NCBI RefSeq assembly: GCF_003346815.1 | Contig: NZ_CP031217.1 | Coordinates: 2,604,001 to 2,668,000, forward strand | Direction: 5' to 3' | Source: Halarcobacter bivalviorum | Lineage (GTDB): Bacteria; Campylobacterota; Campylobacteria; Campylobacterales; Arcobacteraceae | DNA length: 64,000 nt | Shown: positions 1-64,000 of the stretch, piece by piece | How positions within the stretch are numbered: position 1 is the stretch's first letter | Layout: the number at the start of each line of letters is the position of its first letter | Notes under the pieces: generated by a model | The model's database searches: none | What the model was told of the DNA's origin: nothing | What the model saw: the letters and a program-made list of their open reading frames with translations, nothing else | Made by a program: the position numbers and the translations under genes

Positions 1-222
1 AGTGCAAAACAAGCTAAAGCAATGACTGATAATGCAAAAGTTGCTATTAGAAATGTAAGAAAACATGCAAATGATAAAGTAAAAAACTTACATAAAGACA
101 AAGAAATTACAGAAGATGAAAACAAGAAAGCTCAAGATGAAATTCAAAAAATCACTGATGCTTATGTTGCAAAAGCAGATGATACGCTAAAAGCAAAAGA
201 ACAAGAAATTTTAACGGTATAA
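1..222 (+). CDS. frr: Ribosome recycling factor, C-terminal part
   Basis: The reading frame is open from the first base, so the gene starts upstream of the window. The last 73 residues are visible and match the C-terminal helix-bundle domain of ribosome recycling factor: [11 protein letters not shown], then a charged long helix and a [11 protein letters not shown] segment. RRF works with EF-G in the cytoplasm to split post-termination ribosomes. The stop codon lies 2 nt before pyrE, which suggests co-transcription. Only the start is missing; nothing visible suggests damage. Confidence 0.93.
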
Positions 223-224
223 TT

Positions 225-833
225 ATGAACGTAGAACAGATATATAAAGACGCAAATGCACTTTTAGAAGGGCATTTTAAATTAAGTAGTGGAAATCACT
301 CTCAATTTTATTTACAATCAGCAAAGGTTTTAGAAGATCCTAAAACTGCAAAACTATTAGCAGAAGCTTTAGCAGAGCAAATTAAAAACTCTGGTCTTAA
401 AGTTGATGCTGTATGCTCACCTGCACTTGGTGGATTAATTGCTGGTTTTGCACTTGCAACTGCTCTTGATGTAAGACTTATTTTTGCAGAAAGAGTTGAT
501 GGTGAAATGACTATTAGAAGAGGTTTTGAAGTTCAAGAAGGTGAGAACTATATTGTTTGTGAAGATATTATCACAACTGGTGGTTCAGCACTAGAAGCTG
601 CAAAACAAGTTGAAAATGGTGGTGGAAACATTGTTGCTTATGCTGCATTAGCTAATAGAGGTTTCTGTTCAAGAGAGGGTTCTGATATTGAGCCTAAAGA
701 TAACTGTAAATTACCACTAGATAAGCCACTTTTTGCATTAGATGACTTTACTTTTGAAATGTATTCTCCAGAAGATTGTCCTTTATGTAAAGAAGGAAGT
801 GTTGCTTACAAACCAGGTAGTAGAGGTAACTAA
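225..833 (+). CDS. pyrE: Orotate phosphoribosyltransferase
   Basis: This is a 202-aa cytoplasmic enzyme of de novo pyrimidine synthesis that converts orotate and PRPP to OMP. The PRPP-binding loop is visible as [17 protein letters not shown] (about residues 108-124), with the [16 protein letters not shown] segment before it. The C-terminal section has several cysteines (FCSRE, CPLCKEG), as in the longer pyrE subfamily. The ATG is 2 nt after the frr stop, and the next gene follows after 5 nt, so the three probably form one transcript. The length is normal. Confidence 0.95.
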
Positions 834-838
834 TTCTT

Positions 839-1324
839 ATGGCTAGCAGATGGCGAGATATAAAACAAGGAAATGTTTCTAAAGAGTCTTCTTCTATAAA
901 TGAAGAGATAAAAGACTCTTTTGCCTCTGCACCAATTGGGCATAGAATCAAAGCATTTATTGTAGATATGTTTATGATTATGATGCCTATTATGTATATA
1001 ACTACTTATTTAATCATGGATGGAAAAGATGATTTCCAAGGAAGTGATGAAGCAAGATGGATTACAGCTTTAATTTTTGGATTTATTATTGTTCTTTTTT
1101 GGATAATAAAGGGTCAGACGCCAGGATATAAAGCTTACTCAATTAAATTGATTGATGATACTACTAAAGAAAAGGTATCATTACCTAAAGCTACTCTTAG
1201 ATATTTAATATTTTTAATTTCAGCAACAACTATAATTTTAGCTTTTTTACCTTTTTTTAGAAAAGATAAAAAAACAATTCAAGATTTACTTACTAAATCA
1301 ACAGTTATTCAAGCTGAAAATTGA
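839..1324 (+). CDS. RDD family membrane protein
   Basis: A 161-aa protein with three predicted membrane segments (about residues 41-60, 78-96 and 121-140). The segment GHRIKAFIVDMFMI and the later GQTPGYKAYSIKLID fit the RDD family (arginine and aspartates in the first membrane hairpin). RDD proteins are small inner-membrane proteins; some have been linked to Na+/H+ transport, but the role here is unknown. It starts 5 nt after pyrE, and its TGA overlaps the next ATG (1324), so it is translationally coupled. Confidence 0.8.
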   Translation: MASRWRDIKQGNVSKESSSINEEIKDSFASAPIGHRIKAFIVDMFMIMMPIMYITTYLIMDGKDDFQGSDEARWITALIFGFIIVLFWIIKGQTPGYKAYSIKLIDDTTKEKVSLPKATLRYLIFLISATTIILAFLPFFRKDKKTIQDLLTKSTVIQAEN

Positions 1325-2415
1325 TGCTCTTTTTTAAACTTTCAGCATTTTATTTTTTCTATTTTGCAGCAGTCGGAGTTTATGTAATCTTTTTACCAAA
1401 AGTATTACATGATATTGGATATAGTGCTTTTGAAATTGGTGTTGTGTTTGCTATTGCTCCACTTATGAAGTTTATTACTCCTTTTCTATTTTTAAAGCAT
1501 ATTACTCTAAATCAAAATGTATTTAAAACTGCTTTGCTTTTATCTGTAGTTTGCTCTTTAATGCTTTATGTAACTTTAGAAAACTTATATCTTCTTATGA
1601 TAAATAATGCTGTTTTAGCTGCCTGTTTATCTATGATATTACCCTACTTAGAAGTAACTGCTGTTAAAATACTTGGAAATTCAAAATATGGAAAAGTAAG
1701 GCTTTTTGGCTCAATAGGTTTTATGTTAATATCTCTTGTACTTGCACAATATCTTACAAGTCCATATGTAGCTTTACACTACTATTTATTTGTAAATCTT
1801 CTTACTGTATTTTTTGCTTTTTCACTTCTTAAATATGATGATGTAAAACAAGATGAAAGTAAAACAAATAGTAAATTCTCTTTTTTTAAATATTGGCCTT
1901 TTTGGGTAAGCCTTTTCTTTATGCAATTTAGTTTTGGTGCTTTTTATAACTTCTTTACTATTTATGAGACAAGTCATGGTATAAGTCTTGAAATGACCTC
2001 TTATCTTTGGTCTTTTGGGGTTATTTGTGAAATACTTATTCTCTATTTTCAAGGACCTTTATTAAAAAGGAATCTACTTACTTTAATTAAATTTTCTGTG
2101 GCTATTACTGCTCTTAGATGGTTTATTCTTTTTATGTATCCAGATAATTTAACTCTTACTTTTATAAGTCAAGGTATTCATGCTTTTTCATTTGGACTAT
2201 TTCATAGTGCTGTTGTAATTTATTTATACTCTTTATATGAAAATAAAAAACTTGCTCAACAGTTCATGTTTGGTGTTGCTTATGGGTTAGGTGGTTTTTT
2301 AGGAGCTTTAATTGCAGGTTGGTTATATGGAGAGTATCTATTTTTATATTCTACTATTTTTGCTCTTTTCTCTTTACTATTTTTATACAACAAAAGACTT
2401 CCAAAAGAAGTCTAA
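1324..2415 (+). CDS. MFS transporter of the phenylpropionate permease type
   Basis: A 363-aa membrane protein with about 12 hydrophobic segments. The opening (FYFFYFAAVGVYVIFLPKVL) and the GYSAFEIGVVFAIAPLMKF loop resemble the PPP-like (HcaT/LacY-type) MFS group. The substrate cannot be told. I use the ATG at 1324, which overlaps the previous TGA, rather than the TTG one codon earlier. The 3' end overlaps the convergent TPR gene by 4 nt. Probably the last gene of the frr-pyrE transcript. Confidence 0.8.
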   Translation: MLFFKLSAFYFFYFAAVGVYVIFLPKVLHDIGYSAFEIGVVFAIAPLMKFITPFLFLKHITLNQNVFKTALLLSVVCSLMLYVTLENLYLLMINNAVLAACLSMILPYLEVTAVKILGNSKYGKVRLFGSIGFMLISLVLAQYLTSPYVALHYYLFVNLLTVFFAFSLLKYDDVKQDESKTNSKFSFFKYWPFWVSLFFMQFSFGAFYNFFTIYETSHGISLEMTSYLWSFGVICEILILYFQGPLLKRNLLTLIKFSVAITALRWFILFMYPDNLTLTFISQGIHAFSFGLFHSAVVIYLYSLYENKKLAQQFMFGVAYGLGGFLGALIAGWLYGEYLFLYSTIFALFSLLFLYNKRLPKEV

Positions 2416-3278
2416 GCTGTTGCTTTTAATTTAAGAATTTTTTGTACTTTTTCATGTTTGACTAAAGATTCAAACTCTTGCTCATTTTCAATCTCTTTTA
2501 CATACTGTTCATTTAATTCTATGGATTTTTCTAAATCTAAAATTGCATTTTCGTCTTGACCTAAGACTGCATAAATCTTAGCTCTTTGATAATAAGCGTT
2601 TGCATAGGAATCATCTATTTCTAAAGCTTGATTAGTAAGATTTAAAGCCCAATTAGCTTCTCCCATATCTAGAACTGCATCAGCTTTATAAGCTAAAGCT
2701 TCTACCTCATCTGGTCTAATATTTAAAATCTCATCATATATTTCCACTTTTCCAGAAGGAGTACTCTCTTGACTTGCTCTTAACCATAAGGAATGAATAG
2801 TATTAGTGACTTCTATCTCATATTGATTTCGTTTAACTTGTTTTGACCTACTCTCTAAATCTCTTTCAAAATTTAGAAGTCTCTCTTCATACTCTTCAAT
2901 TATCTTAGAAGTCTTTTCATCAATCATATTCTTTACTTTTTCATTGGTATCTTTAATAGAAGTCCAACCCACTATCACAAGTAATGAGGTAGCTGCTGCA
3001 ATAATATAAAACATATTGTTAATAGTAGAAGTAGCATAATTTACCACATTGTTTGACATCTGAATCTCTTTTTTTGCCAATGTTTCATGTAATTCAACCT
3101 TTAAATTTCTATTCTCTTCCCTTAGTTGTTTAATCTCATGCAGAATATAGTTTTCTACAAAAGGGTTATATAAAGGTTTTTTTAACTCATCAACTCTTTG
3201 TTGAACTCTCTCTTCTTTTGTTGTTGAAGAAAAAAGTATTCCTACTATTACAAATAGTAAAATCAAACTCTTTTTCAT
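2412..3278 (-). CDS. Membrane-anchored TPR protein
   Basis: A 288-aa protein with an N-terminal signal-like segment (residues 1-18), a coiled coil (about 50-75), a membrane segment (about 89-106, IIAAATSLLVIVGW), a second coiled coil, and a C-terminal tetratricopeptide part (about 170-270) where YDEILNIRPDEVEALAYKAD and ANAYYQRAKIYAVLGQDEN show the TPR pattern. TPRs mediate protein contacts; the partner is unknown. It lies 16 nt downstream of the aspartokinase gene and may be the last gene of the ectoine operon, though a role in ectoine metabolism is only implied by position. Confidence 0.7.
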   Translation of the reverse strand: MKKSLILLFVIVGILFSSTTKEERVQQRVDELKKPLYNPFVENYILHEIKQLREENRNLKVELHETLAKKEIQMSNNVVNYATSTINNMFYIIAAATSLLVIVGWTSIKDTNEKVKNMIDEKTSKIIEEYEERLLNFERDLESRSKQVKRNQYEIEVTNTIHSLWLRASQESTPSGKVEIYDEILNIRPDEVEALAYKADAVLDMGEANWALNLTNQALEIDDSYANAYYQRAKIYAVLGQDENAILDLEKSIELNEQYVKEIENEQEFESLVKHEKVQKILKLKATA

Positions 3279-3294
3279 TTATTTTCCTTTTTAT

Positions 3295-4659
3295 TTAGAG
3301 CAACATTTTTTTATAAAGTGTTTTAAGAGCAATATCTGAAACATTTTGAGAAACACCCAGATGAAAAGATATTTTTGAAGGACTCATATCAAACATTTCA
3401 AAAGAGATATTCTGTTGCTTTAAAGCAGTAATTGCATCAACTATTGCAAAAGCATTCTCTTTTAAGCCTATTCCAACTAAAGTAATTATTGAAAGATTAT
3501 AAGTTACATAAATATTATCAGTTTTTAATCTTCTTTCTACCTCTCTTCGTAAATTATTAATATTCCCTTTTAAATCTTCTTGCTCTACTAAAATAGAAAT
3601 ATCATCTTTATCTGTTGGGTAGTGATAAGTATTTATTCCAAACTCACTAAAGATTTTAAGAAGTTCTGCAGTAAAACCTATCTCATCAGCAAGCATATCT
3701 TTTTGTAGATGTATTGCAGCCATATTATCTAGTTTTGCAATTCCTACTAAATCTTCCATAGGTACTCTTTCATTTAAAATCAAAGTTCCTTCATGCTCTG
3801 GATTGTTTGTACTTCTAATATTTATAGGGATTTTGCTTTTCTTACAATTTAACATAGCATTAAAATGAAAAACATTGAAGCCTTTTGAACTTAATAGTCT
3901 TAACTCTTTAAAAGTAAGTCTTGGTATCACATTAGCATTTTCTATTACTCTAGGGTCTACTTCATATACTCCATTTGTATCTGTCCAATTTTCATAGGAG
4001 TCTGCATCTAAAGCATAAGCTAGCTCTCCTCCTGTCAAATCAGAGCCACCTCTACTCATCACTGCTATCTCTTTGTCTTCTGTAATTCCATAAAAACCAG
4101 GAACCATATAATAATCAGCTTTTTGAAAATTAAAGTATTCACTTATATTAAGATATGTTTTTTCTATAACCTTTCCATCACAATAATCTGAACTTAGAAT
4201 AAAACCAAACTCTTCAGGAAGCATAAGTTTAATATTTAATCCATTTTTTTTCATATATTCACAAATTAGTTTTGCGTTATAATGTTCTCCCCTTGATAAA
4301 AAGAAAGCATCTCTTTTCTCATTTTTTAAAGTTTTATTGTTCAAGTCTTTGATTAAAGAGTCAATTAATTCTTTTTTTTCAATACCTAAAGCTTCACAAA
4401 GTTGTTCAAACTTTTGAATGATTGTTTCAAAGCTTTGCTTTGAAGAGATATCTATTTTTTGTTCACTAAAATGGTTTCCATTAGTTGAAATATTTAGTAA
4501 GTGATCAGTTATTTTTTCATCATATTTTTCATCTCTTCCTGGAGCTGAAACAACAATAACTCTTCTTTTCTCATCACTTTTTACAATATTAAAAACTTTT
4601 TTTATTTGGGAGGCATCTTTTACGGAACTTCCCCCAAACTTACATACTTTTATTTTCAT
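3295..4659 (-). CDS. ask: Aspartate kinase, ectoine-cluster type
   Basis: A 454-aa cytoplasmic kinase that phosphorylates L-aspartate, the first step towards aspartate semialdehyde, the precursor of ectoine. The KFGGSSVKDA motif lies at residues 7-16. SRGGSDLTGGELAYALDADSYENWTDTNGVY (about 202-232) is the typical catalytic block, followed by C-terminal ACT-like regulatory segments. Many ectoine producers carry a dedicated paralogue (Ask_Ect) next to ectC, and the position here, 14 nt after the regulator gene in the ect operon, fits that. A general lysC function cannot be excluded without a phylogeny. Confidence 0.88.
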   Translation of the reverse strand: MKIKVCKFGGSSVKDASQIKKVFNIVKSDEKRRVIVVSAPGRDEKYDEKITDHLLNISTNGNHFSEQKIDISSKQSFETIIQKFEQLCEALGIEKKELIDSLIKDLNNKTLKNEKRDAFFLSRGEHYNAKLICEYMKKNGLNIKLMLPEEFGFILSSDYCDGKVIEKTYLNISEYFNFQKADYYMVPGFYGITEDKEIAVMSRGGSDLTGGELAYALDADSYENWTDTNGVYEVDPRVIENANVIPRLTFKELRLLSSKGFNVFHFNAMLNCKKSKIPINIRSTNNPEHEGTLILNERVPMEDLVGIAKLDNMAAIHLQKDMLADEIGFTAELLKIFSEFGINTYHYPTDKDDISILVEQEDLKGNINNLRREVERRLKTDNIYVTYNLSIITLVGIGLKENAFAIVDAITALKQQNISFEMFDMSPSKISFHLGVSQNVSDIALKTLYKKMLL

Positions 4660-4673
4660 TCTTCCCCTTTTAT

Positions 4674-5321
4674 TTAAATACTTACTTTATAACCTCTATG
4701 TCTTACTGTTTCTATAAAGTTCTCATTAAACTCTTTTTTCAAAGAGTTTCTAATTGCATTAATATTAACTTCAATCACATTATCAGATACCATCTCTGGT
4801 TCATCCCAATTTGCTTGTAGTAATTCATCTTTTGAAATAGGAGCTCTATATCTATTTTTAATCAAATAACTTAAAATAGAAAATGACTTCCCTTTAAAAG
4901 TTACTTTTTTCTCATCACTAACCAAAGTTCTCTCTTCTAAGTTGGCTCTATAATTATCTTTATAAAGAAGTTCTTTTTTAAAATTATCTCTATGAATAGA
5001 TTCAATCTTTGCTAAAAGATACTCTTTTGAAGCAGCTTTTTTTATTACAAAGAGTGCTCCATTATTTAAAAGTTTTATCTCTAACTCTTTACTATATTCT
5101 TCTACTAAGAATATTACGGCAGTAACTCTTGTATTTATACCTTTTAATATCTTTTTACAATTAAAGTAGTTATTACATTCAACCATAATAAGATTGTAGT
5201 ATCTTACTTCACTATGATATATTGCATCACTAATATCTTCTGCTATATCTACAATATATAACTGCTCTTCATCTAAGTAGTTCAATAGCTTTTTATCTAC
5301 TTTATAAGCTAATAGTCTCAT
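4674..5321 (-). CDS. Atypical OmpR-family regulator (HsrA/CosR-like) in the ectoine operon
   Basis: A 215-aa protein with an N-terminal receiver-like domain (about 1-115) and a C-terminal winged helix (about 125-213). The output domain is close to what I recall of Helicobacter HsrA/HP1043: GKSFSILSYLIKNR, DELLQANWDEPEMVSDNVIEVNINAIR and ETVRHRGYKV. The receiver lacks the usual acidic pair, and the phospho-acceptor position appears to be Glu48 (YNLIMVE) instead of Asp; the switch Thr is also absent. This suggests phosphorylation-independent action. The gene overlaps the upstream 103-aa gene by 4 nt (ATGA) inside the ect operon, so an osmotic or autoregulatory role is inferred. Confidence 0.82.
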   Translation of the reverse strand: MRLLAYKVDKKLLNYLDEEQLYIVDIAEDISDAIYHSEVRYYNLIMVECNNYFNCKKILKGINTRVTAVIFLVEEYSKELEIKLLNNGALFVIKKAASKEYLLAKIESIHRDNFKKELLYKDNYRANLEERTLVSDEKKVTFKGKSFSILSYLIKNRYRAPISKDELLQANWDEPEMVSDNVIEVNINAIRNSLKKEFNENFIETVRHRGYKVSI

Positions 5322-5629
5322 CTTAAATCAACCTTTCTAACTACCTTATGTTTTCTTTTAAGAAGTAATGTTTTATCTTCTATAACTAAAGAATCTATAA
5401 AAAATGAGTCTATTTCTTTATACTCTTGTAAAAACTTATCTATTAATTCTTTTGCTTTATAAAAAGAGGAGGTTTTATCCAGTTCTATTGCTAAGGCATT
5501 ATCATTTAAAATGATTTTTTGATTAATCACTTTAAATTCATCAAAGCTATAAAGATATTTCATAAATTGAAATTTTTTTTCTCTTGGTATATTTAGATAA
5601 TTTTTTATATAAATAAACTGCACAATCAA
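5318..5629 (-). CDS. Unknown 103-aa protein in the ectoine operon
   Basis: I do not recognise this protein. It is small, lysine-rich and mixed alpha/beta in appearance, with no signal peptide, membrane segment or cysteine. A TTG start at 5629 overlaps the ectC stop; a GTG at 5623 is equally possible. Its TGA overlaps the ATG of the regulator gene, so translation is coupled on both sides. Being locked between ectC and the regulator suggests a function connected with one of them, for example as a partner or input module of the regulator. Confidence 0.65.
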   Translation of the reverse strand: MIVQFIYIKNYLNIPREKKFQFMKYLYSFDEFKVINQKIILNDNALAIELDKTSSFYKAKELIDKFLQEYKEIDSFFIDSLVIEDKTLLLKRKHKVVRKVDLR

Positions 5630-6021
5630 TCCTCTAAAGGATAAACTCCATTTTCATCATGGTGTTCTGTTCCTTTTATTGGTGGATTAAAGACACAAAT
5701 AAGTCTCATATCTTCACTTCCTCCATAAAGATTGTGGTCATCATGATTGTTCAAAGCATACATAACCCCATCATAAATTTCATGAACTTTTCCTGTTGTT
5801 AAATCTTCTATCTTTCCATTTCCTGCTACACAATAAACTGCTTCAAGATGATTTTGATAATGTATATGTGTTTTTGTATTTGCTTTAATAATTGTTTCAT
5901 GAAAAGAGAAACCCATTCCTTCATCTTTTAAAAGCATTCTTCTACTAACCCATTGCTCACCTTCGGCAAATACTTCTCTTTGTGTACCTATTACATCTTT
6001 TTTAATATCTTTTACTATCAT
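5626..6021 (-). CDS. ectC: L-ectoine synthase
   Basis: A 131-aa cupin-fold enzyme that cyclises N-gamma-acetyl-2,4-diaminobutyrate to the compatible solute ectoine. The opening MIVKDIKKDVIGTQREV, the metal-site region HIHYQNHLEAVYCVAGNGKIED (about 52-73) and the ending FNPPIKGTEHHDENGVYPL are strongly characteristic of EctC, and the length is normal. It lies 3 nt after ectB. No ectD hydroxylase was seen in the window, so 5-hydroxyectoine is not expected from this locus alone. Confidence 0.96.
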   Translation of the reverse strand: MIVKDIKKDVIGTQREVFAEGEQWVSRRMLLKDEGMGFSFHETIIKANTKTHIHYQNHLEAVYCVAGNGKIEDLTTGKVHEIYDGVMYALNNHDDHNLYGGSEDMRLICVFNPPIKGTEHHDENGVYPLED

Positions 6022-6024
6022 AAA

Positions 6025-7305
6025 TTAAAACTCTCCTGTTAATTTTGCTTTTTTATCTTTAAATAATCTATCAATCGCTTTTTCTAATTTGTTTAAACCA
6101 TCAGTTAAAGTCTCTTCATCTATCACTAAAGGAGGTAAAAATTTCACTACTTGGTCTTGATTACCACAAGTTTCTACGATTAAGCCTTCTTCAAAGGCAT
6201 AAGAAGAAATTTCTCCTGCAATTGAAGCATCATCTTTAAACTCTAACCCATAAGCTAAACCTCGTCCTCTTAGTTCAATTTTATATTCACCTTCATATTT
6301 TTTCATAATTTTTTCTAATCTATCTTTTAAAATTTTCTCTTTGTAAAATACTGCATTTGATAAATCATCATTTTGCCAATAGTTTTCAAGTGAAACTTTT
6401 GAAGCTACAAAGGCTAAATTATTTCCTCTAAATGTTCCAGTATGTTCTCCTGGTTTCCATTGATCTAAATCTGGTTTAAATAGAAGTAAAGACATAGGTA
6501 GTCCACCACCAATTGATTTAGAAAGAGTTACCATATCTGGATTAATTCCTGCAAACTCAAAAGAGAAAAAATTTCCAGTTCTTCCATTACCTACTTGAAT
6601 ATCATCAACAATTAATAAAATATCATACTCTCTACAAAGTGATTCTAACTCTTGTAACCACTCTTTTGAAGCAACATTTATGCCCCCTTCTCCTTGGATA
6701 GTCTCTAAAATAACTGCTGCTGGAATATCAACTCCACTACTTCCATCTTCTAAAAACTTTCTAAAATACTCTAATGTATTCCAATCTCCAAAATATCCGT
6801 CAAAAGGCATAAAAGTAGCATTTGCCCTACTAATATAACTCTCATCTCTGTACTCATTATTTCCCGTAACAGCCAATGCCCCTTGTGATAAACCATGATA
6901 ACCATTAGTAAAGGCAACTACATTACTTCTTCCTTTTACTAATCTTGCAAGTTTAAGTGCTGTCTCAACTACATTTGCTCCTGTTGGTCCAGTAAACTGT
7001 AACTTATAATCAAGATTTCTTGGCTTTAGAATTAAATTTTCAAAAGTCTCTATAAACTCTTTTTTTGCAGTTGTTGCCATATCAAGCCCATGAACAATTC
7101 CATCTTTTTGTAAATACTCAATTAAAGCACTACTTATATGTTCATTATTATGTCCATAGTTTAAAGTTCCTGCACCTGCAAAAAAATCAACAAATTCCCT
7201 TCCATTTTCATCTGTTAATTTTGCTCCCTTACTTGTACTAAATATCGTGGGAAAACTTCTTATATAACCTCTTACCTCTGATTCTAAATTCTCAAAAATT
7301 CTCAT
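6025..7305 (-). CDS. ectB: Diaminobutyrate-2-oxoglutarate aminotransferase
   Basis: A 426-aa PLP enzyme of class III that converts aspartate semialdehyde and glutamate to 2,4-diaminobutyrate. Visible marks include GPTGANVVETALKLARLVKGR (about 97-117), the DDIQVGNGRTGNFF block and the PLP lysine in TLSKSIGGGLPMS. The start motif IFENLESEVRGYIRSFP is typical of EctB. It lies 14 nt after ectA and 3 nt before ectC in the same orientation, which supports assignment to ectoine rather than to siderophore metabolism. Confidence 0.96.
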   Translation of the reverse strand: MRIFENLESEVRGYIRSFPTIFSTSKGAKLTDENGREFVDFFAGAGTLNYGHNNEHISSALIEYLQKDGIVHGLDMATTAKKEFIETFENLILKPRNLDYKLQFTGPTGANVVETALKLARLVKGRSNVVAFTNGYHGLSQGALAVTGNNEYRDESYISRANATFMPFDGYFGDWNTLEYFRKFLEDGSSGVDIPAAVILETIQGEGGINVASKEWLQELESLCREYDILLIVDDIQVGNGRTGNFFSFEFAGINPDMVTLSKSIGGGLPMSLLLFKPDLDQWKPGEHTGTFRGNNLAFVASKVSLENYWQNDDLSNAVFYKEKILKDRLEKIMKKYEGEYKIELRGRGLAYGLEFKDDASIAGEISSYAFEEGLIVETCGNQDQVVKFLPPLVIDEETLTDGLNKLEKAIDRLFKDKKAKLTGEF

Positions 7306-7319
7306 ACTCTTTACCCTTT

Positions 7320-7808
7320 TTATTTATTAAATGGTCCTATTTTATATAAAACCTCTTTTTCATGCTGATTTAAAAAATCACTACTCTCAAAAAACTCTTC
7401 ATTTAACATCTCTGTTTTATAAAAAGATGCTACTTTTTCAAACACTCTAATTGAAGATTTGTTACTTGGCGAAACTGTTGTATGTAAATAATTCACATTT
7501 AATTCATCCCTTTGGAGTATCTCCATTATCAATCTTCTTGCTAAGTCATTACCTCTATAAGCTTCATCTACTGCGACTTGCCAGATAAACAGAGTATTTG
7601 GTTCAGTTGGTATCATATAAGCTGATACAAAACCAATTACTTTATCTTCATATATTGCAACTGAGCAAACATCCTTAAAATGGGTTGTTTGAAGTAAATA
7701 AAGATATTCTGAATTTAAATCTAATACCTTTGTTTTTTCAACAAGTTTGTAAATTTGACTTGCTTGTCCTCTTTTAGGCTTACAAATTTTTATTTCACTT
7801 ATTGACAC
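7320..7808 (-). CDS. ectA: Diaminobutyrate acetyltransferase
   Basis: A 162-aa GNAT-family enzyme that acetylates 2,4-diaminobutyrate at the gamma amino group with acetyl-CoA. The motif LFIWQVAVDEAYRGNDLARRLIMEIL (about 92-117) is the acetyl-CoA site, and LHTTVSPSNKSSIRVFEKVA follows as in EctA. The start is GTG at 7808, with AGGAG 6 nt upstream; an ATG one base upstream is out of frame and stops at once. It is the first gene of the ect operon and is preceded by a repeat-rich promoter region. Confidence 0.95.
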   Translation of the reverse strand: MSISEIKICKPKRGQASQIYKLVEKTKVLDLNSEYLYLLQTTHFKDVCSVAIYEDKVIGFVSAYMIPTEPNTLFIWQVAVDEAYRGNDLARRLIMEILQRDELNVNYLHTTVSPSNKSSIRVFEKVASFYKTEMLNEEFFESSDFLNQHEKEVLYKIGPFNK

Positions 7809-8051
7809 ATTGTACTCCTTTAATAAATTTAATATATGATTTTATTTTACATTTAATATGTATATTTTTTACATCATATGTGTTAATTTATAACATATGA
7901 AACTTATATTAAACTTAGTAATAATGTTTTTTTATATAAATTTGGATTCTTATAATTTTTGAAATTTATATTCGCTTAAGAAAAAATAAATATTATTATT
8001 TAGAGCTTTGTTTAAAGCCATGGGAAATTAATCACTAAAAAAGGGGCACAA
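7809..8051. other. Divergent intergenic region ectA / fccA
   Basis: 243 nt, very AT-rich, holding the promoters of two divergent operons. Apart from the 22-nt-spaced repeats near ectA it contains two CATATG palindromes (about 7875-7880 and 7893-7899) facing each other. An AGGGG-type ribosome binding site sits just before the fccA ATG. No small gene or terminator was seen. Confidence 0.6.
7845..7896 (-). promoter_or_regulatory. Candidate operator: three repeats at 22-nt spacing upstream of ectA
   Basis: On the plus strand ACAT occurs at 7849-7852, 7871-7874 and 7893-7896, exactly 22 nt apart. The first two copies extend to TTTTACAT (7845-7852 and 7867-7874); the third is TATAACAT. The spacing of two helical turns suggests an array bound on one DNA face. 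It lies 37-88 nt upstream of the ectA GTG. The HsrA-like regulator in the operon is the obvious candidate ligand, but that is inference. Confidence 0.45.
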
Positions 8052-8348
8052 ATGAAAAAGTTTATCATAGCACTATTTTGTCTATGTAGCTTTAGCTATG
8101 CTGTAGAGTATGATGCTTTACAAGGAAAAATGTTATCACTTTCGTGTGCATCATGTCATGGGACTGATGGGAAATCTACTACTATTACTCCATATATTGC
8201 AGGTATGGGTAAAACAATCATGTACCAAACATTACTTGATTATAAGAATGGAAAAAGAACTGGAACAATGATGCAAAAACATGTAAAAGGTTTTACTGAT
8301 GCAGAGTTAGAACAAATCTCTTATTACTTTTCTAAAGTAGAAAGATAA
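8052..8348 (+). CDS. fccA: Periplasmic c-type cytochrome, sulfide dehydrogenase subunit
   Basis: A 98-aa protein with a signal peptide (residues 1-17, ending SYA) and one haem motif, CASCH (about residues 33-37), followed by distal LEQISYYFSKVE typical of class I cytochromes c. It precedes a flavoprotein of the FccB type by 10 nt, so it is very probably the small electron-accepting subunit of flavocytochrome c sulfide dehydrogenase. The mono-haem form is shorter than the di-haem FccA of some phototrophs. The symbol is given by context. Confidence 0.8.
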   Translation: MKKFIIALFCLCSFSYAVEYDALQGKMLSLSCASCHGTDGKSTTITPYIAGMGKTIMYQTLLDYKNGKRTGTMMQKHVKGFTDAELEQISYYFSKVER

Positions 8349-8358
8349 AGGATTAAAG

Positions 8359-9636
8359 ATGATAAATAGAAGACATTTTAACAAAGTACTTGTAAGCTCT
8401 ATTGCTCTTTCATTTGCTGCTTGTAGTAGTATTACTAATGTAGCTTTACCAAAAGATAGAAAAAGAGTAGTTATTGTTGGAGGTGGTTTTGGTGGTGCGA
8501 CTGCAGCGAAATACCTTAAAAAATTCTCTCCAGAAACAGAAGTTATCTTAATTGAACAAAACAAAGAATATTATACTTGTCCATTTGGAAATACTGTAAT
8601 TGCTGGATTAAATGATATTGAATATATCAAACATGATTACAAAACTTTAGAAAAAAAATATAAGATACAAGTAATCCATGAAAAAGTAAAAAAAGTAGAT
8701 GGAACTACAAATAGTGTAATCTTAGAAAATGGTCAAGTTATTGCTTATCATAGAGCTATTGTAGCTCCAGGAATTGATTTCAAATATGAAAAAGGTTATG
8801 TTGAAGGTTCTGAACACTATGCACCTCATGCTTATAAAGCAGGAGCACAAACTACTTTATTAAGAGAACAATTAGAGGGTATGCAAGATGGGGGAACTTA
8901 TGTAATGGTTGCACCTGAAAATCCATTTAGATGTCCTCCTGGACCATATGAAAGAGTATCGTTAGTTGCACACTACTTAAAAAATAATAAACCTAACTCA
9001 AAAATCATAATTTTAGACCAAAAAAATAAATTCTCTAAACAAGGATTATTCCAAGAAGGTTGGGAAAAACTTTATGGAGATATGATTGAGTGGAGAAGTG
9101 CAGAATTTGGTGGAAAAGTTATTTCAGTTGACCCTAAAAAACTAGAAATCAAAACAGAAGATGAAGTTGTAAAAGCTGATGTTTTAAACTATATCCCTGC
9201 ACAAAAAGCTGGACAACTTGCTTTTGATTCGGGATTAACAAAAGGAGATTGGTGTCCTGTTAATACAAAAACATTTGAATCAAGACTTGTTAAAAATGTA
9301 CACGTAATTGGAGATGCAGCAATTGCTAGTAAGATGCCAAAATCTGGTTTCTCTGCAAATTCTCAAGCTAAAATTGCAGCTTTACAAATTACAAGATTAT
9401 TAAAAGATAAACCTGTGGTAAATCCTCCAAAATTAGCTAATACTTGTTATAGTTTAATTGCACCAAATTATGGAATTACTGTTGCTGCCGTGTATGAAGC
9501 ACATGAAGATGAAATTAAAACAGTTCCAGGAGCTGGTGGATTAAGTCCTATGGGTGCTGATGCCACATTTAGAGCCTTAGAGGCTGAATATGCTGTTGGT
9601 TGGTATCAAAATCAAACTGCTGATATTTTTCTTTAA
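8359..9636 (+). CDS. fccB: Flavocytochrome c sulfide dehydrogenase, flavoprotein subunit
   Basis: A 425-aa periplasmic flavoprotein that oxidises sulfide to sulfur or polysulfide and passes electrons to the cytochrome subunit. The N-terminus NRRHFNKVLVSSIALSFAACSS is a twin-arginine-like export signal. The FAD Rossmann motif VVIVGGGFGGATAAKYL lies near 35-51, followed by YYTCPFGN with the conserved cysteine, FRCPPGPYERV, and GDAAIASKMPKSGFSANSQAK near the C-terminal flavin site. SQR is an alternative, but the export signal and cytochrome partner favour FccB. Confidence 0.87.
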   Translation: MINRRHFNKVLVSSIALSFAACSSITNVALPKDRKRVVIVGGGFGGATAAKYLKKFSPETEVILIEQNKEYYTCPFGNTVIAGLNDIEYIKHDYKTLEKKYKIQVIHEKVKKVDGTTNSVILENGQVIAYHRAIVAPGIDFKYEKGYVEGSEHYAPHAYKAGAQTTLLREQLEGMQDGGTYVMVAPENPFRCPPGPYERVSLVAHYLKNNKPNSKIIILDQKNKFSKQGLFQEGWEKLYGDMIEWRSAEFGGKVISVDPKKLEIKTEDEVVKADVLNYIPAQKAGQLAFDSGLTKGDWCPVNTKTFESRLVKNVHVIGDAAIASKMPKSGFSANSQAKIAALQITRLLKDKPVVNPPKLANTCYSLIAPNYGITVAAVYEAHEDEIKTVPGAGGLSPMGADATFRALEAEYAVGWYQNQTADIFL

Positions 9637-9668
9637 GATAAAGTACTCTTTTGAGTACTTATCTTAAT
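9635..9668. terminator. Stem-loop between fccB and yaaA
   Basis: A strong inverted repeat with arms AAGTACTC and GAGTACTT around a TTTT loop, extended on both sides by AAGATAA and TTATCTT with one bulged base. It lies between two convergent genes and can serve both as a terminator. Confidence 0.75.
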
Positions 9669-10404
9669 CTTCAATACTCATTATTAAAAGTTTAATATTT
9701 TTCTTTTCTTGAATCTCTTCTAATTTTAAGCCTGGTATTTGCATTTGCATAAACTCACTATGATTTTTTATACTATTTTTTGCTATTTCTTGAAGTAATT
9801 TTCCCCTATAAAACTTTGCCCAATGAGATACTACTTTTCCATCTTTAATAAATTTAAAAGTTAAAACCTTTGCTTCTTTTACTTTATAAAATTTTTCATA
9901 AAATCCAGCTCTTAAATCTATAACTTCTTCACCGATAAAGCTATCTAAACTATCTGTAAAATTATCTAAATAGAACTTCTCTACATTTACATTTGGAAGT
10001 TTTGCTCCTTGTTTATATTTATAATCAGGGATTAAATCATCTGCTTTTATTGGTCCAAAAAGATTAGAAAAAAGTAAAACATTTTCATCAATATATTTTT
10101 GAGTATTTTTATCTAAACTTTTATAAGCTAAAGCATCAAAAGCAACTCCATCATATCTCATAATAGCTTTCATTGTTACTTTATCCTTTAAGCTATCTTG
10201 ATATTTTTTTACTTCTTCAAGCTTTTTTAAACCAAACCATTTTGATAATTCTTCAAGAGAAGAACTAGAAACAAACTCTTCATATATTTTAAATATATTC
10301 TCTCTTTTATCGAATAATTCTTCTAAAAAGAAATTCTCTTTACAAAAAGGTTTATCATCTCCTCCACTATTTTTTGTCTCAGCTGGAGCTAATAGTATCT
10401 TCAT
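9664..10404 (-). CDS. yaaA: YaaA family peroxide-stress protein
   Basis: A 246-aa cytoplasmic protein of the YaaA (DUF328) family. Recognisable parts are the opening KILLAPAETK, AIMRYDGVAFDAL (about 79-91), FGPIKADDLIPDYK and the C-terminal HWAKFYRGKLLQEIA. E. coli YaaA lowers free iron under peroxide stress and binds DNA; a similar role is inferred. It is followed by the ychJ-like gene upstream at a gap of 19 nt, in the same orientation. Confidence 0.82.
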   Translation of the reverse strand: MKILLAPAETKNSGGDDKPFCKENFFLEELFDKRENIFKIYEEFVSSSSLEELSKWFGLKKLEEVKKYQDSLKDKVTMKAIMRYDGVAFDALAYKSLDKNTQKYIDENVLLFSNLFGPIKADDLIPDYKYKQGAKLPNVNVEKFYLDNFTDSLDSFIGEEVIDLRAGFYEKFYKVKEAKVLTFKFIKDGKVVSHWAKFYRGKLLQEIAKNSIKNHSEFMQMQIPGLKLEEIQEKKNIKLLIMSIED

Positions 10405-10423
10405 ATTTATTTACCTTTTAATT

Positions 10424-10837
10424 TTATTGTATAAATTCTCCACTATGATACAACCATCTATTTTCTTCTTTAATAAATTTACTTTTTTCAATAAAAGAAG
10501 AATCAATTGCACCTTGAAATATAGTGGCTTTAAAAGTTACATAAGCTACTTCTTGACCGTCGATAAAATCAATAATCTCTAACTTTTTAAAGTCACTATA
10601 TTTTGAAAAACTGTTTATAGAGTTTTTCCACTCTTGAATATTTGTTGTATAATCAGAGTTCTCTTTATGAGTTGTATTAATTATATACTCTGGATTATTT
10701 GCAACATAAGCACTATATCTTGATTTCATCAACTCCAATGCAGTTGAAGGAGTTTCCCCAAAGTGGAAGATACGGCAGCATTTTTTGTATTTTTTTTGGC
10801 TACCACAAGGACAGAAAGAATTACCAGAAATTTTCAT
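10424..10837 (-). CDS. YchJ-like protein with SEC-C motif
   Basis: A 137-aa protein starting with a zinc-binding SEC-C motif, FCPCGSQKKYKKCC (residues 8-21), followed by an NTF2-like domain (LELMKSRYSAYVANNPEYIINTTH), the arrangement of the YchJ (UPF0225) family. Length is close to the family norm. The function of YchJ is not established. It is upstream of yaaA in the same orientation, probably in one transcript. Confidence 0.82.
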   Translation of the reverse strand: MKISGNSFCPCGSQKKYKKCCRIFHFGETPSTALELMKSRYSAYVANNPEYIINTTHKENSDYTTNIQEWKNSINSFSKYSDFKKLEIIDFIDGQEVAYVTFKATIFQGAIDSSFIEKSKFIKEENRWLYHSGEFIQ

Positions 10838-10882
10838 ACTAACCCCTTTTTATTTGTATTTTAGCAGAAAATTTCCTTTCTT

Positions 10883-10913
10883 AAAAGATAAGGAGAGTTA
10901 CTCCTTATCTTTT
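10883..10913 (-). terminator. Terminator of the ComEA-like gene
   Basis: A perfect 13-bp stem (arms AAAAGATAAGGAG and CTCCTTATCTTTT, 10883-10895 and 10901-10913) with a 5-nt loop. The stem overlaps the last codons of the minus-strand gene ending at 10898, and runs of T follow in the minus direction. Confidence 0.8.
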
Positions 10914-11146
10914 ACTTCATTTTTTATATTCTCAATTAAGCCTTTACCAAAGCCTTTTAGACCCATTAAATCTTCTGCTTTATTGATTTTTTGTTTTTTT
11001 CTAAAATCAATAATCATTTCTGCTTTTTTAGCACCTATTCCTTTTATTTGCATGAGCTCATCTTTTGTAGCACTGTTCAGATCTATTGATGCAAATAAAA
11101 ATGCACAACTCAACACTAGACCAAAGAATATTTTTTTCATATTCAA
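10898..11146 (-). CDS. ComEA-like helix-hairpin-helix protein
   Basis: An 82-aa exported protein: signal peptide (1-19, ending LFA) followed by one helix-hairpin-helix DNA-binding domain. IDLNSATKDELMQIKGIGAKKAEMIIDFRKK and LKGFGKGLIENI show the two hairpins (GIGAKKA, GFGKGLI). ComEA-type proteins bind incoming DNA in the periplasm during natural transformation. It stands alone with its own terminator. Confidence 0.8.
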   Translation of the reverse strand: MNMKKIFFGLVLSCAFLFASIDLNSATKDELMQIKGIGAKKAEMIIDFRKKQKINKAEDLMGLKGFGKGLIENIKNEVKDKE

Positions 11147-11267
11147 CTCCTTTTAAATAATTTAATTAATTATATATAAATAATATTTAATTTTATTTAA
11201 AGTGATATTATTTAATTATAAAGTCAAATATACTAAAATCTTGTAAATCAAAGGGGAAAAAGAAATT

Positions 11268-11663
11268 ATGGCACAATTACCACTAGAGTTAATATCTAAT
11301 TTAATCTCTTTAATCATCTTAGTTATGATTTTTGTAAAGTATTATCAATACAAAAAGAAACTTGATGTATTAAAAGAATTAAATGAGTTAAAAGAGAAAA
11401 AGAAACTTACAAGTGAAGATAAATCTTTTATAAAAACAAATTTAAAAGATTATCAAGTACTATTTGCAAGAGATGAACAAAGAATTAAACTTGCATATCC
11501 AGTATTTATTTTAATTGCAGGTGTACTTTTAGCATTTTTAGACTTTAAAGAAGCAATGATTCACTTAAATGTAATTGTTGTAGCTTTCATCTTTATGCAA
11601 GTAAACAAAATTCACAATAGAAACTTTATAAATTTTCTTACAGCATTAGATAAGGGAAACTAG
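11268..11663 (+). CDS. Small membrane protein of unknown function
   Basis: 131 aa with an N-terminal membrane segment (about 8-25), a highly charged lysine/glutamate-rich middle (about 28-65), and two further membrane segments (about 79-95 and 98-113). I do not recognise the family. An AAAGGGG ribosome binding site precedes the ATG. It is convergent with the 132-aa gene at 11660, overlapping by 4 nt. Confidence 0.6.
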   Translation: MAQLPLELISNLISLIILVMIFVKYYQYKKKLDVLKELNELKEKKKLTSEDKSFIKTNLKDYQVLFARDEQRIKLAYPVFILIAGVLLAFLDFKEAMIHLNVIVVAFIFMQVNKIHNRNFINFLTALDKGN

Positions 11664-11682
11664 ATTAAATTTTTTAATCTAG
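11660..11682. terminator. Stem-loop at a convergent gene end
   Basis: Inverted repeat CTAGATTAA / TTAATCTAG around a 5-nt loop. It covers the stop codons of both convergent genes, so it could end transcription in both directions. Confidence 0.65.
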
Positions 11683-12058
11683 ACCCTTTGTCATTTAATA
11701 TAACTTCAAATTCACACTCATATAACCTACTAGTTTTTAAAAATTCAATTAGTTTTGTTATCGTATCTTCATAGTTTTTACAATAGATATAAAATCTCAT
11801 TAGACCCTCTTTTATATCAACTGCACAAAGTTTTAACTGCTCTTTTAACTCTAATTCTTCTAAAAGATTTTTTTCAAAAGCTGCAAAAAATGACAAACAT
11901 GCTGGGTCAGGAAACATAATATCATCTGCTACATGGAAATTATGTTTTACAATAAGTAGATTATCAAAACCTTCTAAATCAAGCTCTTTTTTAACTCTTA
12001 ATAACTGATTTATATTATCTGTACTTTTTAATTCCCAGCTATTTTCATCTATTACCAT
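11660..12058 (-). CDS. Conserved-looking hypothetical protein
   Basis: A 132-aa acidic soluble protein that I do not recognise with certainty. No signal peptide or membrane segment. Its mixture of strands and two helices (ELDLEGFDNLLIVKHNF; YEDTITKLIEFLKTSR) suggests a small alpha/beta domain, possibly related to DUF695/RraB-like folds, but this is a guess. The start overlaps the end of ung by 7 nt, so it is translationally coupled to ung. Confidence 0.55.
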   Translation of the reverse strand: MVIDENSWELKSTDNINQLLRVKKELDLEGFDNLLIVKHNFHVADDIMFPDPACLSFFAAFEKNLLEELELKEQLKLCAVDIKEGLMRFYIYCKNYEDTITKLIEFLKTSRLYECEFEVILNDKGSRLKNLI

Positions 12059-12702
12059 TGTATTTGCTCCTTTCCTTTTTGTTTTAATATTTCATTTGTT
12101 TTAGAAAAGTGTTTACATCCAAAAAAACCTCGATATGAAGACAAAGGACTTGGATGAGGAGCAGTTAAAATATGGTGTTTTGTTTCATCTATTAATTTTG
12201 ATTTTTTAATTGCTGGAGCACCCCATAAAATAAAAACAATATCTTCACATGAACTTGAAATATATTTAATTATATTATCTGTAAAGTTTTCCCAGCCCTT
12301 TTTTTCATGGGACTTAGGTTTTGCTTCTTCCACTGTTAAAATAGCATTCAAAAGAAGTACTCCTTGTTGTGCCCAAGAAGTTAAATCTCCGTCAAGACAA
12401 ATAGAATCAACACTAGTATCATCTTTTATCTCTTTTAAAATGTTTTGCATTGAGGGTGGATTTTTTATATTACTTGGGGTAGAAAAAGAGAAGCCTTGTG
12501 CTTGTCCTTCTCCATGATAAGGGTCTTGACCTAAAATAACTACTTTTATCTTATCTAAACTTGTTTTTTCGAAAGCATTAAAAATCAACTCTTTTGGAGG
12601 AAATATCTTTTTTGTAGCATACTCTTTTTCTAAAAAGTTTTCTAACTCTTTATAATAATCTTTGCTTTTTTCAAGCCTTAAAATATCATCCCAACTTTTC
12701 AT
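12052..12702 (-). CDS. ung: Uracil-DNA glycosylase
   Basis: A 216-aa family 1 UDG that excises uracil from DNA. The water-activating motif GQDPYHGEGQAQGFSFS is at about 57-73 (catalytic Asp59) and the leucine-loop motif HPSPLSSYRGFFGCKHFS at about 180-197. Length is normal. It is read with the unknown 132-aa gene downstream; the divergent MFS gene starts about 60 nt away. Confidence 0.96.
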   Translation of the reverse strand: MKSWDDILRLEKSKDYYKELENFLEKEYATKKIFPPKELIFNAFEKTSLDKIKVVILGQDPYHGEGQAQGFSFSTPSNIKNPPSMQNILKEIKDDTSVDSICLDGDLTSWAQQGVLLLNAILTVEEAKPKSHEKKGWENFTDNIIKYISSSCEDIVFILWGAPAIKKSKLIDETKHHILTAPHPSPLSSYRGFFGCKHFSKTNEILKQKGKEQIQW

Positions 12703-12762
12703 TATTTACCTTTAATTATAAAAGTGTATTATTGCAGATTAAATTTAAAAAAAGCCTGTGAA

Positions 12763-13941
12763 ATGAAACCATATATAAAATCTATTATTGCCTCATTTTT
12801 AGTAATCTTAGCCTGTTTAGGTTTTGGAAGATTCTCATTTGGAATGGTACTTCCAAACTTACAAGAGAGTTTAAATATCTCAACTACTCAAGCTGGATTT
12901 ATAGGAACTTCAAACTTTATTGGATATTTCGTTGGTATCTTTTTTGCAAACTATCTTTATAGAAAATTTTCTACGCATAGATTAGTTTTTACTACTATTT
13001 TATTACAAGCCTTTTCTATGTTTTTAATGATATTAACTACAAATTATATTTTAGTTTCATTTTTCTATTCATTTAGTGGTTTCTTTTCTGCAATTTCAAA
13101 TATTGCTATTATGGCTTATATTTCAAATGTTATTCCTAAAAATGTTAGAGGTAAAGCTTTAGGTATTATTGTAAGTGCAAGTGGTTTAGCAATTGTTTTA
13201 AGTGGACAAATTGTGCCTTTTACTCAAAAGTTAGTTAAAGATGTTCCGTGGGAGTCTGCTTGGTTAGTTTTCTGTTTAATTCTTGTTCTTGTAAGTTTCT
13301 TCTCACAACCTGGAATTAAAAAACATGCTAATCACACAATTTCAGATATAAATTTTAAAACAAAAGAGTTTTTATTCACTTCAAGCTTTTGGAAAATTGC
13401 TTTTGTTTATATGGTATTTGGATTTTCATACTCAATTTATGTAACTTTTTTTGTTAGTGCAGTTATAGAAAAATATGATTTTTCAACTCAAATATCTGGA
13501 AATTTTTGGACTCTTTTAGGCTTTATGAGTATTTTCTCAGGTATTCTTTTTGGAACAATTGCAGATAAAATAGGAGCATATAAAACACTTATTTTTGTAT
13601 ATCTTTTACAAACAATTGCCCATGCAACATTAGCCTTTTCTTTGCCTTCATATTCTATTTGGCTTTCTGCTATTTTCTTTGGTATTTCTGTATGGAGTAT
13701 TCCTTCTCTTGTGACTTTACTTTGTTCTATAGAGTTTGATAAAAAAATGACTGCAAAAGTTTTCTCTTTTGTAACTATTCTTTTTGCTATCTTACAAGCC
13801 TTTGGTCCTTTTATTGCAGGACTTATTCATGATATTTCAAAAGATTATTCAGATGTATTTATGATTACTTCATTTTTAACATTAATTACTGTTTTTATCT
13901 CTTTTATATTTTCAAAAGATAAAATAGTATCTAAAACTTAA
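12763..13941 (+). CDS. MFS transporter, YbfB/YjiJ type
   Basis: A 392-aa protein with about 12 membrane segments. The start KPYIKSIIASFLVILACLGFGRFSFGMVLPNLQ fits the YbfB/YjiJ branch of the major facilitator superfamily, which has a GxGRF motif in the first helix. I choose the ATG at 12763: the 13 codons upstream from a GTG encode a charged segment that is unlike a membrane start. The substrate is unknown. The HAD gene follows after 13 nt. Confidence 0.78.
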   Translation: MKPYIKSIIASFLVILACLGFGRFSFGMVLPNLQESLNISTTQAGFIGTSNFIGYFVGIFFANYLYRKFSTHRLVFTTILLQAFSMFLMILTTNYILVSFFYSFSGFFSAISNIAIMAYISNVIPKNVRGKALGIIVSASGLAIVLSGQIVPFTQKLVKDVPWESAWLVFCLILVLVSFFSQPGIKKHANHTISDINFKTKEFLFTSSFWKIAFVYMVFGFSYSIYVTFFVSAVIEKYDFSTQISGNFWTLLGFMSIFSGILFGTIADKIGAYKTLIFVYLLQTIAHATLAFSLPSYSIWLSAIFFGISVWSIPSLVTLLCSIEFDKKMTAKVFSFVTILFAILQAFGPFIAGLIHDISKDYSDVFMITSFLTLITVFISFIFSKDKIVSKT

Positions 13942-13954
13942 GAAGGAAATTACC

Positions 13955-14614
13955 TTGAAAAATAATGGTTTTATTTTTGACCTTGATGGAACACTTATTG
14001 ACTCTTTAACAGATATTGCTCTTTGTTCAAATATTGTTTTAAAAGAGTTTAACCTACCGATACATGAGATTACAGAGTATAAATATTTTGTAGGTGGAGG
14101 AGCTGAAGTTTTAGTAAACAATGCTATTCCTAAAGACTCCTCAAATGAGATGGCAATTGAAGTACTTAAAAGATTTAAACAAGTATATGATTCAGAGTTT
14201 CATTATAATACAAAACCATATGAAGGTATTTATGACTTATTAGACTTATTACATGAAAATGAGATAAAAGTAGCTATTCTATCAAATAAACCCCATGAAT
14301 TTACAATAAAATATGTAAATGAATTTTTTCCAAAATATACAAATATTTTAGAAGTTCATGGCTCAAAAGATGATGTACCTAAAAAACCACATCCACATGC
14401 TGCACTAGAGATTGCAAAGGCTTTAGAGCTTACTTGTGAAAATATCTACTTTGTTGGAGATAGTGATGTTGATATGAAAACAGCAAAAAATTCAAATATG
14501 AAAGCAGTTGGTGTTTCTTGGGGATTCAGAGGAACAAAAGAGTTAATCGAAAATGGAGCAGACCATATTGTAAAAACTCCACTTGATATTTTTGAATTAA
14601 TAAAGAAGAGTTAA
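13955..14614 (+). CDS. gph: Phosphoglycolate phosphatase-like HAD hydrolase
   Basis: A 219-aa HAD phosphatase. Motif I FDLDGTLIDS (residues 7-16) with both aspartates, motif II at AILSNKP, motif III lysine at KKPHP, and motif IV GDSDVDMKTAKNSNM are all intact. The gene starts with TTG at 13955, directly before KNNGFIFDLDGT, after an AGAAGGAAAT ribosome binding site. Gph removes 2-phosphoglycolate made in DNA repair; related HADs have other substrates, so the symbol is provisional. It is convergent with the DUF4405 gene, overlapping by 4 nt. Confidence 0.82.
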   Translation: MKNNGFIFDLDGTLIDSLTDIALCSNIVLKEFNLPIHEITEYKYFVGGGAEVLVNNAIPKDSSNEMAIEVLKRFKQVYDSEFHYNTKPYEGIYDLLDLLHENEIKVAILSNKPHEFTIKYVNEFFPKYTNILEVHGSKDDVPKKPHPHAALEIAKALELTCENIYFVGDSDVDMKTAKNSNMKAVGVSWGFRGTKELIENGADHIVKTPLDIFELIKKS

Positions 14615-15429
14615 AAACCTAACTCTTCTATTACTTCTCTAGGTGTTCTACCTACTTCTTCACATAAGCTTTTAAACTTATCATCACTTTTTGCTTCTAT
14701 TCCTACTGTTTTTAGTTTCTCTATTAACTCATTAGCTGTAATACCTAAATCATTTGATAACTCAGAGATATTTTTTCTTCCTAAGCCAGTTAAACTCTCA
14801 GCTTTTGAAATAGTACTTTTTTGTTTTTCACTTAATAATGAGAAAACTTTTTGCGCACTAATATTATTGTTTTTAGCTATCTCTTTTAAAGTATCCATCT
14901 CATCAGCTTCAATATTATTAGCTTTTAATATTTCCATACTTCTATTTAAATCAAAACCTAATTTTGAAGAAAACTCCTCTAAGGTAGATAATTCAGCATG
15001 AGAATATGGAGCTTTTTCATATTTTTGTTCCCATGAATTTTTTATATCTTCTCCAAAATTTATAAAAGTTGAAAAAGGAGAAATTTCATATAAAGTACCT
15101 ACTAAAAATAGTAATGTTATTACAAAAGCTACAGCCATCTCTTTTGTGAATATAATTACTACCTTTGCTTTATTTTTCATATAACTAATCATAGGTTTCC
15201 AATTATAATAAACATGCAAAATTGTAGCTATGATAAACAGAACCATAAAAGTTGAGTGCACTTGGGCATACTCTTCTTTTCCTAATCCTAAAATCTCCCA
15301 ATTTGACCATTTTGCAACTCTTCCAGGGGGAGAAATAAACAACATTATTCCTGTATAAGTCATAAGAAACATTGATAATAACATTGTTAAGGAAGTGATT
15401 TTTTTAAGACTCATAATAAACTCCTTCAT
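14611..15429 (-). CDS. DUF4405 membrane protein with duplicated C-terminal helical domain
   Basis: 272 aa (or 267 from the ATG at 15414, MSLKKITS). The N-terminal half has membrane segments at about 12-32, 58-76 and 98-114 with His58 and His72, possible haem b ligands as in cytochrome b561-like DUF4405 proteins. The C-terminal half contains two copies of a roughly 50-residue unit (about 149-199 and 220-270), for example EEFSSKLGFDLNRSMEILKA and SELSNDLGITANELIEKLKT. Role unknown; probably a membrane redox component. Confidence 0.72.
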   Translation of the reverse strand: MKEFIMSLKKITSLTMLLSMFLMTYTGIMLFISPPGRVAKWSNWEILGLGKEEYAQVHSTFMVLFIIATILHVYYNWKPMISYMKNKAKVVIIFTKEMAVAFVITLLFLVGTLYEISPFSTFINFGEDIKNSWEQKYEKAPYSHAELSTLEEFSSKLGFDLNRSMEILKANNIEADEMDTLKEIAKNNNISAQKVFSLLSEKQKSTISKAESLTGLGRKNISELSNDLGITANELIEKLKTVGIEAKSDDKFKSLCEEVGRTPREVIEELGF

Positions 15430-15496
15430 CTATAAGTTTATTATATTCCAAACTATTTTAAAAAGATAAGTTATATATAAGAAAGAGAGTCAGATG

Positions 15497-15880
15497 TTAT
15501 ACATCTAACTCAAAAAAAGTTTCGTCAGTTTTTTTGTACTCTGCAACTGAACAAGTAATTTTGATTGCATTATCATAATCTTCAAAATACTCTTTAAAAA
15601 GCTTTTTAAGCTCTGTAATATTTGCTGTTCTAAAAATAAAAAAGCCTACAATATTTTTACTTCTTTTTCCTGCTTTTTCTATTCCAAAACTATCAAACTT
15701 CCATTCAACACCTCTTGAATAGAAAAACACCTCTTCAAGTCTTTTTTCTAATTCATCTCTTACTGAATTGTTATACTCTTTTAGGTGAACATAAAAAGCT
15801 ACATTTACATTGTATGCATCCTGTACAAGCTTTTTTTCAAACTTAGTTTCAGGTTGTTTTGTTAAATCACTATTATCCAT
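15497..15880 (-). CDS. Hypothetical 127-aa soluble protein
   Basis: I do not recognise it. It is a charged soluble protein with no signal peptide or membrane segment; alternating strands and helices (VNVAFYVHLKEYN, NIVGFFIFRTANITELKKLFKEYF) suggest a small alpha/beta domain. An AGGGAACAAA ribosome binding site precedes the ATG at 15880, the same leader style as the dksA-like gene. It stands alone. Confidence 0.6.
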   Translation of the reverse strand: MDNSDLTKQPETKFEKKLVQDAYNVNVAFYVHLKEYNNSVRDELEKRLEEVFFYSRGVEWKFDSFGIEKAGKRSKNIVGFFIFRTANITELKKLFKEYFEDYDNAIKITCSVAEYKKTDETFFELDV

Positions 15881-16072
15881 TTTGTTCCCTATGTCATAAA
15901 ATAAAATATGTAATTATAGTACATAAGAATAAAGAACAAATAAAAAAAGCTATTTCTTTAATTGACTTATAACTAAAATTAATAATTATCATAAATAAGA
16001 TTAAGTTTATTTTAAGGTATACATAAATAACTATTATTTATAATACTAATAATTTAATCATAAGGAAAAGTA

Positions 16073-16594
16073 ATGAAATTTAAAGGTTTATTATTAGGGC
16101 TTTTAGTTGCTTCTAGTTCTTTATTTGCAGCTGATTTTATTAGCTATGAAGAGCTTAGTTCAAAACTAAAAGAGGAAAATAAAAAAGCTGGGACATATGC
16201 TACAACTGAAGAAGTACAAAAAGCTTTAAAAGCAAAAGACTGGTTAGTTGCAGATGTTAGAACTATGGAAGAGTGGGCAGCAGCACATATTAAAGGTTCA
16301 GTGAGAATAGGAAGACAAGCTCCTGAAAAAGGTCTTGCACTTCATGCTCTTGATATGGAAGATAAGTTTATAAAACCAAATCTTATTATAGTATGTAACT
16401 CCGCAGCAAGAGCATCTATTGAAGCAGAAACAATTAGAAAAATGGGATTTAATCAAGTAAAGGTTTATGATTTATACTCTTGGATTGATGAGTGTAATCC
16501 TGTTGTTACTAAATATACAGTTAAAAAAGACAAAGGTGGAACTGGTCTTAAATTTGGTAACTTCTACGCAGAACATTGTAAAAGTAAAAAATAG
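16073..16594 (+). CDS. Periplasmic rhodanese-domain protein
   Basis: A 173-aa protein with signal peptide (1-19, LFA-A) and one rhodanese domain (about 40-155). VADVRTMEEWAAAHIKGSVRI is the typical first half, and the active-site loop is VCNSAARAS, with the catalytic cysteine present though the loop differs from the usual CRxGxR. It ends with two further cysteines (DECNP, EHCKS). Periplasmic rhodaneses in this phylum are associated with sulfur transfer; the substrate is unknown. It stands alone, with a terminator downstream. Confidence 0.8.
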   Translation: MKFKGLLLGLLVASSSLFAADFISYEELSSKLKEENKKAGTYATTEEVQKALKAKDWLVADVRTMEEWAAAHIKGSVRIGRQAPEKGLALHALDMEDKFIKPNLIIVCNSAARASIEAETIRKMGFNQVKVYDLYSWIDECNPVVTKYTVKKDKGGTGLKFGNFYAEHCKSKK

Positions 16595-16595
16595 A

Positions 16596-16625
16596 TTTCA
16601 AAAAGGGAAGTTTCCCCTTTTGAAA
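16596..16625. terminator. Bidirectional terminator after the rhodanese gene
   Basis: An inverted repeat with arms TTTCAAAA-AGGG and CCCCTTTTGAAA lies between two convergent genes. It has one imperfect pair and short A and T runs on both sides. Confidence 0.7.
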
Positions 16626-17666
16626 TTAAGCTAAAACTCTTCTCGCATTTTTCATTTTCATTTTTGCTAATTCTCTCAAATCTACATTACTATCAAGCTC
16701 ATCAACAATCTCTGCACCAAGAAGTGACTCTAAAGCATCTTCTAAAGTAACAACACCCTCTGTTTGTTCATAATTATCAGTAACAATAAAAAGGTGCTCA
16801 TTTTTTGTAAGGAACATATCTATTAATTTAGAAATAGCGATATTTTCATTTACTCTTTGCGCAGGTTTTATTAAATCCTCTTTATTTTCATACTTATTTT
16901 CTAATAACTCATGAAAATACTCTTTTGAAATAACTATCCCAATAATATCATCAATATCTGCATCATAAATAGGAACTCTTGAATACTCTTTAAACTTCTC
17001 TAAATCTACACTACTTCTATCTGTAAAACTATTTAAAAAAGCAGTTTTTTGTACACTAAATACAACAGATCTTGGAGTAAAAATATCTTTTATTTTTATC
17101 TCATTTAATTTTAAAAGATTTTCAATCACTGCTGTTTCTTTAACTCTTAATATACCTTTTTTCTCAGCAATTGAAGCTGTTGCTAAAATTTCATCTTTTG
17201 TAATTGTCTCTTTTTTTGCAGGCGTTATATATGTAGTAATTTTGTTCATTACAACTAAAATTGGATATGTTATAAAAACTAATACCTTAATTGCTCTTGT
17301 TGCAAACCCTGCTAAATTTTTCCAATAATATGCACCTAAAGTCTTTGGAATAATCTCAGAAAGAACAAGAATCAAAATTGTTAAAACTGCTGAGATATAA
17401 AACATATACTCATCACCAAACATTTTTGCAGCCTCTGCTCCAACACCTGCTGCACCTAAAGTATGTGCAAACGTATTTAAAGTTAAAATTGCTGCAATAG
17501 AAAAATCAATATTTCTTTTTTGATGCTCCATTAAAGAGCCTAAACTATTATTCTCTTTTTTTACAATTTCAATATGTGAAGCAGTTATTGAAAGTAAAAC
17601 AGCTTCAAGTATTGAGCATAAAAAAGATACTCCTATAGCTATCAAAAAATAAATCAACATCAACAT
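16626..17666 (-). CDS. CNNM/HlyC-type membrane protein with CBS pair
   Basis: A 346-aa inner-membrane protein: DUF21 (CNNM transmembrane) domain at about 1-165 with four hydrophobic segments, then a CBS pair (about 185-325; IKIKDIFTPRSVVFSV, VVTLEDALESLLGAEIVDELD). It resembles the CorB/CorC group linked to Mg2+ or Co2+ efflux. It ends soon after the CBS pair and lacks the C-terminal transporter-associated domain common in longer relatives. The start may be either of two nearby ATGs (17666 or 17660). Confidence 0.83.
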   Translation of the reverse strand: MLMLIYFLIAIGVSFLCSILEAVLLSITASHIEIVKKENNSLGSLMEHQKRNIDFSIAAILTLNTFAHTLGAAGVGAEAAKMFGDEYMFYISAVLTILILVLSEIIPKTLGAYYWKNLAGFATRAIKVLVFITYPILVVMNKITTYITPAKKETITKDEILATASIAEKKGILRVKETAVIENLLKLNEIKIKDIFTPRSVVFSVQKTAFLNSFTDRSSVDLEKFKEYSRVPIYDADIDDIIGIVISKEYFHELLENKYENKEDLIKPAQRVNENIAISKLIDMFLTKNEHLFIVTDNYEQTEGVVTLEDALESLLGAEIVDELDSNVDLRELAKMKMKNARRVLA

Positions 17667-17751
17667 TTAGTTTTATCCTATTTTTTTTAGTAATTATATA
17701 CTAATTTTTATAATTTTACATTCTTTAAGGTTTTAATTGTAATATTATTTT

Positions 17752-17768
17752 ATAACATTTTTTGTTAT
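17752..17768. promoter_or_regulatory. Inverted repeat upstream of the tandem hemerythrin gene
   Basis: ATAACA and TGTTAT arms separated by five T residues, ending 16 nt before the ATG at 17785. It could be an operator or a leader stem near the ribosome binding site. No regulator is known. Confidence 0.4.
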
Positions 17769-17784
17769 CAGCAAAGGAGCAATT

Positions 17785-18609
17785 ATGGAAGCGCTTATTT
17801 GGAAAACTGAATATAATATTGGTCACTTTAAAATTGATAATGAACACAAAAAATTATTTAACATAGCAAAAAAAGCCTATCAACTTTCAAGTACAAAAGC
17901 TACATCTTTTGAAATGGAACCATTGAAAGAGATAATAAAAGAACTTTTTCAATATGTTTCTACTCATTTTATGACGGAAGAAGAGTATATGAGTAGTATA
18001 AACTACCCCTATTTGGCTAAGCACAAATTAATACATAAAAAGCTAATTAATATTCTAAAAGAGATGATAAGCAATATTAATAGTCTTGAAATTGAAGAGA
18101 TAAACTCAAAATTAAATGAATTTATCAACGAGTATTTTATAACTCATATTATAACTGAAGACAAAAAAATAAAACTTTTTAAAACTCCAATTGAAGACCT
18201 AAGAAAATCTTTTGGCTGGAAAAAAGATTATTTAGTACATGAAAAATTTATTGATGAGGAACATAAAGAGTTATTTGATATTGCAACAGAAGCTTTTAAT
18301 ATTACTCAAAATGAGAATAAAAAAGAGAAAATAAAAGATATTTTAAATAGACTATACTCTTATATGAAAACACATTTTCAAAGAGAAGAAGAGTTTATGA
18401 AAAAAATAAACTATCCTAAGCTGAAATACCATCATGCTTGTCATGAAAAAATAATTAATGATTTAACTCTTTTTGTAAGAGATAGTTCATTTATGCAACA
18501 GAATGTTTTAGAAAAAGAGTTAGCTAGAATAATCGATATATCATTAGTACAACATATAATCCAAGAAGATAGAAAAATCACTTCCTGGATTAAATTATGT
18601 AATAACTAA
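17785..18609 (+). CDS. Two-domain bacteriohemerythrin
   Basis: A 274-aa soluble protein with two hemerythrin domains in tandem. Each has the di-iron ligand pattern: domain 1 NEHKKLF, HFMTEEEYM, HKLIHKKL, HIITEDKKI (about 4-135); domain 2 EEHKELF, HFQREEEFM, HHACHEKII, HIIQEDRKI (about 145-270). These proteins bind O2 or NO reversibly, and some deliver O2 or act in redox sensing. The two domains look like an internal duplication. No partner gene is adjacent; the dksA-like gene is convergent. Confidence 0.88.
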   Translation: MEALIWKTEYNIGHFKIDNEHKKLFNIAKKAYQLSSTKATSFEMEPLKEIIKELFQYVSTHFMTEEEYMSSINYPYLAKHKLIHKKLINILKEMISNINSLEIEEINSKLNEFINEYFITHIITEDKKIKLFKTPIEDLRKSFGWKKDYLVHEKFIDEEHKELFDIATEAFNITQNENKKEKIKDILNRLYSYMKTHFQREEEFMKKINYPKLKYHHACHEKIINDLTLFVRDSSFMQQNVLEKELARIIDISLVQHIIQEDRKITSWIKLCNN

Positions 18610-18986
18610 ACAGCTTTTTTTACTTGTGATTTTTCAATATAATCTCTGCAATCAATACAATACATTGCATGAGGTTTTACTCTAAGTCTTTTGATTGTAA
18701 TTTCAGAATCACACATTTCACAAAGACCTGTATATTTTCCATCTTCTATTTTAGTTAAAGCGTGATTAATTAAATTTAGCTCTCTAAGTTGTTGATTTTT
18801 AATATGTACATCAGTAATATAATCTCTACTTGCAGCAGCAAAATCACCCTCATCATTTAAATCCATTTCACTTAAATTTACATGCTCGTTCGACAAATTG
18901 TTTAAAGTTGACTCGATTGTCATCTTATTTTGTACTAAAAGACTTTTGATCTCTTCTATCTGTTTTTGATTTAAAGTTTTTGGCAT
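18606..18986 (-). CDS. DksA/TraR-family zinc-finger transcription factor
   Basis: A 126-aa protein from the ATG at 18986, where AGGGAACAAA forms the ribosome binding site. A longer frame to 19100 exists but its extra N-terminus looks non-coding. An N-terminal coiled coil (about 5-70) carries the acidic tip region MDLNDEGDFAAAS, and the C-terminal zinc finger is CEMCDSEI...CIDCRDYI (about 92-115). DksA proteins enter the RNA polymerase secondary channel and, often with ppGpp, reprogram transcription. A palindromic motif lies 34 nt upstream of the start. Confidence 0.85.
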   Translation of the reverse strand: MPKTLNQKQIEEIKSLLVQNKMTIESTLNNLSNEHVNLSEMDLNDEGDFAAASRDYITDVHIKNQQLRELNLINHALTKIEDGKYTGLCEMCDSEITIKRLRVKPHAMYCIDCRDYIEKSQVKKAV

Positions 18987-19019
18987 TTTGTTCCCTAAAA
19001 TATTTTTCTTAAATATACC

Positions 19020-19039
19020 GCAACTTAGTTGCAAATAAA
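19020..19039 (-). promoter_or_regulatory. GCAAC-N3-GTTGC palindrome upstream of dksA-like gene
   Basis: Plus-strand arms GCAAC (19020-19024) and GTTGC (19028-19032) are separated by TTA and followed by AAATAAA. Almost the same sequence occurs upstream of the TonB receptor gene at 37445, in the same orientation relative to the gene. A shared regulator is inferred. Confidence 0.45.
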
Positions 19040-19126
19040 TAGCATTATTATATTTTTTTGCTTTATTTATGATGAAATCTAAGATTGTGTATAATATCAA
19101 ATAAAAATAATTATTAAAGAGCTACT

Positions 19127-19375
19127 ATGAATAAAAAATATACACCTGTACCTTGTGCCTTTTATGATGAACTTGAAGCTGCGGTAGTTAAAAAGCTAAA
19201 TTGTGAGATTATTTACCTCGAAAATGAAGAGCAAAAAATAATCAATTCTAAAGTTATAGATTTAAAAAATATTCAAAAAGAAGAGTTTATGATACTTGAA
19301 AATAATCAACAAATTAGATTAGATTTTATACTTTTTTTCAATGGAATTTCTCCAAAAGACAAAAATTATTGTTAA
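19127..19375 (+). CDS. Rho-binding antiterminator (Rof)-like protein, copy 1
   Basis: An 82-aa protein that matches the small Rof family in length and pattern: YTPVPCAFYDELEAAVVKKLNCEI, then strands ending IRLDFILFFNG. Rof binds the RNA site of Rho and inhibits termination in E. coli. The Rho-inhibiting role here is by family only. A paralogue with the same layout lies at 19940, on the other side of a MarR gene. The start follows an AAAGAGC segment in a short leader. Confidence 0.75.
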   Translation: MNKKYTPVPCAFYDELEAAVVKKLNCEIIYLENEEQKIINSKVIDLKNIQKEEFMILENNQQIRLDFILFFNGISPKDKNYC

Positions 19376-19420
19376 ATATATCAATATTTTTTCTTAAATT
19401 TGTTTAAGTTTAAAAAAAGG

Positions 19421-19447
19421 TTGCATATGCAATAATTGTATATGCAA
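19421..19447. promoter_or_regulatory. Double operator of the MarR gene
   Basis: Two near-identical 12-nt palindromes, TTGCATATGCAA (19421-19432) and TTGTATATGCAA (19436-19447), are separated by TAA. Together they also form a larger inverted repeat. They sit just before the ribosome binding site of the MarR gene (ATG 19462), which is the classic position for autorepression. Confidence 0.7.
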
Positions 19448-19461
19448 CTAAAAGGAGCCTT

Positions 19462-19881
19462 ATGAATTATGCATTGAAAGACTCTATTGCGTATAGACTT
19501 ATTAGAAGTTCAAATAGTGTAGTAAATAGCTTAAACAGGATACTTTCAGCTTATGATATTGCTATTGAACAAAGAGCGACGCTAGAAATCATAAAATATG
19601 AACCTGATGTAAATCAGACAAAAATAGCGAACCTTCTTGGTAAAGATAAAACAACTATAAGTCGTTCATTAAACTCTTTAGAAAAAAAAGAGTTAATCAC
19701 TAGAGAAAGTGATATTCAAAATGATAAAAGAAGCAATAAGATAAAGCTAACTAAAAAAGGCGAAATGATTTTAGAACAAACCTTAGCTGACGTAACAGCT
19801 TTTAGGGAAGGGTTAAATTCTAAAATCACAGAAGAAGAGCATAGAATCTTTTTTGAAATATTAGACAAACTAGAATTATAA
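19462..19881 (+). CDS. MarR family transcriptional regulator
   Basis: A 139-aa winged-helix regulator. VNQTKIANLLGKDKTTISRSLNSLEKKELI (about 53-82) is the recognition helix, followed by the wing RESDIQNDKRSNKIKLTKKGE. Dimerisation helices flank it. A strong AAAAGGAG ribosome binding site precedes the ATG. It is flanked by two Rof-like genes and preceded by a double palindrome that is probably its operator; it therefore probably controls itself and the downstream Rof copy. No cysteine is present, so thiol sensing of the OhrR type is unlikely. Confidence 0.88.
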   Translation: MNYALKDSIAYRLIRSSNSVVNSLNRILSAYDIAIEQRATLEIIKYEPDVNQTKIANLLGKDKTTISRSLNSLEKKELITRESDIQNDKRSNKIKLTKKGEMILEQTLADVTAFREGLNSKITEEEHRIFFEILDKLEL

Positions 19882-19939
19882 ATGTAAATGTATATTTATA
19901 GATGTCCTTTTATGTGCTAAAAATGATAAGGAGTAGATT

Positions 19940-20194
19940 ATGAATAATTACGTACAGGTTTCATGCGATTTATATAACATGTTTGAAGAAGCAGCTAACA
20001 ATAAAGTTGATTGTGATATTACATTTGTAAAAGAAAAAGAAGAGATTACTGTATCTTCTAAAATTGTCGACCTTAGAAATGTAAATAACAGTGAATTTAT
20101 GGAAACTGCTGATGGAAATGTTATTAGACTTGATAGAATCGTAGAGTTTAATGGTAAACCTACAGCAGATATCAATTATTATCAATATCAATAA
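19940..20194 (+). CDS. Rho-binding antiterminator (Rof)-like protein, copy 2
   Basis: An 84-aa protein aligned with the copy at 19127: NNYVQVSCDLYNMFEEAANNKVDCDI, SKIVDLRNVNNSEFM and IRLDRIVEFNG. It has the size and strand pattern of Rof. AAGGAG precedes the ATG at good spacing. It lies 58 nt after the MarR gene, and an intrinsic terminator follows (20252-20290), so MarR and this gene may be one unit. Function by family only. Confidence 0.75.
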   Translation: MNNYVQVSCDLYNMFEEAANNKVDCDITFVKEKEEITVSSKIVDLRNVNNSEFMETADGNVIRLDRIVEFNGKPTADINYYQYQ

Positions 20195-20211
20195 TTTTTT
20201 TTGACTAATCT

Positions 20212-20229
20212 TTTGACTATATAGTCAAA
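20212..20229. promoter_or_regulatory. Perfect 18-bp palindrome upstream of the diguanylate cyclase
   Basis: TTTGACTAT joined directly to its complement ATAGTCAAA, between the Rof-2 stop and the cyclase gene. The symmetry and length suit a dimeric repressor. It could act on the cyclase promoter; no ligand protein is known. Confidence 0.45.
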
Positions 20230-20251
20230 TTTAATTTTGTACCCGTCAAGT

Positions 20252-20290
20252 AACAGAGCTACTTCTTCCTCCAGAGTAGTTCTGTTTTTC
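20252..20290 (+). terminator. Intrinsic terminator after the Rof-2 gene
   Basis: Stem of 12 bp with arms AACAGAGCTACT (20252-20263) and AGTAGTTCTGTT (20275-20286), one G-T pair, followed by a T-run on the plus strand. It probably ends the MarR-Rof transcript; it is 60 nt before the cyclase start, so attenuation of that gene is also possible. Confidence 0.65.
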
Positions 20291-20350
20291 TTATAAGTAT
20301 CTTCATGTATAATATGTATTATAATTTTTATAAATTCATTAAGGGCACAA

Positions 20351-22489
20351 ATGAAGAGACTACTAATACTATTTCTTTTTATCTTATCAATACAACTAAA
20401 TGCAAAAACTATCACTTTAACAGAAGAAGAAAAAGAGTTTATAAAAAATAATCCTGTAATAAAAGTAGGTATCATGCCTGACTTTACACCCTTTTCTTAT
20501 TATATAAAAAATACTCCTGTAGGGTTTGAACATGAATTATTAAATATATTATCTCAAAGAACAGGCTTAATGTTTGAAAAGAAAATAGACAAATGGACAA
20601 CAATCTATACTGCTTTCAAAAATAAAGAAGTTGATGTAATCACAAGTATTTCATATAAAAAATTTAGAGAACCATTTACTACTTTTACTAGCTCTTATTA
20701 TGATATTCCTATTATGATTTTTGTAAGAGATGATTTTGGAGAATATAAAGGAATTAAAAGTTTAGAAGGTAAAAAAGTAGGAGTATTAAAAGATGTTTTT
20801 TATATAAAAGAACTAGAAAAAATGGGAACTATAGATTTAGTTTATTATGATACTTATGAAGAACTAACAAAGGATTTAGTTTTTGGTAAGATTGATGCAT
20901 TAATGCAAAATCTTACAAATATTAACTACTTAATCAAAAAAAACCTATACTCAAATCTAAAACTTGCAAGTGAACTTATTTTACCAAACACAAAAAAAGA
21001 AGACTTAAGATTAGGAATTATTCCAGAAAAACCAATTTTGAGTTCAATCTTACAAAAAGGACTTAACTCTATTACAAAAAAAGAGAAAGAAGAGTTAGTA
21101 ACTAAGTGGATTGGCTCTATTAAAGAGTATAAAGGTGGACATATTGAACTTGATAAAGATGAAAAAGCTTATTTAAACACAAAAGTTATCAAATACTGTA
21201 TAAATCCTGATGGCTTACCCTTTGAAGGATTAAATGAAGAAAAAGAACATTCTGGTATAAGTTCAGATTACTATAGTTTATTTGAAAAAATCTTATCTGC
21301 TAAATTTGAACTTGTAAAAACAAAAAACTGGAATGAATCTATAACTTTTATCAAAGAAGGCAAATGTAATATGCTTGCCCTTGGTATGGAAACATATGAA
21401 AGAAAAAAATATCTAAACTTTACAAGTAGTTATTTAGATGTCCCTTTAGTTGTAGCAACAAAAGTTGATGTTCCTTTTATAAATCATATTTTAGATTTAG
21501 AAGGAGAAAAAGTAGGTATTATCAAAGGAGATGCTTTTGTAAAGATATTAAGACAAAAATATCCTTCTCTTGACTTAGTAGAAGTTGAGAATATAAATGA
21601 AGGTTTAGATAGAGTAAAAAAAGGAGAGCTTTTTGGTTTTATTGATACCCTTGCAAGTATAGGCTATGAGTTTCAACAAAAATATTTTGGAGAATTAAAA
21701 ATTGCAGGGAAAATCTCTGAAACACTAAAGTTATCAATGGCTGTTGTTAAAGAAGATACTACATTATTAAATATTTTACAAAAAGCCATAAATAGTATGA
21801 CAAATGAACTTCATAGAGAAATTTTCCATAAATGGATTCCTATTAAATATGAAAAAGGTGTAAATTATGATCTTGTATGGAAGATTGCTATTACTTCTTT
21901 AATAGTAATACTTTTAGTCATATATTGGAATAGAAAAATCATTAAAACAAACAAGCTTTTAGAAGAAGCACAAAGAAAAATAGAAGAGAAAAATAAAGAG
22001 TTAGAAAAACTTGCAACAACAGATAAACTAACAAATTTATATAATAGAAGAAAAATAGAAGAACTTTTAGAAATAGAGATAAATAGAAGTGAAAGATTTA
22101 ACCACAACTTTGGTTTAGCAATTGTTGATATAGATAAATTCAAAGAAGTAAATGACACATATGGTCACCAAGTTGGAGATAAGGTATTAAAAGAGATTGC
22201 TAATATCCTAAATACAAATAGAAGAAAAACAGACTTTGTAGGACGATATGGTGGAGAAGAGTTTGTAATTATCTGTCCTGAATCAAGCTTAGAGGGAGTA
22301 CTTAGATTGATGGAAATCTTTAAAGAAAAAATTTCTACTCATAAGTTTTATGAAGTAGGAGACAAAACTGCAAGTTTTGGAGTAACCATATCTCAAAAGG
22401 ATGATACCATTGAATCTATTTTAAAAAGAGCGGATGATGCACTTTATCAAGCTAAAGACAATGGTAGGAATAAAATCGAGTACAAATAG
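20351..22489 (+). CDS. Diguanylate cyclase with two periplasmic solute-binding domains
   Basis: 712 aa. Signal segment (1-18), two tandem type 3 solute-binding domains in the periplasm (about 30-265 and 275-505; each with a VGIMPDFTPFSYY- or CINPDGLPFEGL-type start), a membrane helix (about 517-537), a short coiled coil, and a GGDEF domain (about 565-712). The active site is GGEEF at 634-638 and the inhibitory RxxD site (RKTD) is also present five residues before it, so a c-di-GMP-producing, product-inhibited enzyme is expected. The ligand is unknown; the two sensor domains are diverged from each other. Confidence 0.9.
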   Translation: MKRLLILFLFILSIQLNAKTITLTEEEKEFIKNNPVIKVGIMPDFTPFSYYIKNTPVGFEHELLNILSQRTGLMFEKKIDKWTTIYTAFKNKEVDVITSISYKKFREPFTTFTSSYYDIPIMIFVRDDFGEYKGIKSLEGKKVGVLKDVFYIKELEKMGTIDLVYYDTYEELTKDLVFGKIDALMQNLTNINYLIKKNLYSNLKLASELILPNTKKEDLRLGIIPEKPILSSILQKGLNSITKKEKEELVTKWIGSIKEYKGGHIELDKDEKAYLNTKVIKYCINPDGLPFEGLNEEKEHSGISSDYYSLFEKILSAKFELVKTKNWNESITFIKEGKCNMLALGMETYERKKYLNFTSSYLDVPLVVATKVDVPFINHILDLEGEKVGIIKGDAFVKILRQKYPSLDLVEVENINEGLDRVKKGELFGFIDTLASIGYEFQQKYFGELKIAGKISETLKLSMAVVKEDTTLLNILQKAINSMTNELHREIFHKWIPIKYEKGVNYDLVWKIAITSLIVILLVIYWNRKIIKTNKLLEEAQRKIEEKNKELEKLATTDKLTNLYNRRKIEELLEIEINRSERFNHNFGLAIVDIDKFKEVNDTYGHQVGDKVLKEIANILNTNRRKTDFVGRYGGEEFVIICPESSLEGVLRLMEIFKEKISTHKFYEVGDKTASFGVTISQKDDTIESILKRADDALYQAKDNGRNKIEYK

Positions 22490-22678
22490 ATGACTATAGA
22501 ACAAAGATTTTTACAAAAAGCTGTTGAAGATAAAAACTATGTTAGCTTTTCATATGAGGGTAAATCATATAAAAAGGTTAAGCCTTTAAAGATAGAAGAG
22601 AATATCTTACATAGTGACTCTAGAAAGTTTGAGCTTGGTAAACTTTCTAGAGTGCAGGTTTTAAGAGATAGATTTTAG
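22490..22678 (+). CDS. Minimal WYL-like 62-aa protein
   Basis: The ATG follows the cyclase TAG directly, so translation is coupled. KNYVSFSYEGKSYKKVKPLKIEENILHSDSRKFELGKLSRVQVL has the strand pattern of a WYL domain core (YxSFSYxG, KPLK, RKFELGKL), but without the HTH that WYL regulators normally carry. WYL domains are suspected ligand sensors. Here it might sense or relay a c-di-GMP-related signal, which is inference. The 3' part contains a 14-bp perfect inverted repeat. Confidence 0.6.
   Translation: MTIEQRFLQKAVEDKNYVSFSYEGKSYKKVKPLKIEENILHSDSRKFELGKLSRVQVLRDRF
22617..22653. repeat. Perfect 14-bp inverted repeat inside the WYL-like gene
   Basis: Arms ACTCTAGAAAGTTT (22617-22630) and AAACTTTCTAGAGT (22640-22653) with a 9-nt loop, all within the coding region and about 25 nt before its stop. 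No T-run follows directly. It may be an RNA stem that protects or ends the cyclase transcript. Confidence 0.7.
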
Positions 22679-22690
22679 TCTTTAAAGATT

Positions 22691-23755
22691 CTATTTAGAA
22701 TACTTTAATAATATTCTATTTAATACTTTCTCTCTTTGTTTTAATGTTGAATTTTTAACACCTTTTTCAAATAGCTTTTCATGCTCTATACTCTCTTTTA
22801 TATTAAGTAAAAAGTACCTATTACTATATGTATTTACTACACACTGAAGATAGGTTTCAAGTTCATCTTCATCATTAGATATATTATCATATTCAAACAG
22901 TCCCACTTTTACTAAATACTTATCCCAAGAGAGACTCTTAGGGGAAATCTTAGCTATTTTTTTTACATCAAACTTTAATGGATCAATTGGATAATATTCT
23001 GAGTTTTGCCATGAAGGAAATAATACACTATCAAAAAACATTTCTACCAAACTATTAATTTCTATCGATTCTATTTCTTTCTCGGCCAAAGACTTATTAT
23101 CAGAAGTAGATAGATATAAACTCTTGACTAATGCTTCTAAATTTTTGCTTGAATTATTAATTTCTGAAACTAAATGATTTGTGGCATCTATTTGAGTTTT
23201 AACTTCTCTAGTTTTTAAAAAATCAAAAAACATTCCTGCCCATTGTTTTCTTAAGTAACTATCTATTGATTGAAAACTATCAAAACTCTCAAGAGCATTA
23301 TTAGTTGAAGCTCTTCTCACTTCATCAATAAATTGAAATATATCTAACGCATACTCTTGCTTATCAATTGCAGGATACCCAATATCTCCTACAAATTCTT
23401 TATTTTTATTTTCTTTATAAATATGATGATTTAAATAAACAGATTTTTTCACTAAAGCAAAAATTGGTATATTATTATTCTTTGCAGCAATATATTCAGC
23501 ATTAGTTATAGACTTTGTTTTATCAACAATATATTCTCCACCAAAACGTCCTCCAATAATAAGAATAAATAATTCACAGTTAGATACTTCTTTTATACAT
23601 GCTTCATGTGTATGCAAATCTGGATGATAAAATATATCACCATTTTCACTTAGTACAGCTTCAAAACCAAAAGACTCAATGAAATTATGCAACTGTTCCC
23701 TAATTTCTCCTAAATCATAGCATGTTGAACTAACAAACACTTTCGGAACTGCCAT
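22691..23755 (-). CDS. DUF4062 domain protein
   Basis: A 354-aa soluble protein. The N-terminal DUF4062 domain is clear: KVFVSSTCYDLGEIREQLHNFIESFGFEAVLSE, CELFILIIGGRFGGEY and SITNAEYIAAKNNNIPIFALV (residues 4-112). DUF4062 has a TIR/deoxyribosyltransferase-like fold and occurs in several defence and STAND proteins. The rest (about 150-350) is helical with a coiled coil and is not recognised. It lies alone on the minus strand, bordered by stem-loops, and could be a stand-alone immunity or stress protein; that function is not shown. Confidence 0.8.
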   Translation of the reverse strand: MAVPKVFVSSTCYDLGEIREQLHNFIESFGFEAVLSENGDIFYHPDLHTHEACIKEVSNCELFILIIGGRFGGEYIVDKTKSITNAEYIAAKNNNIPIFALVKKSVYLNHHIYKENKNKEFVGDIGYPAIDKQEYALDIFQFIDEVRRASTNNALESFDSFQSIDSYLRKQWAGMFFDFLKTREVKTQIDATNHLVSEINNSSKNLEALVKSLYLSTSDNKSLAEKEIESIEINSLVEMFFDSVLFPSWQNSEYYPIDPLKFDVKKIAKISPKSLSWDKYLVKVGLFEYDNISNDEDELETYLQCVVNTYSNRYFLLNIKESIEHEKLFEKGVKNSTLKQREKVLNRILLKYSK

Positions 23756-23858
23756 TTAAACTCCTACTTTTATTTCTTTTAATGTTAACAAAAAACTGTC
23801 ACATATCACGTCACAAAGTAAGAAAATAGTAAATTTTTGTAAAGGTCAAGGCAAGCAG

Positions 23859-23908
23859 TAAAAAATATTGTAGGAGTTTACTAAACTAAATGACTATAAT
23901 ATTTTTTA
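23859..23908 (-). terminator. Long imperfect stem-loop downstream of the HI0933-like gene
   Basis: Arms TAAAAAATATTGTAG (23859-23873) and CTATAATATTTTTTA (23894-23908) pair with one mismatch. A smaller palindrome, AGTTTA-C-TAAACT, lies inside. It is downstream of the minus-strand flavoprotein gene and before the DUF4062 gene, so it most likely ends the former's transcript. Confidence 0.6.
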
Positions 23909-23935
23909 CAATAACGTAGAGATTTGCAAAAAGAA

Positions 23936-25171
23936 CTATTTTCCCCTTGCTAGTGACTTTCCAGCTAAGTAACCACTAGCCCAAGCAAACTGAAGATTGT
24001 ATCCACCCCTATTCCCTACAATATCCAGCACCTCTCCAGCTAAATAAAGCCCTGCACATTTCTTACTCTCAAAAGTTTTATCATCAACTTCATCAGTTCT
24101 AACTCCGCCACCACTGGCTTCTGCGTGTTTAAAACCTTGAGTATCTATCACTTTCATTCTAAGATTTATAAGAGTATTTACAATAGCTCTAATATGTTTT
24201 GCATTTATCTCTTTTGCTTTTATCTCTTTATCTACTTTTATCATATCTATTATTACTGGAATTAATTTATTTGAAACTATTCCACTAAGTATATTTTCTA
24301 GTTTCTCTTCAGGTAGAGATTTTATTAAAGACTCTATCATTCCTAAAACTTCATTCCTATTTTGTTTAGGAAAGAGATTTATAGCTATTTGTACATCTTG
24401 ATATAAAGCCATTGGATAAACTGCATATTGAGAAATATCTAAAATTGCAAAACCAGAGACTCCATATTTAGTAAAAAGAACATCTCCTTCTATCTCTTTC
24501 TCTTTTTGTCCATCTATATAAAGTGTTACAAGTGACTCTTTTTTTACTCCTTGCAATCTTGTTTTATGCTCAAAATCTGTTTGAAGTCCAACTAAAGAGG
24601 GGTAAGTCATATTAAAAGAGTGTCCAAAACTACTAGCAAGGTCAAGTCCTATCTCTGTAGAGTTTAACTGAGGTGCTGCTGCTAAGCCTGAGCTTATTAA
24701 TACTTTATCATAAGCTTTAAACTCATTTTCATCTGAAAAAAGAGTAAACTTCCCCTCCTCTTTTTTTATCTTTACTATTTTAGTATCTCCAATAAAATTT
24801 AAACCCAAGCTTTCAAGTTTTGATTGAAGTAGTGTAGTTACTGATTTTGCTTCATTTGATAAAGGGTAAACTTTACCATCTTCCTTCACATCAAGCAAAA
24901 GCCCAAGTGATTTACTAAACTTTTTAAAAGAGTTAAAATCAAATTGTTTTAAAGCATAAGATACAAAAGTAGGATTTTCACCTATATAGTTATTTATTGT
25001 TGCATTAATATTTGAGATATTACATCTTCCATTTCCACTTGCAAGAATCTTTTTTCCTATTGCATTATTTATATCAAATAGGTCAATTTCTAAACTATTA
25101 TTATCTTTTTTTGCTGTAATTGCAGCTATTAATCCTGCTGCTCCTGCACCAATTATTGCAATTTTACTCAT
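23936..25171 (-). CDS. HI0933/YhiN family flavoprotein
   Basis: A 411-aa protein with an N-terminal FAD Rossmann motif IAIIGAGAAGLIAAITA (residues 4-20), then GKKILASGNGRCNISN (about 43-58), typical of the HI0933 (YhiN, BaiN-like) family, and a C-terminal GLYLAGEVLDIVGNRGGYNLQFAWASGYLAG block. Members reduce unknown or bile-acid-like substrates; the physiological substrate is not known. Length is normal. It has its own stem-loop downstream. Confidence 0.88.
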   Translation of the reverse strand: MSKIAIIGAGAAGLIAAITAKKDNNSLEIDLFDINNAIGKKILASGNGRCNISNINATINNYIGENPTFVSYALKQFDFNSFKKFSKSLGLLLDVKEDGKVYPLSNEAKSVTTLLQSKLESLGLNFIGDTKIVKIKKEEGKFTLFSDENEFKAYDKVLISSGLAAAPQLNSTEIGLDLASSFGHSFNMTYPSLVGLQTDFEHKTRLQGVKKESLVTLYIDGQKEKEIEGDVLFTKYGVSGFAILDISQYAVYPMALYQDVQIAINLFPKQNRNEVLGMIESLIKSLPEEKLENILSGIVSNKLIPVIIDMIKVDKEIKAKEINAKHIRAIVNTLINLRMKVIDTQGFKHAEASGGGVRTDEVDDKTFESKKCAGLYLAGEVLDIVGNRGGYNLQFAWASGYLAGKSLARGK

Positions 25172-25462
25172 GAATTACTCTTTTTTTCAAAATTTTTTAT
25201 ATTTTTTTTATTGTATAAAAAGTTATTTATTAAATATGCTTTTTTATATCTTGATACTTCCATATAACTTTGATATAATGGGGATTATAACAAATAAATT
25301 CTTAACATCTTAATTAAACATGACTCTTTTAATCAACTATATTTTCTAGCCCTTATATAAAGCCTATTTGATTAATCACTATTAAAACACTTGACATTAT
25401 TAAAAAATTTCTATACAATTTCACTACAAATAAAAAAAGACAATTTAATAAAAGGAAAAAAA
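25172..25462. other. Intergenic region before metY
   Basis: 291 nt, AT-rich, divergent between the flavoprotein gene and metY. It contains the strong promoter at 25391-25419. I saw no SAM-riboswitch fold, RNA gene or small ORF. A weak palindromic patch could serve the Rrf2 regulator, but no clear site was found. Confidence 0.5.
25391..25419 (+). promoter_or_regulatory. Sigma70-like promoter of metY
   Basis: TTGACA (25391-25396) and TACAAT (25414-25419) are separated by exactly 17 nt, 43 nt before the chosen ATG. This is an unusually complete -35/-10 pair for such an AT-rich genome and supports the start at 25463. Confidence 0.75.
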
Positions 25463-26731
25463 ATGCAAAAAGAAACAATTGCAGTTCATGGAGGGTACAA
25501 CAATAAAGAAGGTTGGGGTACTATGGCTGTGCCTATTGCACAAACAACTGCATATGCATTTAGAGATGCTGAACACGCAGCTAACTTATTTGCATTAAAA
25601 GAGCTAGGGTCAATTTATACTAGATTAACAAATCCTACAACAGACGTTTTAGAGCAAAGATTTGCACAATTAGAAGGTGGAGCTGCTGCAATTTGTGTTG
25701 CGAGTGGTCAATCTGCTATCTTTTATGCAATCGCTAATGTGGCTGAAGCAGGAGATAATATTTTAATCTCTGATAAATTGTATGGTGGTGCAGTTACTTT
25801 ATTAACTCACACAATTAAGAGATTTGGAATCACTGCAAAAGTATTTAAAAGTGCTGATGCTTCTGATTTAGAAGAGCAAATTGATGATAAAACAAAAGCT
25901 ATCTTTTTTGAATCATTATCAAATCCGCAAATTGCTATTGCAGATATAGAAAAGATAGTTGAAATTGCTAAAAGAAATGGTGTTTTAACAGTTTGTGATA
26001 ATACAGTTGCAAGTGCAGCTTTATTTAATCCTATCTCTTGGGGAGTAGATGTAGTTGTTCACTCAACATCTAAATATACAAATGGTCAAGGTACTGCAAT
26101 TGGTGGTATTATTGTAGAAAGAGATGGTTTAGCAGAGTTTTTTAAAGAAAATGCAAAAAGATATTCACACTTTGTTGAACCTGATGAGTCATATCATGGA
26201 TTAGTTTATACTGATGTTCCTCTTCCAAACTTTTGTTTAAGAGTAAGACTTGCTCTTTTAAGAGATATTGGAGCAGCTCAGTCACCACATAACTCATGGT
26301 TACTATTACAATCTATTGAAACTTTAGATATTAGAATGGAAAAACACTCTAATAGTGCTTTAGAAGTTGCTAAATTCTTAGAGTCTCATCCAAAGGTTAA
26401 AGCAGTTAACTATCCTGGATTAGAATCAAATGAAAACTATGCAAAAGCACAAAAATATTTCAAAGATGGTAAAGCTTCTGGTCTTATCTCTTTTGAAGCT
26501 GAATCTTATGAAGCAGCTAAGACTGTAATTGATGCAGCTAAACTATTTAGTGTTGTTGTGAATATTGGTGATTCTAAGTCATTAATTGTACACCCAGCTT
26601 CGACAACTCACTCACAAATGAGTGAATCAGAGTTATTAAAAGCAGGTGTAAACCCTACAACAGTTAGGTTGTCTATTGGATTAGAAAATCCTAAAGATTT
26701 AATTGAAGACTTAGAGCAAGCATTAGCATAA
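25463..26731 (+). CDS. metY: O-acetylhomoserine sulfhydrylase
   Basis: A 422-aa PLP enzyme of the Cys/Met metabolism family. It makes homocysteine from O-acetylhomoserine and sulfide. Visible: KETIAVHGGYNN, YGGAVTLLTHTIKRFGI, the PLP lysine in VVHSTSKYTNGQG and the NIGDSKSLIVHPASTTHSQ block typical of MetY. The ATG at 25463 has an AAAAGGAA site; a frame extension upstream crosses the promoter and is rejected. The Rrf2 gene follows after 10 nt. Confidence 0.92.
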   Translation: MQKETIAVHGGYNNKEGWGTMAVPIAQTTAYAFRDAEHAANLFALKELGSIYTRLTNPTTDVLEQRFAQLEGGAAAICVASGQSAIFYAIANVAEAGDNILISDKLYGGAVTLLTHTIKRFGITAKVFKSADASDLEEQIDDKTKAIFFESLSNPQIAIADIEKIVEIAKRNGVLTVCDNTVASAALFNPISWGVDVVVHSTSKYTNGQGTAIGGIIVERDGLAEFFKENAKRYSHFVEPDESYHGLVYTDVPLPNFCLRVRLALLRDIGAAQSPHNSWLLLQSIETLDIRMEKHSNSALEVAKFLESHPKVKAVNYPGLESNENYAKAQKYFKDGKASGLISFEAESYEAAKTVIDAAKLFSVVVNIGDSKSLIVHPASTTHSQMSESELLKAGVNPTTVRLSIGLENPKDLIEDLEQALA

Positions 26732-26741
26732 GGATTTAGTA

Positions 26742-27155
26742 ATGCCTCTAATTTCAACAAAAGGAGTATATGGTTTAACTGCCATGTACGAATTAAGTAA
26801 ATATGAAGATGAATCTCCCATGCAAATCAAGGAGATTTCATCAAATGCAAATATTCCACAAAACTACCTTGAGCAGTTACTAGGAAAGCTTAGACGAGCG
26901 GAACTAGTAAAAAGTATCAGGGGAGCAAAAGGTGGATATGTTTTAGCGAAAAAGCCTGAAGATATTTCAGTAAAGGATATTTTAGTTGCCCTAGAAGGTG
27001 ATTTAAAAATCATTGATAGTAAAGCTGATAATCCAATTTTAAATATCTTCTTTGATGATGCTAAAAAAAGTACAAAAGAATTGTTTGATATCTCACTAGC
27101 AAAGCTAGATGAATATCAAGATAGATATAACGAATTTTTACATTACAGTATATAA
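26742..27155 (+). CDS. Rrf2-family regulator without cysteines (CymR-like)
   Basis: A 137-aa regulator: winged helix GVYGLTAMYELSKYE, IKEISSNANIPQNYLEQLLGKLRRAELVKSIRGAKGGYVLAK (about 9-68), then a dimer helix. It has no cysteine at all, so it cannot hold the Fe-S cluster of IscR/NsrR. In Gram-positive bacteria the cysteine-free member CymR controls sulfur genes together with CysK. Here the gene sits between metY and cysK, which supports a sulfur-control role by position. Confidence 0.82.
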   Translation: MPLISTKGVYGLTAMYELSKYEDESPMQIKEISSNANIPQNYLEQLLGKLRRAELVKSIRGAKGGYVLAKKPEDISVKDILVALEGDLKIIDSKADNPILNIFFDDAKKSTKELFDISLAKLDEYQDRYNEFLHYSI

Positions 27156-27175
27156 AATTGAAAGGAAACAAAAAT

Positions 27176-28102
27176 ATGAAATTTGCACAAAATGTTACAG
27201 AATTAATCGGGAATACACCACTTGTAAAGTTACAAGCAGCGAGTGAGAAAAGTGGAGCTACAGTTTTAGGAAAATGTGAGTTTATGAACCCAACTCATTC
27301 AGTAAAAGATAGAATTGGTACAAATATGATTAAAGCTGCTTTAGAGCAAGGATTAATCAATGAAAATACTACAGTTATCGAACCAACATCAGGAAATACT
27401 GGTATTGCATTAGCATCAGTTTGTGCAGGATTAGGAATTAAATTAATTCTTACTATGCCTTCATCAATGAGTATTGAAAGAAGAAAACTATTAAAAGCTT
27501 TAGGTGCTGAATTAGTATTAACTGAGCCAGAAAAAGGAATGAAAGGTGCTGTTGAAAAAGCAAATGAATTAGCAGAAAAAACTGAAAACTCATTTGTTCC
27601 TCAACAATTTGCAAATGGTGCAAACCCAGATATTCATAGAAAAACAACTGCTGAAGAGATTCTAAGAGATACAGATGGGAAAGTTGATATTTTAGTTGCT
27701 GCTATTGGTACAGGGGGAACTATTACTGGTACTGGTGAAGTATTAAAACAACACAATCCAGATATTCAAGTAATTGCAGTTGAGCCAGAAGCTTCTCCTG
27801 TATTAAGTGGTGGAAAACCAGGACCTCATAGAATTCAAGGTATTGGTGCTGGATTTGTTCCAGATGTATTAAATACTACTGTTTATAATGAAGTAATTCA
27901 AGTTTCAAATGAAGATGCAATTGCAACTTCTCAAGAACTTGCAAGAAAAGAAGGGCTATTAGTTGGTATCTCAGCTGGTGCAAATGCATTTATTGCACAG
28001 CAAGTTGCATCAAGACCAGAAAACAAAGGTAAAACAATCGTTACTATCCTTTGTGATACAGGAGAGAGATATCTAAGTGTTGGTTTATATGACGATGAGT
28101 AA
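27176..28102 (+). CDS. cysK: Cysteine synthase A
   Basis: A 308-aa PLP enzyme that makes cysteine from O-acetylserine and sulfide. The NPTHSVKDRIG motif with the PLP lysine (about 42-52), EPTSGNTGIALA and GTGGTITGTGE are intact. I choose the ATG at 27176, with AAAGGAA upstream, instead of a TTG 18 nt earlier. The C-terminus keeps LCDTGERYLSVGLYD, as in CysK. It is part of the sulfur operon and 37 nt before the DUF2061 gene. Confidence 0.95.
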   Translation: MKFAQNVTELIGNTPLVKLQAASEKSGATVLGKCEFMNPTHSVKDRIGTNMIKAALEQGLINENTTVIEPTSGNTGIALASVCAGLGIKLILTMPSSMSIERRKLLKALGAELVLTEPEKGMKGAVEKANELAEKTENSFVPQQFANGANPDIHRKTTAEEILRDTDGKVDILVAAIGTGGTITGTGEVLKQHNPDIQVIAVEPEASPVLSGGKPGPHRIQGIGAGFVPDVLNTTVYNEVIQVSNEDAIATSQELARKEGLLVGISAGANAFIAQQVASRPENKGKTIVTILCDTGERYLSVGLYDDE

Positions 28103-28134
28103 AACTCATCCTCATATACAATAAAACTATGAGG
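28094..28134 (+). promoter_or_regulatory. Two adjacent stems before the DUF2061 gene
   Basis: GATGAGT/ACTCATC (28094-28110) includes the cysK stop. CCTCATA/TATGAGG (28110-28134) includes the GAGG ribosome binding site of the following gene. The second stem could hide that site and tune translation. Confidence 0.4.
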
Positions 28135-28139
28135 TAAAT

Positions 28140-28364
28140 ATGGCAGAAAAAGCTTACAGATCAGTTGTAAAAACTGTCTCTTGGCGTACAGTTGGAACGC
28201 TTGATACAATCATCATCTCTTATTTTATTACAGGTAACTTAGGTATGGCAGCTTCAATTGGTTCAATTGAATTAGTTACTAAGATGGTATTGTATTACTT
28301 CCATGAAAGAGCTTGGAATAAAATCTCTTTTGGAAAAACTAAAGAACCTGATTATCAGATTTAA
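28140..28364 (+). CDS. DUF2061 small membrane protein
   Basis: A 74-aa protein with two hydrophobic segments: SVVKTVSWRTVGTLDTIIISYFITG and a second containing GSIELVTKMVLYYFHERAWNKI, which together define DUF2061. Such proteins are often found inside sulfate assimilation operons, as here between cysK and cysH. The molecular role is unknown; a role in sulfate or sulfite handling at the membrane is inferred from neighbourhood. Start is supported by GAGG at 6 nt. Confidence 0.85.
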   Translation: MAEKAYRSVVKTVSWRTVGTLDTIIISYFITGNLGMAASIGSIELVTKMVLYYFHERAWNKISFGKTKEPDYQI

Positions 28365-28375
28365 AAAAGGCAATT

Positions 28376-29071
28376 ATGGACGTTAATAATTTAAACCAAA
28401 AGTTTCAAAACTCAAATGCACAAGAGATAATAGAATACTTCATAAAGGAGTATGGACAAGATGCTGCTTTATCAAGTAGCTTAGGTGCAGAGGATCAAGT
28501 CTTAACAGATATGATTTTAAAAGTAGACAACAATGCAAATATTTTCACACTTGACACAGGAAGATTACATCCAGAAACATATGACGTAATGGATGCAACA
28601 AACTTAAAATATGGTGTTAAGTTAAATGTTTTTTTTCCTTTAAATGAGAAAGTTGAAGAACTTTATCAAAAACAAGGAATTAATGGTCATTTTGAAAGTA
28701 TTGAAAATAGAAAAAACTGCTGTAATATTAGAAAAATGGAGCCTCTTAGACGTGCTTTAAAACCTTTAAAGGTTTGGATTACAGGTCTTAGAGCAGCACA
28801 AAGTGTTACAAGAACAGATATGCCAATAGTTGAATATGATGAAAACTTTAAAGTTATTAAAGTTAATCCTTTAATCAACTGGAATGAAGAAGATGTATGG
28901 AATTACATTAAACAAAACAATGTGCCATATAACAAACTTCATGACCAAGGCTTTCCAAGTATTGGATGTGCTCCCTGTACCAGAGCCATTAAGGATGGTG
29001 AAGATATTAGAGCTGGAAGATGGTGGTGGGAAAACCCCGAGCATAAAGAGTGCGGATTACACGCAAAGTAA
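28376..29071 (+). CDS. cysH: Assimilatory APS/PAPS reductase
   Basis: A 231-aa enzyme that reduces adenylyl sulfate to sulfite. The nucleotide-binding start SSSLGAEDQVLTDMIL and LDTGRLHPETYDVMD are clear. Two cysteine pairs, CC in NRKNCCNIRK and CAPC in GCAPCTRAI, fit the Fe-S-containing APS-reducing type, and the catalytic cysteine is in HKECGLHAK at the C-terminus. No cysC kinase was seen in the window, consistent with APS being the direct substrate. Confidence 0.93.
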   Translation: MDVNNLNQKFQNSNAQEIIEYFIKEYGQDAALSSSLGAEDQVLTDMILKVDNNANIFTLDTGRLHPETYDVMDATNLKYGVKLNVFFPLNEKVEELYQKQGINGHFESIENRKNCCNIRKMEPLRRALKPLKVWITGLRAAQSVTRTDMPIVEYDENFKVIKVNPLINWNEEDVWNYIKQNNVPYNKLHDQGFPSIGCAPCTRAIKDGEDIRAGRWWWENPEHKECGLHAK

Positions 29072-29103
29072 GTAAATGTAGATGAATTCAAACTTTTAAT
29101 TTG

Positions 29104-29145
29104 AGGGAATCTATTTGATAAAAGGTTCCCTTTTAAATGGGAACA
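29104..29145 (+). promoter_or_regulatory. Alternative stems in the cysD leader
   Basis: GGGAA (29105-29109) can pair with TTCCC (29126-29130), while GTTCCC (29125-29130) can pair with GGGAAC (29139-29144). The shared middle segment makes the two stems mutually exclusive. It lies 20 nt before the cysD start; attenuation is possible but unproven. Confidence 0.4.
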
Positions 29146-29164
29146 ATTTAAAAGGAAATAATTA

Positions 29165-30088
29165 ATGAGTGATATAAATATAAGTGCTGAAAGACTTACA
29201 CATTTAAAACAATTAGAAGCTGAATCTATGCATATCATGAGAGAAGTAATAGCTGAATTTTCTAATCCAGCAATGCTTTACTCAGTAGGTAAAGATTCTT
29301 CTGTAATGCTACATATTTTACAAAAGGCTTTTTATCCAGCACCACCACCACTTCCTTTAGTGCATGTTGATACAAAATGGAAGTTTAAAGAGATGATTGA
29401 ATTTAGAGATAGACGAGCAAAAGAAGTAGGAATGGAATTAATCGTTTACTCTAATCCAAAAGGAATTGAGATGGATATCTCTCCTTTTAAACATGGTTCT
29501 GCTGTTCATACAGATATCATGAAAACTGAAGGTTTAAAAAATATGCTTAACATCCAAAAATTTGATGCAGTTTTTGGTGGAGCAAGAAGAGATGAAGAAA
29601 AGAGTAGAGCTAAAGAGAGAATTTACTCATTTAGAGATGAAAACCATAGATGGGATCCGAAAAACCAAAGACCAGAACTTTGGAATATCTATAATGGAAG
29701 ACACACAAAAGGTGAGTCTATTAGAGTATTCCCTTTATCAAATTGGACAGAGCTTGATATTTGGCAATATATCTACTTAGAGCAAATACCTATTCCTGAT
29801 TTATATTTCTCTAAAGAAAGAGAAGTAGTAGAGTACATGGGTACAAAAATCATGGTAGATGATGAGAGAATGCCAGAAGAATTAAGAGCTACTGCTAAAA
29901 AAGAAAAGGTGCGATTTAGAACACTTGGTTGTTATCCATTAACAGGAGCTGTTGAAAGTTCTGCAACAACACTACCTGAGATTATTCAGGAAATGTTAAT
30001 TTGTACAACAAGTGAAAGACAAGGAAGATTAATCGATAGTGATGGTGATGCATCAATGGAGAAAAAGAAACAAGAGGGGTATTTTTAA
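29165..30088 (+). CDS. cysD: Sulfate adenylyltransferase subunit 2
   Basis: A 307-aa subunit that adenylates sulfate with ATP, driven by the CysN GTPase. The PP-loop motif [13 protein letters not shown] (about 40-52), [39 protein letters not shown] and [17 protein letters not shown] are all characteristic. An AAAAGGAAATAATT ribosome binding site precedes the ATG. It ends with the last base shared with the start of cysN (stop TAA overlapping ATG). Confidence 0.95.
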
Positions 30089-31554
30089 TGGCACATCAGT
30101 CAGATTTAATTGCACAAAATATTGAAGCATATTTAAAAGAACATGAGAATAAAGAGATTCTTAGATTTATAACTTGTGGTTCAGTTGATGATGGGAAAAG
30201 TACTCTAATTGGAAGACTTCTTTATGATTCAAAAATGATTTTTGAAGACCAGTTAGCATCTATTGAAAAAGATTCTAAAAAGTCTGGTACAACTGGAGAT
30301 AAAATTGACCTTGCACTTTTAGTTGATGGTTTAGCATCTGAAAGAGAACAAGGTATAACTATTGATGTTGCATATAGATTCTTCTCAACTGATAAAAGAA
30401 AGTTTATCATTGCAGATACTCCAGGACATGAGCAGTATACAAGAAATATGGCTACTGGTGCTTCAACAGCAGACTTAGCTATTATTTTAATTGATGCAAG
30501 ACAAGGGGTGCTAACACAAACAAAAAGACACTCTTATATCGCATCACTTTTAGGAATTAAAAACCTAATTGTTGCAATCAACAAAATGGACTTAGTTGAT
30601 TTTAGCTCTGAAAGATTTGAAGAGATTAAAAAAGATTATGAAGCAATTATTCCAAACTTGCCACATAATAGTGATATTAACTTTAACTATATTCCAATCT
30701 CTGCATTAGATGGTGATAATATTGTTTCAATTTCACCAAAATGTTCTTGGTACAAAGGACTTCCATTAATGGAGTTATTAGATACTGTTGCTATTCACCA
30801 TGATGAAAATGATGACTTTAGGTTACCAGTTCAATATGTAAATAGACCACATTTAAACTTTAGAGGTTTCTCTGGAACAATTGCAAGTGGTAAAATCTCT
30901 GTAGGCGATGAAATCACAGTTTTACCATCAAGAAAAACATCAGTTGTAAAATCTATTGTATCAAATGATATTAAAGATTTAAGACCAATTGGAAAAGATG
31001 AAACAGTTGAGACTATTGAAACAGCATTTGCACCAATGGCTACAACAATTACATTAAAAGATGAGATTGATATTAGTAGAGGAGATATGATTGTAAAATC
31101 AAACTCTATTCCTCAAGTATCAAACAAACTTGAAGTAATGGTTGTTTGGATGAATGAAAAATCATTAGAACTAAATGGTAATTATATTATCAAAAGAGCT
31201 ACTTCTGTTATCAATGGTTCATTTAAATCAATTGAGTTTAAAAAAGATATTAATACTTTTAAAGAGATTGCAACTGATAAGTTAGAGTTAAATGATATTG
31301 CAAAATGTACTTTAGCTTTAGATAGACAAATTGCAGTTGACCCATATAATGATAATAGACATACAGGAAGTTTTATCATTATTGATAGATATACAAATAC
31401 AACTGTTGGGGCAGGAATGATTATATCTTCAGTTGCAAGTGAAGCTACAAATAATGAAGAGAAAGTAAGAGAATATACAAAAGCAGAAATTGCTTTAAAT
31501 CAGTATATTAGAAATAATTTTCCAGAATGGGAATGTAAAGAGATTTTAGGATAA
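30088..31554 (+). CDS. cysN: Sulfate adenylyltransferase subunit 1 (GTPase)
   Basis: A 488-aa translational-type GTPase. G1 GSVDDGKSTLIGRLLYDS (about 31-48), G3 DTPGHEQYTRNM, G4 NKMDLVD and the SALDGDN loop are intact, followed by EF-Tu-like beta-barrel domains. It couples GTP hydrolysis to APS formation with CysD. There is no fused APS kinase domain at the C-terminus. The ATG overlaps the cysD stop by one base; the sulfite reductase follows 2 nt later. Confidence 0.95.
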   Translation: MAHQSDLIAQNIEAYLKEHENKEILRFITCGSVDDGKSTLIGRLLYDSKMIFEDQLASIEKDSKKSGTTGDKIDLALLVDGLASEREQGITIDVAYRFFSTDKRKFIIADTPGHEQYTRNMATGASTADLAIILIDARQGVLTQTKRHSYIASLLGIKNLIVAINKMDLVDFSSERFEEIKKDYEAIIPNLPHNSDINFNYIPISALDGDNIVSISPKCSWYKGLPLMELLDTVAIHHDENDDFRLPVQYVNRPHLNFRGFSGTIASGKISVGDEITVLPSRKTSVVKSIVSNDIKDLRPIGKDETVETIETAFAPMATTITLKDEIDISRGDMIVKSNSIPQVSNKLEVMVVWMNEKSLELNGNYIIKRATSVINGSFKSIEFKKDINTFKEIATDKLELNDIAKCTLALDRQIAVDPYNDNRHTGSFIIIDRYTNTTVGAGMIISSVASEATNNEEKVREYTKAEIALNQYIRNNFPEWECKEILG

Positions 31555-31556
31555 TC

Positions 31557-33116
31557 ATGGCAACAAAAGAGAGTAAAGCACAAAGAGTAGAGAGAATTAA
31601 AAAAGAGAAAGATGGTCTTGATGTACTTCAAGACATCTATCTTTATGCAGTAACTGGTGAAGAAGTACACCCAGAAGATATTGATAGATTTAAATGGTAC
31701 GGAATGTACACACAAAATAAAAATCTACAAGCAGAAGATGATAATACTTTATATTTCATGCTTAGAGTTAAACTTGAAGGTGGAGAGTTAACACTTCCTC
31801 AATTAAAAGTTGTATCTGAAATATCTGAAAAATATGCAAGGGGAACTGCTGATTTTACAACAAGACAAGATTTACAATTTCACTTTATCAAAGTAGTTGA
31901 TTTACCTGAAATTTTTAGACTTCTTGATACTGTAGGATTATCATCTATTTTTGCAGCGGGAGATGTTCCAAGAAACGTAGTATCATGTCCTATAAATGGT
32001 ATTGACCATGAAGAAATTGCTGATGTAAGAGAAACTGTTGATAAGTTAAATGAAGCATTTAAAGGGAATAGACTATTTTCAAACTTACCTAGAAAGTTTA
32101 AAGTTGGTGTAAATGGATGTTCTAAAAACTGTATGCACCATGAGATTCAAGATGTAAGTTTTAATGCAGTAAAACAAGAGAATGGAAAAATTCAATTTGC
32201 ACTTAGTGTTGGTGGTGGTTTAGCTTCAAACAAAAGAATTGCTAATCACATAGGATTTGTAACTCCTTCACAAGTTGTTCCAGCAGCTAAAGCTATTACT
32301 AAAATCTATAGAGACCATGGATTAAGAGAAAAAAGAAATAAAGCTAGACTTGGACACTTAATTGAAGAGTGGGGATTAGAAAAATTTGTTGAAGAGTTAC
32401 AAGCTTCTTTAACATTTAAAATCAAAGAACCAAACGATATTGAATATACAAACTCAAGATATAGAGAACATTTTGGTATTCATGAGAGTAAACAAAAAGG
32501 TAAAAGTTATATCGGATGTGCTTTAAACTCTGGACATATTGGAGTTGAAGGGTTAAATGATTTAATCAAACTTTTTGAAAAATATGGAGCAACTTCATTA
32601 AAATCAACAGTTACTCAAAATATTATCATCTTAGATGCAAATACAAATACAGCAGAAGAGTTTGCACAAGAGTTAGAGAAAGTTAATATCTATCCATACC
32701 CATCTAACTTTAGAGCAAGAGTTCAAGCTTGTACAGGAATTGATTTCTGTAAATTTGCTATTTCTGAGACAAAAGGTGTTGCAAAAAGATTAGTTGACCA
32801 CTTAGAAAACAAATTCCCTGATTTTGGGGAGAGAGTTTCTATCTCTGTAAATGGTTGTCCTAACTCTTGTGCACACCCACATATTGTTGATATTGGACTA
32901 ATGGGAACAAAAGTTAAAAAAGATGGGCAAACTGTTACTGGTTTTGAACTTCTTGTTGGTGGATTCCTTGAAGGTGATAAATCACAATTCAATGAAAAAA
33001 CTGGAATCAAGTTTGCAGTAGATGATGTAAATGAAACTATTGAAGAATTTATAAAAGAGTATATCTCTTCTGATTTTTCATCATTCCATGACTACATCTT
33101 AACTAAAGCAAAATAG
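31557..33116 (+). CDS. Assimilatory sulfite reductase haemoprotein
   Basis: A 519-aa sirohaem / Fe-S enzyme of the nitrite/sulfite reductase family, two-fold symmetric. The Fe-S ligands appear in CTGIDFC and NGCPNSCAHPH near the C-terminal half; NGCSKNCMHH is the pseudo-repeat. The position directly after cysN means sulfite is the expected substrate rather than nitrite, and the single-subunit form is ferredoxin-like. A strong terminator overlaps its stop codon. Sirohaem biosynthesis genes are not seen here. Confidence 0.88.
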   Translation: MATKESKAQRVERIKKEKDGLDVLQDIYLYAVTGEEVHPEDIDRFKWYGMYTQNKNLQAEDDNTLYFMLRVKLEGGELTLPQLKVVSEISEKYARGTADFTTRQDLQFHFIKVVDLPEIFRLLDTVGLSSIFAAGDVPRNVVSCPINGIDHEEIADVRETVDKLNEAFKGNRLFSNLPRKFKVGVNGCSKNCMHHEIQDVSFNAVKQENGKIQFALSVGGGLASNKRIANHIGFVTPSQVVPAAKAITKIYRDHGLREKRNKARLGHLIEEWGLEKFVEELQASLTFKIKEPNDIEYTNSRYREHFGIHESKQKGKSYIGCALNSGHIGVEGLNDLIKLFEKYGATSLKSTVTQNIIILDANTNTAEEFAQELEKVNIYPYPSNFRARVQACTGIDFCKFAISETKGVAKRLVDHLENKFPDFGERVSISVNGCPNSCAHPHIVDIGLMGTKVKKDGQTVTGFELLVGGFLEGDKSQFNEKTGIKFAVDDVNETIEEFIKEYISSDFSSFHDYILTKAK

Positions 33117-33142
33117 TAGAAAAGATAAAATCTTTTCTACTA
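33114..33142 (+). terminator. Terminator of the cysD-cysN-sir transcript
   Basis: A perfect 13-bp stem with arms TAGTAGAAAAGAT (33114-33126, containing the stop codon) and ATCTTTTCTACTA (33130-33142) and a 3-nt loop. It marks the end of the sulfate assimilation operon. Confidence 0.75.
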
Positions 33143-33181
33143 TTAATCGAACATATAATTTAAATAAGTTAAAATTATTTA

Positions 33182-34486
33182 ATGAAAAAAGATATCTACA
33201 GACCATTTTTTGATAAAAATACTCAAACTCTAGATTTTATTAGATATAACACTATAGGTAAAAGCAAAAATGAATATTTTGATTATACTGCTTCAGGACT
33301 TGCCTTTAGACAAATAGAGAATAGAATTAGAGATGTTCTTGAAACATATGCTAATACTCACTCTAAAGAGTCTTTAAATGCAAATATAACTAACCAATAC
33401 TATTTAGAAGCAATTGATTCTTTATGCTCAAGCTTAGAACTAAATGAAGAGTTTACAGTTATACCTACTGGATGTGGGGCAACTGCTGCAATAAAAAAAT
33501 TTCAAGAGCTTATTGGAGTATATATTCCACCGGCAACTTTAAAAAGATTTGGAATCTCTGTTGCTAAAAAAAAGCTTCCTCTTATTATTGTAGGACCTTA
33601 TGAACACCATTCAAATGAAGTAAGTTATAGGGAAGCTCTTTGTGAAGTACAAAGAATTAGACTTACAGATGAAGGTTTAGTTGATTTACGGCAATTAAAA
33701 GAGGTTTTACAAGAGAATAGACATAGAGAGATTATAGGTTGTTTTTGTATTGCCTCAAATGTTACTGGAATTATTACACCTTATGAAGAGATTTCAAGAC
33801 TTTTAAGACTTTATGGAGCAACTGTATGTTTTGATGCAGCAGCTAGTTCTCCTTATATGAATATTCCTTGTGAGTTATACGATGCATTAGTTATGTCTCC
33901 ACATAAACTTTTAGGAGGTCCTGCTAGTTGTGGAATACTTGCAATTAGAAAATCTTTAGTGGATAACTCTTTAGCTCCAACTTTTGCAGGTGGAGGAACT
34001 GTTGCTTATGTAAATGCTCAAGTACAAGAGTATGAAAAAGATATAAGTGCAAGGGAAACTGCTGGAACACCTGGAATAATCCAACTAATTCGTGCAGCAC
34101 TTGCTTATCAACTAAGAAATGAGATAGGTTTTGAATTTATTAAAAAGCAGAAAGAAGAGTTACTTAAACACCTTCTTAAAGGTTTAGATGAGATAGAAGA
34201 TATAACTATTTATGGTAATAAAACAGCTGCAAATATAGGAATTATCTCTTTTAATATTGCAAATTTAAATCCTTATAAAATTTGTGAAAAACTATCATCA
34301 AATAGTGGAATTCAAACAAGAGCAGGTTGTTCTTGTGCTGGACCATATGGACATGATTTATTAGGCAAAACCTCTAAAGAAGAGTTAGAAGAGAAGCCAG
34401 GTTGGTTAAGAATTTCTATCCACTACTCTCAAACAAAAGAGGAAATTGATAGACTTTTAGAGGCTATTAAAGAATCAATAAAATAA
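33182..34486 (+). CDS. Class V aminotransferase / cysteine desulfurase-like enzyme
   Basis: A 434-aa PLP protein of the NifS/SufS-like fold. VCFDAAASSPYMNI and the PLP lysine in MSPHKLLGGPASCGILAI (about 239-256) are clear, and ARETAGTPGIIQLIRAALAY resembles the family's substrate loop. A cysteine in TRAGCSCAGPYG (about 378-389) sits where desulfurases carry the catalytic cysteine. Located after the sulfur operon but behind a terminator. Likely cysteine or selenocysteine desulfuration; exact role unknown. Confidence 0.8.
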   Translation: MKKDIYRPFFDKNTQTLDFIRYNTIGKSKNEYFDYTASGLAFRQIENRIRDVLETYANTHSKESLNANITNQYYLEAIDSLCSSLELNEEFTVIPTGCGATAAIKKFQELIGVYIPPATLKRFGISVAKKKLPLIIVGPYEHHSNEVSYREALCEVQRIRLTDEGLVDLRQLKEVLQENRHREIIGCFCIASNVTGIITPYEEISRLLRLYGATVCFDAAASSPYMNIPCELYDALVMSPHKLLGGPASCGILAIRKSLVDNSLAPTFAGGGTVAYVNAQVQEYEKDISARETAGTPGIIQLIRAALAYQLRNEIGFEFIKKQKEELLKHLLKGLDEIEDITIYGNKTAANIGIISFNIANLNPYKICEKLSSNSGIQTRAGCSCAGPYGHDLLGKTSKEELEEKPGWLRISIHYSQTKEEIDRLLEAIKESIK

Positions 34487-34505
34487 TATCCCAAAGGATA
34501 TTATT
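34482..34505. terminator. Bidirectional terminator
   Basis: Arms AATAATATCC and GGATATTATT around a 4-nt loop, between the class V aminotransferase gene and the convergent DUF4198 gene. Confidence 0.75.
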
Positions 34506-35256
34506 TTACTTCAAATGATAGAGTTGTATCCATTCCTATTTTTTCACAATTAGCATCATTTGTATCTGCTTTATAAGAGGCTTTTAAATACCAAAATCCA
34601 CTCTTTAAAGCTTTGAAAGTAAACTCTCCTTTTAAGTCTGTTTTACTGTAAAATGCCATTCTTGATTCATCTTTTGAGTATGAGTCTAAACTTCCATAAA
34701 CTTCATGTATTTTTAAAGGTTTCCCATCTTTTGTAACTCTAAACTTAATAGGCATTCCCTCTTTAAACTCCGAAGCTTTCACTAAAGGAGTAATCTCTAA
34801 ACCTTTTCCTAAGGCCTTTGTAGCAAACTCTCCATCACTATTTCCTACAACTAAAATTGATTTACCCATTTTAGAATAAATACCACACAGCTCTACTTCT
34901 TTTTGAGTATCTTTTCTTGTTTTATTCATTTCCCATTTTCCATCCGTTGTTTTAATCCAAGCAGTTGGTTTATATGTAGCATTTACAAGATAAGTACCCT
35001 CTTCTAGTTTTTTACCTTCATAATTATAGTTTTCATTTTTTAAAGAAAGAACAAAACTCTCTTTTTCTCCAATTATCTCAATGGGATTAAAAAGCCCTGT
35101 TCTCTTTTCAGAGATTACTTCAGGTACAGGGAAATCATGTCCATAAATTATCTGTGCTTTTAAAACATCATCATTTGAAGCTTTTACCCATAAATCATGA
35201 GAGAAAGCTGTTGTTCCTAGGGCTAAACTTGTTAAAATCATTAAAAATTTTTTCAT
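34501..35256 (-). CDS. DUF4198 periplasmic protein
   Basis: A 251-aa exported protein with signal peptide (1-19). HDLWVKA after the cleavage site and repeated Ig-like strands (TKDGKPLKIHEVYGSLDSYSKDE, YLKASYKADTNDA) fit the DUF4198 family, often found next to TonB receptors and thought to bind metal or carry substrate. The N-terminal histidine after processing is a possible metal ligand. It lies 14 nt downstream of the TonB receptor gene, in the same transcript. Confidence 0.8.
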   Translation of the reverse strand: MKKFLMILTSLALGTTAFSHDLWVKASNDDVLKAQIIYGHDFPVPEVISEKRTGLFNPIEIIGEKESFVLSLKNENYNYEGKKLEEGTYLVNATYKPTAWIKTTDGKWEMNKTRKDTQKEVELCGIYSKMGKSILVVGNSDGEFATKALGKGLEITPLVKASEFKEGMPIKFRVTKDGKPLKIHEVYGSLDSYSKDESRMAFYSKTDLKGEFTFKALKSGFWYLKASYKADTNDANCEKIGMDTTLSFEVK

Positions 35257-35270
35257 CTATTTTTCCTTTT

Positions 35271-37421
35271 TTAAAATTTATATGTCATACTTAATGTAAA
35301 ACCTCTTGGTGAGCCTGGAGTTATCCAAGACCTATCATAACTACTTGCAATATACTCTTTATCAAGAATATTTTCGATATTAAGTTTGAATTTTAAATCC
35401 TTATTTACTTGCCAATAAGAGCTTAAACCAGCTGTTACATAAGAAGGTAAAGTAAAACTATCAATATAGTTTCCTTGTCTTTCTCCCACATAAATAAGAT
35501 TAGTCCCTATTCCATAAGAACCTTTACTAGCTAAATAATCTTCCCACATTAAAACTAGTCCTGCTTTATGTTTTGGGATGTTTGAAAGAGCTTTCCCTTC
35601 TAAATTTACAACTTCTCCAGTCCAATAATCTTTTGCACCTGCTGCATCTTTAGTAACCTCTGTATCTGTAAAAGTATAGTTTGCATTTATTTTGATATTA
35701 TCTGTGATTTTTCCACCTATATCAAACTCTAGACCTTGACTTCTAACCTCTCCTGCAGCTATTGAATAACTTCCACTTGGATCAGAAGCAGTTAAAACAT
35801 TCTCTTTATCAATTCTAAATATTGACAAAGTTGCACCCATCTCTTTATCAGAAGATTCAAACTTTAAACCTGTTTCAAAAGAGATGCCCTCTTCTGCTTC
35901 AAAACTATTTCCATTTACATCAACTCCTGAGTTTGGTCTAAATGATTTGCCTGAAGTTACATACCAAGAGAAATTAGGATTAATAAGATAAGTTAGTCCT
36001 ATTCTAGGAGAAAGAGCATAATCATTTTGAACTAAAGAGCTATCTTTTTTATAATCTTCTAAATCCATCTTTATTTCATCATATCTTAAACCTAAAAGAA
36101 GTCTCCAAGAATCAGAGAAAGCCAATTCATCTTGAACAAATAAAGCCTTTCCTCTTTGCTCTTCATATTTATCTGTACTTAGAGTTCCTTTTCCTCTTGC
36201 TAATACTGTATAAATAGGATTTGAATTAAAATTGTCAATTTGTACTGAGTTATTAAGAGTATACATTAATGAATCTAACTCATAACGATAAGCCTCTACT
36301 CCAAATAAAAGAGTGTTTTTTACACCTTTTATAGTTGAAACATTTTTTATATCTGCTTGTAAAGAGATATCTTCTGAATTATAGTCTCTATATCTAGTAC
36401 GAAGTTTTACACTATCTCCTGTAACATTTACAAAGGGTTTTACCTCTGAGCCTGTTCCATTAAAACGTCCAGTTTTATATGCAACTCCTATTTTTGCACT
36501 CCATGAATCAGAAAAGAAATGTTCTAATCTTAATTGATGCGTATAATTTTGAAGAGTCATATCTCCATCATTTGGATTACCAAAAAAAGTTTTAGGATCA
36601 AGCTTTTCTACATCTTCATTGATTGCTACGATTCCCCTATCTAATGGAGCTTCTTGTCTAATATATTCTCCCATATAAGAGATTGAAGTAGTATCATTAA
36701 GTTCCCAAAGAAAAGAAGGAGCAATAACAAATCTTTGACTTTCAACATAGTCTCGAAAACTTTTTTTCTTTTCTGCTGCAACATTTAGTCTATAAGCAAA
36801 AGAGTCACTTAAAGGTCCTGTAATATCAGAAGCTACTCTATAAAAGTCATCACTTCCTATTAGTGCTTCTACTTTATTCTCTGCTTCAAATTTAGGTTGT
36901 TTTGTTACTATATTTATAGTTCCACCTGGTTCTGAATTTCCATAAAGAGAGCCTGAAGGACCTTTTAAAAACTCTATTCTTTCAATATTTGCAGTATCTC
37001 TTGGAGCATTATAAGCTCTATTATCTGCAAAACCATTTTTAAGAAGACTTATTCCTGAGTTTTCATGCCCTGCAAAACCTCTAATTGAAAAGTTATCCCA
37101 CATTCCTCCAAAGTTATTTTGTCTAGTTACTCCACTTACATAATCTAAACTACTATTTAAATTTACAACATTTAAATCTTCTAAAACTTGATTTGTTAAT
37201 ACTTGGACAGATTGAGCAGTCTCTAATAAAGGGGTATCTGTACGGGTGGCTGAAGTTGGACCTAATTTGTAGTAAGAGTTTTTATTCTCTTCTGAGTCTT
37301 CACTAGTAACGGTTACGGAAGATAAAGTAACGCTACTATCATTTTCTATATCTGCTGAAAATAGTATATTAGAAAAAAATATAAAAGATGCAGCAACTAT
37401 AGAAAGAATTTTCTTTTCCAT
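35271..37421 (-). CDS. TonB-dependent siderophore-type receptor
   Basis: A 716-aa outer-membrane receptor from the ATG at 37421 (AAGGA upstream); nine more codons upstream lack a ribosome binding site. Signal peptide (about 1-22), plug domain (TPLLETAQSVQVLTNQVLEDL; IERIEFLKGPSGSLYGNSEPGGTINIVTK, about 65-180) and a 22-strand barrel ending in the terminal phenylalanine of MTYKF. It resembles ferric siderophore receptors. A Fur-like box and a GCAAC-N3-GTTGC palindrome are upstream. The substrate could also be another metal complex. Confidence 0.9.
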   Translation of the reverse strand: MEKKILSIVAASFIFFSNILFSADIENDSSVTLSSVTVTSEDSEENKNSYYKLGPTSATRTDTPLLETAQSVQVLTNQVLEDLNVVNLNSSLDYVSGVTRQNNFGGMWDNFSIRGFAGHENSGISLLKNGFADNRAYNAPRDTANIERIEFLKGPSGSLYGNSEPGGTINIVTKQPKFEAENKVEALIGSDDFYRVASDITGPLSDSFAYRLNVAAEKKKSFRDYVESQRFVIAPSFLWELNDTTSISYMGEYIRQEAPLDRGIVAINEDVEKLDPKTFFGNPNDGDMTLQNYTHQLRLEHFFSDSWSAKIGVAYKTGRFNGTGSEVKPFVNVTGDSVKLRTRYRDYNSEDISLQADIKNVSTIKGVKNTLLFGVEAYRYELDSLMYTLNNSVQIDNFNSNPIYTVLARGKGTLSTDKYEEQRGKALFVQDELAFSDSWRLLLGLRYDEIKMDLEDYKKDSSLVQNDYALSPRIGLTYLINPNFSWYVTSGKSFRPNSGVDVNGNSFEAEEGISFETGLKFESSDKEMGATLSIFRIDKENVLTASDPSGSYSIAAGEVRSQGLEFDIGGKITDNIKINANYTFTDTEVTKDAAGAKDYWTGEVVNLEGKALSNIPKHKAGLVLMWEDYLASKGSYGIGTNLIYVGERQGNYIDSFTLPSYVTAGLSSYWQVNKDLKFKLNIENILDKEYIASSYDRSWITPGSPRGFTLSMTYKF

Positions 37422-37444
37422 CTGTATCCTTGCTTTTATTTTAT

Positions 37445-37464
37445 GCAACTTGGTTGCAAATAAA
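37445..37464 (-). promoter_or_regulatory. GCAAC-N3-GTTGC palindrome upstream of the TonB receptor
   Basis: Arms GCAAC (37445-37449) and GTTGC (37453-37457) with spacer TTG, followed by AAATAAA. It is nearly the same as the site upstream of the dksA-like gene at 19020, 24 nt from the gene start here versus 34 nt there. Confidence 0.45.
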
Positions 37465-37494
37465 ATAATAGCAAAAATAACTTAGCTATTTCTT

Positions 37495-37513
37495 AATTAT
37501 GATAATAATTATT
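37495..37513 (-). promoter_or_regulatory. Candidate Fur box
   Basis: A 19-nt stretch resembling the Fur consensus of alternating GATAAT / ATTATC units, read here as AATTATGATAATAATTATT. It lies 74-92 nt upstream of the TonB receptor start. Such AT-rich matches are common by chance in this genome, so support is moderate. Confidence 0.45.
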
Positions 37514-37530
37514 AATAATATTTAAAAAGT

Positions 37531-37977
37531 TTAACTTATATATTTTATAATTCTAATATTATCTCTATCTACATTTCTATATTCATCATAAAGTTTTTGA
37601 TATTTTACTTTTTGTTCAAAAGAGATAGGTACTCTAATTGACTTATATTCTACTAGTTTATCATCTTTATAAACTCCACTAATAGTTGCATGAACCCAAT
37701 AAAAACCTCTATCCTTTCTAAGGTTTTTTACAACTCCTTGCCATTGTTCTTTTACAGATAAAGTTTCCCAAAGTTGTCGAAAGACTCTTTTAGGCATATC
37801 AGGATGTCGTAAGATATTATGAGATTGTCCTATTAATTCATCAATCTCATAACCTGAAATTCTTGCAAAAGTTTCATTTGCATAAGTAATATTTCCTCTT
37901 AAATCTGTTCTTGAAATAATTAATTCATCTTTAGGAATTTTTGTTTCTATTAAAAATTCACTCTCTAAGAATTCCAT
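37531..37977 (-). CDS. Single PAS domain protein at the end of the nap operon
   Basis: A 148-aa soluble protein that is essentially one PAS domain of the Aer type: ISRTDLRGNITYANETFARISGYEIDELIGQSHNILRHPDMP (about 21-62), then a PAC-like end. It has no output domain. It starts 5 nt after napD in the same orientation, so it belongs to the nap transcript. In Campylobacterota, soluble Aer-like PAS proteins (CetB) pair with separate signalling proteins for energy taxis; a redox-sensing role linked to nitrate respiration is inferred. Confidence 0.75.
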   Translation of the reverse strand: MEFLESEFLIETKIPKDELIISRTDLRGNITYANETFARISGYEIDELIGQSHNILRHPDMPKRVFRQLWETLSVKEQWQGVVKNLRKDRGFYWVHATISGVYKDDKLVEYKSIRVPISFEQKVKYQKLYDEYRNVDRDNIRIIKYIS

Positions 37978-37982
37978 GATAT

Positions 37983-38360
37983 TTACCTTTTATCAAACTC
38001 TTTAGCAAAACCTTCTAAATTTTTTCTTTTAAGGTCACCTCTATACACAATATCTTCTACTGGTATATCTTCATTTAACATTTTAGGAACAATATCTGAG
38101 TCTTCAAGTACTTCTATATGTTCATCTAACTCATCTTCACTATAAGCCATTTGCATGTCTGCACTTACCACATGAGGAATACTTTCAATTACTCTTAACT
38201 TTTCAAGCTCTTCTTGAACACCATTTCCCTCAATAGTTACAATTACTCTTCCTACCTCATCATGCAAATGATACTCACAGGCTTCACATTTTTTTAAAGA
38301 CTCTACAACTTCATTAATATACTCTGGTCTTGTTTGTACTACTATACTTGAAATATTCAT
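37983..38360 (-). CDS. napD: NapD chaperone
   Basis: A 125-aa protein from the ATG at 38360 (four residues shorter than the longest frame). The N-terminal ferredoxin-like fold ISSIVVQTRPEYINEVVESLKK ... GRVIVTIEGNG is that of NapD, which binds the Tat signal of NapA until the cofactor is inserted. It has an acidic C-terminal extension (about 85-125) longer than in enterobacterial NapD. It lies between napL and the PAS gene in the nap operon. Confidence 0.85.
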   Translation of the reverse strand: MNISSIVVQTRPEYINEVVESLKKCEACEYHLHDEVGRVIVTIEGNGVQEELEKLRVIESIPHVVSADMQMAYSEDELDEHIEVLEDSDIVPKMLNEDIPVEDIVYRGDLKRKNLEGFAKEFDKR

Positions 38361-39304
38361 TTTAAACTCCAAAAATTAATTATTTGACTATCGCTACTTG
38401 CAAAAATTTCATTCTCTGAAAGAAACAAAATTTGTGTCAAAGTTGCATCTTGTCCTGTTAATTTATATAAATACTTTTTACTGCTTGTATTAAACACTAA
38501 AATTTCATTCTCCTCATTAAAAGCAATTGCCCCATATTTTGCATTTTTGCTTAGGGCACAACTATATAAAAGAAAATCAAAATTTAGTGCATATGAACTA
38601 AAACTATCATAGAAAACTGCTTTTCTATCTTGTCCTGCTGTTAAAATTTTTCCTCTTTTAAAATCCACTTGATATACTCTATCTAGATTTAAAGCTTCTA
38701 ACTCTTTTTCTACTACTAAATCACTTGTTTTTAAAATTCTTACAATTCCACTTTCATCTGTTGTAGCTACTTTACTTCTATTTTCATTTAACATAAAATG
38801 AGAAAAAGAGGACTGACTAATCTGACTTAAAAGAATTACTTCATTTCTTTCAATATCAAAAACTCCTAACTGATTACTTAATAGGGCAAAAATAATTTTA
38901 GAGTCACTTAAAAAAGAGGCTCTTTGCATAAAATATTTTTTCTCTATACCAATTAGTTTTTTTAGGTTTTCTTTCTCATATATCCATAAGTTTCTATAAC
39001 CTTTCATCCCTTGCGCAACAATTATTAGCTTATCTTCAAATAAATCTATAGAATAAACCTTTGAAGGAATCATATCTCCCATAAAATCTTTTATTTTAGG
39101 AATCTCAATAGTTTTTACTAGCTCTTTTGTTTTAATATCAAATATCTCAACTGTTCCATTATCTGTACCTGCATACAATAATTCATTATTATAAACCATT
39201 GATTGAACTGCCCCACTAGCTTTTAAACTATAAGTAGGTGCTTTTTGCTCTAACGCATAAGATGAAACAATAAAAAGAATTAATACTAAAACTAATCTAC
39301 TCAT
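38357..39304 (-). CDS. napL: NapL-like beta-propeller protein
   Basis: A 315-aa exported protein: signal peptide (1-17), then WD-type repeats (SMVYNNELLYAGTDNGTVEIFDIKTKE; KVATTDESGIVRILKTSD; KILTAGQDRKAVFYD) forming a beta-propeller. Position between napF and napD is the place of napL in Campylobacterota. NapL's role in nitrate reduction is not essential and not well defined. It overlaps napD by 4 nt and the 86-aa gene by 8 nt. Confidence 0.82.
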   Translation of the reverse strand: MSRLVLVLILFIVSSYALEQKAPTYSLKASGAVQSMVYNNELLYAGTDNGTVEIFDIKTKELVKTIEIPKIKDFMGDMIPSKVYSIDLFEDKLIIVAQGMKGYRNLWIYEKENLKKLIGIEKKYFMQRASFLSDSKIIFALLSNQLGVFDIERNEVILLSQISQSSFSHFMLNENRSKVATTDESGIVRILKTSDLVVEKELEALNLDRVYQVDFKRGKILTAGQDRKAVFYDSFSSYALNFDFLLYSCALSKNAKYGAIAFNEENEILVFNTSSKKYLYKLTGQDATLTQILFLSENEIFASSDSQIINFWSLK

Positions 39305-39557
39305 TTATTTCTAAATCCTCTTTTATTTTTGCCATTTGTTGATGAAGTTCATAAAAGTGTTCATCTGTTACATCATCATCTTTTGACCACTGTACTTCTA
39401 TATCTGATCCATACTCTTCACCCATTAAGGCTAATTGTTTTGAGAAATCTTCCATATCTTTACAAATTACTTGTTTGGTACTCTGCTCATCAGTTAATCT
39501 TATTATCCAACTATTATTATCTGACTCTTCTACATTTGCTTTAAAAATCACTGGCAT
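39297..39557 (-). CDS. Unknown 86-aa protein within the nap operon
   Basis: A small, acidic, soluble protein that I do not recognise; no signal peptide, cysteine or membrane segment. KANVEESDNNSWIIRLTDEQSTKQVICKDMEDFSKQL contains one cysteine only. It lies directly after napF (stop and start adjoin) and overlaps napL by 8 nt, so it is certainly part of the nap transcript. It is not in the classical napAGHBFLD set. It may be a maturation partner; this is not shown. Confidence 0.65.
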   Translation of the reverse strand: MPVIFKANVEESDNNSWIIRLTDEQSTKQVICKDMEDFSKQLALMGEEYGSDIEVQWSKDDDVTDEHFYELHQQMAKIKEDLEINE

Positions 39558-40046
39558 TTATACTCCTTTAACACTTATTGCTTCACTTGGACAAACATTT
39601 ATACAAAATCCACAGTTTGTACATTTATCCTCTAAAACAGAAGGTCTAAACATACCTAGAAATTCAATTGCATCATCTAAGCAGGGATCTTTACAAGAGA
39701 AACACATTGTATTATTCCAACTTAAACACTTTAACATATCTATCTCTACTTTTGCAGATATCTTTTGATTTGAATCTTCTATTAATACCTCATATTCACA
39801 GGCTTTTGCACATTCTCCACAGTAAGTACAACCACCCTTTGAGAAATCAATAATAGGTGTTTTATCTTCTGCAATAACTATTATATCTTCTTCACACAAA
39901 GTGACACAAGGTGCTTCACAACTTGGGCACTCTTTGAAAAAAAGACTTTTGTCTTCATTGTATGGGGGTCTAATAAACTCTACTTGCTCTTCTTTTTTCT
40001 TTGTAAAAGAAGAAGCAAGAGAGTTAAATAACTCTCTTCTTCTCAT
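39558..40046 (-). CDS. napF: NapF ferredoxin-type protein
   Basis: A 162-aa cytoplasmic Fe-S protein. Cysteine clusters for several 4Fe-4S centres appear as CPSCEAPCVTLC, CTYCGECAKAC, CFSCKDPC and CTNCGFCINVCP. The N-terminus RRRELFNSLASSF is typical of NapF. NapF is thought to act in NapA maturation. It lies just after napB, separated by 1 nt. Confidence 0.88.
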   Translation of the reverse strand: MRRRELFNSLASSFTKKKEEQVEFIRPPYNEDKSLFFKECPSCEAPCVTLCEEDIIVIAEDKTPIIDFSKGGCTYCGECAKACEYEVLIEDSNQKISAKVEIDMLKCLSWNNTMCFSCKDPCLDDAIEFLGMFRPSVLEDKCTNCGFCINVCPSEAISVKGV

Positions 40047-40047
40047 A

Positions 40048-40680
40048 TTATTCCATTAAAGTATCTAAACCTTCTGTTAGACTTGTTCCAGTCCAAGAAG
40101 ATTTTTTTGATCCATCTTCACTTGTATAATCAGGTGTAAATGTATTACCAACGATTTCTTTCATCTCACTTTGAGGTGCATGACATTGAGAACAGTTAAA
40201 TCTTGAATTAGATAATTGGTGCATCTCATTGATTGTCACGTATTCTAATTTCTCACTTGAAGTGTTTTCAACTATTTTACCATTTTTTACAATATCACCA
40301 TTCTTAGTTAAAGATGTATCTGGTCTAAAATTAATCATGTGTGATTTTGGATATGGTAATGTTCCAAAAGATTCTGCCACACCTGGAGTATGACAAGAAA
40401 TACACTGATTATTATTAACTGTAATTGGAAGCATTCCTTCTACATCATGAGGAATCATTGGTGGAGCATCTTGGAATGCTCTCGCAATAGTTTTTGATGT
40501 ACTTGGAGCTGCTTTACTATATTTTGTTTCATCAGGTGTTACTTTATCTTCACTATATAAGTCTACTTTTCTAAGTCCTAAAGACTCTTCACTAATTGTA
40601 GGTTGTGCTGTACTACATCCTACAAAGATTAAAAAGGAAGAAGTTGCAAGACCAATACTAATTTTTGTGATTAGTTTCAT
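40048..40680 (-). CDS. napB: Di-haem cytochrome NapB
   Basis: A 210-aa periplasmic electron donor for NapA. Two haem motifs are present: CISCH (in NNQCISCHTPG) and CSQCH (in RFNCSQCHAPQ). The signal segment (1-21) is followed by Cys22 in IFVGCST, which looks like a lipobox, so membrane anchoring is possible and would be unusual. The ATG overlaps the napH stop by 4 nt. Confidence 0.93.
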   Translation of the reverse strand: MKLITKISIGLATSSFLIFVGCSTAQPTISEESLGLRKVDLYSEDKVTPDETKYSKAAPSTSKTIARAFQDAPPMIPHDVEGMLPITVNNNQCISCHTPGVAESFGTLPYPKSHMINFRPDTSLTKNGDIVKNGKIVENTSSEKLEYVTINEMHQLSNSRFNCSQCHAPQSEMKEIVGNTFTPDYTSEDGSKKSSWTGTSLTEGLDTLME

Positions 40681-41498
40681 TTTATTTCTCCTTGTTTTTT
40701 TTGCTCTATCAAATTTCTAATTGAGAAGTTTAGTGCATCATCATCACAAACTTCTACGCATCTAGCACAATTTGTACATTCGCCTGAAAGAACTTGTTCA
40801 CTTGATTTTCCAACCATAAAAAGTACTTGGCTTTCTGGACAAACCTCTTTACATTTCATACATAAAGTACATTTACTTTCATTATGTTCTACTCGAACTA
40901 GACTATATTTCCCAACTAAAGAGTAAAAAGCTCCTAAGGGGCAAATATGTCCACACCATCCATTTTTTAAAACAAAAAGGTCAAAAAGGAAAATGATTAG
41001 CACCGCTGCCCAACCTAGACCTATACCAAAAATTATCCCTCTATGTAACATAGAAATAGGAGATATAAACTCAAATGCAGGAACTGCTAATATAAAAGAT
41101 AGAAGTAAACTTAATCCTAATACCCAATATCTTATAGTTCTACTTGCTGGTTGTCTTTTTTGAATTTGATTAAAACCTAATCTTCTTCGTAAGAAGTTTG
41201 ATAGGTCAGTTACAATATTCATAGGACAAACCCATGAGCAAAATACTCTTCCTCCAACTAAAGCATAGAAAATAAAAATAATCAATGCTCCAATAAAAAT
41301 GTCAGATGCAATTAGTGCTCCTGAGAAAAACATTTGTAAAACAGCATAGGGGTCACTTAAGGGTATTTTCTCTAAAAATACTGAAGTACTTAAATTCCCT
41401 GTTAAAACCTTCCATCCCCAAATGTTTGCTGCAACATAAAGAAATAGTATTGATATTTGAACTACTCTTCTTTGAATTAAATATTTATTCTTAATCAT
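40677..41498 (-). CDS. napH: NapH membrane ferredoxin-type quinol oxidase
   Basis: A 273-aa protein with four membrane segments (about 13-30, 60-80, 122-142, 153-175) and the CSWVCPMN and GHICPLGAFY motifs of the NapH family. At the C-terminus two 4Fe-4S clusters appear: CTLCMKCKEVCP and CTNCARCVEVC. With NapG it passes electrons from menaquinol to NapB. It overlaps napG by 8 nt. Confidence 0.93.
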   Translation of the reverse strand: MIKNKYLIQRRVVQISILFLYVAANIWGWKVLTGNLSTSVFLEKIPLSDPYAVLQMFFSGALIASDIFIGALIIFIFYALVGGRVFCSWVCPMNIVTDLSNFLRRRLGFNQIQKRQPASRTIRYWVLGLSLLLSFILAVPAFEFISPISMLHRGIIFGIGLGWAAVLIIFLFDLFVLKNGWCGHICPLGAFYSLVGKYSLVRVEHNESKCTLCMKCKEVCPESQVLFMVGKSSEQVLSGECTNCARCVEVCDDDALNFSIRNLIEQKKQGEIK

Positions 41499-42285
41499 TT
41501 AAAAGTCCTTCCATATCATTTAAGGAATCAACTGCTTTTCTGTTACTAATTTCTGTTTTTGTTGTTTCACTAGTAACTTTTTCTAATCTTTTCTCATCTG
41601 CTTTATCCCAACCTTTAATATAATAATCTCCTACTTTTCCTAAAGCAACTTCTCTAGGAAGTACAAATATGGCTGCCTTATCTGTTACACAGGCTTTTTC
41701 ACACAGACCACAACCTGTACATGAATCACTATTAACAACAGGTTTCATAAAAGCATGTTTCCCTGTTCTTTCGTTTTTAGAGTATTCAATTGTAATTGCA
41801 TCTCCTAAAATAGGACATGCACGATAACAGGCATCACATTGAATTCCCCAAAAGGCAATGCAGTTTTTTGAATCAACTACTGCAACACCCATTTGTGCCA
41901 TATTTATATCGAGTTTATTATTCTTTGTAACTTTAGTTATATCTAAAGCATTTGTTGGACAAACTGGAACACATGGTATATCTGGACACATATAACATGG
42001 TATATCTCTTGGAGTAAAGTATGGTGTACCTAAAGGCTTGTTGTCACCTGGTTTTGCTAAACTTAAAGTATCAAAAGGACAGGCTTCAACACACATACCA
42101 CATTTTATACATGTCTTTAAAAAGTCCTCTTCATCTAAAGCAGCAGGAGGTCTTAATGTAAGTTCTGACGCTGTTACTTCATCTACATAAGCGCTCCAAG
42201 TTAAGGCACCTAAAGTTGCTAATCCGAAAGCTCTAGCCATGTTTAAGAAGAACCTTCTTCTATCGCTTACAACCTCTTTTTTCAT
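41491..42285 (-). CDS. napG: NapG periplasmic Fe-S protein
   Basis: A 264-aa protein with a twin-arginine signal (RRRFFLNMARAFGLATLGALTW). Four 4Fe-4S clusters are marked by CIKCGMCVEACP, CYMCPDIPCVPVCP, CIAFWGIQCDACYRACP and CTGCGLCEKAC. It forms the quinol-oxidising module together with NapH. The gap to napA is 24 nt. Confidence 0.94.
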   Translation of the reverse strand: MKKEVVSDRRRFFLNMARAFGLATLGALTWSAYVDEVTASELTLRPPAALDEEDFLKTCIKCGMCVEACPFDTLSLAKPGDNKPLGTPYFTPRDIPCYMCPDIPCVPVCPTNALDITKVTKNNKLDINMAQMGVAVVDSKNCIAFWGIQCDACYRACPILGDAITIEYSKNERTGKHAFMKPVVNSDSCTGCGLCEKACVTDKAAIFVLPREVALGKVGDYYIKGWDKADEKRLEKVTSETTKTEISNRKAVDSLNDMEGLLND

Positions 42286-42309
42286 CTTTTACTCTTTTTG
42301 TTTTTTGTT

Positions 42310-45120
42310 TTATACTTTATATACTTTTACTGCACATTTTTTAAAGTCTGTTTGTTTTGACATTGGACAAGTCGCATCTAAACATACTTTATTAATGAAT
42401 ACTTTTTCGTCAAACCATGGAACATAAACAAGTCCTCTTGAAGGTCTGTTTCTTCCTCTTGTTTCAACTCTTGCTTTTACTTTTCCTCTTCTTGATTCAA
42501 CCCATGCTAATTCACCTTGTTTTATATCAAACTTTTTAGCATCTTCTGGATGAACATATACAAGTGCTTCTGGAACTGCTCTATATAGTTCAGGAACTCT
42601 CATTGTCATAGTACCACTATGCCAGTGTTCTAATACCCTACCTGTACTCATCCATAATGGATATGCCTCATCTGGCATTTCTGGTGGATCCATATATGGT
42701 CTAGCAAAAATCTTAGCTTTATTTGTTAAAGCTTTTTTAGTTTTATCTTTAATACCATTTAAATCACCTTGTGGTAAAGCTTTTGCTAACTTACCATAGA
42801 ATGCGAACTCAGTATGACCTGTCTCTTTTCCATATTTTTTTGCATATGGGTCATATTTAGTATTAAATCTCCATTGAGTCTCTTTTCCATCAACAACTGG
42901 CCATTTAAGACCTCTTACTTTATGGTATGTATCAAAGTCTGCTAAATCGTGAGCATGTCCTCTACCGAACCATGCATACTCTTCAAATAGATATTTTTGA
43001 ATAAAGAATCCATATCCTTCCCAAACTTTTCCATCACTACCTTTAACATTTCTACTATCTCCAAGTGCTTCTGTATTATCGAAACCTTTTTGAACTGGGT
43101 CTTCTAAATTAACTTTATAAGATTTTGCTTCATTATTTGCAAATAAAATCTCATACATAGTTGTATCTTCGTTATAACCCATTTTTTTAGCTTCTGAGAT
43201 TACATCTGGAAGTTTTTTACCATTTCTTAAAGTCCACTCACCCCAAACATCTTTTACAGTAAATCTTTTTGATAATTCAACCCATTGCCATGTATCAGAC
43301 ATTGAATCACCAATTGGTAATACTTGTTGTCTCCAATGTTGAGTTCTTCTCTCTGCATTTCCATATGCACCCCATTTTTCATAAATCATTGCTGTTGGTA
43401 AAATAAGGTCAGATACTTTTGCAGAAATTCCTGGATATCCATCTGAACAAACAATAAAGTTATCCATTTGTCTTGCTGCTTTAATCCAGTGAGATGCACT
43501 TGCAGTATCTTGATATGGGTTACATACATTTACCCATGCAAATTTAACTACACCATCTTCAATATCTCTATGAATTTTCATAATATGTTGGTTTCCAACT
43601 GGATTTAAAGTATTTGCAGGTATTTTCCATCTATTTTCAACAATTACTCTATGTTTTGGATTTGCTACCATCATATCTGCTGGTAATCTATGTGTAAATG
43701 TACCAACTTCTCTTGCTGTACCACAAGCTGAAGGTTGTCCTGTTAAAGAGAATGCTCCAGAACCTGGTTTTGCTTGTTTATTTAATAAGAAGTGAACATT
43801 ATATGCTAAAGTATTTACCCATGTACCTCTTGTATGTTGGTTCATACCCATTGTCCAAAAAGATACTACTTTTCTATTTTTTTCAATATAAAGTTGAGCT
43901 AATTTTTCAAGTTTTTCTTTAAACTCTTCTAATGACTCGTCAGGGTTACCTTTAGAGATTTTAGCTACATAGTCTACTGTATATGGTTCTAAGAATTTTT
44001 TATACTCTTCAAAAGAGATTTCCCAGTGTTTTAATCCAGCTGGTTTATGAATCATTTTATCTCCAGCTTTATATCCATAAGGTTTTAATGCTGGTGCTTC
44101 TGTTTCAGATACGATAGTTTCCATCTCTTTTGAGATAATTTCCATCTCTTTATCTGTATATTTACCCTCTTTGATTGATTTTTCATCAGATCTTCTCATT
44201 CCATAACCCATATTAACTGGGCTTGCTGCGAAAACAATATGTTTTTTAACGAAATCCCAATCAATTGCTTCTGGATAGTTATATACAATCTCTCTTGCAA
44301 TAAAATTCCAGATTGCTAAGTCAGTATTTGGAGTAAAAATAATTTCAATATCTGCTAAGTCAGAAGTTCTATGTCTATATGTTGATAAGTTTACAACTTG
44401 TACTTTTTTTGGATCAGAAAGTTTTCTATCTGTTACTCTTGACCATAAAATTGGGTGCATTTCTGCCATATTTGAACCCCAAGATACAACTGTATCTGTT
44501 AATTCAATATCATCATAACACCCTGAAGGCTCATCAATACCAAATGTTTGATAGAATCCAACAACCGCTGATGCCATACAGTGTCTTGCATTTGGATCAA
44601 TAGCATTTGATCTAAATCCACCTTTCATCATCTTTTGAGCGGCATAACCTTCCATAACTGTATATTGACCAGAAGCAAACACACCCACACCTTCTGGACC
44701 ACTATGTTTTAAAGCTTTTTTAATATGAATTTCCATCTCATCAAAAGCTCTTTCCCATGATACAGGAGCAAATTTACCATTTTTGTCAAATTCACCCTTT
44801 GCATTCATTCTAAGTAATGGCTGCTTTAATCTATCTGCACCATACATAATTTTTGCATTGAAATAACCCTTAATACAGTTAAGTCCTCTATTAACTGGTG
44901 CTGCAGGATCACCTTTTACGGCTACGATTTTCCCATTTTTAGTTGCTAGCATGATTCCACAACCTGTACCACAAAATCTACACGCTGCTTTATCCCATCT
45001 CCAACCTTTTTCAGCATTTGTTGCTGAGGCTTGTAGTTGTGAAGGAACACTCATACCTACAGCTGCTGCTGCTGAAGCTGCTGCGGAACTTTTAAGGAAG
45101 TCTCTTCTTGAAAGTGCCAT
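42310..45120 (-). CDS. napA: Periplasmic nitrate reductase catalytic subunit
   Basis: A 936-aa molybdopterin (bis-MGD) enzyme that reduces nitrate to nitrite in the periplasm. The Tat signal [19 protein letters not shown] is at the start and the 4Fe-4S cluster is CRFCGTGCG ... NRGLNCIKG (about 47-83). The Mo-ligand cysteine lies in [10 protein letters not shown] (about 179). The length fits the longer NapA of this phylum (about 920-950 aa). It is the first gene of the nap operon; a Crp/Fnr-type palindrome lies about 80 nt upstream. Confidence 0.96.
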
Positions 45121-45191
45121 ACTCTCCTCCTTTAAATTTTTGGTTTATTTTCTAAACAAATCAATTTTAGCACTAAGAAAAAATTACTTCA

Positions 45192-45205
45192 TTGACCTGC
45201 GTCAA
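45192..45205 (-). promoter_or_regulatory. Crp/Fnr-type site upstream of napA
   Basis: Palindrome TTGAC-CTGC-GTCAA, 72-85 nt before the napA ATG. The arms differ in one base from the FNR-like TTGAT/ATCAA sites at 45403 and 51103, so a separate Crp/Fnr paralogue could prefer it. Confidence 0.65.
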
Positions 45206-45402
45206 ATTGTTTTATAAATTTCTTAACTCAAAATTTAATGGTAAAATTTAATTTACTTTTAATATATAAAAGAGGGATTATTTTATATAATTATATTACT
45301 TTAAGACTTAATTCCTAGGTGTATAAAAAATTATTTTCATTATGTGATTACTTCAATTTGTCATTATTTAGAGGCTTTTTTCTATATATGATTTTCTAAG
45401 TA

Positions 45403-45416
45403 TTGATTAAAATCAA
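45403..45416 (+). promoter_or_regulatory. FNR-like box upstream of the first Crp/Fnr gene
   Basis: A perfect TTGAT-N4-ATCAA palindrome (spacer TAAA), 62 nt before the ATG at 45478 region. It fits the Fnr consensus and suggests oxygen- or nitrate-linked or autogenous control of the regulator and sensor genes. Confidence 0.7.
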
Positions 45417-45476
45417 TTATATTATGAGATTTTTTTATTATACTGACTCTGTTAAAAATATTTAGGTGTATTACAT

Positions 45477-46139
45477 ATGATAAGCTCCAAAGAGATTTTT
45501 AAAAATATTAGTTTGTTTTCTCATTTAAATGATTCAGAGATTGAATCCTTAATTGAGATTTCTTCTATTTCAAAATATGATAAGAACTCTATTTTATATT
45601 ATGAAACTGAAGATATGGATAAACTTCTATTTTTAATTGAGGGACAGATAAAAGTATATAAGATTGATAAATATGATAATGAAATTTTTCTATATTATAT
45701 TTATTCAAATAGTATGATTTCAGAACTTTCAAATCTAAATGAAAATAAAATTCAATGTTTTTCTAATGCAGAATTTGTTGAAGATAGTGTTATTTTATCA
45801 ATAGATTATCAAAAGTTCAAAGAGATGTTCTTATTTGAGAATGCTTTTATACTAAAATTTATTGAAGAATTAATTTATAAAAATCAACAACTTCAATGTA
45901 TTGTAAATAGAGAACTAGTTTTTGATGCAACTTCAAAAGTTGCTTTTATGTTAATTAATGATTTAAAGATGTTCAACCAACTAAAAAGAACAGAGGTATC
46001 TCTTTTATTACATATTCAACCAGAGACTCTTTCAAGAGTTTTAAAAAAACTTAATAGAAGTGAGATTATCTCCATAGATAGAGGGAAAATATCTATTAAT
46101 AACTATGATGAGTTAAAAAGTATCTACTTAGGAATGTAA
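45477..46139 (+). CDS. Crp/Fnr-family regulator next to nap
   Basis: A 220-aa regulator: N-terminal cyclic-nucleotide-binding-like beta barrel (about 10-115; IFKNISLFSHLNDSEIESLIEISS), dimer helix, and C-terminal winged helix with LLHIQPETLSRVLKKLNRSEII (about 176-197). Only one cysteine (QCFSN) in the N-terminal part and one at QCIVN, so no Fnr-type 4Fe-4S cluster is expected. It resembles the second-type regulators that respond to nitrate or NO in Campylobacterota. The sensor-like gene starts immediately after its stop. Confidence 0.85.
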   Translation: MISSKEIFKNISLFSHLNDSEIESLIEISSISKYDKNSILYYETEDMDKLLFLIEGQIKVYKIDKYDNEIFLYYIYSNSMISELSNLNENKIQCFSNAEFVEDSVILSIDYQKFKEMFLFENAFILKFIEELIYKNQQLQCIVNRELVFDATSKVAFMLINDLKMFNQLKRTEVSLLLHIQPETLSRVLKKLNRSEIISIDRGKISINNYDELKSIYLGM

Positions 46140-47123
46140 ATGAAACAAGTTAGTGTGAGTCAAAAAATCAAAATTATTGGTGCACTATTAATTCTATCTA
46201 TTTTTACAGTTATTGTTGTAACTATTTTTTTAAACCAAAAAAATGTAAAAGATGCAACAATAGTAAATATTGCTGGTAAGCAAAGAATGCTAACACAAAG
46301 AATTACAAAAAATATCTACTTTTTGTACCAAAACAAAGAGAATAATTTTACTGAAATAGATAATGCAATTGCAGAATTTAATTATGGATTAACTACTTTA
46401 ATTAGTGGAGATTCTTTATTAGGAATAGCTTCTGCACCAAATGAAGAGCTAAAAGCTCAAATGACAAAAGTTACAATTTTATGGAATAGCTTTGAACAAA
46501 ATGTAAAAGATTTTAAAGAGGCTTTATTAAAAAATGATAATCAAAAATTAAACTCAACAATAAAGTTTATCAATAACAATAATAACAGACTGCTAGAAGA
46601 AGTAGACAAGATAGTTTCTCTTTATACTACTCATATTGAGAAGAAAACAGATTTTATAAAAAAATTCCAATATTTAGCATTTAGTTTACTCTTTTTACTT
46701 GCTTTATATTCAATAATTCAATTAAGACAGATAGAACAAAATGCTAGAGAGTTTATAGAGAAATCAAAAAAAATATCTTCAGGTGATATAAGTGATTTAA
46801 CTCCAATAGATATTAATACAGAAAAAGAGTTTGTTGAAGTTGCAGATAATATGAATAACTTCATAAATAAAGTCTCTGCTGCAATGAACTATTCACAAAC
46901 AGCTTTAGAACAGTCAAAAAAAGCTTCTCAAAAATTAGAGAGTTTAACAGAAGAATTTGATGAATTAATTAATGAGTTTGAAAATAAATCTGATGTTTTA
47001 AAAGGCTTAGATAGAAGTGAAGATATAATGATTGAATCAACAGAAGATTTAATTAAAACAACAAAAAGACTACAATCTCTAAAAACACAATTAGATAGTC
47101 TTCTAAAAAACTTTAGTAAATAA
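46140..47123 (+). CDS. NarX/PilJ-type sensor protein without output domain
   Basis: A 327-aa membrane protein: helix (about 10-30), periplasmic sensor (about 35-175) with VNIAGKQRMLTQRITKNIYFL, which resembles the nitrate-binding P-box helix of NarX/NarQ and the PilJ N-terminal domain; a second helix (about 179-198); a HAMP-like part (about 200-255); then a coiled coil to the end. No kinase, MCP signalling or GGDEF domain follows. The ATG joins the stop of the Crp/Fnr gene. Nitrate sensing near nap is a reasonable inference; how it signals is open. Confidence 0.78.
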   Translation: MKQVSVSQKIKIIGALLILSIFTVIVVTIFLNQKNVKDATIVNIAGKQRMLTQRITKNIYFLYQNKENNFTEIDNAIAEFNYGLTTLISGDSLLGIASAPNEELKAQMTKVTILWNSFEQNVKDFKEALLKNDNQKLNSTIKFINNNNNRLLEEVDKIVSLYTTHIEKKTDFIKKFQYLAFSLLFLLALYSIIQLRQIEQNAREFIEKSKKISSGDISDLTPIDINTEKEFVEVADNMNNFINKVSAAMNYSQTALEQSKKASQKLESLTEEFDELINEFENKSDVLKGLDRSEDIMIESTEDLIKTTKRLQSLKTQLDSLLKNFSK

Positions 47124-47137
47124 TACTAAAGTTTTTT
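47105..47137. terminator. Bidirectional terminator
   Basis: A 14-bp perfect stem (47105-47118 and 47124-47137; core ACTTTAGTA / TACTAAAGT) with a 5-nt loop, flanked by A and T runs. It covers the stop codons of the convergent sensor and histidine kinase genes. Confidence 0.8.
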
Positions 47138-49180
47138 AAACTTAATTATAAACTTAGCACCTTTATACTTTTTACCTTCATATGAAAACTCTTCATTAAG
47201 TACACTTATTTCTGCATTATGATGATTTACTAAAATATCATGAGATAAAGATAGACCTATCCCTGTTCCTACACTTTGATGTTTTGTGGTAAAATAAGGT
47301 TCAAAAATTCTAGGCAAAATTGATTTTTCTATTCCCCCTGCATTATCTTTAATAATTATATTTAAGCCCTCTTGCGTTTTTTCTGTGTTTATAAAGATAA
47401 CTCTTACTTTATCTTGTCCTAATCTCTCTTTTATAGCATCTACTGCATTATTTAATATATTTAAAAAAGATTGAACAAGCTCATTCTTATAACCAAATAT
47501 CTCCATATCTTCTTTAAAATTAGTTTCTACTTTTATATGATTATTTTTTAATGTTGCTTCATTTAAACTAAGTGTTTTATTTAATATATAAACAAGTGTC
47601 GTATCTTCTTTTGCTTTATCATCTTTAATATAAGCCCTAAAATCATCAATTGTCTCTGATAAGTATTTTGATTGTTTTATTATTGAGTTCATTGATTTAT
47701 AAAAAGTTTCATCATCTAAAACTTCTAACTCTTTTTGCAATTTTATTCCGCTAGCATTAGTTGTAATTACTGCTAAAGGCTGTCTCCATTGATGGGCAAT
47801 ATTTCCTATCATCTCCCCCATTGAAACTAACTTTTCTTGAGATTGTAAATTCTTTATCTTTGTTATATCTCTAGTAGTTAAAATTATTCTTTTTTTATCT
47901 GACATCAAAGCCATATTCATACTAGATAATAAGACTCTTCCATCTTTTACAACACAACTTTTCTCAAAGTTTTCTATATGTCCTTCTTTTAATACTATTT
48001 CTAAAGCTTTTTTTGTATTTTCTATATCATCCTCTAAAGTTAACTCTAAACAGCTTTTTTTAAGAAGCTCCTCTTTACTAAAACCTGTCATTTTTAAATA
48101 TGCATCATTAAAGTTTAAGAACTTAGTTTCTAAATCTAAGATTGCAATTGCATCGTTTGAATTCGAGAAAATCTTTTCAAACTCTTCTTTTTGCTCTTCT
48201 ATCTTCTTTTCAGCCTCTTTTTGTGAGCTAATATCAGTATGAAAACCTATCATTCTTATAGGGTTTCTATTTTCATCAAATACAATTTTTCCTCTATCTA
48301 GTACCCAGATCCAATGTCCTAATTTATGCTTCATTCTGTGAATATTTTCATAATATTCAGTAAAACCTTTAAGATGGTTATGAATATCTTTTTCAGCTTT
48401 TTTATAATCATCAGGATGAACCATTGAAGCCCAAGTATCAAATCTACTTTCTAATTCATCTTCCTTATAACCTAACATCTCTTTTAAGGTTTTAGAAAAA
48501 AGAACTTGATTTGTTTTAAGATTCCAATCCCAAAGACCATCTTTTGTAGTATCCATTGCAAGTTCGAATCTTTCGTTTGTTTCAGAGAGGTTCTTATTTG
48601 TTTCTTGTAATTTAATTGCAAGCTCTTTTTTCTGTCTTAGTAGATAAATTAAGATAAAAACCCAAATAATCAATAAAACAAAACAGATAAAAAAGATATT
48701 TAATATTTTTCTTTTAGAAGCTTCAATTTCTGCTGTTTGAAGTTTTACTTGCTCTTCTAAATTTTTATTAAAATATTCAACTGCATATTTATCTTTATAT
48801 TTATTAATTATAGAAAAAAGTAGTTTTTGATTATTATATACAATAGGGAAAGAGTAAACTTCAACCTTTTCTATTTTTTCATTTGCAATTTTATGTTTAA
48901 AGATAAAATAGTTTCTATTCTCTCTTTTTGCTTTTTGCATCTCTTCTTGTACTTGTATTTTTGTGAAAACATTAATATCTTTTATATTACTCTTTTTTAA
49001 TTGCTCTAAAGTTTTTCCATAAAATTTTGCAGCATACTCATTTGCATTTATTATTTCACCACTCTTAGGGTCAATTATTAACATTACAGTATTATTATTT
49101 TTCATAAAGGAATCAAAATTTATATAGTTTGAAAAAAGTATAGTTGGAAATATAAAAAATAGTAATATTGCCTTTTTCAT
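47126..49180 (-). CDS. Multi-PAS sensor histidine kinase
   Basis: A 684-aa membrane kinase. Signal segment (1-17), periplasmic PAS-like domain (about 18-125), membrane helix (about 163-185), then two cytoplasmic PAS domains (about 205-325 with the DGLWDWNLKTNQVLFS pattern; about 335-450), and a kinase core with phospho-acceptor His in GEMIGNIAHQWRQPLAVI (about 460) and an HATPase domain (DNAGGIEKSILPRIFEPYFTTK). The HQWRQP box is a common type in this phylum. No response regulator is next to it, so it is an orphan kinase. Confidence 0.88.
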   Translation of the reverse strand: MKKAILLFFIFPTILFSNYINFDSFMKNNNTVMLIIDPKSGEIINANEYAAKFYGKTLEQLKKSNIKDINVFTKIQVQEEMQKAKRENRNYFIFKHKIANEKIEKVEVYSFPIVYNNQKLLFSIINKYKDKYAVEYFNKNLEEQVKLQTAEIEASKRKILNIFFICFVLLIIWVFILIYLLRQKKELAIKLQETNKNLSETNERFELAMDTTKDGLWDWNLKTNQVLFSKTLKEMLGYKEDELESRFDTWASMVHPDDYKKAEKDIHNHLKGFTEYYENIHRMKHKLGHWIWVLDRGKIVFDENRNPIRMIGFHTDISSQKEAEKKIEEQKEEFEKIFSNSNDAIAILDLETKFLNFNDAYLKMTGFSKEELLKKSCLELTLEDDIENTKKALEIVLKEGHIENFEKSCVVKDGRVLLSSMNMALMSDKKRIILTTRDITKIKNLQSQEKLVSMGEMIGNIAHQWRQPLAVITTNASGIKLQKELEVLDDETFYKSMNSIIKQSKYLSETIDDFRAYIKDDKAKEDTTLVYILNKTLSLNEATLKNNHIKVETNFKEDMEIFGYKNELVQSFLNILNNAVDAIKERLGQDKVRVIFINTEKTQEGLNIIIKDNAGGIEKSILPRIFEPYFTTKHQSVGTGIGLSLSHDILVNHHNAEISVLNEEFSYEGKKYKGAKFIIKFKKL

Positions 49181-49336
49181 GGTCTTTTCCCTTTATTGAT
49201 TTACATAAGATTATATATTAAGCAAACTAAAATATTTGTCATTTTTTTTATGATTTTATCAATTTTGTAAAAGAAATGTATTATTTTGAATTATTATTTA
49301 CATTTTTTGATTAATACTCAGTTAAAAAAAGATTTG

Positions 49337-49342
49337 TATAAT
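49337..49342 (+). promoter_or_regulatory. -10 box only 7 nt before a start codon
   Basis: A perfect TATAAT hexamer precedes the ATG at 49350 by 7 nt and no ribosome binding site lies between. If used, transcription would start at or next to the A of ATG, giving a leaderless mRNA. Confidence 0.45.
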
Positions 49343-49349
49343 CCCATCC

Positions 49350-50468
49350 ATGAGATTTATTATATTTGCAACAATTTTTTTAAGTGTTATGGCTTTACTT
49401 AGCCTTTTTATTTCAAGAAGATTTATTAGAAAACTTCATTTTTCTAAAAGAGTAAAAAGATATCTAAATCTGTTTTTATTAGTTAATCTATTTGGTGTCG
49501 TAGCTTATATGTTTGTAAGATATAACCCAAGTGTACCTAATTGGGCATATTTTCTTCTCTCTTTACCTATAGGAATTATATTTTTACTCTTTATTGCAAC
49601 TATTTTCTATGAGTTTTTTGCCTTTATTATAAACAAAACTCCTGTTAGTGAAAAAAGAAGAGACTTCTTTAAAAAAGGTTTAGATATTGGAGCTGTTGCA
49701 GTTGCTGGTTCAATCAATGCAAAAGCTATGTATAATGCAAAACATATAGAGCTTGAGAAAGTAACTGTTAAAATAAAAAAGTTAAAAAACTCTTATAAAA
49801 TTATTCAATTAAGTGATGTACATATTGGTGGTTTAGTAGATAAAACTTTTATTGCAAATCTTGTAAAAAGAGTTAATACTTTAAATGCAGATATTGTAGT
49901 AATCACAGGAGATTTAGTTGATACTAAAATGAAGTATGCAAAACCTGCTTTAGATGAATTAAAAAATTTAAGCTCTAAATATGGGACTTATTTTATAGTT
50001 GGAAACCATGAATATTTTCATGATGTTCAAGCTATTATAAATTATGTAAATAGTCTAGGAATAAAAACTTTAGAAAATGAAAATGTTTATATTGGAGAAA
50101 AAGATAAAGGTTTTTACTTAGCTGGTGTTTATGATATTTTTGGAAATAGAATTAATGCTTATATTCCTGATTTAAAAAAGGCCCTTGAAGGAACAGATGA
50201 TGCACCAAAAGTTTTATTAGCTCATCAACCAAGATATATAAAAGAAATAGATCAAAAAGTTGATTTAGTTTTAAGTGGACATACTCATGGAGGTCAAATT
50301 GCACCTTTTAATCTACTTGTTAAGCTTCAACAACCTTATGTAAAAGGTTTAAATCAACACAATGAAGATACACAAATTTATGTAAATAAAGGAACTGGCT
50401 TCTGGGGTCCTCCAATGAGATTAGGAGCTAGTTCAGAAATAAGTGAGATAACTATTATCCCAGCTTAA
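49350..50468 (+). CDS. Membrane-anchored metallophosphoesterase (YkuE/YaeI-like)
   Basis: 372 aa with three N-terminal membrane segments (about 2-22, 37-58, 65-90), then a calcineurin-like phosphoesterase domain (about 135-372). Metal-binding motifs: LSDVHIGG, TGDLVD, GNHEY and SGHTHGGQ. Between the membrane part and the enzyme lies KRRDFFKKGLDIGAVAVAG (about 104-122), which resembles a twin-arginine motif, so the enzyme probably faces the periplasm. Relatives act on lipid-linked or nucleotide substrates. A shorter paralogue lies at 62948. Confidence 0.86.
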   Translation: MRFIIFATIFLSVMALLSLFISRRFIRKLHFSKRVKRYLNLFLLVNLFGVVAYMFVRYNPSVPNWAYFLLSLPIGIIFLLFIATIFYEFFAFIINKTPVSEKRRDFFKKGLDIGAVAVAGSINAKAMYNAKHIELEKVTVKIKKLKNSYKIIQLSDVHIGGLVDKTFIANLVKRVNTLNADIVVITGDLVDTKMKYAKPALDELKNLSSKYGTYFIVGNHEYFHDVQAIINYVNSLGIKTLENENVYIGEKDKGFYLAGVYDIFGNRINAYIPDLKKALEGTDDAPKVLLAHQPRYIKEIDQKVDLVLSGHTHGGQIAPFNLLVKLQQPYVKGLNQHNEDTQIYVNKGTGFWGPPMRLGASSEISEITIIPA

Positions 50469-51100
50469 AAAAGCTCTTTTAGTTTTTTCTCACTTTTTAA
50501 TTCTATCTTACCTTTTTTATCATGTAAAACTCCATCTTTTTTTAATTTTGCTAGTTTTCTTGAAAGAGTCTCTTGTCTAATATTCAAAAGTTCAGCTATT
50601 TTTATCTGTTTTAAATTACTAATTTCATCTTTATTATCATAAATAAATTTAGCTATTTTTGCATCTATATCTTCAATCATATTTGAACTAATGAACATCT
50701 CTAAAGCTTTTATCTTCTTTGTTAAAGATTTAATAAAAATTAATAAAAACTCATTTTTTTCTAAAAAATATTTTTCAAACTTTTCGTAATCAATATAAAC
50801 AATAGTCGAATCCATTTCACTTCTACAATTTGCTGGGTATGAAATCTTCTCATAATTTGCTAATTCTGCAATAAAAGATGGTCCCTTTATATTATGAATG
50901 GTTACCTCATTATCTTTAAAGTCATGTCTATAAATTTTTACACAACCAGTTAGTAAAAACAACAAATATTTAGGTTCATCACCTTTATAAAATATCAACT
51001 CATCTTTTATATATTTTTTTTCAAAACTTATACTATCTAATAACTCTAAATCTTTAGCACTTAAGCCACTAAATAAATAGAAATCTTTTAACTTACTCAT
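50465..51100 (-). CDS. Crp/Fnr-family regulator of the hemerythrin/YgbA module
   Basis: A 211-aa regulator from the ATG at 51100; a TTG at 51112 is inside the operator and less likely. It has the Crp-type barrel (LKDFYLFSGLSAKDLELLDS) and winged helix IAELLNIRQETLSRKLAKLKKDGVL (about 165-190). It contains two cysteines (GCVK, NCRSE) only, so no Fnr Fe-S cluster is expected. An FNR-like palindrome overlaps its ribosome binding site, suggesting autoregulation. It overlaps the convergent metallophosphoesterase end by 4 nt. Confidence 0.84.
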   Translation of the reverse strand: MSKLKDFYLFSGLSAKDLELLDSISFEKKYIKDELIFYKGDEPKYLLFLLTGCVKIYRHDFKDNEVTIHNIKGPSFIAELANYEKISYPANCRSEMDSTIVYIDYEKFEKYFLEKNEFLLIFIKSLTKKIKALEMFISSNMIEDIDAKIAKFIYDNKDEISNLKQIKIAELLNIRQETLSRKLAKLKKDGVLHDKKGKIELKSEKKLKELF

Positions 51101-51102
51101 TC

Positions 51103-51116
51103 TTGATTCCAATCAA
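51103..51116. promoter_or_regulatory. FNR-like box between regulator and hemerythrin
   Basis: A perfect TTGAT-TCCA-ATCAA palindrome just 2 nt before the regulator ATG and 55 nt before the hemerythrin start. Its overlap with the regulator's own ribosome binding site makes autorepression likely, with activation of the divergent genes. Confidence 0.7.
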
Positions 51117-51171
51117 TGCTTTATTTGACATTTTATGCAAATATTTTGAAAATAAATTTAAAGAGGTATAA

Positions 51172-51612
51172 ATGTTAATCAATAAAAATGATTTACCCCT
51201 TGTTGCTGAAGATTTTATGAACGATGTTCATTTTGAAGATGTTGAAATTATTAATAATTTATATGAAAAACTATTAACTTATATAAATGACTCAACAAAA
51301 GAAAATAAAAATATATTTATAGATAATTATCAAGAGTGGTATGACCATACCGTTGCACATTTTAAAGGAGAAGAAGAGAAAATGCTTGAATTAAATTTTC
51401 CTCCTTATATGATGCATAAAAGTGAGCATGAAAGATGTTTAGAGCAAATGAGATTAATTCTTGAACATTTTATAAAAAATGAAGACTCACAGATATTAAG
51501 AAACTATTTTGAAAGTGATTTAGTTAATTGGCTAATAAATCATATTCACACTATGGATACTGTTACAGCAATGTTTTTTAAAACAGGACAAAGTCCTTGC
51601 CACGCACACTAA
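51172..51612 (+). CDS. Hemerythrin-like protein
   Basis: A 146-aa protein of the hemerythrin/HHE type. Iron ligand candidates are spread as in the family: NDVHFEDVEI, WYDHTVAHFKGEEEKML, HKSEHERCLEQM and INHIHTMD. The second His-rich block with TMDTVTAMFF is typical of the hemerythrin-related DUF in Campylobacterota. It probably handles O2 or NO. The YgbA-like gene follows 3 nt later, in line with a nitrosative stress role. Confidence 0.84.
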   Translation: MLINKNDLPLVAEDFMNDVHFEDVEIINNLYEKLLTYINDSTKENKNIFIDNYQEWYDHTVAHFKGEEEKMLELNFPPYMMHKSEHERCLEQMRLILEHFIKNEDSQILRNYFESDLVNWLINHIHTMDTVTAMFFKTGQSPCHAH

Positions 51613-51615
51613 AAA

Positions 51616-51954
51616 ATGACAAAAGAAAAATTTGATTCAGAAGTTAAAACTTTAAAAAAGTTTTTTGAATTTTATTGCGATAATAAACATGAGAAAAAAA
51701 ATTTATATATAAAAGATGTCTCTTACAAGGGGCATACTTTTGTATATGAATTGAATCTTTGTGAAGAGTGTATAAAAGATATAAATTATAGTATTGAAAG
51801 ATTACAAAACTGTATTCATGAAGAAAAACCTAGATGTCGAAAATGTAAAACACCATGTTATGATAAAATGATGTGGAAAAGAGTTGCAAAAGTGATGAAA
51901 TATAGTGGTATTCACTTAAAAATAAACTCTATTAAAAAATCTCTATTTTCATGA
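51616..51954 (+). CDS. YgbA-like nitrous oxide-stimulated promoter family protein
   Basis: 112 aa, cysteine-rich, with the pattern FFEFYCDNKHEKK, LCEECIKDINYSIERLQNCIHEEKPRCRKCKTPCYDKMMWKRVAKVMKYSG, which I recognise as the family named for a nitrous oxide-stimulated promoter (E. coli YgbA). In E. coli YgbA helps growth after NO stress. The six or more cysteines (about 20-78) suggest metal binding. It is co-transcribed with the hemerythrin gene. Confidence 0.85.
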   Translation: MTKEKFDSEVKTLKKFFEFYCDNKHEKKNLYIKDVSYKGHTFVYELNLCEECIKDINYSIERLQNCIHEEKPRCRKCKTPCYDKMMWKRVAKVMKYSGIHLKINSIKKSLFS

Positions 51955-52059
51955 TTTATCTTTACTTCTTAAATAACTAAATCCCTCAATTACAACTAAA
52001 GAAATTATAACTGCAACTGTTAAATTAAAAAGAAGGTCAATTGTAAAAAAACTAGACAT
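51949..52059 (-). CDS. Candidate 36-aa membrane microprotein
   Basis: A minus-strand ORF starting ATG at 52059: MSSFFTIDLLFNLTVAVI and so on, with one membrane helix (about 8-28) and a basic tail YLRSKDKS. An AAGG sequence lies 11 nt upstream of the start. It is convergent to the YgbA gene and overlaps it by 6 nt. It was too short for usual gene calling. The hydrophobic pattern followed by charged residues supports a real small membrane protein, but no homologue is known to me. Confidence 0.5.
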   Translation of the reverse strand: MSSFFTIDLLFNLTVAVIISLVVIEGFSYLRSKDKS

Positions 52060-52314
52060 AATAAATACCTTAATTGATTATTTTATTAATTTTATCATAA
52101 CTGTGTCTCAAAATTGTCTCAATTAACTAAATTATTTAATTTTTTTTATTATTACTATTTAAATAATAATCTTTATCATTTAGTTGCTATTGTATTATTT
52201 TTTTACACAATTATAGAAAATTAAGCAAGTTCTAATCTTATTCCTAAAAAATTTTAAGTAAAATTATTAGTTATGGCAATTAAGTTACGCAATAACAGTT
52301 GACTAGGAGCATGC
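52060..52314. other. Intergenic region before the chemoreceptor gene
   Basis: 255 nt, very AT-rich. It should hold the promoter of the chemoreceptor and that of the 36-aa ORF. I saw no operator, terminator or RNA gene; an AGGAGC ribosome binding site precedes the ATG at 52315. Confidence 0.5.
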
Positions 52315-54609
52315 ATGAAAAATCTAACAATCAAAAACAAACTACTTATAATAGTCATTTCTACTATTATAACCGTCTCAATTATTTTGGCTATAGAGGC
52401 TATCTATACCATCAACCAGATAAGTAAGCAAAATATTGAAAAATATACAATTGATGCTTATAAAAATAAAGAGCTTAATTTAAAGAATTATGTCTCTTTA
52501 GCAATGAATACACTTAAAGATGAGTATGACAAGATGTCACAAGAGGGTTTAAGTGAGGAAGAAGCAAAACAAAATGCTTTAAAAGCTATTGAAAAAATTA
52601 GATATGGAGAAGAAGGATATTTTTGGATTAATGATATCAGCTTAAATATGCTTATGCACCCTGTCTCAAAATCATTAGTTGGAAGAAATGTTTCAGAAGT
52701 AAAAGACCCTGAAGGTAAATATTTTTTCAAAGAAATAGAAAAAATAGCAAAAGACAAAGCTTCAGGTTTAGTAACTTATGTATGGAATAAACCAGGTTTT
52801 GATAAACCACAACCTAAATATACTTATATAGAAGTATTTAAACCTTGGGGATGGGTAATTGCTACAGGTAGTTATTTAGATGATGTTGAAAATAGTGTTG
52901 CACAAATGCAAGCATTATCAGATGAAGATACTGCTGATGCTATTATGGTAATCTTTATTGGTGTAATTTTACTTACTGTTATTATTTCTACAATTGTTGT
53001 ATTTATTGCAAATAGAATGATTGTTAAACCACTTTCAAAATTAACAGGAACAGTTAAAGCCCTTACAAAATTTTCTAGTGCTGACCAAAAAATCAATATT
53101 AATTCAAAAGATGAAATTGGAGATTTAGCAAGATACTTTAATGAATATCTTGAATCAATTAGAAAAGTAACAGCACAAGACCAAAAAATTGTTGAAGAGA
53201 GTGAAAAAGCAATTGAAATGGTAAGAGCTGGTTTCTTTGCCTATAAAGTTGAAAGTTCAACAGAAAATAGATCTACAAATGATTTAAAAAATGCTATTAA
53301 TGTACTTATTGATGAATTTAAAGAGCATTTAGGGGAAGTAAATAGTGCTTTAAATGAGTATTCTAAAGGTAATTTTGAATATGACTTTGATGTAAAAAAT
53401 GTAAGTGGTAACTTAGGTTCAGTTGTAAGAGGAACAAAATCAATTGGAGATAATGTTTCAGAGATTTTAGCAACTATTATGACAAGTGGAGAGAAACTTG
53501 CAAACAATATTGAAATTTTAACTTCTTCAGCAACTTCTCTTTCTGATTCTGCAAATGCACAGGCAGCTTCACTTGAAGAAACAGCAGCTGCGGTAGAAGA
53601 GATCAATAGTAATATCCAAAACAGTACTCAAAATATGGAAAAAATGAAAGAGCTTGATGATGTTGTTATGAACTCAGCTCAAAAAGGTCAAGAGCTTGCT
53701 CATCAAACAGCAACTTCAATGGATGAGATTAATACAGAAGTTGAATCAATTGCCGATGCAATTACAGTAATTGACCAAATTGCTTTCCAAACAAATATTC
53801 TTTCACTTAATGCAGCAGTTGAAGCAGCTACTGCTGGAGAAGCTGGAAAAGGATTTGCCGTTGTTGCAGCCGAAGTTAGAAATCTTGCAAATAGATCTGC
53901 TGAAGCAGCTAAAGAGATTAAAGACTTAGTTGAAAAAGCTACTTCAAAAGCAAATAATGGTAAAACTATTGCTGATACAATGATTAAAGGTTATGATGAA
54001 CTTCAAAATGCAATTGTTCAGACTAAACAAATTATAGATAATGTAGCAAATGCCTCAAAAGAACAAGGTTTAGGAATTGCACAAATTAACGATGCAATTA
54101 CTATCTTAGATAAAAATACACAAGAAAATGCAAGTGATGCAACAAGTATTGCAAACCTAGCAAATGAAGTAAAAGAGTTATCTACTAATTTAATTTCTGT
54201 TGCACAAAATGCAAAATTTAAAGAGAGTGCTAGGGCTCAAATTGCTGATACTAATTTAGTTTATGAATTAAATAATCTAAAACTTCAGCACATATTATTC
54301 AAAGAGAATAACTTTGCAAGAATTGCAGAAAATAGTAAAATTACAGTAGTAAATGAGACTCAATGTAATTTAGGAAAGTGGATACTTCAAGTAGAAAAAG
54401 AAGGAAAACCATTTACAAAAACTGCAAACTGGCAAGCACTTAAAGATGCACATAAAAGAGTTCACGGTGGAGTACAATGTTTCTTAGATAAGAATTTAGA
54501 GCATGCTCCAAATGAAAAACTAATTGAAATTGGTAATGGCGTAGAAATAGCTACTGCAGAAGTATTTAAAGCTTTAGATACAGTAAAAGTTGAAAATGCC
54601 AATTTATAG
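52315..54609 (+). CDS. Methyl-accepting chemotaxis protein with Cache and CZB domains
   Basis: A 764-aa chemoreceptor: membrane helix (about 9-30), periplasmic single Cache domain (about 35-190; RYGEEGYFWINDISLNMLMHPVSK), second helix (about 208-230), HAMP (about 230-285), another HAMP-like segment, the conserved MCP signalling hairpin (TVIDQIAFQTNILSLNAAVEAATAGEAGKGFAVVAAEVRNLA, about 480-521), and a C-terminal CZB zinc-binding domain (about 655-745; ETQCNLGKW, HKRVHGG). CZB receptors can sense zinc or oxidants such as HOCl. The next gene encodes a CheY-like protein. Confidence 0.92.
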   Translation: MKNLTIKNKLLIIVISTIITVSIILAIEAIYTINQISKQNIEKYTIDAYKNKELNLKNYVSLAMNTLKDEYDKMSQEGLSEEEAKQNALKAIEKIRYGEEGYFWINDISLNMLMHPVSKSLVGRNVSEVKDPEGKYFFKEIEKIAKDKASGLVTYVWNKPGFDKPQPKYTYIEVFKPWGWVIATGSYLDDVENSVAQMQALSDEDTADAIMVIFIGVILLTVIISTIVVFIANRMIVKPLSKLTGTVKALTKFSSADQKININSKDEIGDLARYFNEYLESIRKVTAQDQKIVEESEKAIEMVRAGFFAYKVESSTENRSTNDLKNAINVLIDEFKEHLGEVNSALNEYSKGNFEYDFDVKNVSGNLGSVVRGTKSIGDNVSEILATIMTSGEKLANNIEILTSSATSLSDSANAQAASLEETAAAVEEINSNIQNSTQNMEKMKELDDVVMNSAQKGQELAHQTATSMDEINTEVESIADAITVIDQIAFQTNILSLNAAVEAATAGEAGKGFAVVAAEVRNLANRSAEAAKEIKDLVEKATSKANNGKTIADTMIKGYDELQNAIVQTKQIIDNVANASKEQGLGIAQINDAITILDKNTQENASDATSIANLANEVKELSTNLISVAQNAKFKESARAQIADTNLVYELNNLKLQHILFKENNFARIAENSKITVVNETQCNLGKWILQVEKEGKPFTKTANWQALKDAHKRVHGGVQCFLDKNLEHAPNEKLIEIGNGVEIATAEVFKALDTVKVENANL

Positions 54610-54620
54610 AAAGGATACTT

Positions 54621-54986
54621 ATGAAAAAGATTGCAATTATTGATGATGAAATCTCTATTTTAGATATATTACAAAGGTTTTTATCAAGAAAAAATCTTTT
54701 TGAGATTGATACATTTGAAAACCCATTAGCAGCATTAGATTCAATACAAAAGAAGAATTATGATTTAATTCTTTGTGATATTATGATGCCACAAATAAAT
54801 GGTATTGAATTAGTAAAAAAAATAAAAGAGATAAAACCTAATCAAAAAATTATTATGATTACGGCTTTCTCAACAGAAGATAAAATAATTGAATGTGATG
54901 GAATAGGAGTAGATGACTATTTAACTAAACCTTTTATTTCAATGAGAGATGTAGAAAATAAAGTTTTAGATGCAGTAGGATTATAA
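54621..54986 (+). CDS. CheY-like single-domain response regulator
   Basis: 121 aa; a complete receiver domain. The acidic pair DDE (9-11), phospho-acceptor Asp in LILCDIMMP (about 53), Thr in MITAFS and Lys in YLTKPF are intact. No output domain. It follows the chemoreceptor gene by 11 nt, so a role in its signal path is likely, though it may act with other kinases. Confidence 0.9.
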   Translation: MKKIAIIDDEISILDILQRFLSRKNLFEIDTFENPLAALDSIQKKNYDLILCDIMMPQINGIELVKKIKEIKPNQKIIMITAFSTEDKIIECDGIGVDDYLTKPFISMRDVENKVLDAVGL

Positions 54987-55008
54987 GAGGAAGAAAACTT
55001 CCTCTTAT
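54983..55008. terminator. Bidirectional terminator
   Basis: An 11-bp perfect stem (ATAAGAGGAAG / CTTCCTCTTAT) with an AAAA loop, spanning the stop of the receiver gene and the end of the convergent hsp20 gene. Confidence 0.8.
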
Positions 55009-55418
55009 TTAATCTCTATAGATTTTTTACTATTTTGTTCTTCTTTTTTTGGAATGATAATTTCTAAAACTCCATTATCACTTCTAGCTTCAATATTTTC
55101 TATATCAATGTTTTCAGGAATAGTAAAACTTCTTGTAAATTTACCAAATGATGTTTCAACTTTATAATAATCTTCTTCTTTAATTTCTTCTTTTGTTTTT
55201 CTCTCTCCAGAGATAGTTAAAACATCTTTATTTATATCAACTTTAATATCCTCTTTTTTTACTCCTGGTAAATCAACATCAATATGATAAGCACTTTCCC
55301 CTTCTCTTGTGTTTACAACAGGAACAAAGCCATTTACTGACTCACTATTAGGATAAACATAAAAACTTTTTTCTAAATCTTTAATTTGTTTAAATGGATC
55401 AAATCTTGTAAGTAGCAT
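55005..55418 (-). CDS. Small heat shock protein Hsp20
   Basis: A 137-aa alpha-crystallin-type chaperone. The alpha-crystallin domain is visible as YHIDVDLPGVKKEDIKVDINKDVLTISGERK (about 44-74) and GKFTRSFTIPENIDIENIEARSDNGVLEIIIPKKE (about 91-125) with the conserved A-x-x-x-n-G-V-L motif. It holds unfolding proteins until refolded. Two CIRCE-like operators lie upstream, so HrcA repression is expected. Confidence 0.93.
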   Translation of the reverse strand: MLLTRFDPFKQIKDLEKSFYVYPNSESVNGFVPVVNTREGESAYHIDVDLPGVKKEDIKVDINKDVLTISGERKTKEEIKEEDYYKVETSFGKFTRSFTIPENIDIENIEARSDNGVLEIIIPKKEEQNSKKSIEIK

Positions 55419-55486
55419 TTTGACTCCTTAATTTAATTATTCTTGATACTTTATTTATCAAGTTAATGAAATTATAACAAATATTT

Positions 55487-55513
55487 TTAGCACTTGTCAA
55501 GAGTAAGTGCTAA
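55487..55513 (-). promoter_or_regulatory. CIRCE-like operator 1 (HrcA)
   Basis: TTAGCACTT (55487-55495), nine spacer bases, then AAGTGCTAA (55505-55513). This matches the CIRCE consensus TTAGCACTC-N9-GAGTGCTAA except for the last base in each arm. It lies 69-95 nt upstream of the hsp20 ATG. Confidence 0.85.
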
Positions 55514-55518
55514 TATTT

Positions 55519-55545
55519 TTAGCAATTTTATATTAAAAGTGCTAA
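55519..55545 (-). promoter_or_regulatory. CIRCE-like operator 2 (HrcA)
   Basis: TTAGCAATT (55519-55527), nine spacer bases, then AAGTGCTAA (55537-55545). One arm is degenerate, but the 9-nt spacing and one full arm are kept. Its centre is 32 bp from that of operator 1, about three helical turns, so both could be bound on one face. Confidence 0.65.
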
Positions 55546-55634
55546 GCAACTACAATAAAAGTAGTAAATATTGTTAATAAATAGATAGCTACTACAATTA
55601 CATAATCTTTTTTATTTGTATTAACATTATTCAT
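55542..55634 (-). CDS. Candidate 30-aa membrane microprotein
   Basis: Minus-strand ORF MNNVNTNKKDYVIVVAIYLL and so on: a short polar N-terminus and one hydrophobic helix (about 11-29). GGGAGAAAA precedes the ATG at 55634. The stop lies in the second CIRCE-like element. Not recognised; supported only by its ribosome binding site and membrane pattern. Confidence 0.45.
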   Translation of the reverse strand: MNNVNTNKKDYVIVVAIYLLTIFTTFIVVA

Positions 55635-55647
55635 TTTTTCTCCCTTC

Positions 55648-55672
55648 AATAGGAGAAAAAACTTCTCCTATT
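55648..55672. repeat. Hairpin between two micro-ORFs
   Basis: A perfect 10-bp stem, AATAGGAGAA / TTCTCCTATT, with a 5-nt loop. On the plus strand a T-rich run follows; on the minus strand it joins the stop of the 15-aa ORF to the leader of the 30-aa ORF. It may be a processing or terminator stem. Confidence 0.6.
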
Positions 55673-55718
55673 AATATTTTTTAATTTTTATAAACCACCT
55701 TGGCATGTCATCGGACAT
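55671..55718 (-). CDS. Candidate 15-aa micro-ORF
   Basis: Minus-strand ORF MSDDMPRWFIKIKKY, with a good AAAGGA ribosome binding site 7 nt before the ATG. It lies between the typA terminator and the 30-aa ORF. It is too short to judge by pattern; it could be a leader peptide. Confidence 0.35.
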   Translation of the reverse strand: MSDDMPRWFIKIKKY

Positions 55719-55747
55719 AAACTTTCCTTTTTATTTTTTGCATAAAA

Positions 55748-55777
55748 AAAGGGGAGAAGCAAAAGCTCCTCCCCTTT
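55748..55777 (-). terminator. Terminator of typA
   Basis: A 13-bp stem with one mismatch (arms AAAGGGGAGAAGC and GCTCCTCCCCTTT) around AAAA, followed by a T-run in the minus direction, 21 nt after the typA stop. Confidence 0.85.
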
Positions 55778-55798
55778 CAAAATAGATTTTATAAAATC

Positions 55799-57619
55799 TT
55801 ATTCGTCTGCGAATTTCGCTTTTTTTGCTGCTCTTCTTCTTGATGTTGGATCAAGTTCTCTTTTCCTAACTCTAATACTTAATGGAGTTACTTCTACAAG
55901 CTCATCTTCTTCAATCCACTCTAAAGCATTCTCTAAAGACATTTGTCTTGGTGGAATAAGCTTAATAGCATCATCAGAACCAGATGCTCTTACGTTTGTA
56001 AGTGCTTTCCCTTTAATAGGATTAACATCAAGATCATTAGATTTTGCATGCTCTCCAATTACCATTCCAACATATACTTTATCTTGAGGCTTAATATACA
56101 TAATCCCTCTATCTTGTAAGTTGAAAATTGAGTAACCAAGTGCTTCACCATTTTCCATAGAAACTAATGCTCCATATTTTCTAGATTCAACTGTTCCAGA
56201 ATATGGTCTAAATTCTAAGAATGAGTGGTTCATAACACCCTCACCTTTTGTATCAGTTAAGAACTCAGTTCTAATACCGATTAACCCTCTTGCAGGAATT
56301 TCAAACTCTAATCTTGTAAATCCAGCACCCATTGGTACCATATTTGTCATATTAGCTTTTCTTTTTCCTAATTTTTCAATAATTGTTCCAGAATACTCTT
56401 CTGGTGTATCAATTACTAAGTGTTCAAATGGTTCCATAATAACACCATTCTCTTCTTTTGTAATTACTTCTGGTCTTCCAATAGAGAACTCAAAACCTTC
56501 TCTTCTCATATTTTCAGCTAGAATAGTAATTTGAAGCTCACCTCTTCCATTTACTTTAAATTTACCTTCACCAATTTGCTCATAACTCATAGCAATATTA
56601 GTATTCATTTCAGATTTTAATCTTTCATCAATTTTATTTGAAGTTACAAACTTACCTTCTGTTCCAGCTAATGGAGAGTCATTAACTGCGAATGTAACTG
56701 ATAGTGTTGGTTCTTCAATATGCATTGGATCTAATGGCATTGGATTTGCAGGATCACAAAGTGAATCCCCAACATCAATAGTTTCAAAACCTGCAACAGC
56801 ACAGATATCTCCAGCTCCTGCTTTTTGAATTTCAATTCTTTCTAAACCTTTAAATCCAATAAGTTTAGTTACTCTACCTTTAACTTTTTCCCCATCTGCT
56901 TTACAAAGCATAACTGTTTCACCCATTGAAATAGTACCGTTGAATAATCTTGCAATACCAATTTTTCCAATGAAGTTATCATAATCAAGAGTAAATACTT
57001 GAAGTTGAAGCCCTTCCTCTTCACTTCCATTTGGCTTTGGAACTTCTTTTAAAATTGTTTCAAATAGTGGTTGTAAATCTTTCTTTTCATCTTCTAAAGA
57101 ATGAATTGCATAACCATCTCTTGCTGCTGCATAAATAACTGGGAATTCAAGTTGTTCTTCATTTGCACCCATTTGATCAAATAGGTCAAATACTTCATCT
57201 ACTACTCTATCTGGCTCACCAGCTGGCTTATCAATTTTGTTTACAACAACAATTGGTCTGTGTCCTAATGATAAGGCTTTTTTAACAACAAATTTTGTTT
57301 GAGGCATAACCCCTTCTTGTGCATCTACAAGTAAAAGCACAGAGTCAACCATCTTTAGAACCCTTTCAACTTCTCCACCAAAATCGGCGTGTCCTGGAGT
57401 GTCGATAATATTAATTCTTACACCTTCGTAATCAATAGCAGTATTTTTAGAAAGAATTGTAATCCCTCTTTCTTTTTCAATATCGTTGCTATCCATAACT
57501 CTCTCATCAACCTCTTGGTGAGCTGCAAAAGTTCCTGATTGCTTTAATAACTCATCTACAAGTGTAGTTTTACCATGGTCAACGTGTGCAATTACGGCAA
57601 TATTTCTAATGTCTCTCAT
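55799..57619 (-). CDS. typA: Translational GTPase TypA/BipA
   Basis: A 606-aa ribosome-binding GTPase. G1 [18 protein letters not shown] (about 8-25), G2 ERGITI, G3 [17 protein letters not shown]4 NKIDKPAGE; then domain II, an EF-G-like domain and the BipA C-terminal domain ([38 protein letters not shown]). It acts in ribosome assembly and stress adaptation. Length is normal. The operon for the ABC exporter starts divergently. Confidence 0.97.
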
Positions 57620-57697
57620 TTACTCTCTTTATGATAAATTTTCGCGATTATACTAAAAATTTGCTTAAATTTAGTCTTTTTTAATTTATGAATAAAA

Positions 57698-57746
57698 ATT
57701 CATAATCTATTCATAATCTATTCATTGCTTCTTGATAAATTTTCAT
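57698..57746 (+). promoter_or_regulatory. TTCAT direct repeats upstream of the ABC-oxidase operon
   Basis: TTCAT occurs at 57699, 57710 and 57721 (11-nt spacing, within ATTCATAATCT units) and again at 57742 (21 nt further). Tandem 11-nt repeats of this kind are typical binding sites for OmpR-family regulators. The same repeat stands before the response regulator gene at 63708. The set ends 22 nt before the first gene of the operon. Confidence 0.65.
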
Positions 57747-57768
57747 AAACAATTAATAAAGGGAAATT

Positions 57769-58848
57769 ATGACATACGCTTTTAAAGCTATAAAAGCAAA
57801 TAGACTCAAAACATCATTGATTATTCTAAGTCTTATCTTTTCTATTACTTCTATTTTTTTGATTACTTCTATTTCAAATGGAGTAATTTCTATGTACTCT
57901 TCAATGTTGAAAAGTGATGGAGATATTATTATCACTCAAAAAAATATCTCTGATACTTTTTTCTCTAATATTGATATTAATTTAATAGAAAAAATAAATA
58001 GTTTAGATGAAGTTATAAAAACTTCTGCACTAATTGTAGGGGCTTCAATGGTTGAAGATTTACCAATAGTTGCTGTTTATGGAGTAAGTGAAAATAGATT
58101 TAAAAACTATGAATTAGTAACTGGCAAATACCCTAAACAAGGAGAGGTTCTTCTTGGAAAATCTATTTATGAAAGTTTAAAAAATCATAATGAAATTCTA
58201 ATCTCAAATGAAAAATTTAGAGTATCAGGAGTATTTGAAAGTTCTATTGGCTTTGAAAATGGTGGTGCTGTATTAACAATAAGTGATGCAAGTAAGATTT
58301 TTAATAAAAGTGCTTCAATGATTATGGTTAATAGCAAAATTGATACAGATATAGAAAAGCTTGTAAACAAGATTAATATCTTTGATAAAAATATTGAAGC
58401 TAAATCAACAACTAATTTCGTTGATAACTATAACCAATTTAAAATAATCAAAACTTCATCAAATGTTATCTCATTTATCTCTTTTTGCATGGGACTTTTA
58501 ACTATTGCTTCAATTTTAAGTATCACAATTAATCAAAGAAAGAGTGAATTTGGAATTAAAAGAGCCCTTGGTATTTCTATGAATAAAATTGTTATTCAAA
58601 TTATCAATGAAGCTTTAATTCTTGGATTTTTTAGTTTCTTTATTGCCCTTGGTATTTCAAAATCTGTTTTATACTTTATAAAAAACAGCTCTTTTTTACA
58701 TGGTTATGTAAATGGTGAGATTTCATTAGAGATATCGGTTTTTATACTTTTCACAACACTTAGTATCTCTATTTTAGGTTCGATTTTTCCTGCATTAAAT
58801 GCTTCTAAAACTGACCCAATGATTTTAATCCAAGGAGATAAAATATGA
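57769..58848 (+). CDS. MacB/FtsX-type ABC transporter permease
   Basis: A 359-aa inner-membrane protein: N-terminal helix (about 13-38), a periplasmic MacB-type domain (about 40-230), then three helices (about 240-262, 283-305, 325-348) of the FtsX permease part ending NASKTDPMILIQGDKI, typical of MacB-like proteins. Such exporters move proteins or small compounds, or transmit force to periplasmic partners. It overlaps the ATPase gene by 4 nt. First gene of the seven-gene operon. Confidence 0.87.
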   Translation: MTYAFKAIKANRLKTSLIILSLIFSITSIFLITSISNGVISMYSSMLKSDGDIIITQKNISDTFFSNIDINLIEKINSLDEVIKTSALIVGASMVEDLPIVAVYGVSENRFKNYELVTGKYPKQGEVLLGKSIYESLKNHNEILISNEKFRVSGVFESSIGFENGGAVLTISDASKIFNKSASMIMVNSKIDTDIEKLVNKINIFDKNIEAKSTTNFVDNYNQFKIIKTSSNVISFISFCMGLLTIASILSITINQRKSEFGIKRALGISMNKIVIQIINEALILGFFSFFIALGISKSVLYFIKNSSFLHGYVNGEISLEISVFILFTTLSISILGSIFPALNASKTDPMILIQGDKI

Positions 58849-59465
58849 TAACTTTAAAAGAAGTTTCTAAAAAATATGATAAAGATTTTGCCTTAAAAGA
58901 TATAAATCTAAATATTAAAAAAGGCTCTTTTGTTGCTATTACAGGAGAGAGTGGGAGTGGTAAAACAACTCTTCTTTCTATTTTATCAACACTATTAAAA
59001 CCAAACTCTGGAGAAATCACTTTTGAAGATACAGAGTATAAAAGTATAAAAAATATGGATAAGTTTAGACAAGAGAATATTGGTTTTGTTTTTCAATTTC
59101 ACTATCTAATCAATTATCTAACAGTAAAAGAGAATATTCTACTTGCAAATGAAAAAGCAAGTACAGAAGAGATAAGAAAACTATTATCTCTTTTAGATAT
59201 CAATAACTTAATTAACTCATATCCAAATGAAATCTCAGGGGGTCAACGACAAAGAGTTGCTATTGCAAGAGCTTTAATAAACCATCCTAAAGTTATCTTT
59301 GCAGATGAGCCAACAGGAAACCTTGACTCAAAAAACTCTTTAAATGTATTTAATATTTTTAAAAAACTCTCTTCAAATGGAGTAACAATAGTTGTTGCAA
59401 CACATGATAAAGAGTTAGCAAAACTTGCTGATATAACATTGGAGGTAAAAGATGGACAACTTTAA
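58845..59465 (+). CDS. LolD/MacB-type ABC transporter ATPase
   Basis: A 206-aa ATP-binding subunit with Walker A GESGSGKTT (about 34-42), signature SGGQRQRVAIARAL (about 127-140), Walker B VIFADEPTGNLDS and the switch His in VVATHDKE. It belongs to the LolD/MacB/FtsE class. It pairs with the upstream permease. It overlaps the oxidase-like gene by 14 nt, so both are translated from one mRNA. Confidence 0.93.
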   Translation: MITLKEVSKKYDKDFALKDINLNIKKGSFVAITGESGSGKTTLLSILSTLLKPNSGEITFEDTEYKSIKNMDKFRQENIGFVFQFHYLINYLTVKENILLANEKASTEEIRKLLSLLDINNLINSYPNEISGGQRQRVAIARALINHPKVIFADEPTGNLDSKNSLNVFNIFKKLSSNGVTIVVATHDKELAKLADITLEVKDGQL

Positions 59466-61014
59466 TATTTTTATTGAAAAACAGTTTAGAATCTCTTTAC
59501 TGTTTTTCTTTTTAGGTCTATTTTTCGGTATTTTATACTCTGTAAATTTACTTGGTATTTTTATTGATTCAACAACACTAAATCCAGTAAATATTAGAAG
59601 TTTGCATATCTCACTTATGCTTTATGGTTTTATCCCACTTATGCTTTCATATTTACCTTTTTTACTTATAAATAAAGAAGTAGGTTCTTGTAAAGATGGA
59701 CTTTTTTACTTAAATCTATATACTATTTTTTGGTATATCTTTTTAATATTTATGATTTCTTCACTGCTTTTTGGAAATACAAGAGGTTTAGCTTTTTATG
59801 ATTTTCCCTATGAATTAAACTTTATTTTAAGTCTTGCGGGAGTTTTTTATATCATTGCTTTATATAAATTTATCAAGCAGTACGGAGTAAAACCTTTATG
59901 GGTTAAAGTCTCTTTATATATTGTATTAGTAGCTCCCCTTGCACTTTTAGTTCTTATGAATCCTACAATTGGGCAAGTTGAAAAAACAGTTACTGGACCA
60001 CATGGAGACAATACACTTGGAATGAGCTTTGCTTTAATTCCTATTTACTTTCTAATCATCAAACTTCTAAGCCAAAATGAGTTTAAAGCTAGATGGAATA
60101 TTCTTTGGATTACACCACTGTTTTTTTATATCATCTCAGTTCTTTATAGAAGTTTTATAGGAGAATTAACTTATAACCAAGAGTGGTTTTTCCAATACCT
60201 TACTTTACTTTATGTACCCCTTTTATATAGATGGTATAAAGATGCAAAGATAGAAAAGTATGCAAAACTTGCACTTCTTATTTCTATAGCTTCATTTCTT
60301 TTTGTAGATATTGAAGGAAATATTCTATTTATTCCAGAGATTAGATGGTTATTTCATAGAAATGATTTAATTGTAGCCCATGCTCATGTTGCTATGGGAA
60401 TCTCTGTTTTCTTTATGGTTATCTCTATGTTTGTTTCTCATATCAAAGAGCTTCAAACACTAAAATTTTATAGTTTTTATCTTTTTGGTCTTATAGGAAT
60501 TTTCACTGTTTTATCTCTTAGTGGTTTTGTTCAAGCAGGAGTGTTAAAAGCCTCTATTCATAACTTTTGGATAGCAAGAACTATCTTTGGAATATTTGCT
60601 TTTCTTTCAGTTTTAGCCTTTGTAAATATGAAGTTCAAACTTACAAACTTACAAAAGTATAACCTTTTTGGCTTTTTAAATGATGGTTTAGGAGGAGTAT
60701 TTTTAATCCTTCTTGCTAGTTTTATCTATCCAAGTTTAAACTTTAGTTTTGAAGGAAAATATGAATATATCGTTTTTGCTTTTGTAAGTATGACTGGACT
60801 TATTCACTTCTTAGCTTTAAAGTATAAAGAGTATGAATCAATTCTTACAAAATTAACTGTTTTTATTAGAGTTTTTATAAGTTCATTATTTTTCTCACTT
60901 TATACAGCAGGAACATTAGAAATTGTTGCACTATTTATATCAGCCTTTGATATTTCAATGGTGGTTTTTTACCTACTTTATTTTTATAAAAAGGAGCAGT
61001 TATGCAAAAATTAG
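59452..61014 (+). CDS. Divergent heme-copper-oxidase subunit I-like protein
   Basis: A 520-aa protein with about 12-13 membrane helices. RSLHISLMLYGFIPLML has His52 where helix II of these oxidases carries a haem ligand, and IVAHAHVAMG has His310 and His312, matching the HxH pair of helix X that binds both haems. His184 in GPHGDN may match the first CuB ligand, but no paired histidines are found in the following helix (about 215-235, WITPLFFYIISVLYRSF). So a haem-binding protein without a full CuB site is proposed. No subunit II or cytochrome c gene is nearby. The activity is unknown. Confidence 0.7.
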   Translation: MDNFNIFIEKQFRISLLFFFLGLFFGILYSVNLLGIFIDSTTLNPVNIRSLHISLMLYGFIPLMLSYLPFLLINKEVGSCKDGLFYLNLYTIFWYIFLIFMISSLLFGNTRGLAFYDFPYELNFILSLAGVFYIIALYKFIKQYGVKPLWVKVSLYIVLVAPLALLVLMNPTIGQVEKTVTGPHGDNTLGMSFALIPIYFLIIKLLSQNEFKARWNILWITPLFFYIISVLYRSFIGELTYNQEWFFQYLTLLYVPLLYRWYKDAKIEKYAKLALLISIASFLFVDIEGNILFIPEIRWLFHRNDLIVAHAHVAMGISVFFMVISMFVSHIKELQTLKFYSFYLFGLIGIFTVLSLSGFVQAGVLKASIHNFWIARTIFGIFAFLSVLAFVNMKFKLTNLQKYNLFGFLNDGLGGVFLILLASFIYPSLNFSFEGKYEYIVFAFVSMTGLIHFLALKYKEYESILTKLTVFIRVFISSLFFSLYTAGTLEIVALFISAFDISMVVFYLLYFYKKEQLCKN

Positions 61015-61976
61015 CCCTAGTATTTTTTATTGCTTTTGAGTTATGTTACTACTTACTTATAGCACAAACAGGTATTGTTGAGCATTTAGCCTCAAATATC
61101 TTTGTTATAGCCCCTCTTCCTATTGGAGGAGTTATTGGTTCAATATTAAGTTTTTATATTAAGACATCAAATAAAAATAAGATATTTTCATTTTTACTTC
61201 TACAATTAGCAGTTAGTTTTTTCTATCCAAATTTAAATGCCCTACTTCTATTTATACTTGGAATAAGTGTTGGGGCTTTAGCACCATTATTAATAAATGA
61301 GCTAAAAAAAGCTTCAAATATACAATTGGGTTTTGCCCTTGCAATTTCATATGCTTTAGGAACTTTTCTATTTACATATGAAGCTTCACAAAGAGGCTCA
61401 ATTGCAATTGCATTTACTATAATTGCTCTTGTTTCATCACTATTTATAAATCAAAAAGAGCATAAAGATTTAACAAGCAATAACTATTCATACTCACTAT
61501 TTGTGATGGTTTTATGGATTTTCCTTGACTCAACTTTATTTGAAACACTTTCAAGGGATTTAACTACTTCTATTTGGAGAGATGGTTTTACTTTAGAGAT
61601 AATTGTTTTTCATCTAATTGGAGTAGTAAGTGCATTTTATATCAAGATGGAAAAAACACAAAAAGAGCTTCTTATCTTAACTCTTTTTGCCCTTTCATAT
61701 CTATTTTATTTCCTACATGAAGGTTTTATTTTATCACTTGTTTATCCTTTTGTAATCTCTTTTTACAATGTAGTAATTCTTCAAACTATTGTAAAAAAAG
61801 ATTTAAAAACACTAGGTATTTACATGGTATTTATTGGATGGGCTGCATCAGGAGCTGGATTATTTGTAGCTTTAGAAAATTTAACCTATTTTGTTCCAAC
61901 TATATTTTTATTATGTTTAATCAAAATTGTAATAACACAACAAACACAAAAAAAGGAGTTACCATGGCTAAATTAA
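61002..61976 (+). CDS. MFS-like membrane protein
   Basis: A 324-aa protein with about 10-11 hydrophobic helices, starting LALVFFIAFELCYYLLIAQTG. The spacing and the GFALAISYALGTFLF and GWAASGAGLFVAL segments suggest a reduced MFS-like fold, but no signature is clear. It overlaps the oxidase-like gene by 13 nt and the YceI gene by 13 nt, so it is a firm member of the operon. Function unknown; it could be a transport or assembly factor for the oxidase-like protein. Confidence 0.65.
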   Translation: MQKLALVFFIAFELCYYLLIAQTGIVEHLASNIFVIAPLPIGGVIGSILSFYIKTSNKNKIFSFLLLQLAVSFFYPNLNALLLFILGISVGALAPLLINELKKASNIQLGFALAISYALGTFLFTYEASQRGSIAIAFTIIALVSSLFINQKEHKDLTSNNYSYSLFVMVLWIFLDSTLFETLSRDLTTSIWRDGFTLEIIVFHLIGVVSAFYIKMEKTQKELLILTLFALSYLFYFLHEGFILSLVYPFVISFYNVVILQTIVKKDLKTLGIYMVFIGWAASGAGLFVALENLTYFVPTIFLLCLIKIVITQQTQKKELPWLN

Positions 61977-62497
61977 TATTTACATTAATATTTGCAGCAC
62001 TTTTAAGTTCTGCAAATGCCCAAAATCTACAGTTTGTAGATGGAGAGATAAAAGCACATACTGAGGTTTTTGGAGATAAAAATATCAATCCATTTTCTAA
62101 AGATATTTCATCACACTTATCAATGAATAAGAGTATAGATTCATTAAAAGGGACTATCTCTTTAAGTACCTTTTCATTTCATAGTGATAATGAAAAAAGG
62201 GATTTACATATGTATGAGACTTTACACTCAAAAGCTTTTCCTCAAATCTCTTTTAGATTAAACTCTATAGAGAAACTAGATAATAGTTTTTTAATAAAAG
62301 GTTTTCTTACTCTAAATGGTTTAGAAAAAGAAGTTAGCTCAATAGCACAAATTAAAGATGAAAATAATCATCTAGTTTTAGATGGGAATTTTTCTATTAA
62401 CTTAACTGCATTTAATCTTGAACCACCAACAATGCTTTTCTTAACAGTTAGAGACCAAATAGATATCTCTTACCATTTAGATTATATTAAAGGATAA
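61964..62497 (+). CDS. YceI family periplasmic protein
   Basis: A 177-aa protein from the ATG at 61964 (AAAGGAG upstream) with signal peptide (1-19, SANA-Q). The YceI/lipocalin-like fold is indicated by SMNKSIDSLKGTISLSTFSFHSDNEKRDLHMYETLHSKAFPQISFRLNSIEKL, which carries the DxHM...F.i.F pattern. YceI proteins bind isoprenoid chains such as quinones. An extended upstream frame in the previous gene is rejected. In this operon it could carry a quinone or related lipid. Confidence 0.85.
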   Translation: MAKLIFTLIFAALLSSANAQNLQFVDGEIKAHTEVFGDKNINPFSKDISSHLSMNKSIDSLKGTISLSTFSFHSDNEKRDLHMYETLHSKAFPQISFRLNSIEKLDNSFLIKGFLTLNGLEKEVSSIAQIKDENNHLVLDGNFSINLTAFNLEPPTMLFLTVRDQIDISYHLDYIKG

Positions 62498-62501
62498 ATT
62501 T

Positions 62502-62951
62502 ATGAAAAAGATTATTCTATTTCTTTCTTTGGTACTTTGTGCTTTTTCACAAGAGTTAAGTATAAATGATAAGATTAATAATTTCTCTTTAGCTAATCAA
62601 TTTGATGAAAAAAAGACAATTGATTCAAAAGTAAATACAATTATCGTCTCTTTTGAAAAAGACACGGGAAAAGAAGTAAATGAATTCTTAGAGCAAAAAA
62701 CTTCAGGCTTTTTAAGAGAACATCATGCTGTTTTTATTGCAAATATTTCAGGAATGCCCATGATTATAACTAAAATGTTTGCCTTACCAAAAATGAAAAA
62801 CTATAAACATGAGATACTTTTAATTTATGATGAAAATGATGATAGATTTAAAGCTCAAGATGGAATGTCAACTCTTTATAGGCTTGAAAATGGTGTAATA
62901 AAAAGTATTGAGTTTATTACAAAAGATGATTTAGAGAAAGTTTTTCTATGA
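62502..62951 (+). CDS. Exported thioredoxin-fold-like protein without cysteines
   Basis: A 149-aa protein with signal peptide (1-16). LSINDKINNFSLANQFDEKKTIDSKVNTIIVSFEKD resembles the start of TlpA/YtfJ-like thioredoxin folds, but the mature part has no cysteine, so no thiol chemistry is expected. MPMIITKMFALPKMKNYKHEILLIYDEND follows. Assigned with low confidence; role unknown. It sits 4 nt after YceI and overlaps the metallophosphoesterase gene by 4 nt. Confidence 0.55.
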   Translation: MKKIILFLSLVLCAFSQELSINDKINNFSLANQFDEKKTIDSKVNTIIVSFEKDTGKEVNEFLEQKTSGFLREHHAVFIANISGMPMIITKMFALPKMKNYKHEILLIYDENDDRFKAQDGMSTLYRLENGVIKSIEFITKDDLEKVFL

Positions 62952-63667
62952 GACTTCCAGAACTTGAAATAAAAAATCTTAAAGTAAAAAGTGAGAATTT
63001 GCAGGGTTTGCAAATTCTTCACTTAAGTGATTTACATATAAACAAAAAAACAAAAGTAATGAATATAGAAAAACTTGTAGCTTTTTGTAATAGTTTAGAG
63101 TATGATTTTTTAGCTCTTACAGGAGATATTATAGATTGTAAAGTAGATAAAATAATACCTCAGCTTAAAGCTTTAAACTCTTTAAAAAAGGTATTTTATA
63201 TAAGTGGTAACCATGATCTGTTTTATGGAATAAAAGGATTAAAAGAGCTTCTGACAAATTTCACTTTTTTAGATAATAAAACCACTTTTATAAAGTACCA
63301 AAATAGAGATATTGCCCTTGCTGGGATAAGTGATAGATTCTCAAAATTTTTTAAAATAAAAAGAGAAGAAAAAAAAATTCTTAGCTTTTTAAAAAGTAAT
63401 GAAGACTCTATCTTACTTGCCCACCAACCAAAGGATTACTCTTTAGCAATAGCTTCAAATACAAAACTTTTTTTATGTGGACATACTCACGGAGGGCAAG
63501 TTTTTCCCTTTCACTACTTTGTAAGACTCTTTCAACCTTTTCTTGCTGGTATCTTCTATAAAAAAGATACTTGTATCTATGTAAATAGAGGATTAGGTAC
63601 TTGGGGGATTGATTTTAGATATAAAGCCAATAGCGAAATAACTCTTTTAAAATTAATAAATAATTAG
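62948..63667 (+). CDS. Soluble metallophosphoesterase
   Basis: A 239-aa enzyme of the calcineurin-like family. Metal-binding motifs: LSDLHINK (about 27-34), TGDIID, GNHDLFYG, and CGHTHGGQVFPF. It is a shorter relative of the 372-aa protein at 49350 that lacks the membrane part and Tat-like segment, so it may be cytoplasmic. Last gene of the operon; the response regulator begins 40 nt later. Confidence 0.86.
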   Translation: MRLPELEIKNLKVKSENLQGLQILHLSDLHINKKTKVMNIEKLVAFCNSLEYDFLALTGDIIDCKVDKIIPQLKALNSLKKVFYISGNHDLFYGIKGLKELLTNFTFLDNKTTFIKYQNRDIALAGISDRFSKFFKIKREEKKILSFLKSNEDSILLAHQPKDYSLAIASNTKLFLCGHTHGGQVFPFHYFVRLFQPFLAGIFYKKDTCIYVNRGLGTWGIDFRYKANSEITLLKLINN

Positions 63668-63668
63668 T

Positions 63669-63688
63669 ATTCATATTATATTCATATT
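63669..63688 (+). promoter_or_regulatory. TTCAT direct repeats upstream of the response regulator
   Basis: ATTCATATT occurs twice (63669-63677, 63680-63688), with TTCAT cores 11 nt apart. This matches the repeat at 57698-57725. It lies 20-39 nt before the ATG, where self-regulation by the encoded protein is plausible. Confidence 0.65.
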
Positions 63689-63707
63689 TTTGTACTATAA
63701 TTTAATT

Positions 63708-64000
63708 ATGAAAATATTAATTATAGAAGATGATGAAAAAATCGTAAACTTTTTGAAAAAAGGTCTTGAAGAAGAGTCTTATAGTGTTGACCACTCATTA
63801 AATGGAGATGAGGGTATTTATTTAGCTAGTGTAAATGATTATGATCTAATACTTCTTGATATTATGCTTCCTATTAAAGATGGAATTGAAGTGTGTAGAA
63901 CTCTTAGGTCAAACTCTATTAATACACCAATTATAATGCTTACTGCTAAAGACTCTATTGAAGATAAAATAAAGGGTTTAGATATTGGTGCAAATGATTA
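63708..64000 (+). CDS. OmpR-family response regulator, N-terminal part
   Basis: The frame is open to the end of the window. The first 97 residues show a receiver domain: ILIIEDDEKIVNFLKKGLEEESYSVD, phospho-acceptor Asp in YDLILLDIMLPIKDG (about residue 51), and IIMLTAKDSIEDKIKGLDIGAND. The acidic pair and Thr are intact. The opening and the IIMLTA block suggest a CopR/DccR-like regulator with a winged-helix output beyond the window. The partner kinase probably follows. Confidence 0.88.
   Translation, partial: MKILIIEDDEKIVNFLKKGLEEESYSVDHSLNGDEGIYLASVNDYDLILLDIMLPIKDGIEVCRTLRSNSINTPIIMLTAKDSIEDKIKGLDIGAND

Follow-up and report, generated by a model that had tools for sequence, protein, structure and literature searches.

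The window analysed here, a stretch of 64,000 nucleotides from the 2.68 Mb genome of Halarcobacter bivalviorum (Arcobacteraceae; contig NZ_CP031217.1, positions 2,604,001 to 2,668,000), contains a block of seven genes at 57769-63667, whose predicted products raise the question of what an ABC transporter, an oxidase-like membrane protein, a YceI protein and a phosphoesterase could do together. The original prediction, made from the sequence, had proposed a membrane-redox or envelope-stress function.

The genes, named P1 to P7, overlap or abut one another (Table 1). The overlaps were 4 nt for P1/P2, 14 nt for P2/P3, 13 nt for P3/P4, 13 nt for P4/P5 and 4 nt for P6/P7, and P5 and P6 were separated by a 4-nt gap. 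The P4/P5 overlap was counted from the signal-peptide ATG at 61964 and not from the longer ORF at 61838; with this start of the YceI gene, the coordinates and the 4-14 nt overlaps reported previously were correct. The number of promoter-like or terminator-like sites inside P1-P7 showed no excess over background. On this layout it is reasonable to consider P1-P7 a single translational unit.

Table 1. Positions in the window of the P1-P7 genes and their predicted control elements.
Feature	Position	Strand	Basis
Putative regulator site (promoter array)	57688..57725	+	sequence, conservation before P1
P1, ABC permease with MacB_PCD and FtsX, without fused ATPase	57769..58848	+	Pfam PF12704, PF02687
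P2, ABC ATPase of LolD/FtsE type	58845..59465	+	PF00005, NCBIfam TIGR02211
P3, predicted membrane protein of the haem-copper oxidase superfamily	59452..61014	+	PF00115 in relatives, AlphaFold, Foldseek
P4, compact membrane protein of predicted MFS fold, 324 aa	61002..61976	+	AlphaFold, Foldseek
P5, predicted periplasmic YceI-family lipocalin-like protein, signal peptide	61964..62497	+	PF04264
P6, small secreted protein, no conserved Cys	62502..62951	+	alignment
P7, calcineurin-like metallophosphoesterase, YaeI/LpxG kind	62948..63667	+	PF00149, NCBIfam
Second TTCAT-N6-TTCAT element, gap between P7 and regulator	63670..63685	+	sequence, recurrence in relatives
Response regulator, continues past window end	63708..64000	+	TIGR01387

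Of 150 related genomes, 46 carried a relative of P3, as did 34 of 298 sampled across the phylum; a separate genome collection contained 22 such loci. The protein of Malaciobacter halophilus is 99% identical to that of the window. P1, P2 and P3 were found together at all 42 long-flank loci checked, with P1-P2 directly or almost directly before P3, so the possibility, raised with the original prediction, that the set is not kept as a block in relatives was not borne out. P4-P5 were also present in nearly all loci of sufficient length. The conservation of the block is far beyond chance, with counts that are not independent because the genomes are phylogenetically related.

The P1-P2-P3 arrangement was kept in Arcobacteraceae, Sulfurospirillum, Sulfurovum-like clades and one MAG from outside the phylum. 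Many Campylobacterota of these groups are microaerophilic or anaerobic. The P1-P7 order was constant in Arcobacteraceae, with P6 absent from a few; in the Sulfurovum-like clades the genes were permuted yet clustered, as P6-P1-P2-P3-P4-P5 or P4-P5-P1-P2-P3-P6. At three GC-rich loci (L083, L087 and L089), P1 or P2 was missed by the ORF caller, masked by longer shadow frames, which was directly verified for L083. An apparent P2-P3 fusion in another GC-rich genome (G093, a frame of 736-748 aa) was rejected, its N-terminal part being a shadow frame of the ATPase. A short gene separated P1 from P2 at one locus (L016). The MAG (L021/G391) carried P6-P1-P2-P3-P4-YceI, P3 was found in none of 90 other genomes of its class and a 379-genome phylum sample gave one weak partial match. 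Because of these results, P3 can be regarded as essentially a Campylobacterota protein, with sporadic transfer or a mis-binned contig beyond them. No plasmid-borne P3 was found.

Among 17 members of the P3 family, 15 matched COX1 (PF00115; best 1.1e-9), with the window protein scoring 19.5 bits, under the 34.8 cut-off. The P3 profile gave chance matches only when compared with the sequences of solved structures, so a fold search was needed to reveal the relationship. The AlphaFold model of P3 (pLDDT 81.6) matched cbb3 CcoN (6.5e-7) and NorB (4.7e-5) in Foldseek along nearly the whole chain, with a TM-score of up to 0.58 across 455 columns. The hhalign comparison with CcoN of related genomes (E 8e-4) placed H52 at the TM2 haem ligand and H310 and H312 at the two liganding histidines of the TM10 HxH, the P3 motif FHRND..AHAH being aligned with AHFTDW..GHVH of CcoN. 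H52 was present in 51 of 51 sequences, and H310 and H312 in 52 of 52. Judged by the modelled fold, the TM2 histidine and the TM10 HxH, which it shares with CcoN and NorB, P3 belongs to the haem-copper oxidase superfamily.

Unlike CcoN and NorB, P3 has no adjacent histidine pair in TM7, where CuB is bound: the pair was absent from all 52 sequences. TM6 carries GDN in place of GHN, with an invariant histidine two residues upstream, and the position of the cbb3-type tyrosine was variable among the 52 sequences. As aligned, P3 is not one of the catalytic O2/NO-reducing haem-copper proteins, which are recognised by three CuB/FeB histidines, and the loss of the TM7 pair makes a role as a terminal oxidase very unlikely. 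The operon also differs from cbb3 and NorB systems in containing no CcoO/CcoP or NorC partner genes. H184, D186, R233, Y241, E244 and H302 were invariant in the family, the first five across 52 sequences to about 44-50% identity, and these residues could form a different site. The description of P3 as oxidase-like was accurate as to fold only, the TM7 CuB histidines being lost; with both sets of haem ligands retained, membrane redox is still plausible.

P1 matched PF12704 (2.3e-15) and PF02687 (1.8e-14), in line with a LolC/E- or MacB-like permease, and P2 matched PF00005 (1.1e-37), its top NCBIfam model being LolD (TIGR02211, 3.9e-59, under the model cut-off). The pair had been described as a MacB-type exporter, which is right at the domain level (MacB_PCD and FtsX) but does not imply drug export, because a MacA partner is missing and models of the LolD/FtsE type match the ATPase best. 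Like LolCDE and MacAB, it joins an FtsX/MacB_PCD permease to a LolD-type ATPase, but it has one permease gene and is accompanied in the operon by neither MacA, an outer-membrane partner nor LolA/B. P4 gave no family match in Pfam (including MFS) or NCBIfam. Its AlphaFold model (pLDDT 87.3) had 72 Foldseek matches below 1e-3, and MFS transporters were 50 of 50 among the matches listed; as modelled, P4 has the MFS fold. P5 matched PF04264 (1.5e-14), and its profile matched the solved E. coli YceI (3e-11) and polyisoprenoid-binding proteins; by these matches P5 is a YceI lipocalin. The mature P6 protein contained no cysteine conserved in the alignment, as had been noted before, but the thioredoxin fold attributed to it was supported by neither Pfam nor PDB profiles, which gave no match. 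A YtfJ-like identity was not accepted, as the hhalign comparison with E. coli YtfJ (E 0.04) was barely better than shuffled controls (0.08-0.8). P6 can be called thioredoxin/YtfJ-like by appearance only. P1, P2, P4 and P6 may act in the movement of lipid or quinone cargo.

P7 matched PF00149 (9.5e-12) and, under the respective cut-offs, the NCBIfam models of YaeI (3.9e-28) and LpxG (4.4e-23). In the Sulfurovum-like loci, a protein of the metallo-beta-lactamase fold occupied the cluster where P7 was missing, and it matched the solved human NAPE-PLD (4qn9) with E 1.1e-39 over residues 6-284. These matches suggest that a single place in the cluster is taken by a lipid phosphodiesterase of either of two unrelated kinds, P7 or the homologue of NAPE-PLD, presumably with a common substrate.

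The control layer of the operon, a two-component system and an array of TTCAT repeats, had been missed in the original prediction. A regulator and a kinase followed P7 in the Arcobacteraceae loci with enough flank (3 kb further in L003). In the host genome, the kinase is located at about position 2668366 and is followed by an HD-domain protein and then EptA. The best model for the regulator was CopR/CzcR (TIGR01387, 5.6e-76, 255 bits, under cut-off); its 179 bits against PmrA fell below the 330 set for PmrA orthology. The kinase was best matched by the CopS/CzcS subfamily, above PmrB and under the curated cut-off. Of the 41 Arcobacteraceae genomes with the operon, 40 had an ortholog of the regulator with at least 75% identity, and in the remaining one, G057, the identity was 62%; Arcobacteraceae genomes lacking the operon had no such ortholog. 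The nearest homologous regulator in G049 and G139 directly adjoins EptA, away from any operon.

The array before P1 consists of an inverted ATGAAT at 57688-57693 and TTCAT at 57699, 57710 and 57721, with a spacing of 11 nt. Direct repeats of 11 nt are typical of OmpR/PhoB-family binding, and the array is probably the binding site of the operon's own regulator of this family. Every Arcobacteraceae locus inspected had a recognisable array before P1, as did L009 and Sulfurospirillum; the Sulfurovum-like clades had neither the array nor an orthologous regulator. A genome-wide search for exact arrays had matches in 16 of 46 genomes, with 27 places among the matches listed, compared with a total of 6 for the reversed control. 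Allowing two mismatches proved too loose (57 matches in the host genome vs 30 in the control) and was abandoned. Most exact arrays outside the operon preceded one of four kinds of gene: CptA (host genome, G006 and G014), an LtaS-like gene with EptA behind it (G002, G011 and G014), a Na-dependent transporter (G006, G010 and G015) or an ABC operon (G005 and G008). A weight matrix trained on sites of this exact kind, almost all from operon promoters, detected strong sites before or in the EptA operon of four genomes that carry P1-P7 (G002, G011, G014 and G088), with scores of 24-35. None of 16 control EptA loci (15 from operon-less or other-family genomes and that of G139, where EptA is unlinked) scored above 4, and reversed-sequence controls reached 8.7. 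The TTCAT-N6-TTCAT element behind P7 recurred before the regulator in L002, L003, L097 and L099 and is likely to be a separate promoter of the regulator.

The genes linked to the operon and its regulator pointed to lipid modification. The host EptA (647 bits, cut-off 500) lies about 3 kb from the regulator. Among the 33 Arcobacteraceae genomes with both EptA and the operon, 13 from five genera had EptA no more than about 5 kb from the operon or regulator (G000, G006, G010, G015, G023, G027, G029, G040, G043, G053, G055, G057 and G063). By our own estimate, which ignores kinship, about 0.3 would be expected if EptA were placed at random in a genome of 2.8 Mb. EptA and DgkA were inserted between P7 and the regulator in L003, DgkA or PAP2 genes adjoined the operon in L003 and L019, and an LtaS-like gene preceded P1 in L101. 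The link to EptA was absent or unseen in Sulfurovum-like clades and most Aliarcobacter-type genomes (g11). Because EptA is remote and array-less in most of the latter, it is not a universal co-member of the operon. Enzymes of the EptA and LtaS types take head groups from phospholipids, with diacylglycerol left over, and a neighbouring DgkA gene fits with this. For mcr genes, linkage to dgkA or PAP2 has likewise been described (PMC7559476). As in PmrAB-type EptA regulons, the two-component system lies close to the gene of a lipid A pEtN transferase in the host genome. The operon resembles the PmrAB-EptA regulon in its OmpR-family two-component system and in a putative array and neighbourhood that include EptA, CptA and DgkA, but the regulator is nearer to CopR/HprR by score and the main target is the P1-P7 operon. 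The dedicated two-component system, the common promoter array and the linkage to EptA, CptA, LtaS-like and DgkA genes all support the envelope-stress function proposed at the outset.

The closest experimentally studied pairing is that of LcoA, a two-haem cytochrome b561, and BcnA, a YceI protein, which in Burkholderia detoxify lipid peroxyl radicals and limit lipid peroxidation under polymyxin and norfloxacin (PMC9113575). As in LcoA-BcnA, the gene of a putative two-haem-type membrane protein is paired with that of a secreted YceI, and the polymyxin and oxidative envelope stress to which LcoA-BcnA is tied has its counterpart in the envelope context of the operon. P3-P5 can be likened to this pair, without membership being claimed: the membrane partner is assigned to the haem-copper oxidase superfamily and is not an adjacent b561, and the operon has additional ABC, MFS-fold, P6 and phosphoesterase genes and its own two-component system. 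Genes judged by eye to be b561-like were located near the operon only in some genomes (L005, L098 and L101).

Subscription papers aside, no literature naming the P1-P7 operon or a CuB-less oxidase homologue was found, and no named system for the six core genes was found in the literature and libraries searched. We tentatively read the operon as that part of a PmrAB-like lipid-modification regulon which deals with envelope damage, with P3-YceI detoxification resembling that of LcoA-BcnA, a possibility that falls somewhat short of probable. Its regulation and conservation are well supported, and the chemistry, from haem binding onward, is what we infer. P3 would be a two-haem b membrane cytochrome taking electrons from (mena)quinol and passing them to an isoprenoid, such as a quinone, bound by the periplasmic P5, and this cargo would quench lipid radicals or peroxides arising when antimicrobials or oxidants attack the cell, a scheme already proposed for LcoA-BcnA. 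Together with P4 and P6, the ABC unit P1-P2 would extract or move damaged or carrier lipid between the membrane and the lipocalin. A phosphate-bearing lipid product would be cleaved for recycling by P7 or its NAPE-PLD-like substitute. It is rather doubtful whether a CuB-less haem-copper clade was recruited from respiration into transporter-lipocalin lipid repair or detoxification, with H184/D186/E244 replacing CuB and quinol electrons passing to YceI. Several observations speak against the envelope-damage reading: the CopR/CopS metal-responsive models outscore PmrA/PmrB, EptA is distant and array-less in most Aliarcobacter-type genomes, the Sulfurovum-like clades have neither the array nor the regulator ortholog, and many of the hosts are microaerophilic or anaerobic, while BcnA-LcoA proved dispensable under microaerophilia. 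The locus suggests that in Campylobacterota one regulator governs both lipid-peroxide defence and lipid A modification, responses that are usually investigated apart. A natural haem-copper oxidase fold without a copper site also makes the fold's other capabilities directly testable.

The same genes could serve lipid trafficking without redox chemistry. A LolCDE/MacB-type P1-P2 extractor, with P4, P5 and P6, would then move phospholipid, diacylglycerol or prenyl carrier freed by EptA or LtaS, which we consider unlikely; similarly unlikely is the accompanying role of P3 as a structural haem protein or sensor, with the phosphoesterase completing the recycling. Regulon partners that consume phospholipids and leave diacylglycerol, the DgkA/PAP2 neighbours, the phosphoesterase position retained through a NAPE-PLD homologue and the LolD/FtsE-like ATPase are all consistent with such trafficking, but it leaves unexplained why the haem-ligand histidines are invariant in all P3 sequences with data.

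Two further explanations fared less well. P3 might be a reductase of small molecules (NO, superoxide or peroxide) with a non-haem site rebuilt from H184/D186/E244, which the other genes would assemble or supply. The five residues invariant in 52 sequences, the likeness of the fold to NorB as well as CcoN and an MFS-fold partner that could import metal agree with this; the missing TM7 pair, the variable tyrosine position, the missing CcoO/CcoP or NorC partner and a genomic context of lipid modification, not respiration, make it distinctly improbable. Still more improbable is a copper, silver or zinc stress operon sensed by a CopRS-like system, with the ABC and MFS units as exporters. The CopR/CzcR and CopS/CzcS subfamily models are the best for the regulator and kinase, and NosL-like proteins are encoded beside one copy of the operon (L008), but the CopR/CopS scores do not reach the curated cut-offs, neither the operon nor the genes sharing the array include a P-type ATPase, CusCBA or a multicopper oxidase, and the targets of the array are mostly lipid transferases.

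A two-repeat TTCAT array, shorter than the version at 57688-57725, was located at window positions 63670-63685 upstream of the regulator gene, which suggests a separate autoregulation of the regulator.

The TTCAT triple array was also detected in front of other genes. In three Malaciobacter-like genomes (G010, G006 and G015), the same array preceded a gene encoding a Na-dependent transporter (L159, L167 and L168, respectively), assigned by eye to the NSS-type class. An ABC transporter operon was likewise preceded by the triple array in G005 and G008 (L162 and L164); the seven-gene operon is absent from G005.

In six Sulfurospirillum loci (L010, L013, L014, L015, L022 and L023), the kinase following P7 at the 3' end of the operon was shortened to about 225-255 aa, with no regulator adjoining it. 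The two sequences read out (L010 and L014) retained the TM-HAMP-HisKA part and lacked the ATPase domain. The TTCAT promoter array was still present in Sulfurospirillum despite the regulator missing beside the kinase. In Sulfurospirillum cavolei (L010), a CRISPR-like array started directly 3' of the operon, adjoining the truncated kinase gene.

Other neighbors of the operon included a cluster adjoining one of its copies (L008) and, in Sulfurovum-like genomes, a large secreted protein found repeatedly close to it.

Features located near the operon in other genomes
Feature	Locus and position	Details
CRISPR-like repeat array	L010:12569-13009	7 repeats of GTTTAAATACAAATCTTGTGTCGGTTCGAG, period 64-67 nt
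Cluster encoding NosL-like proteins together with another ABC permease/ATPase similar in type	L008:1606-6177	NosL-like assigned by eye
Large secreted protein	L018:6086-7780, L020:3-1649, L091:3481-5253	motif 'LTAWNDLGMHCMDG..FSVFSILPPYNNLHAQ'
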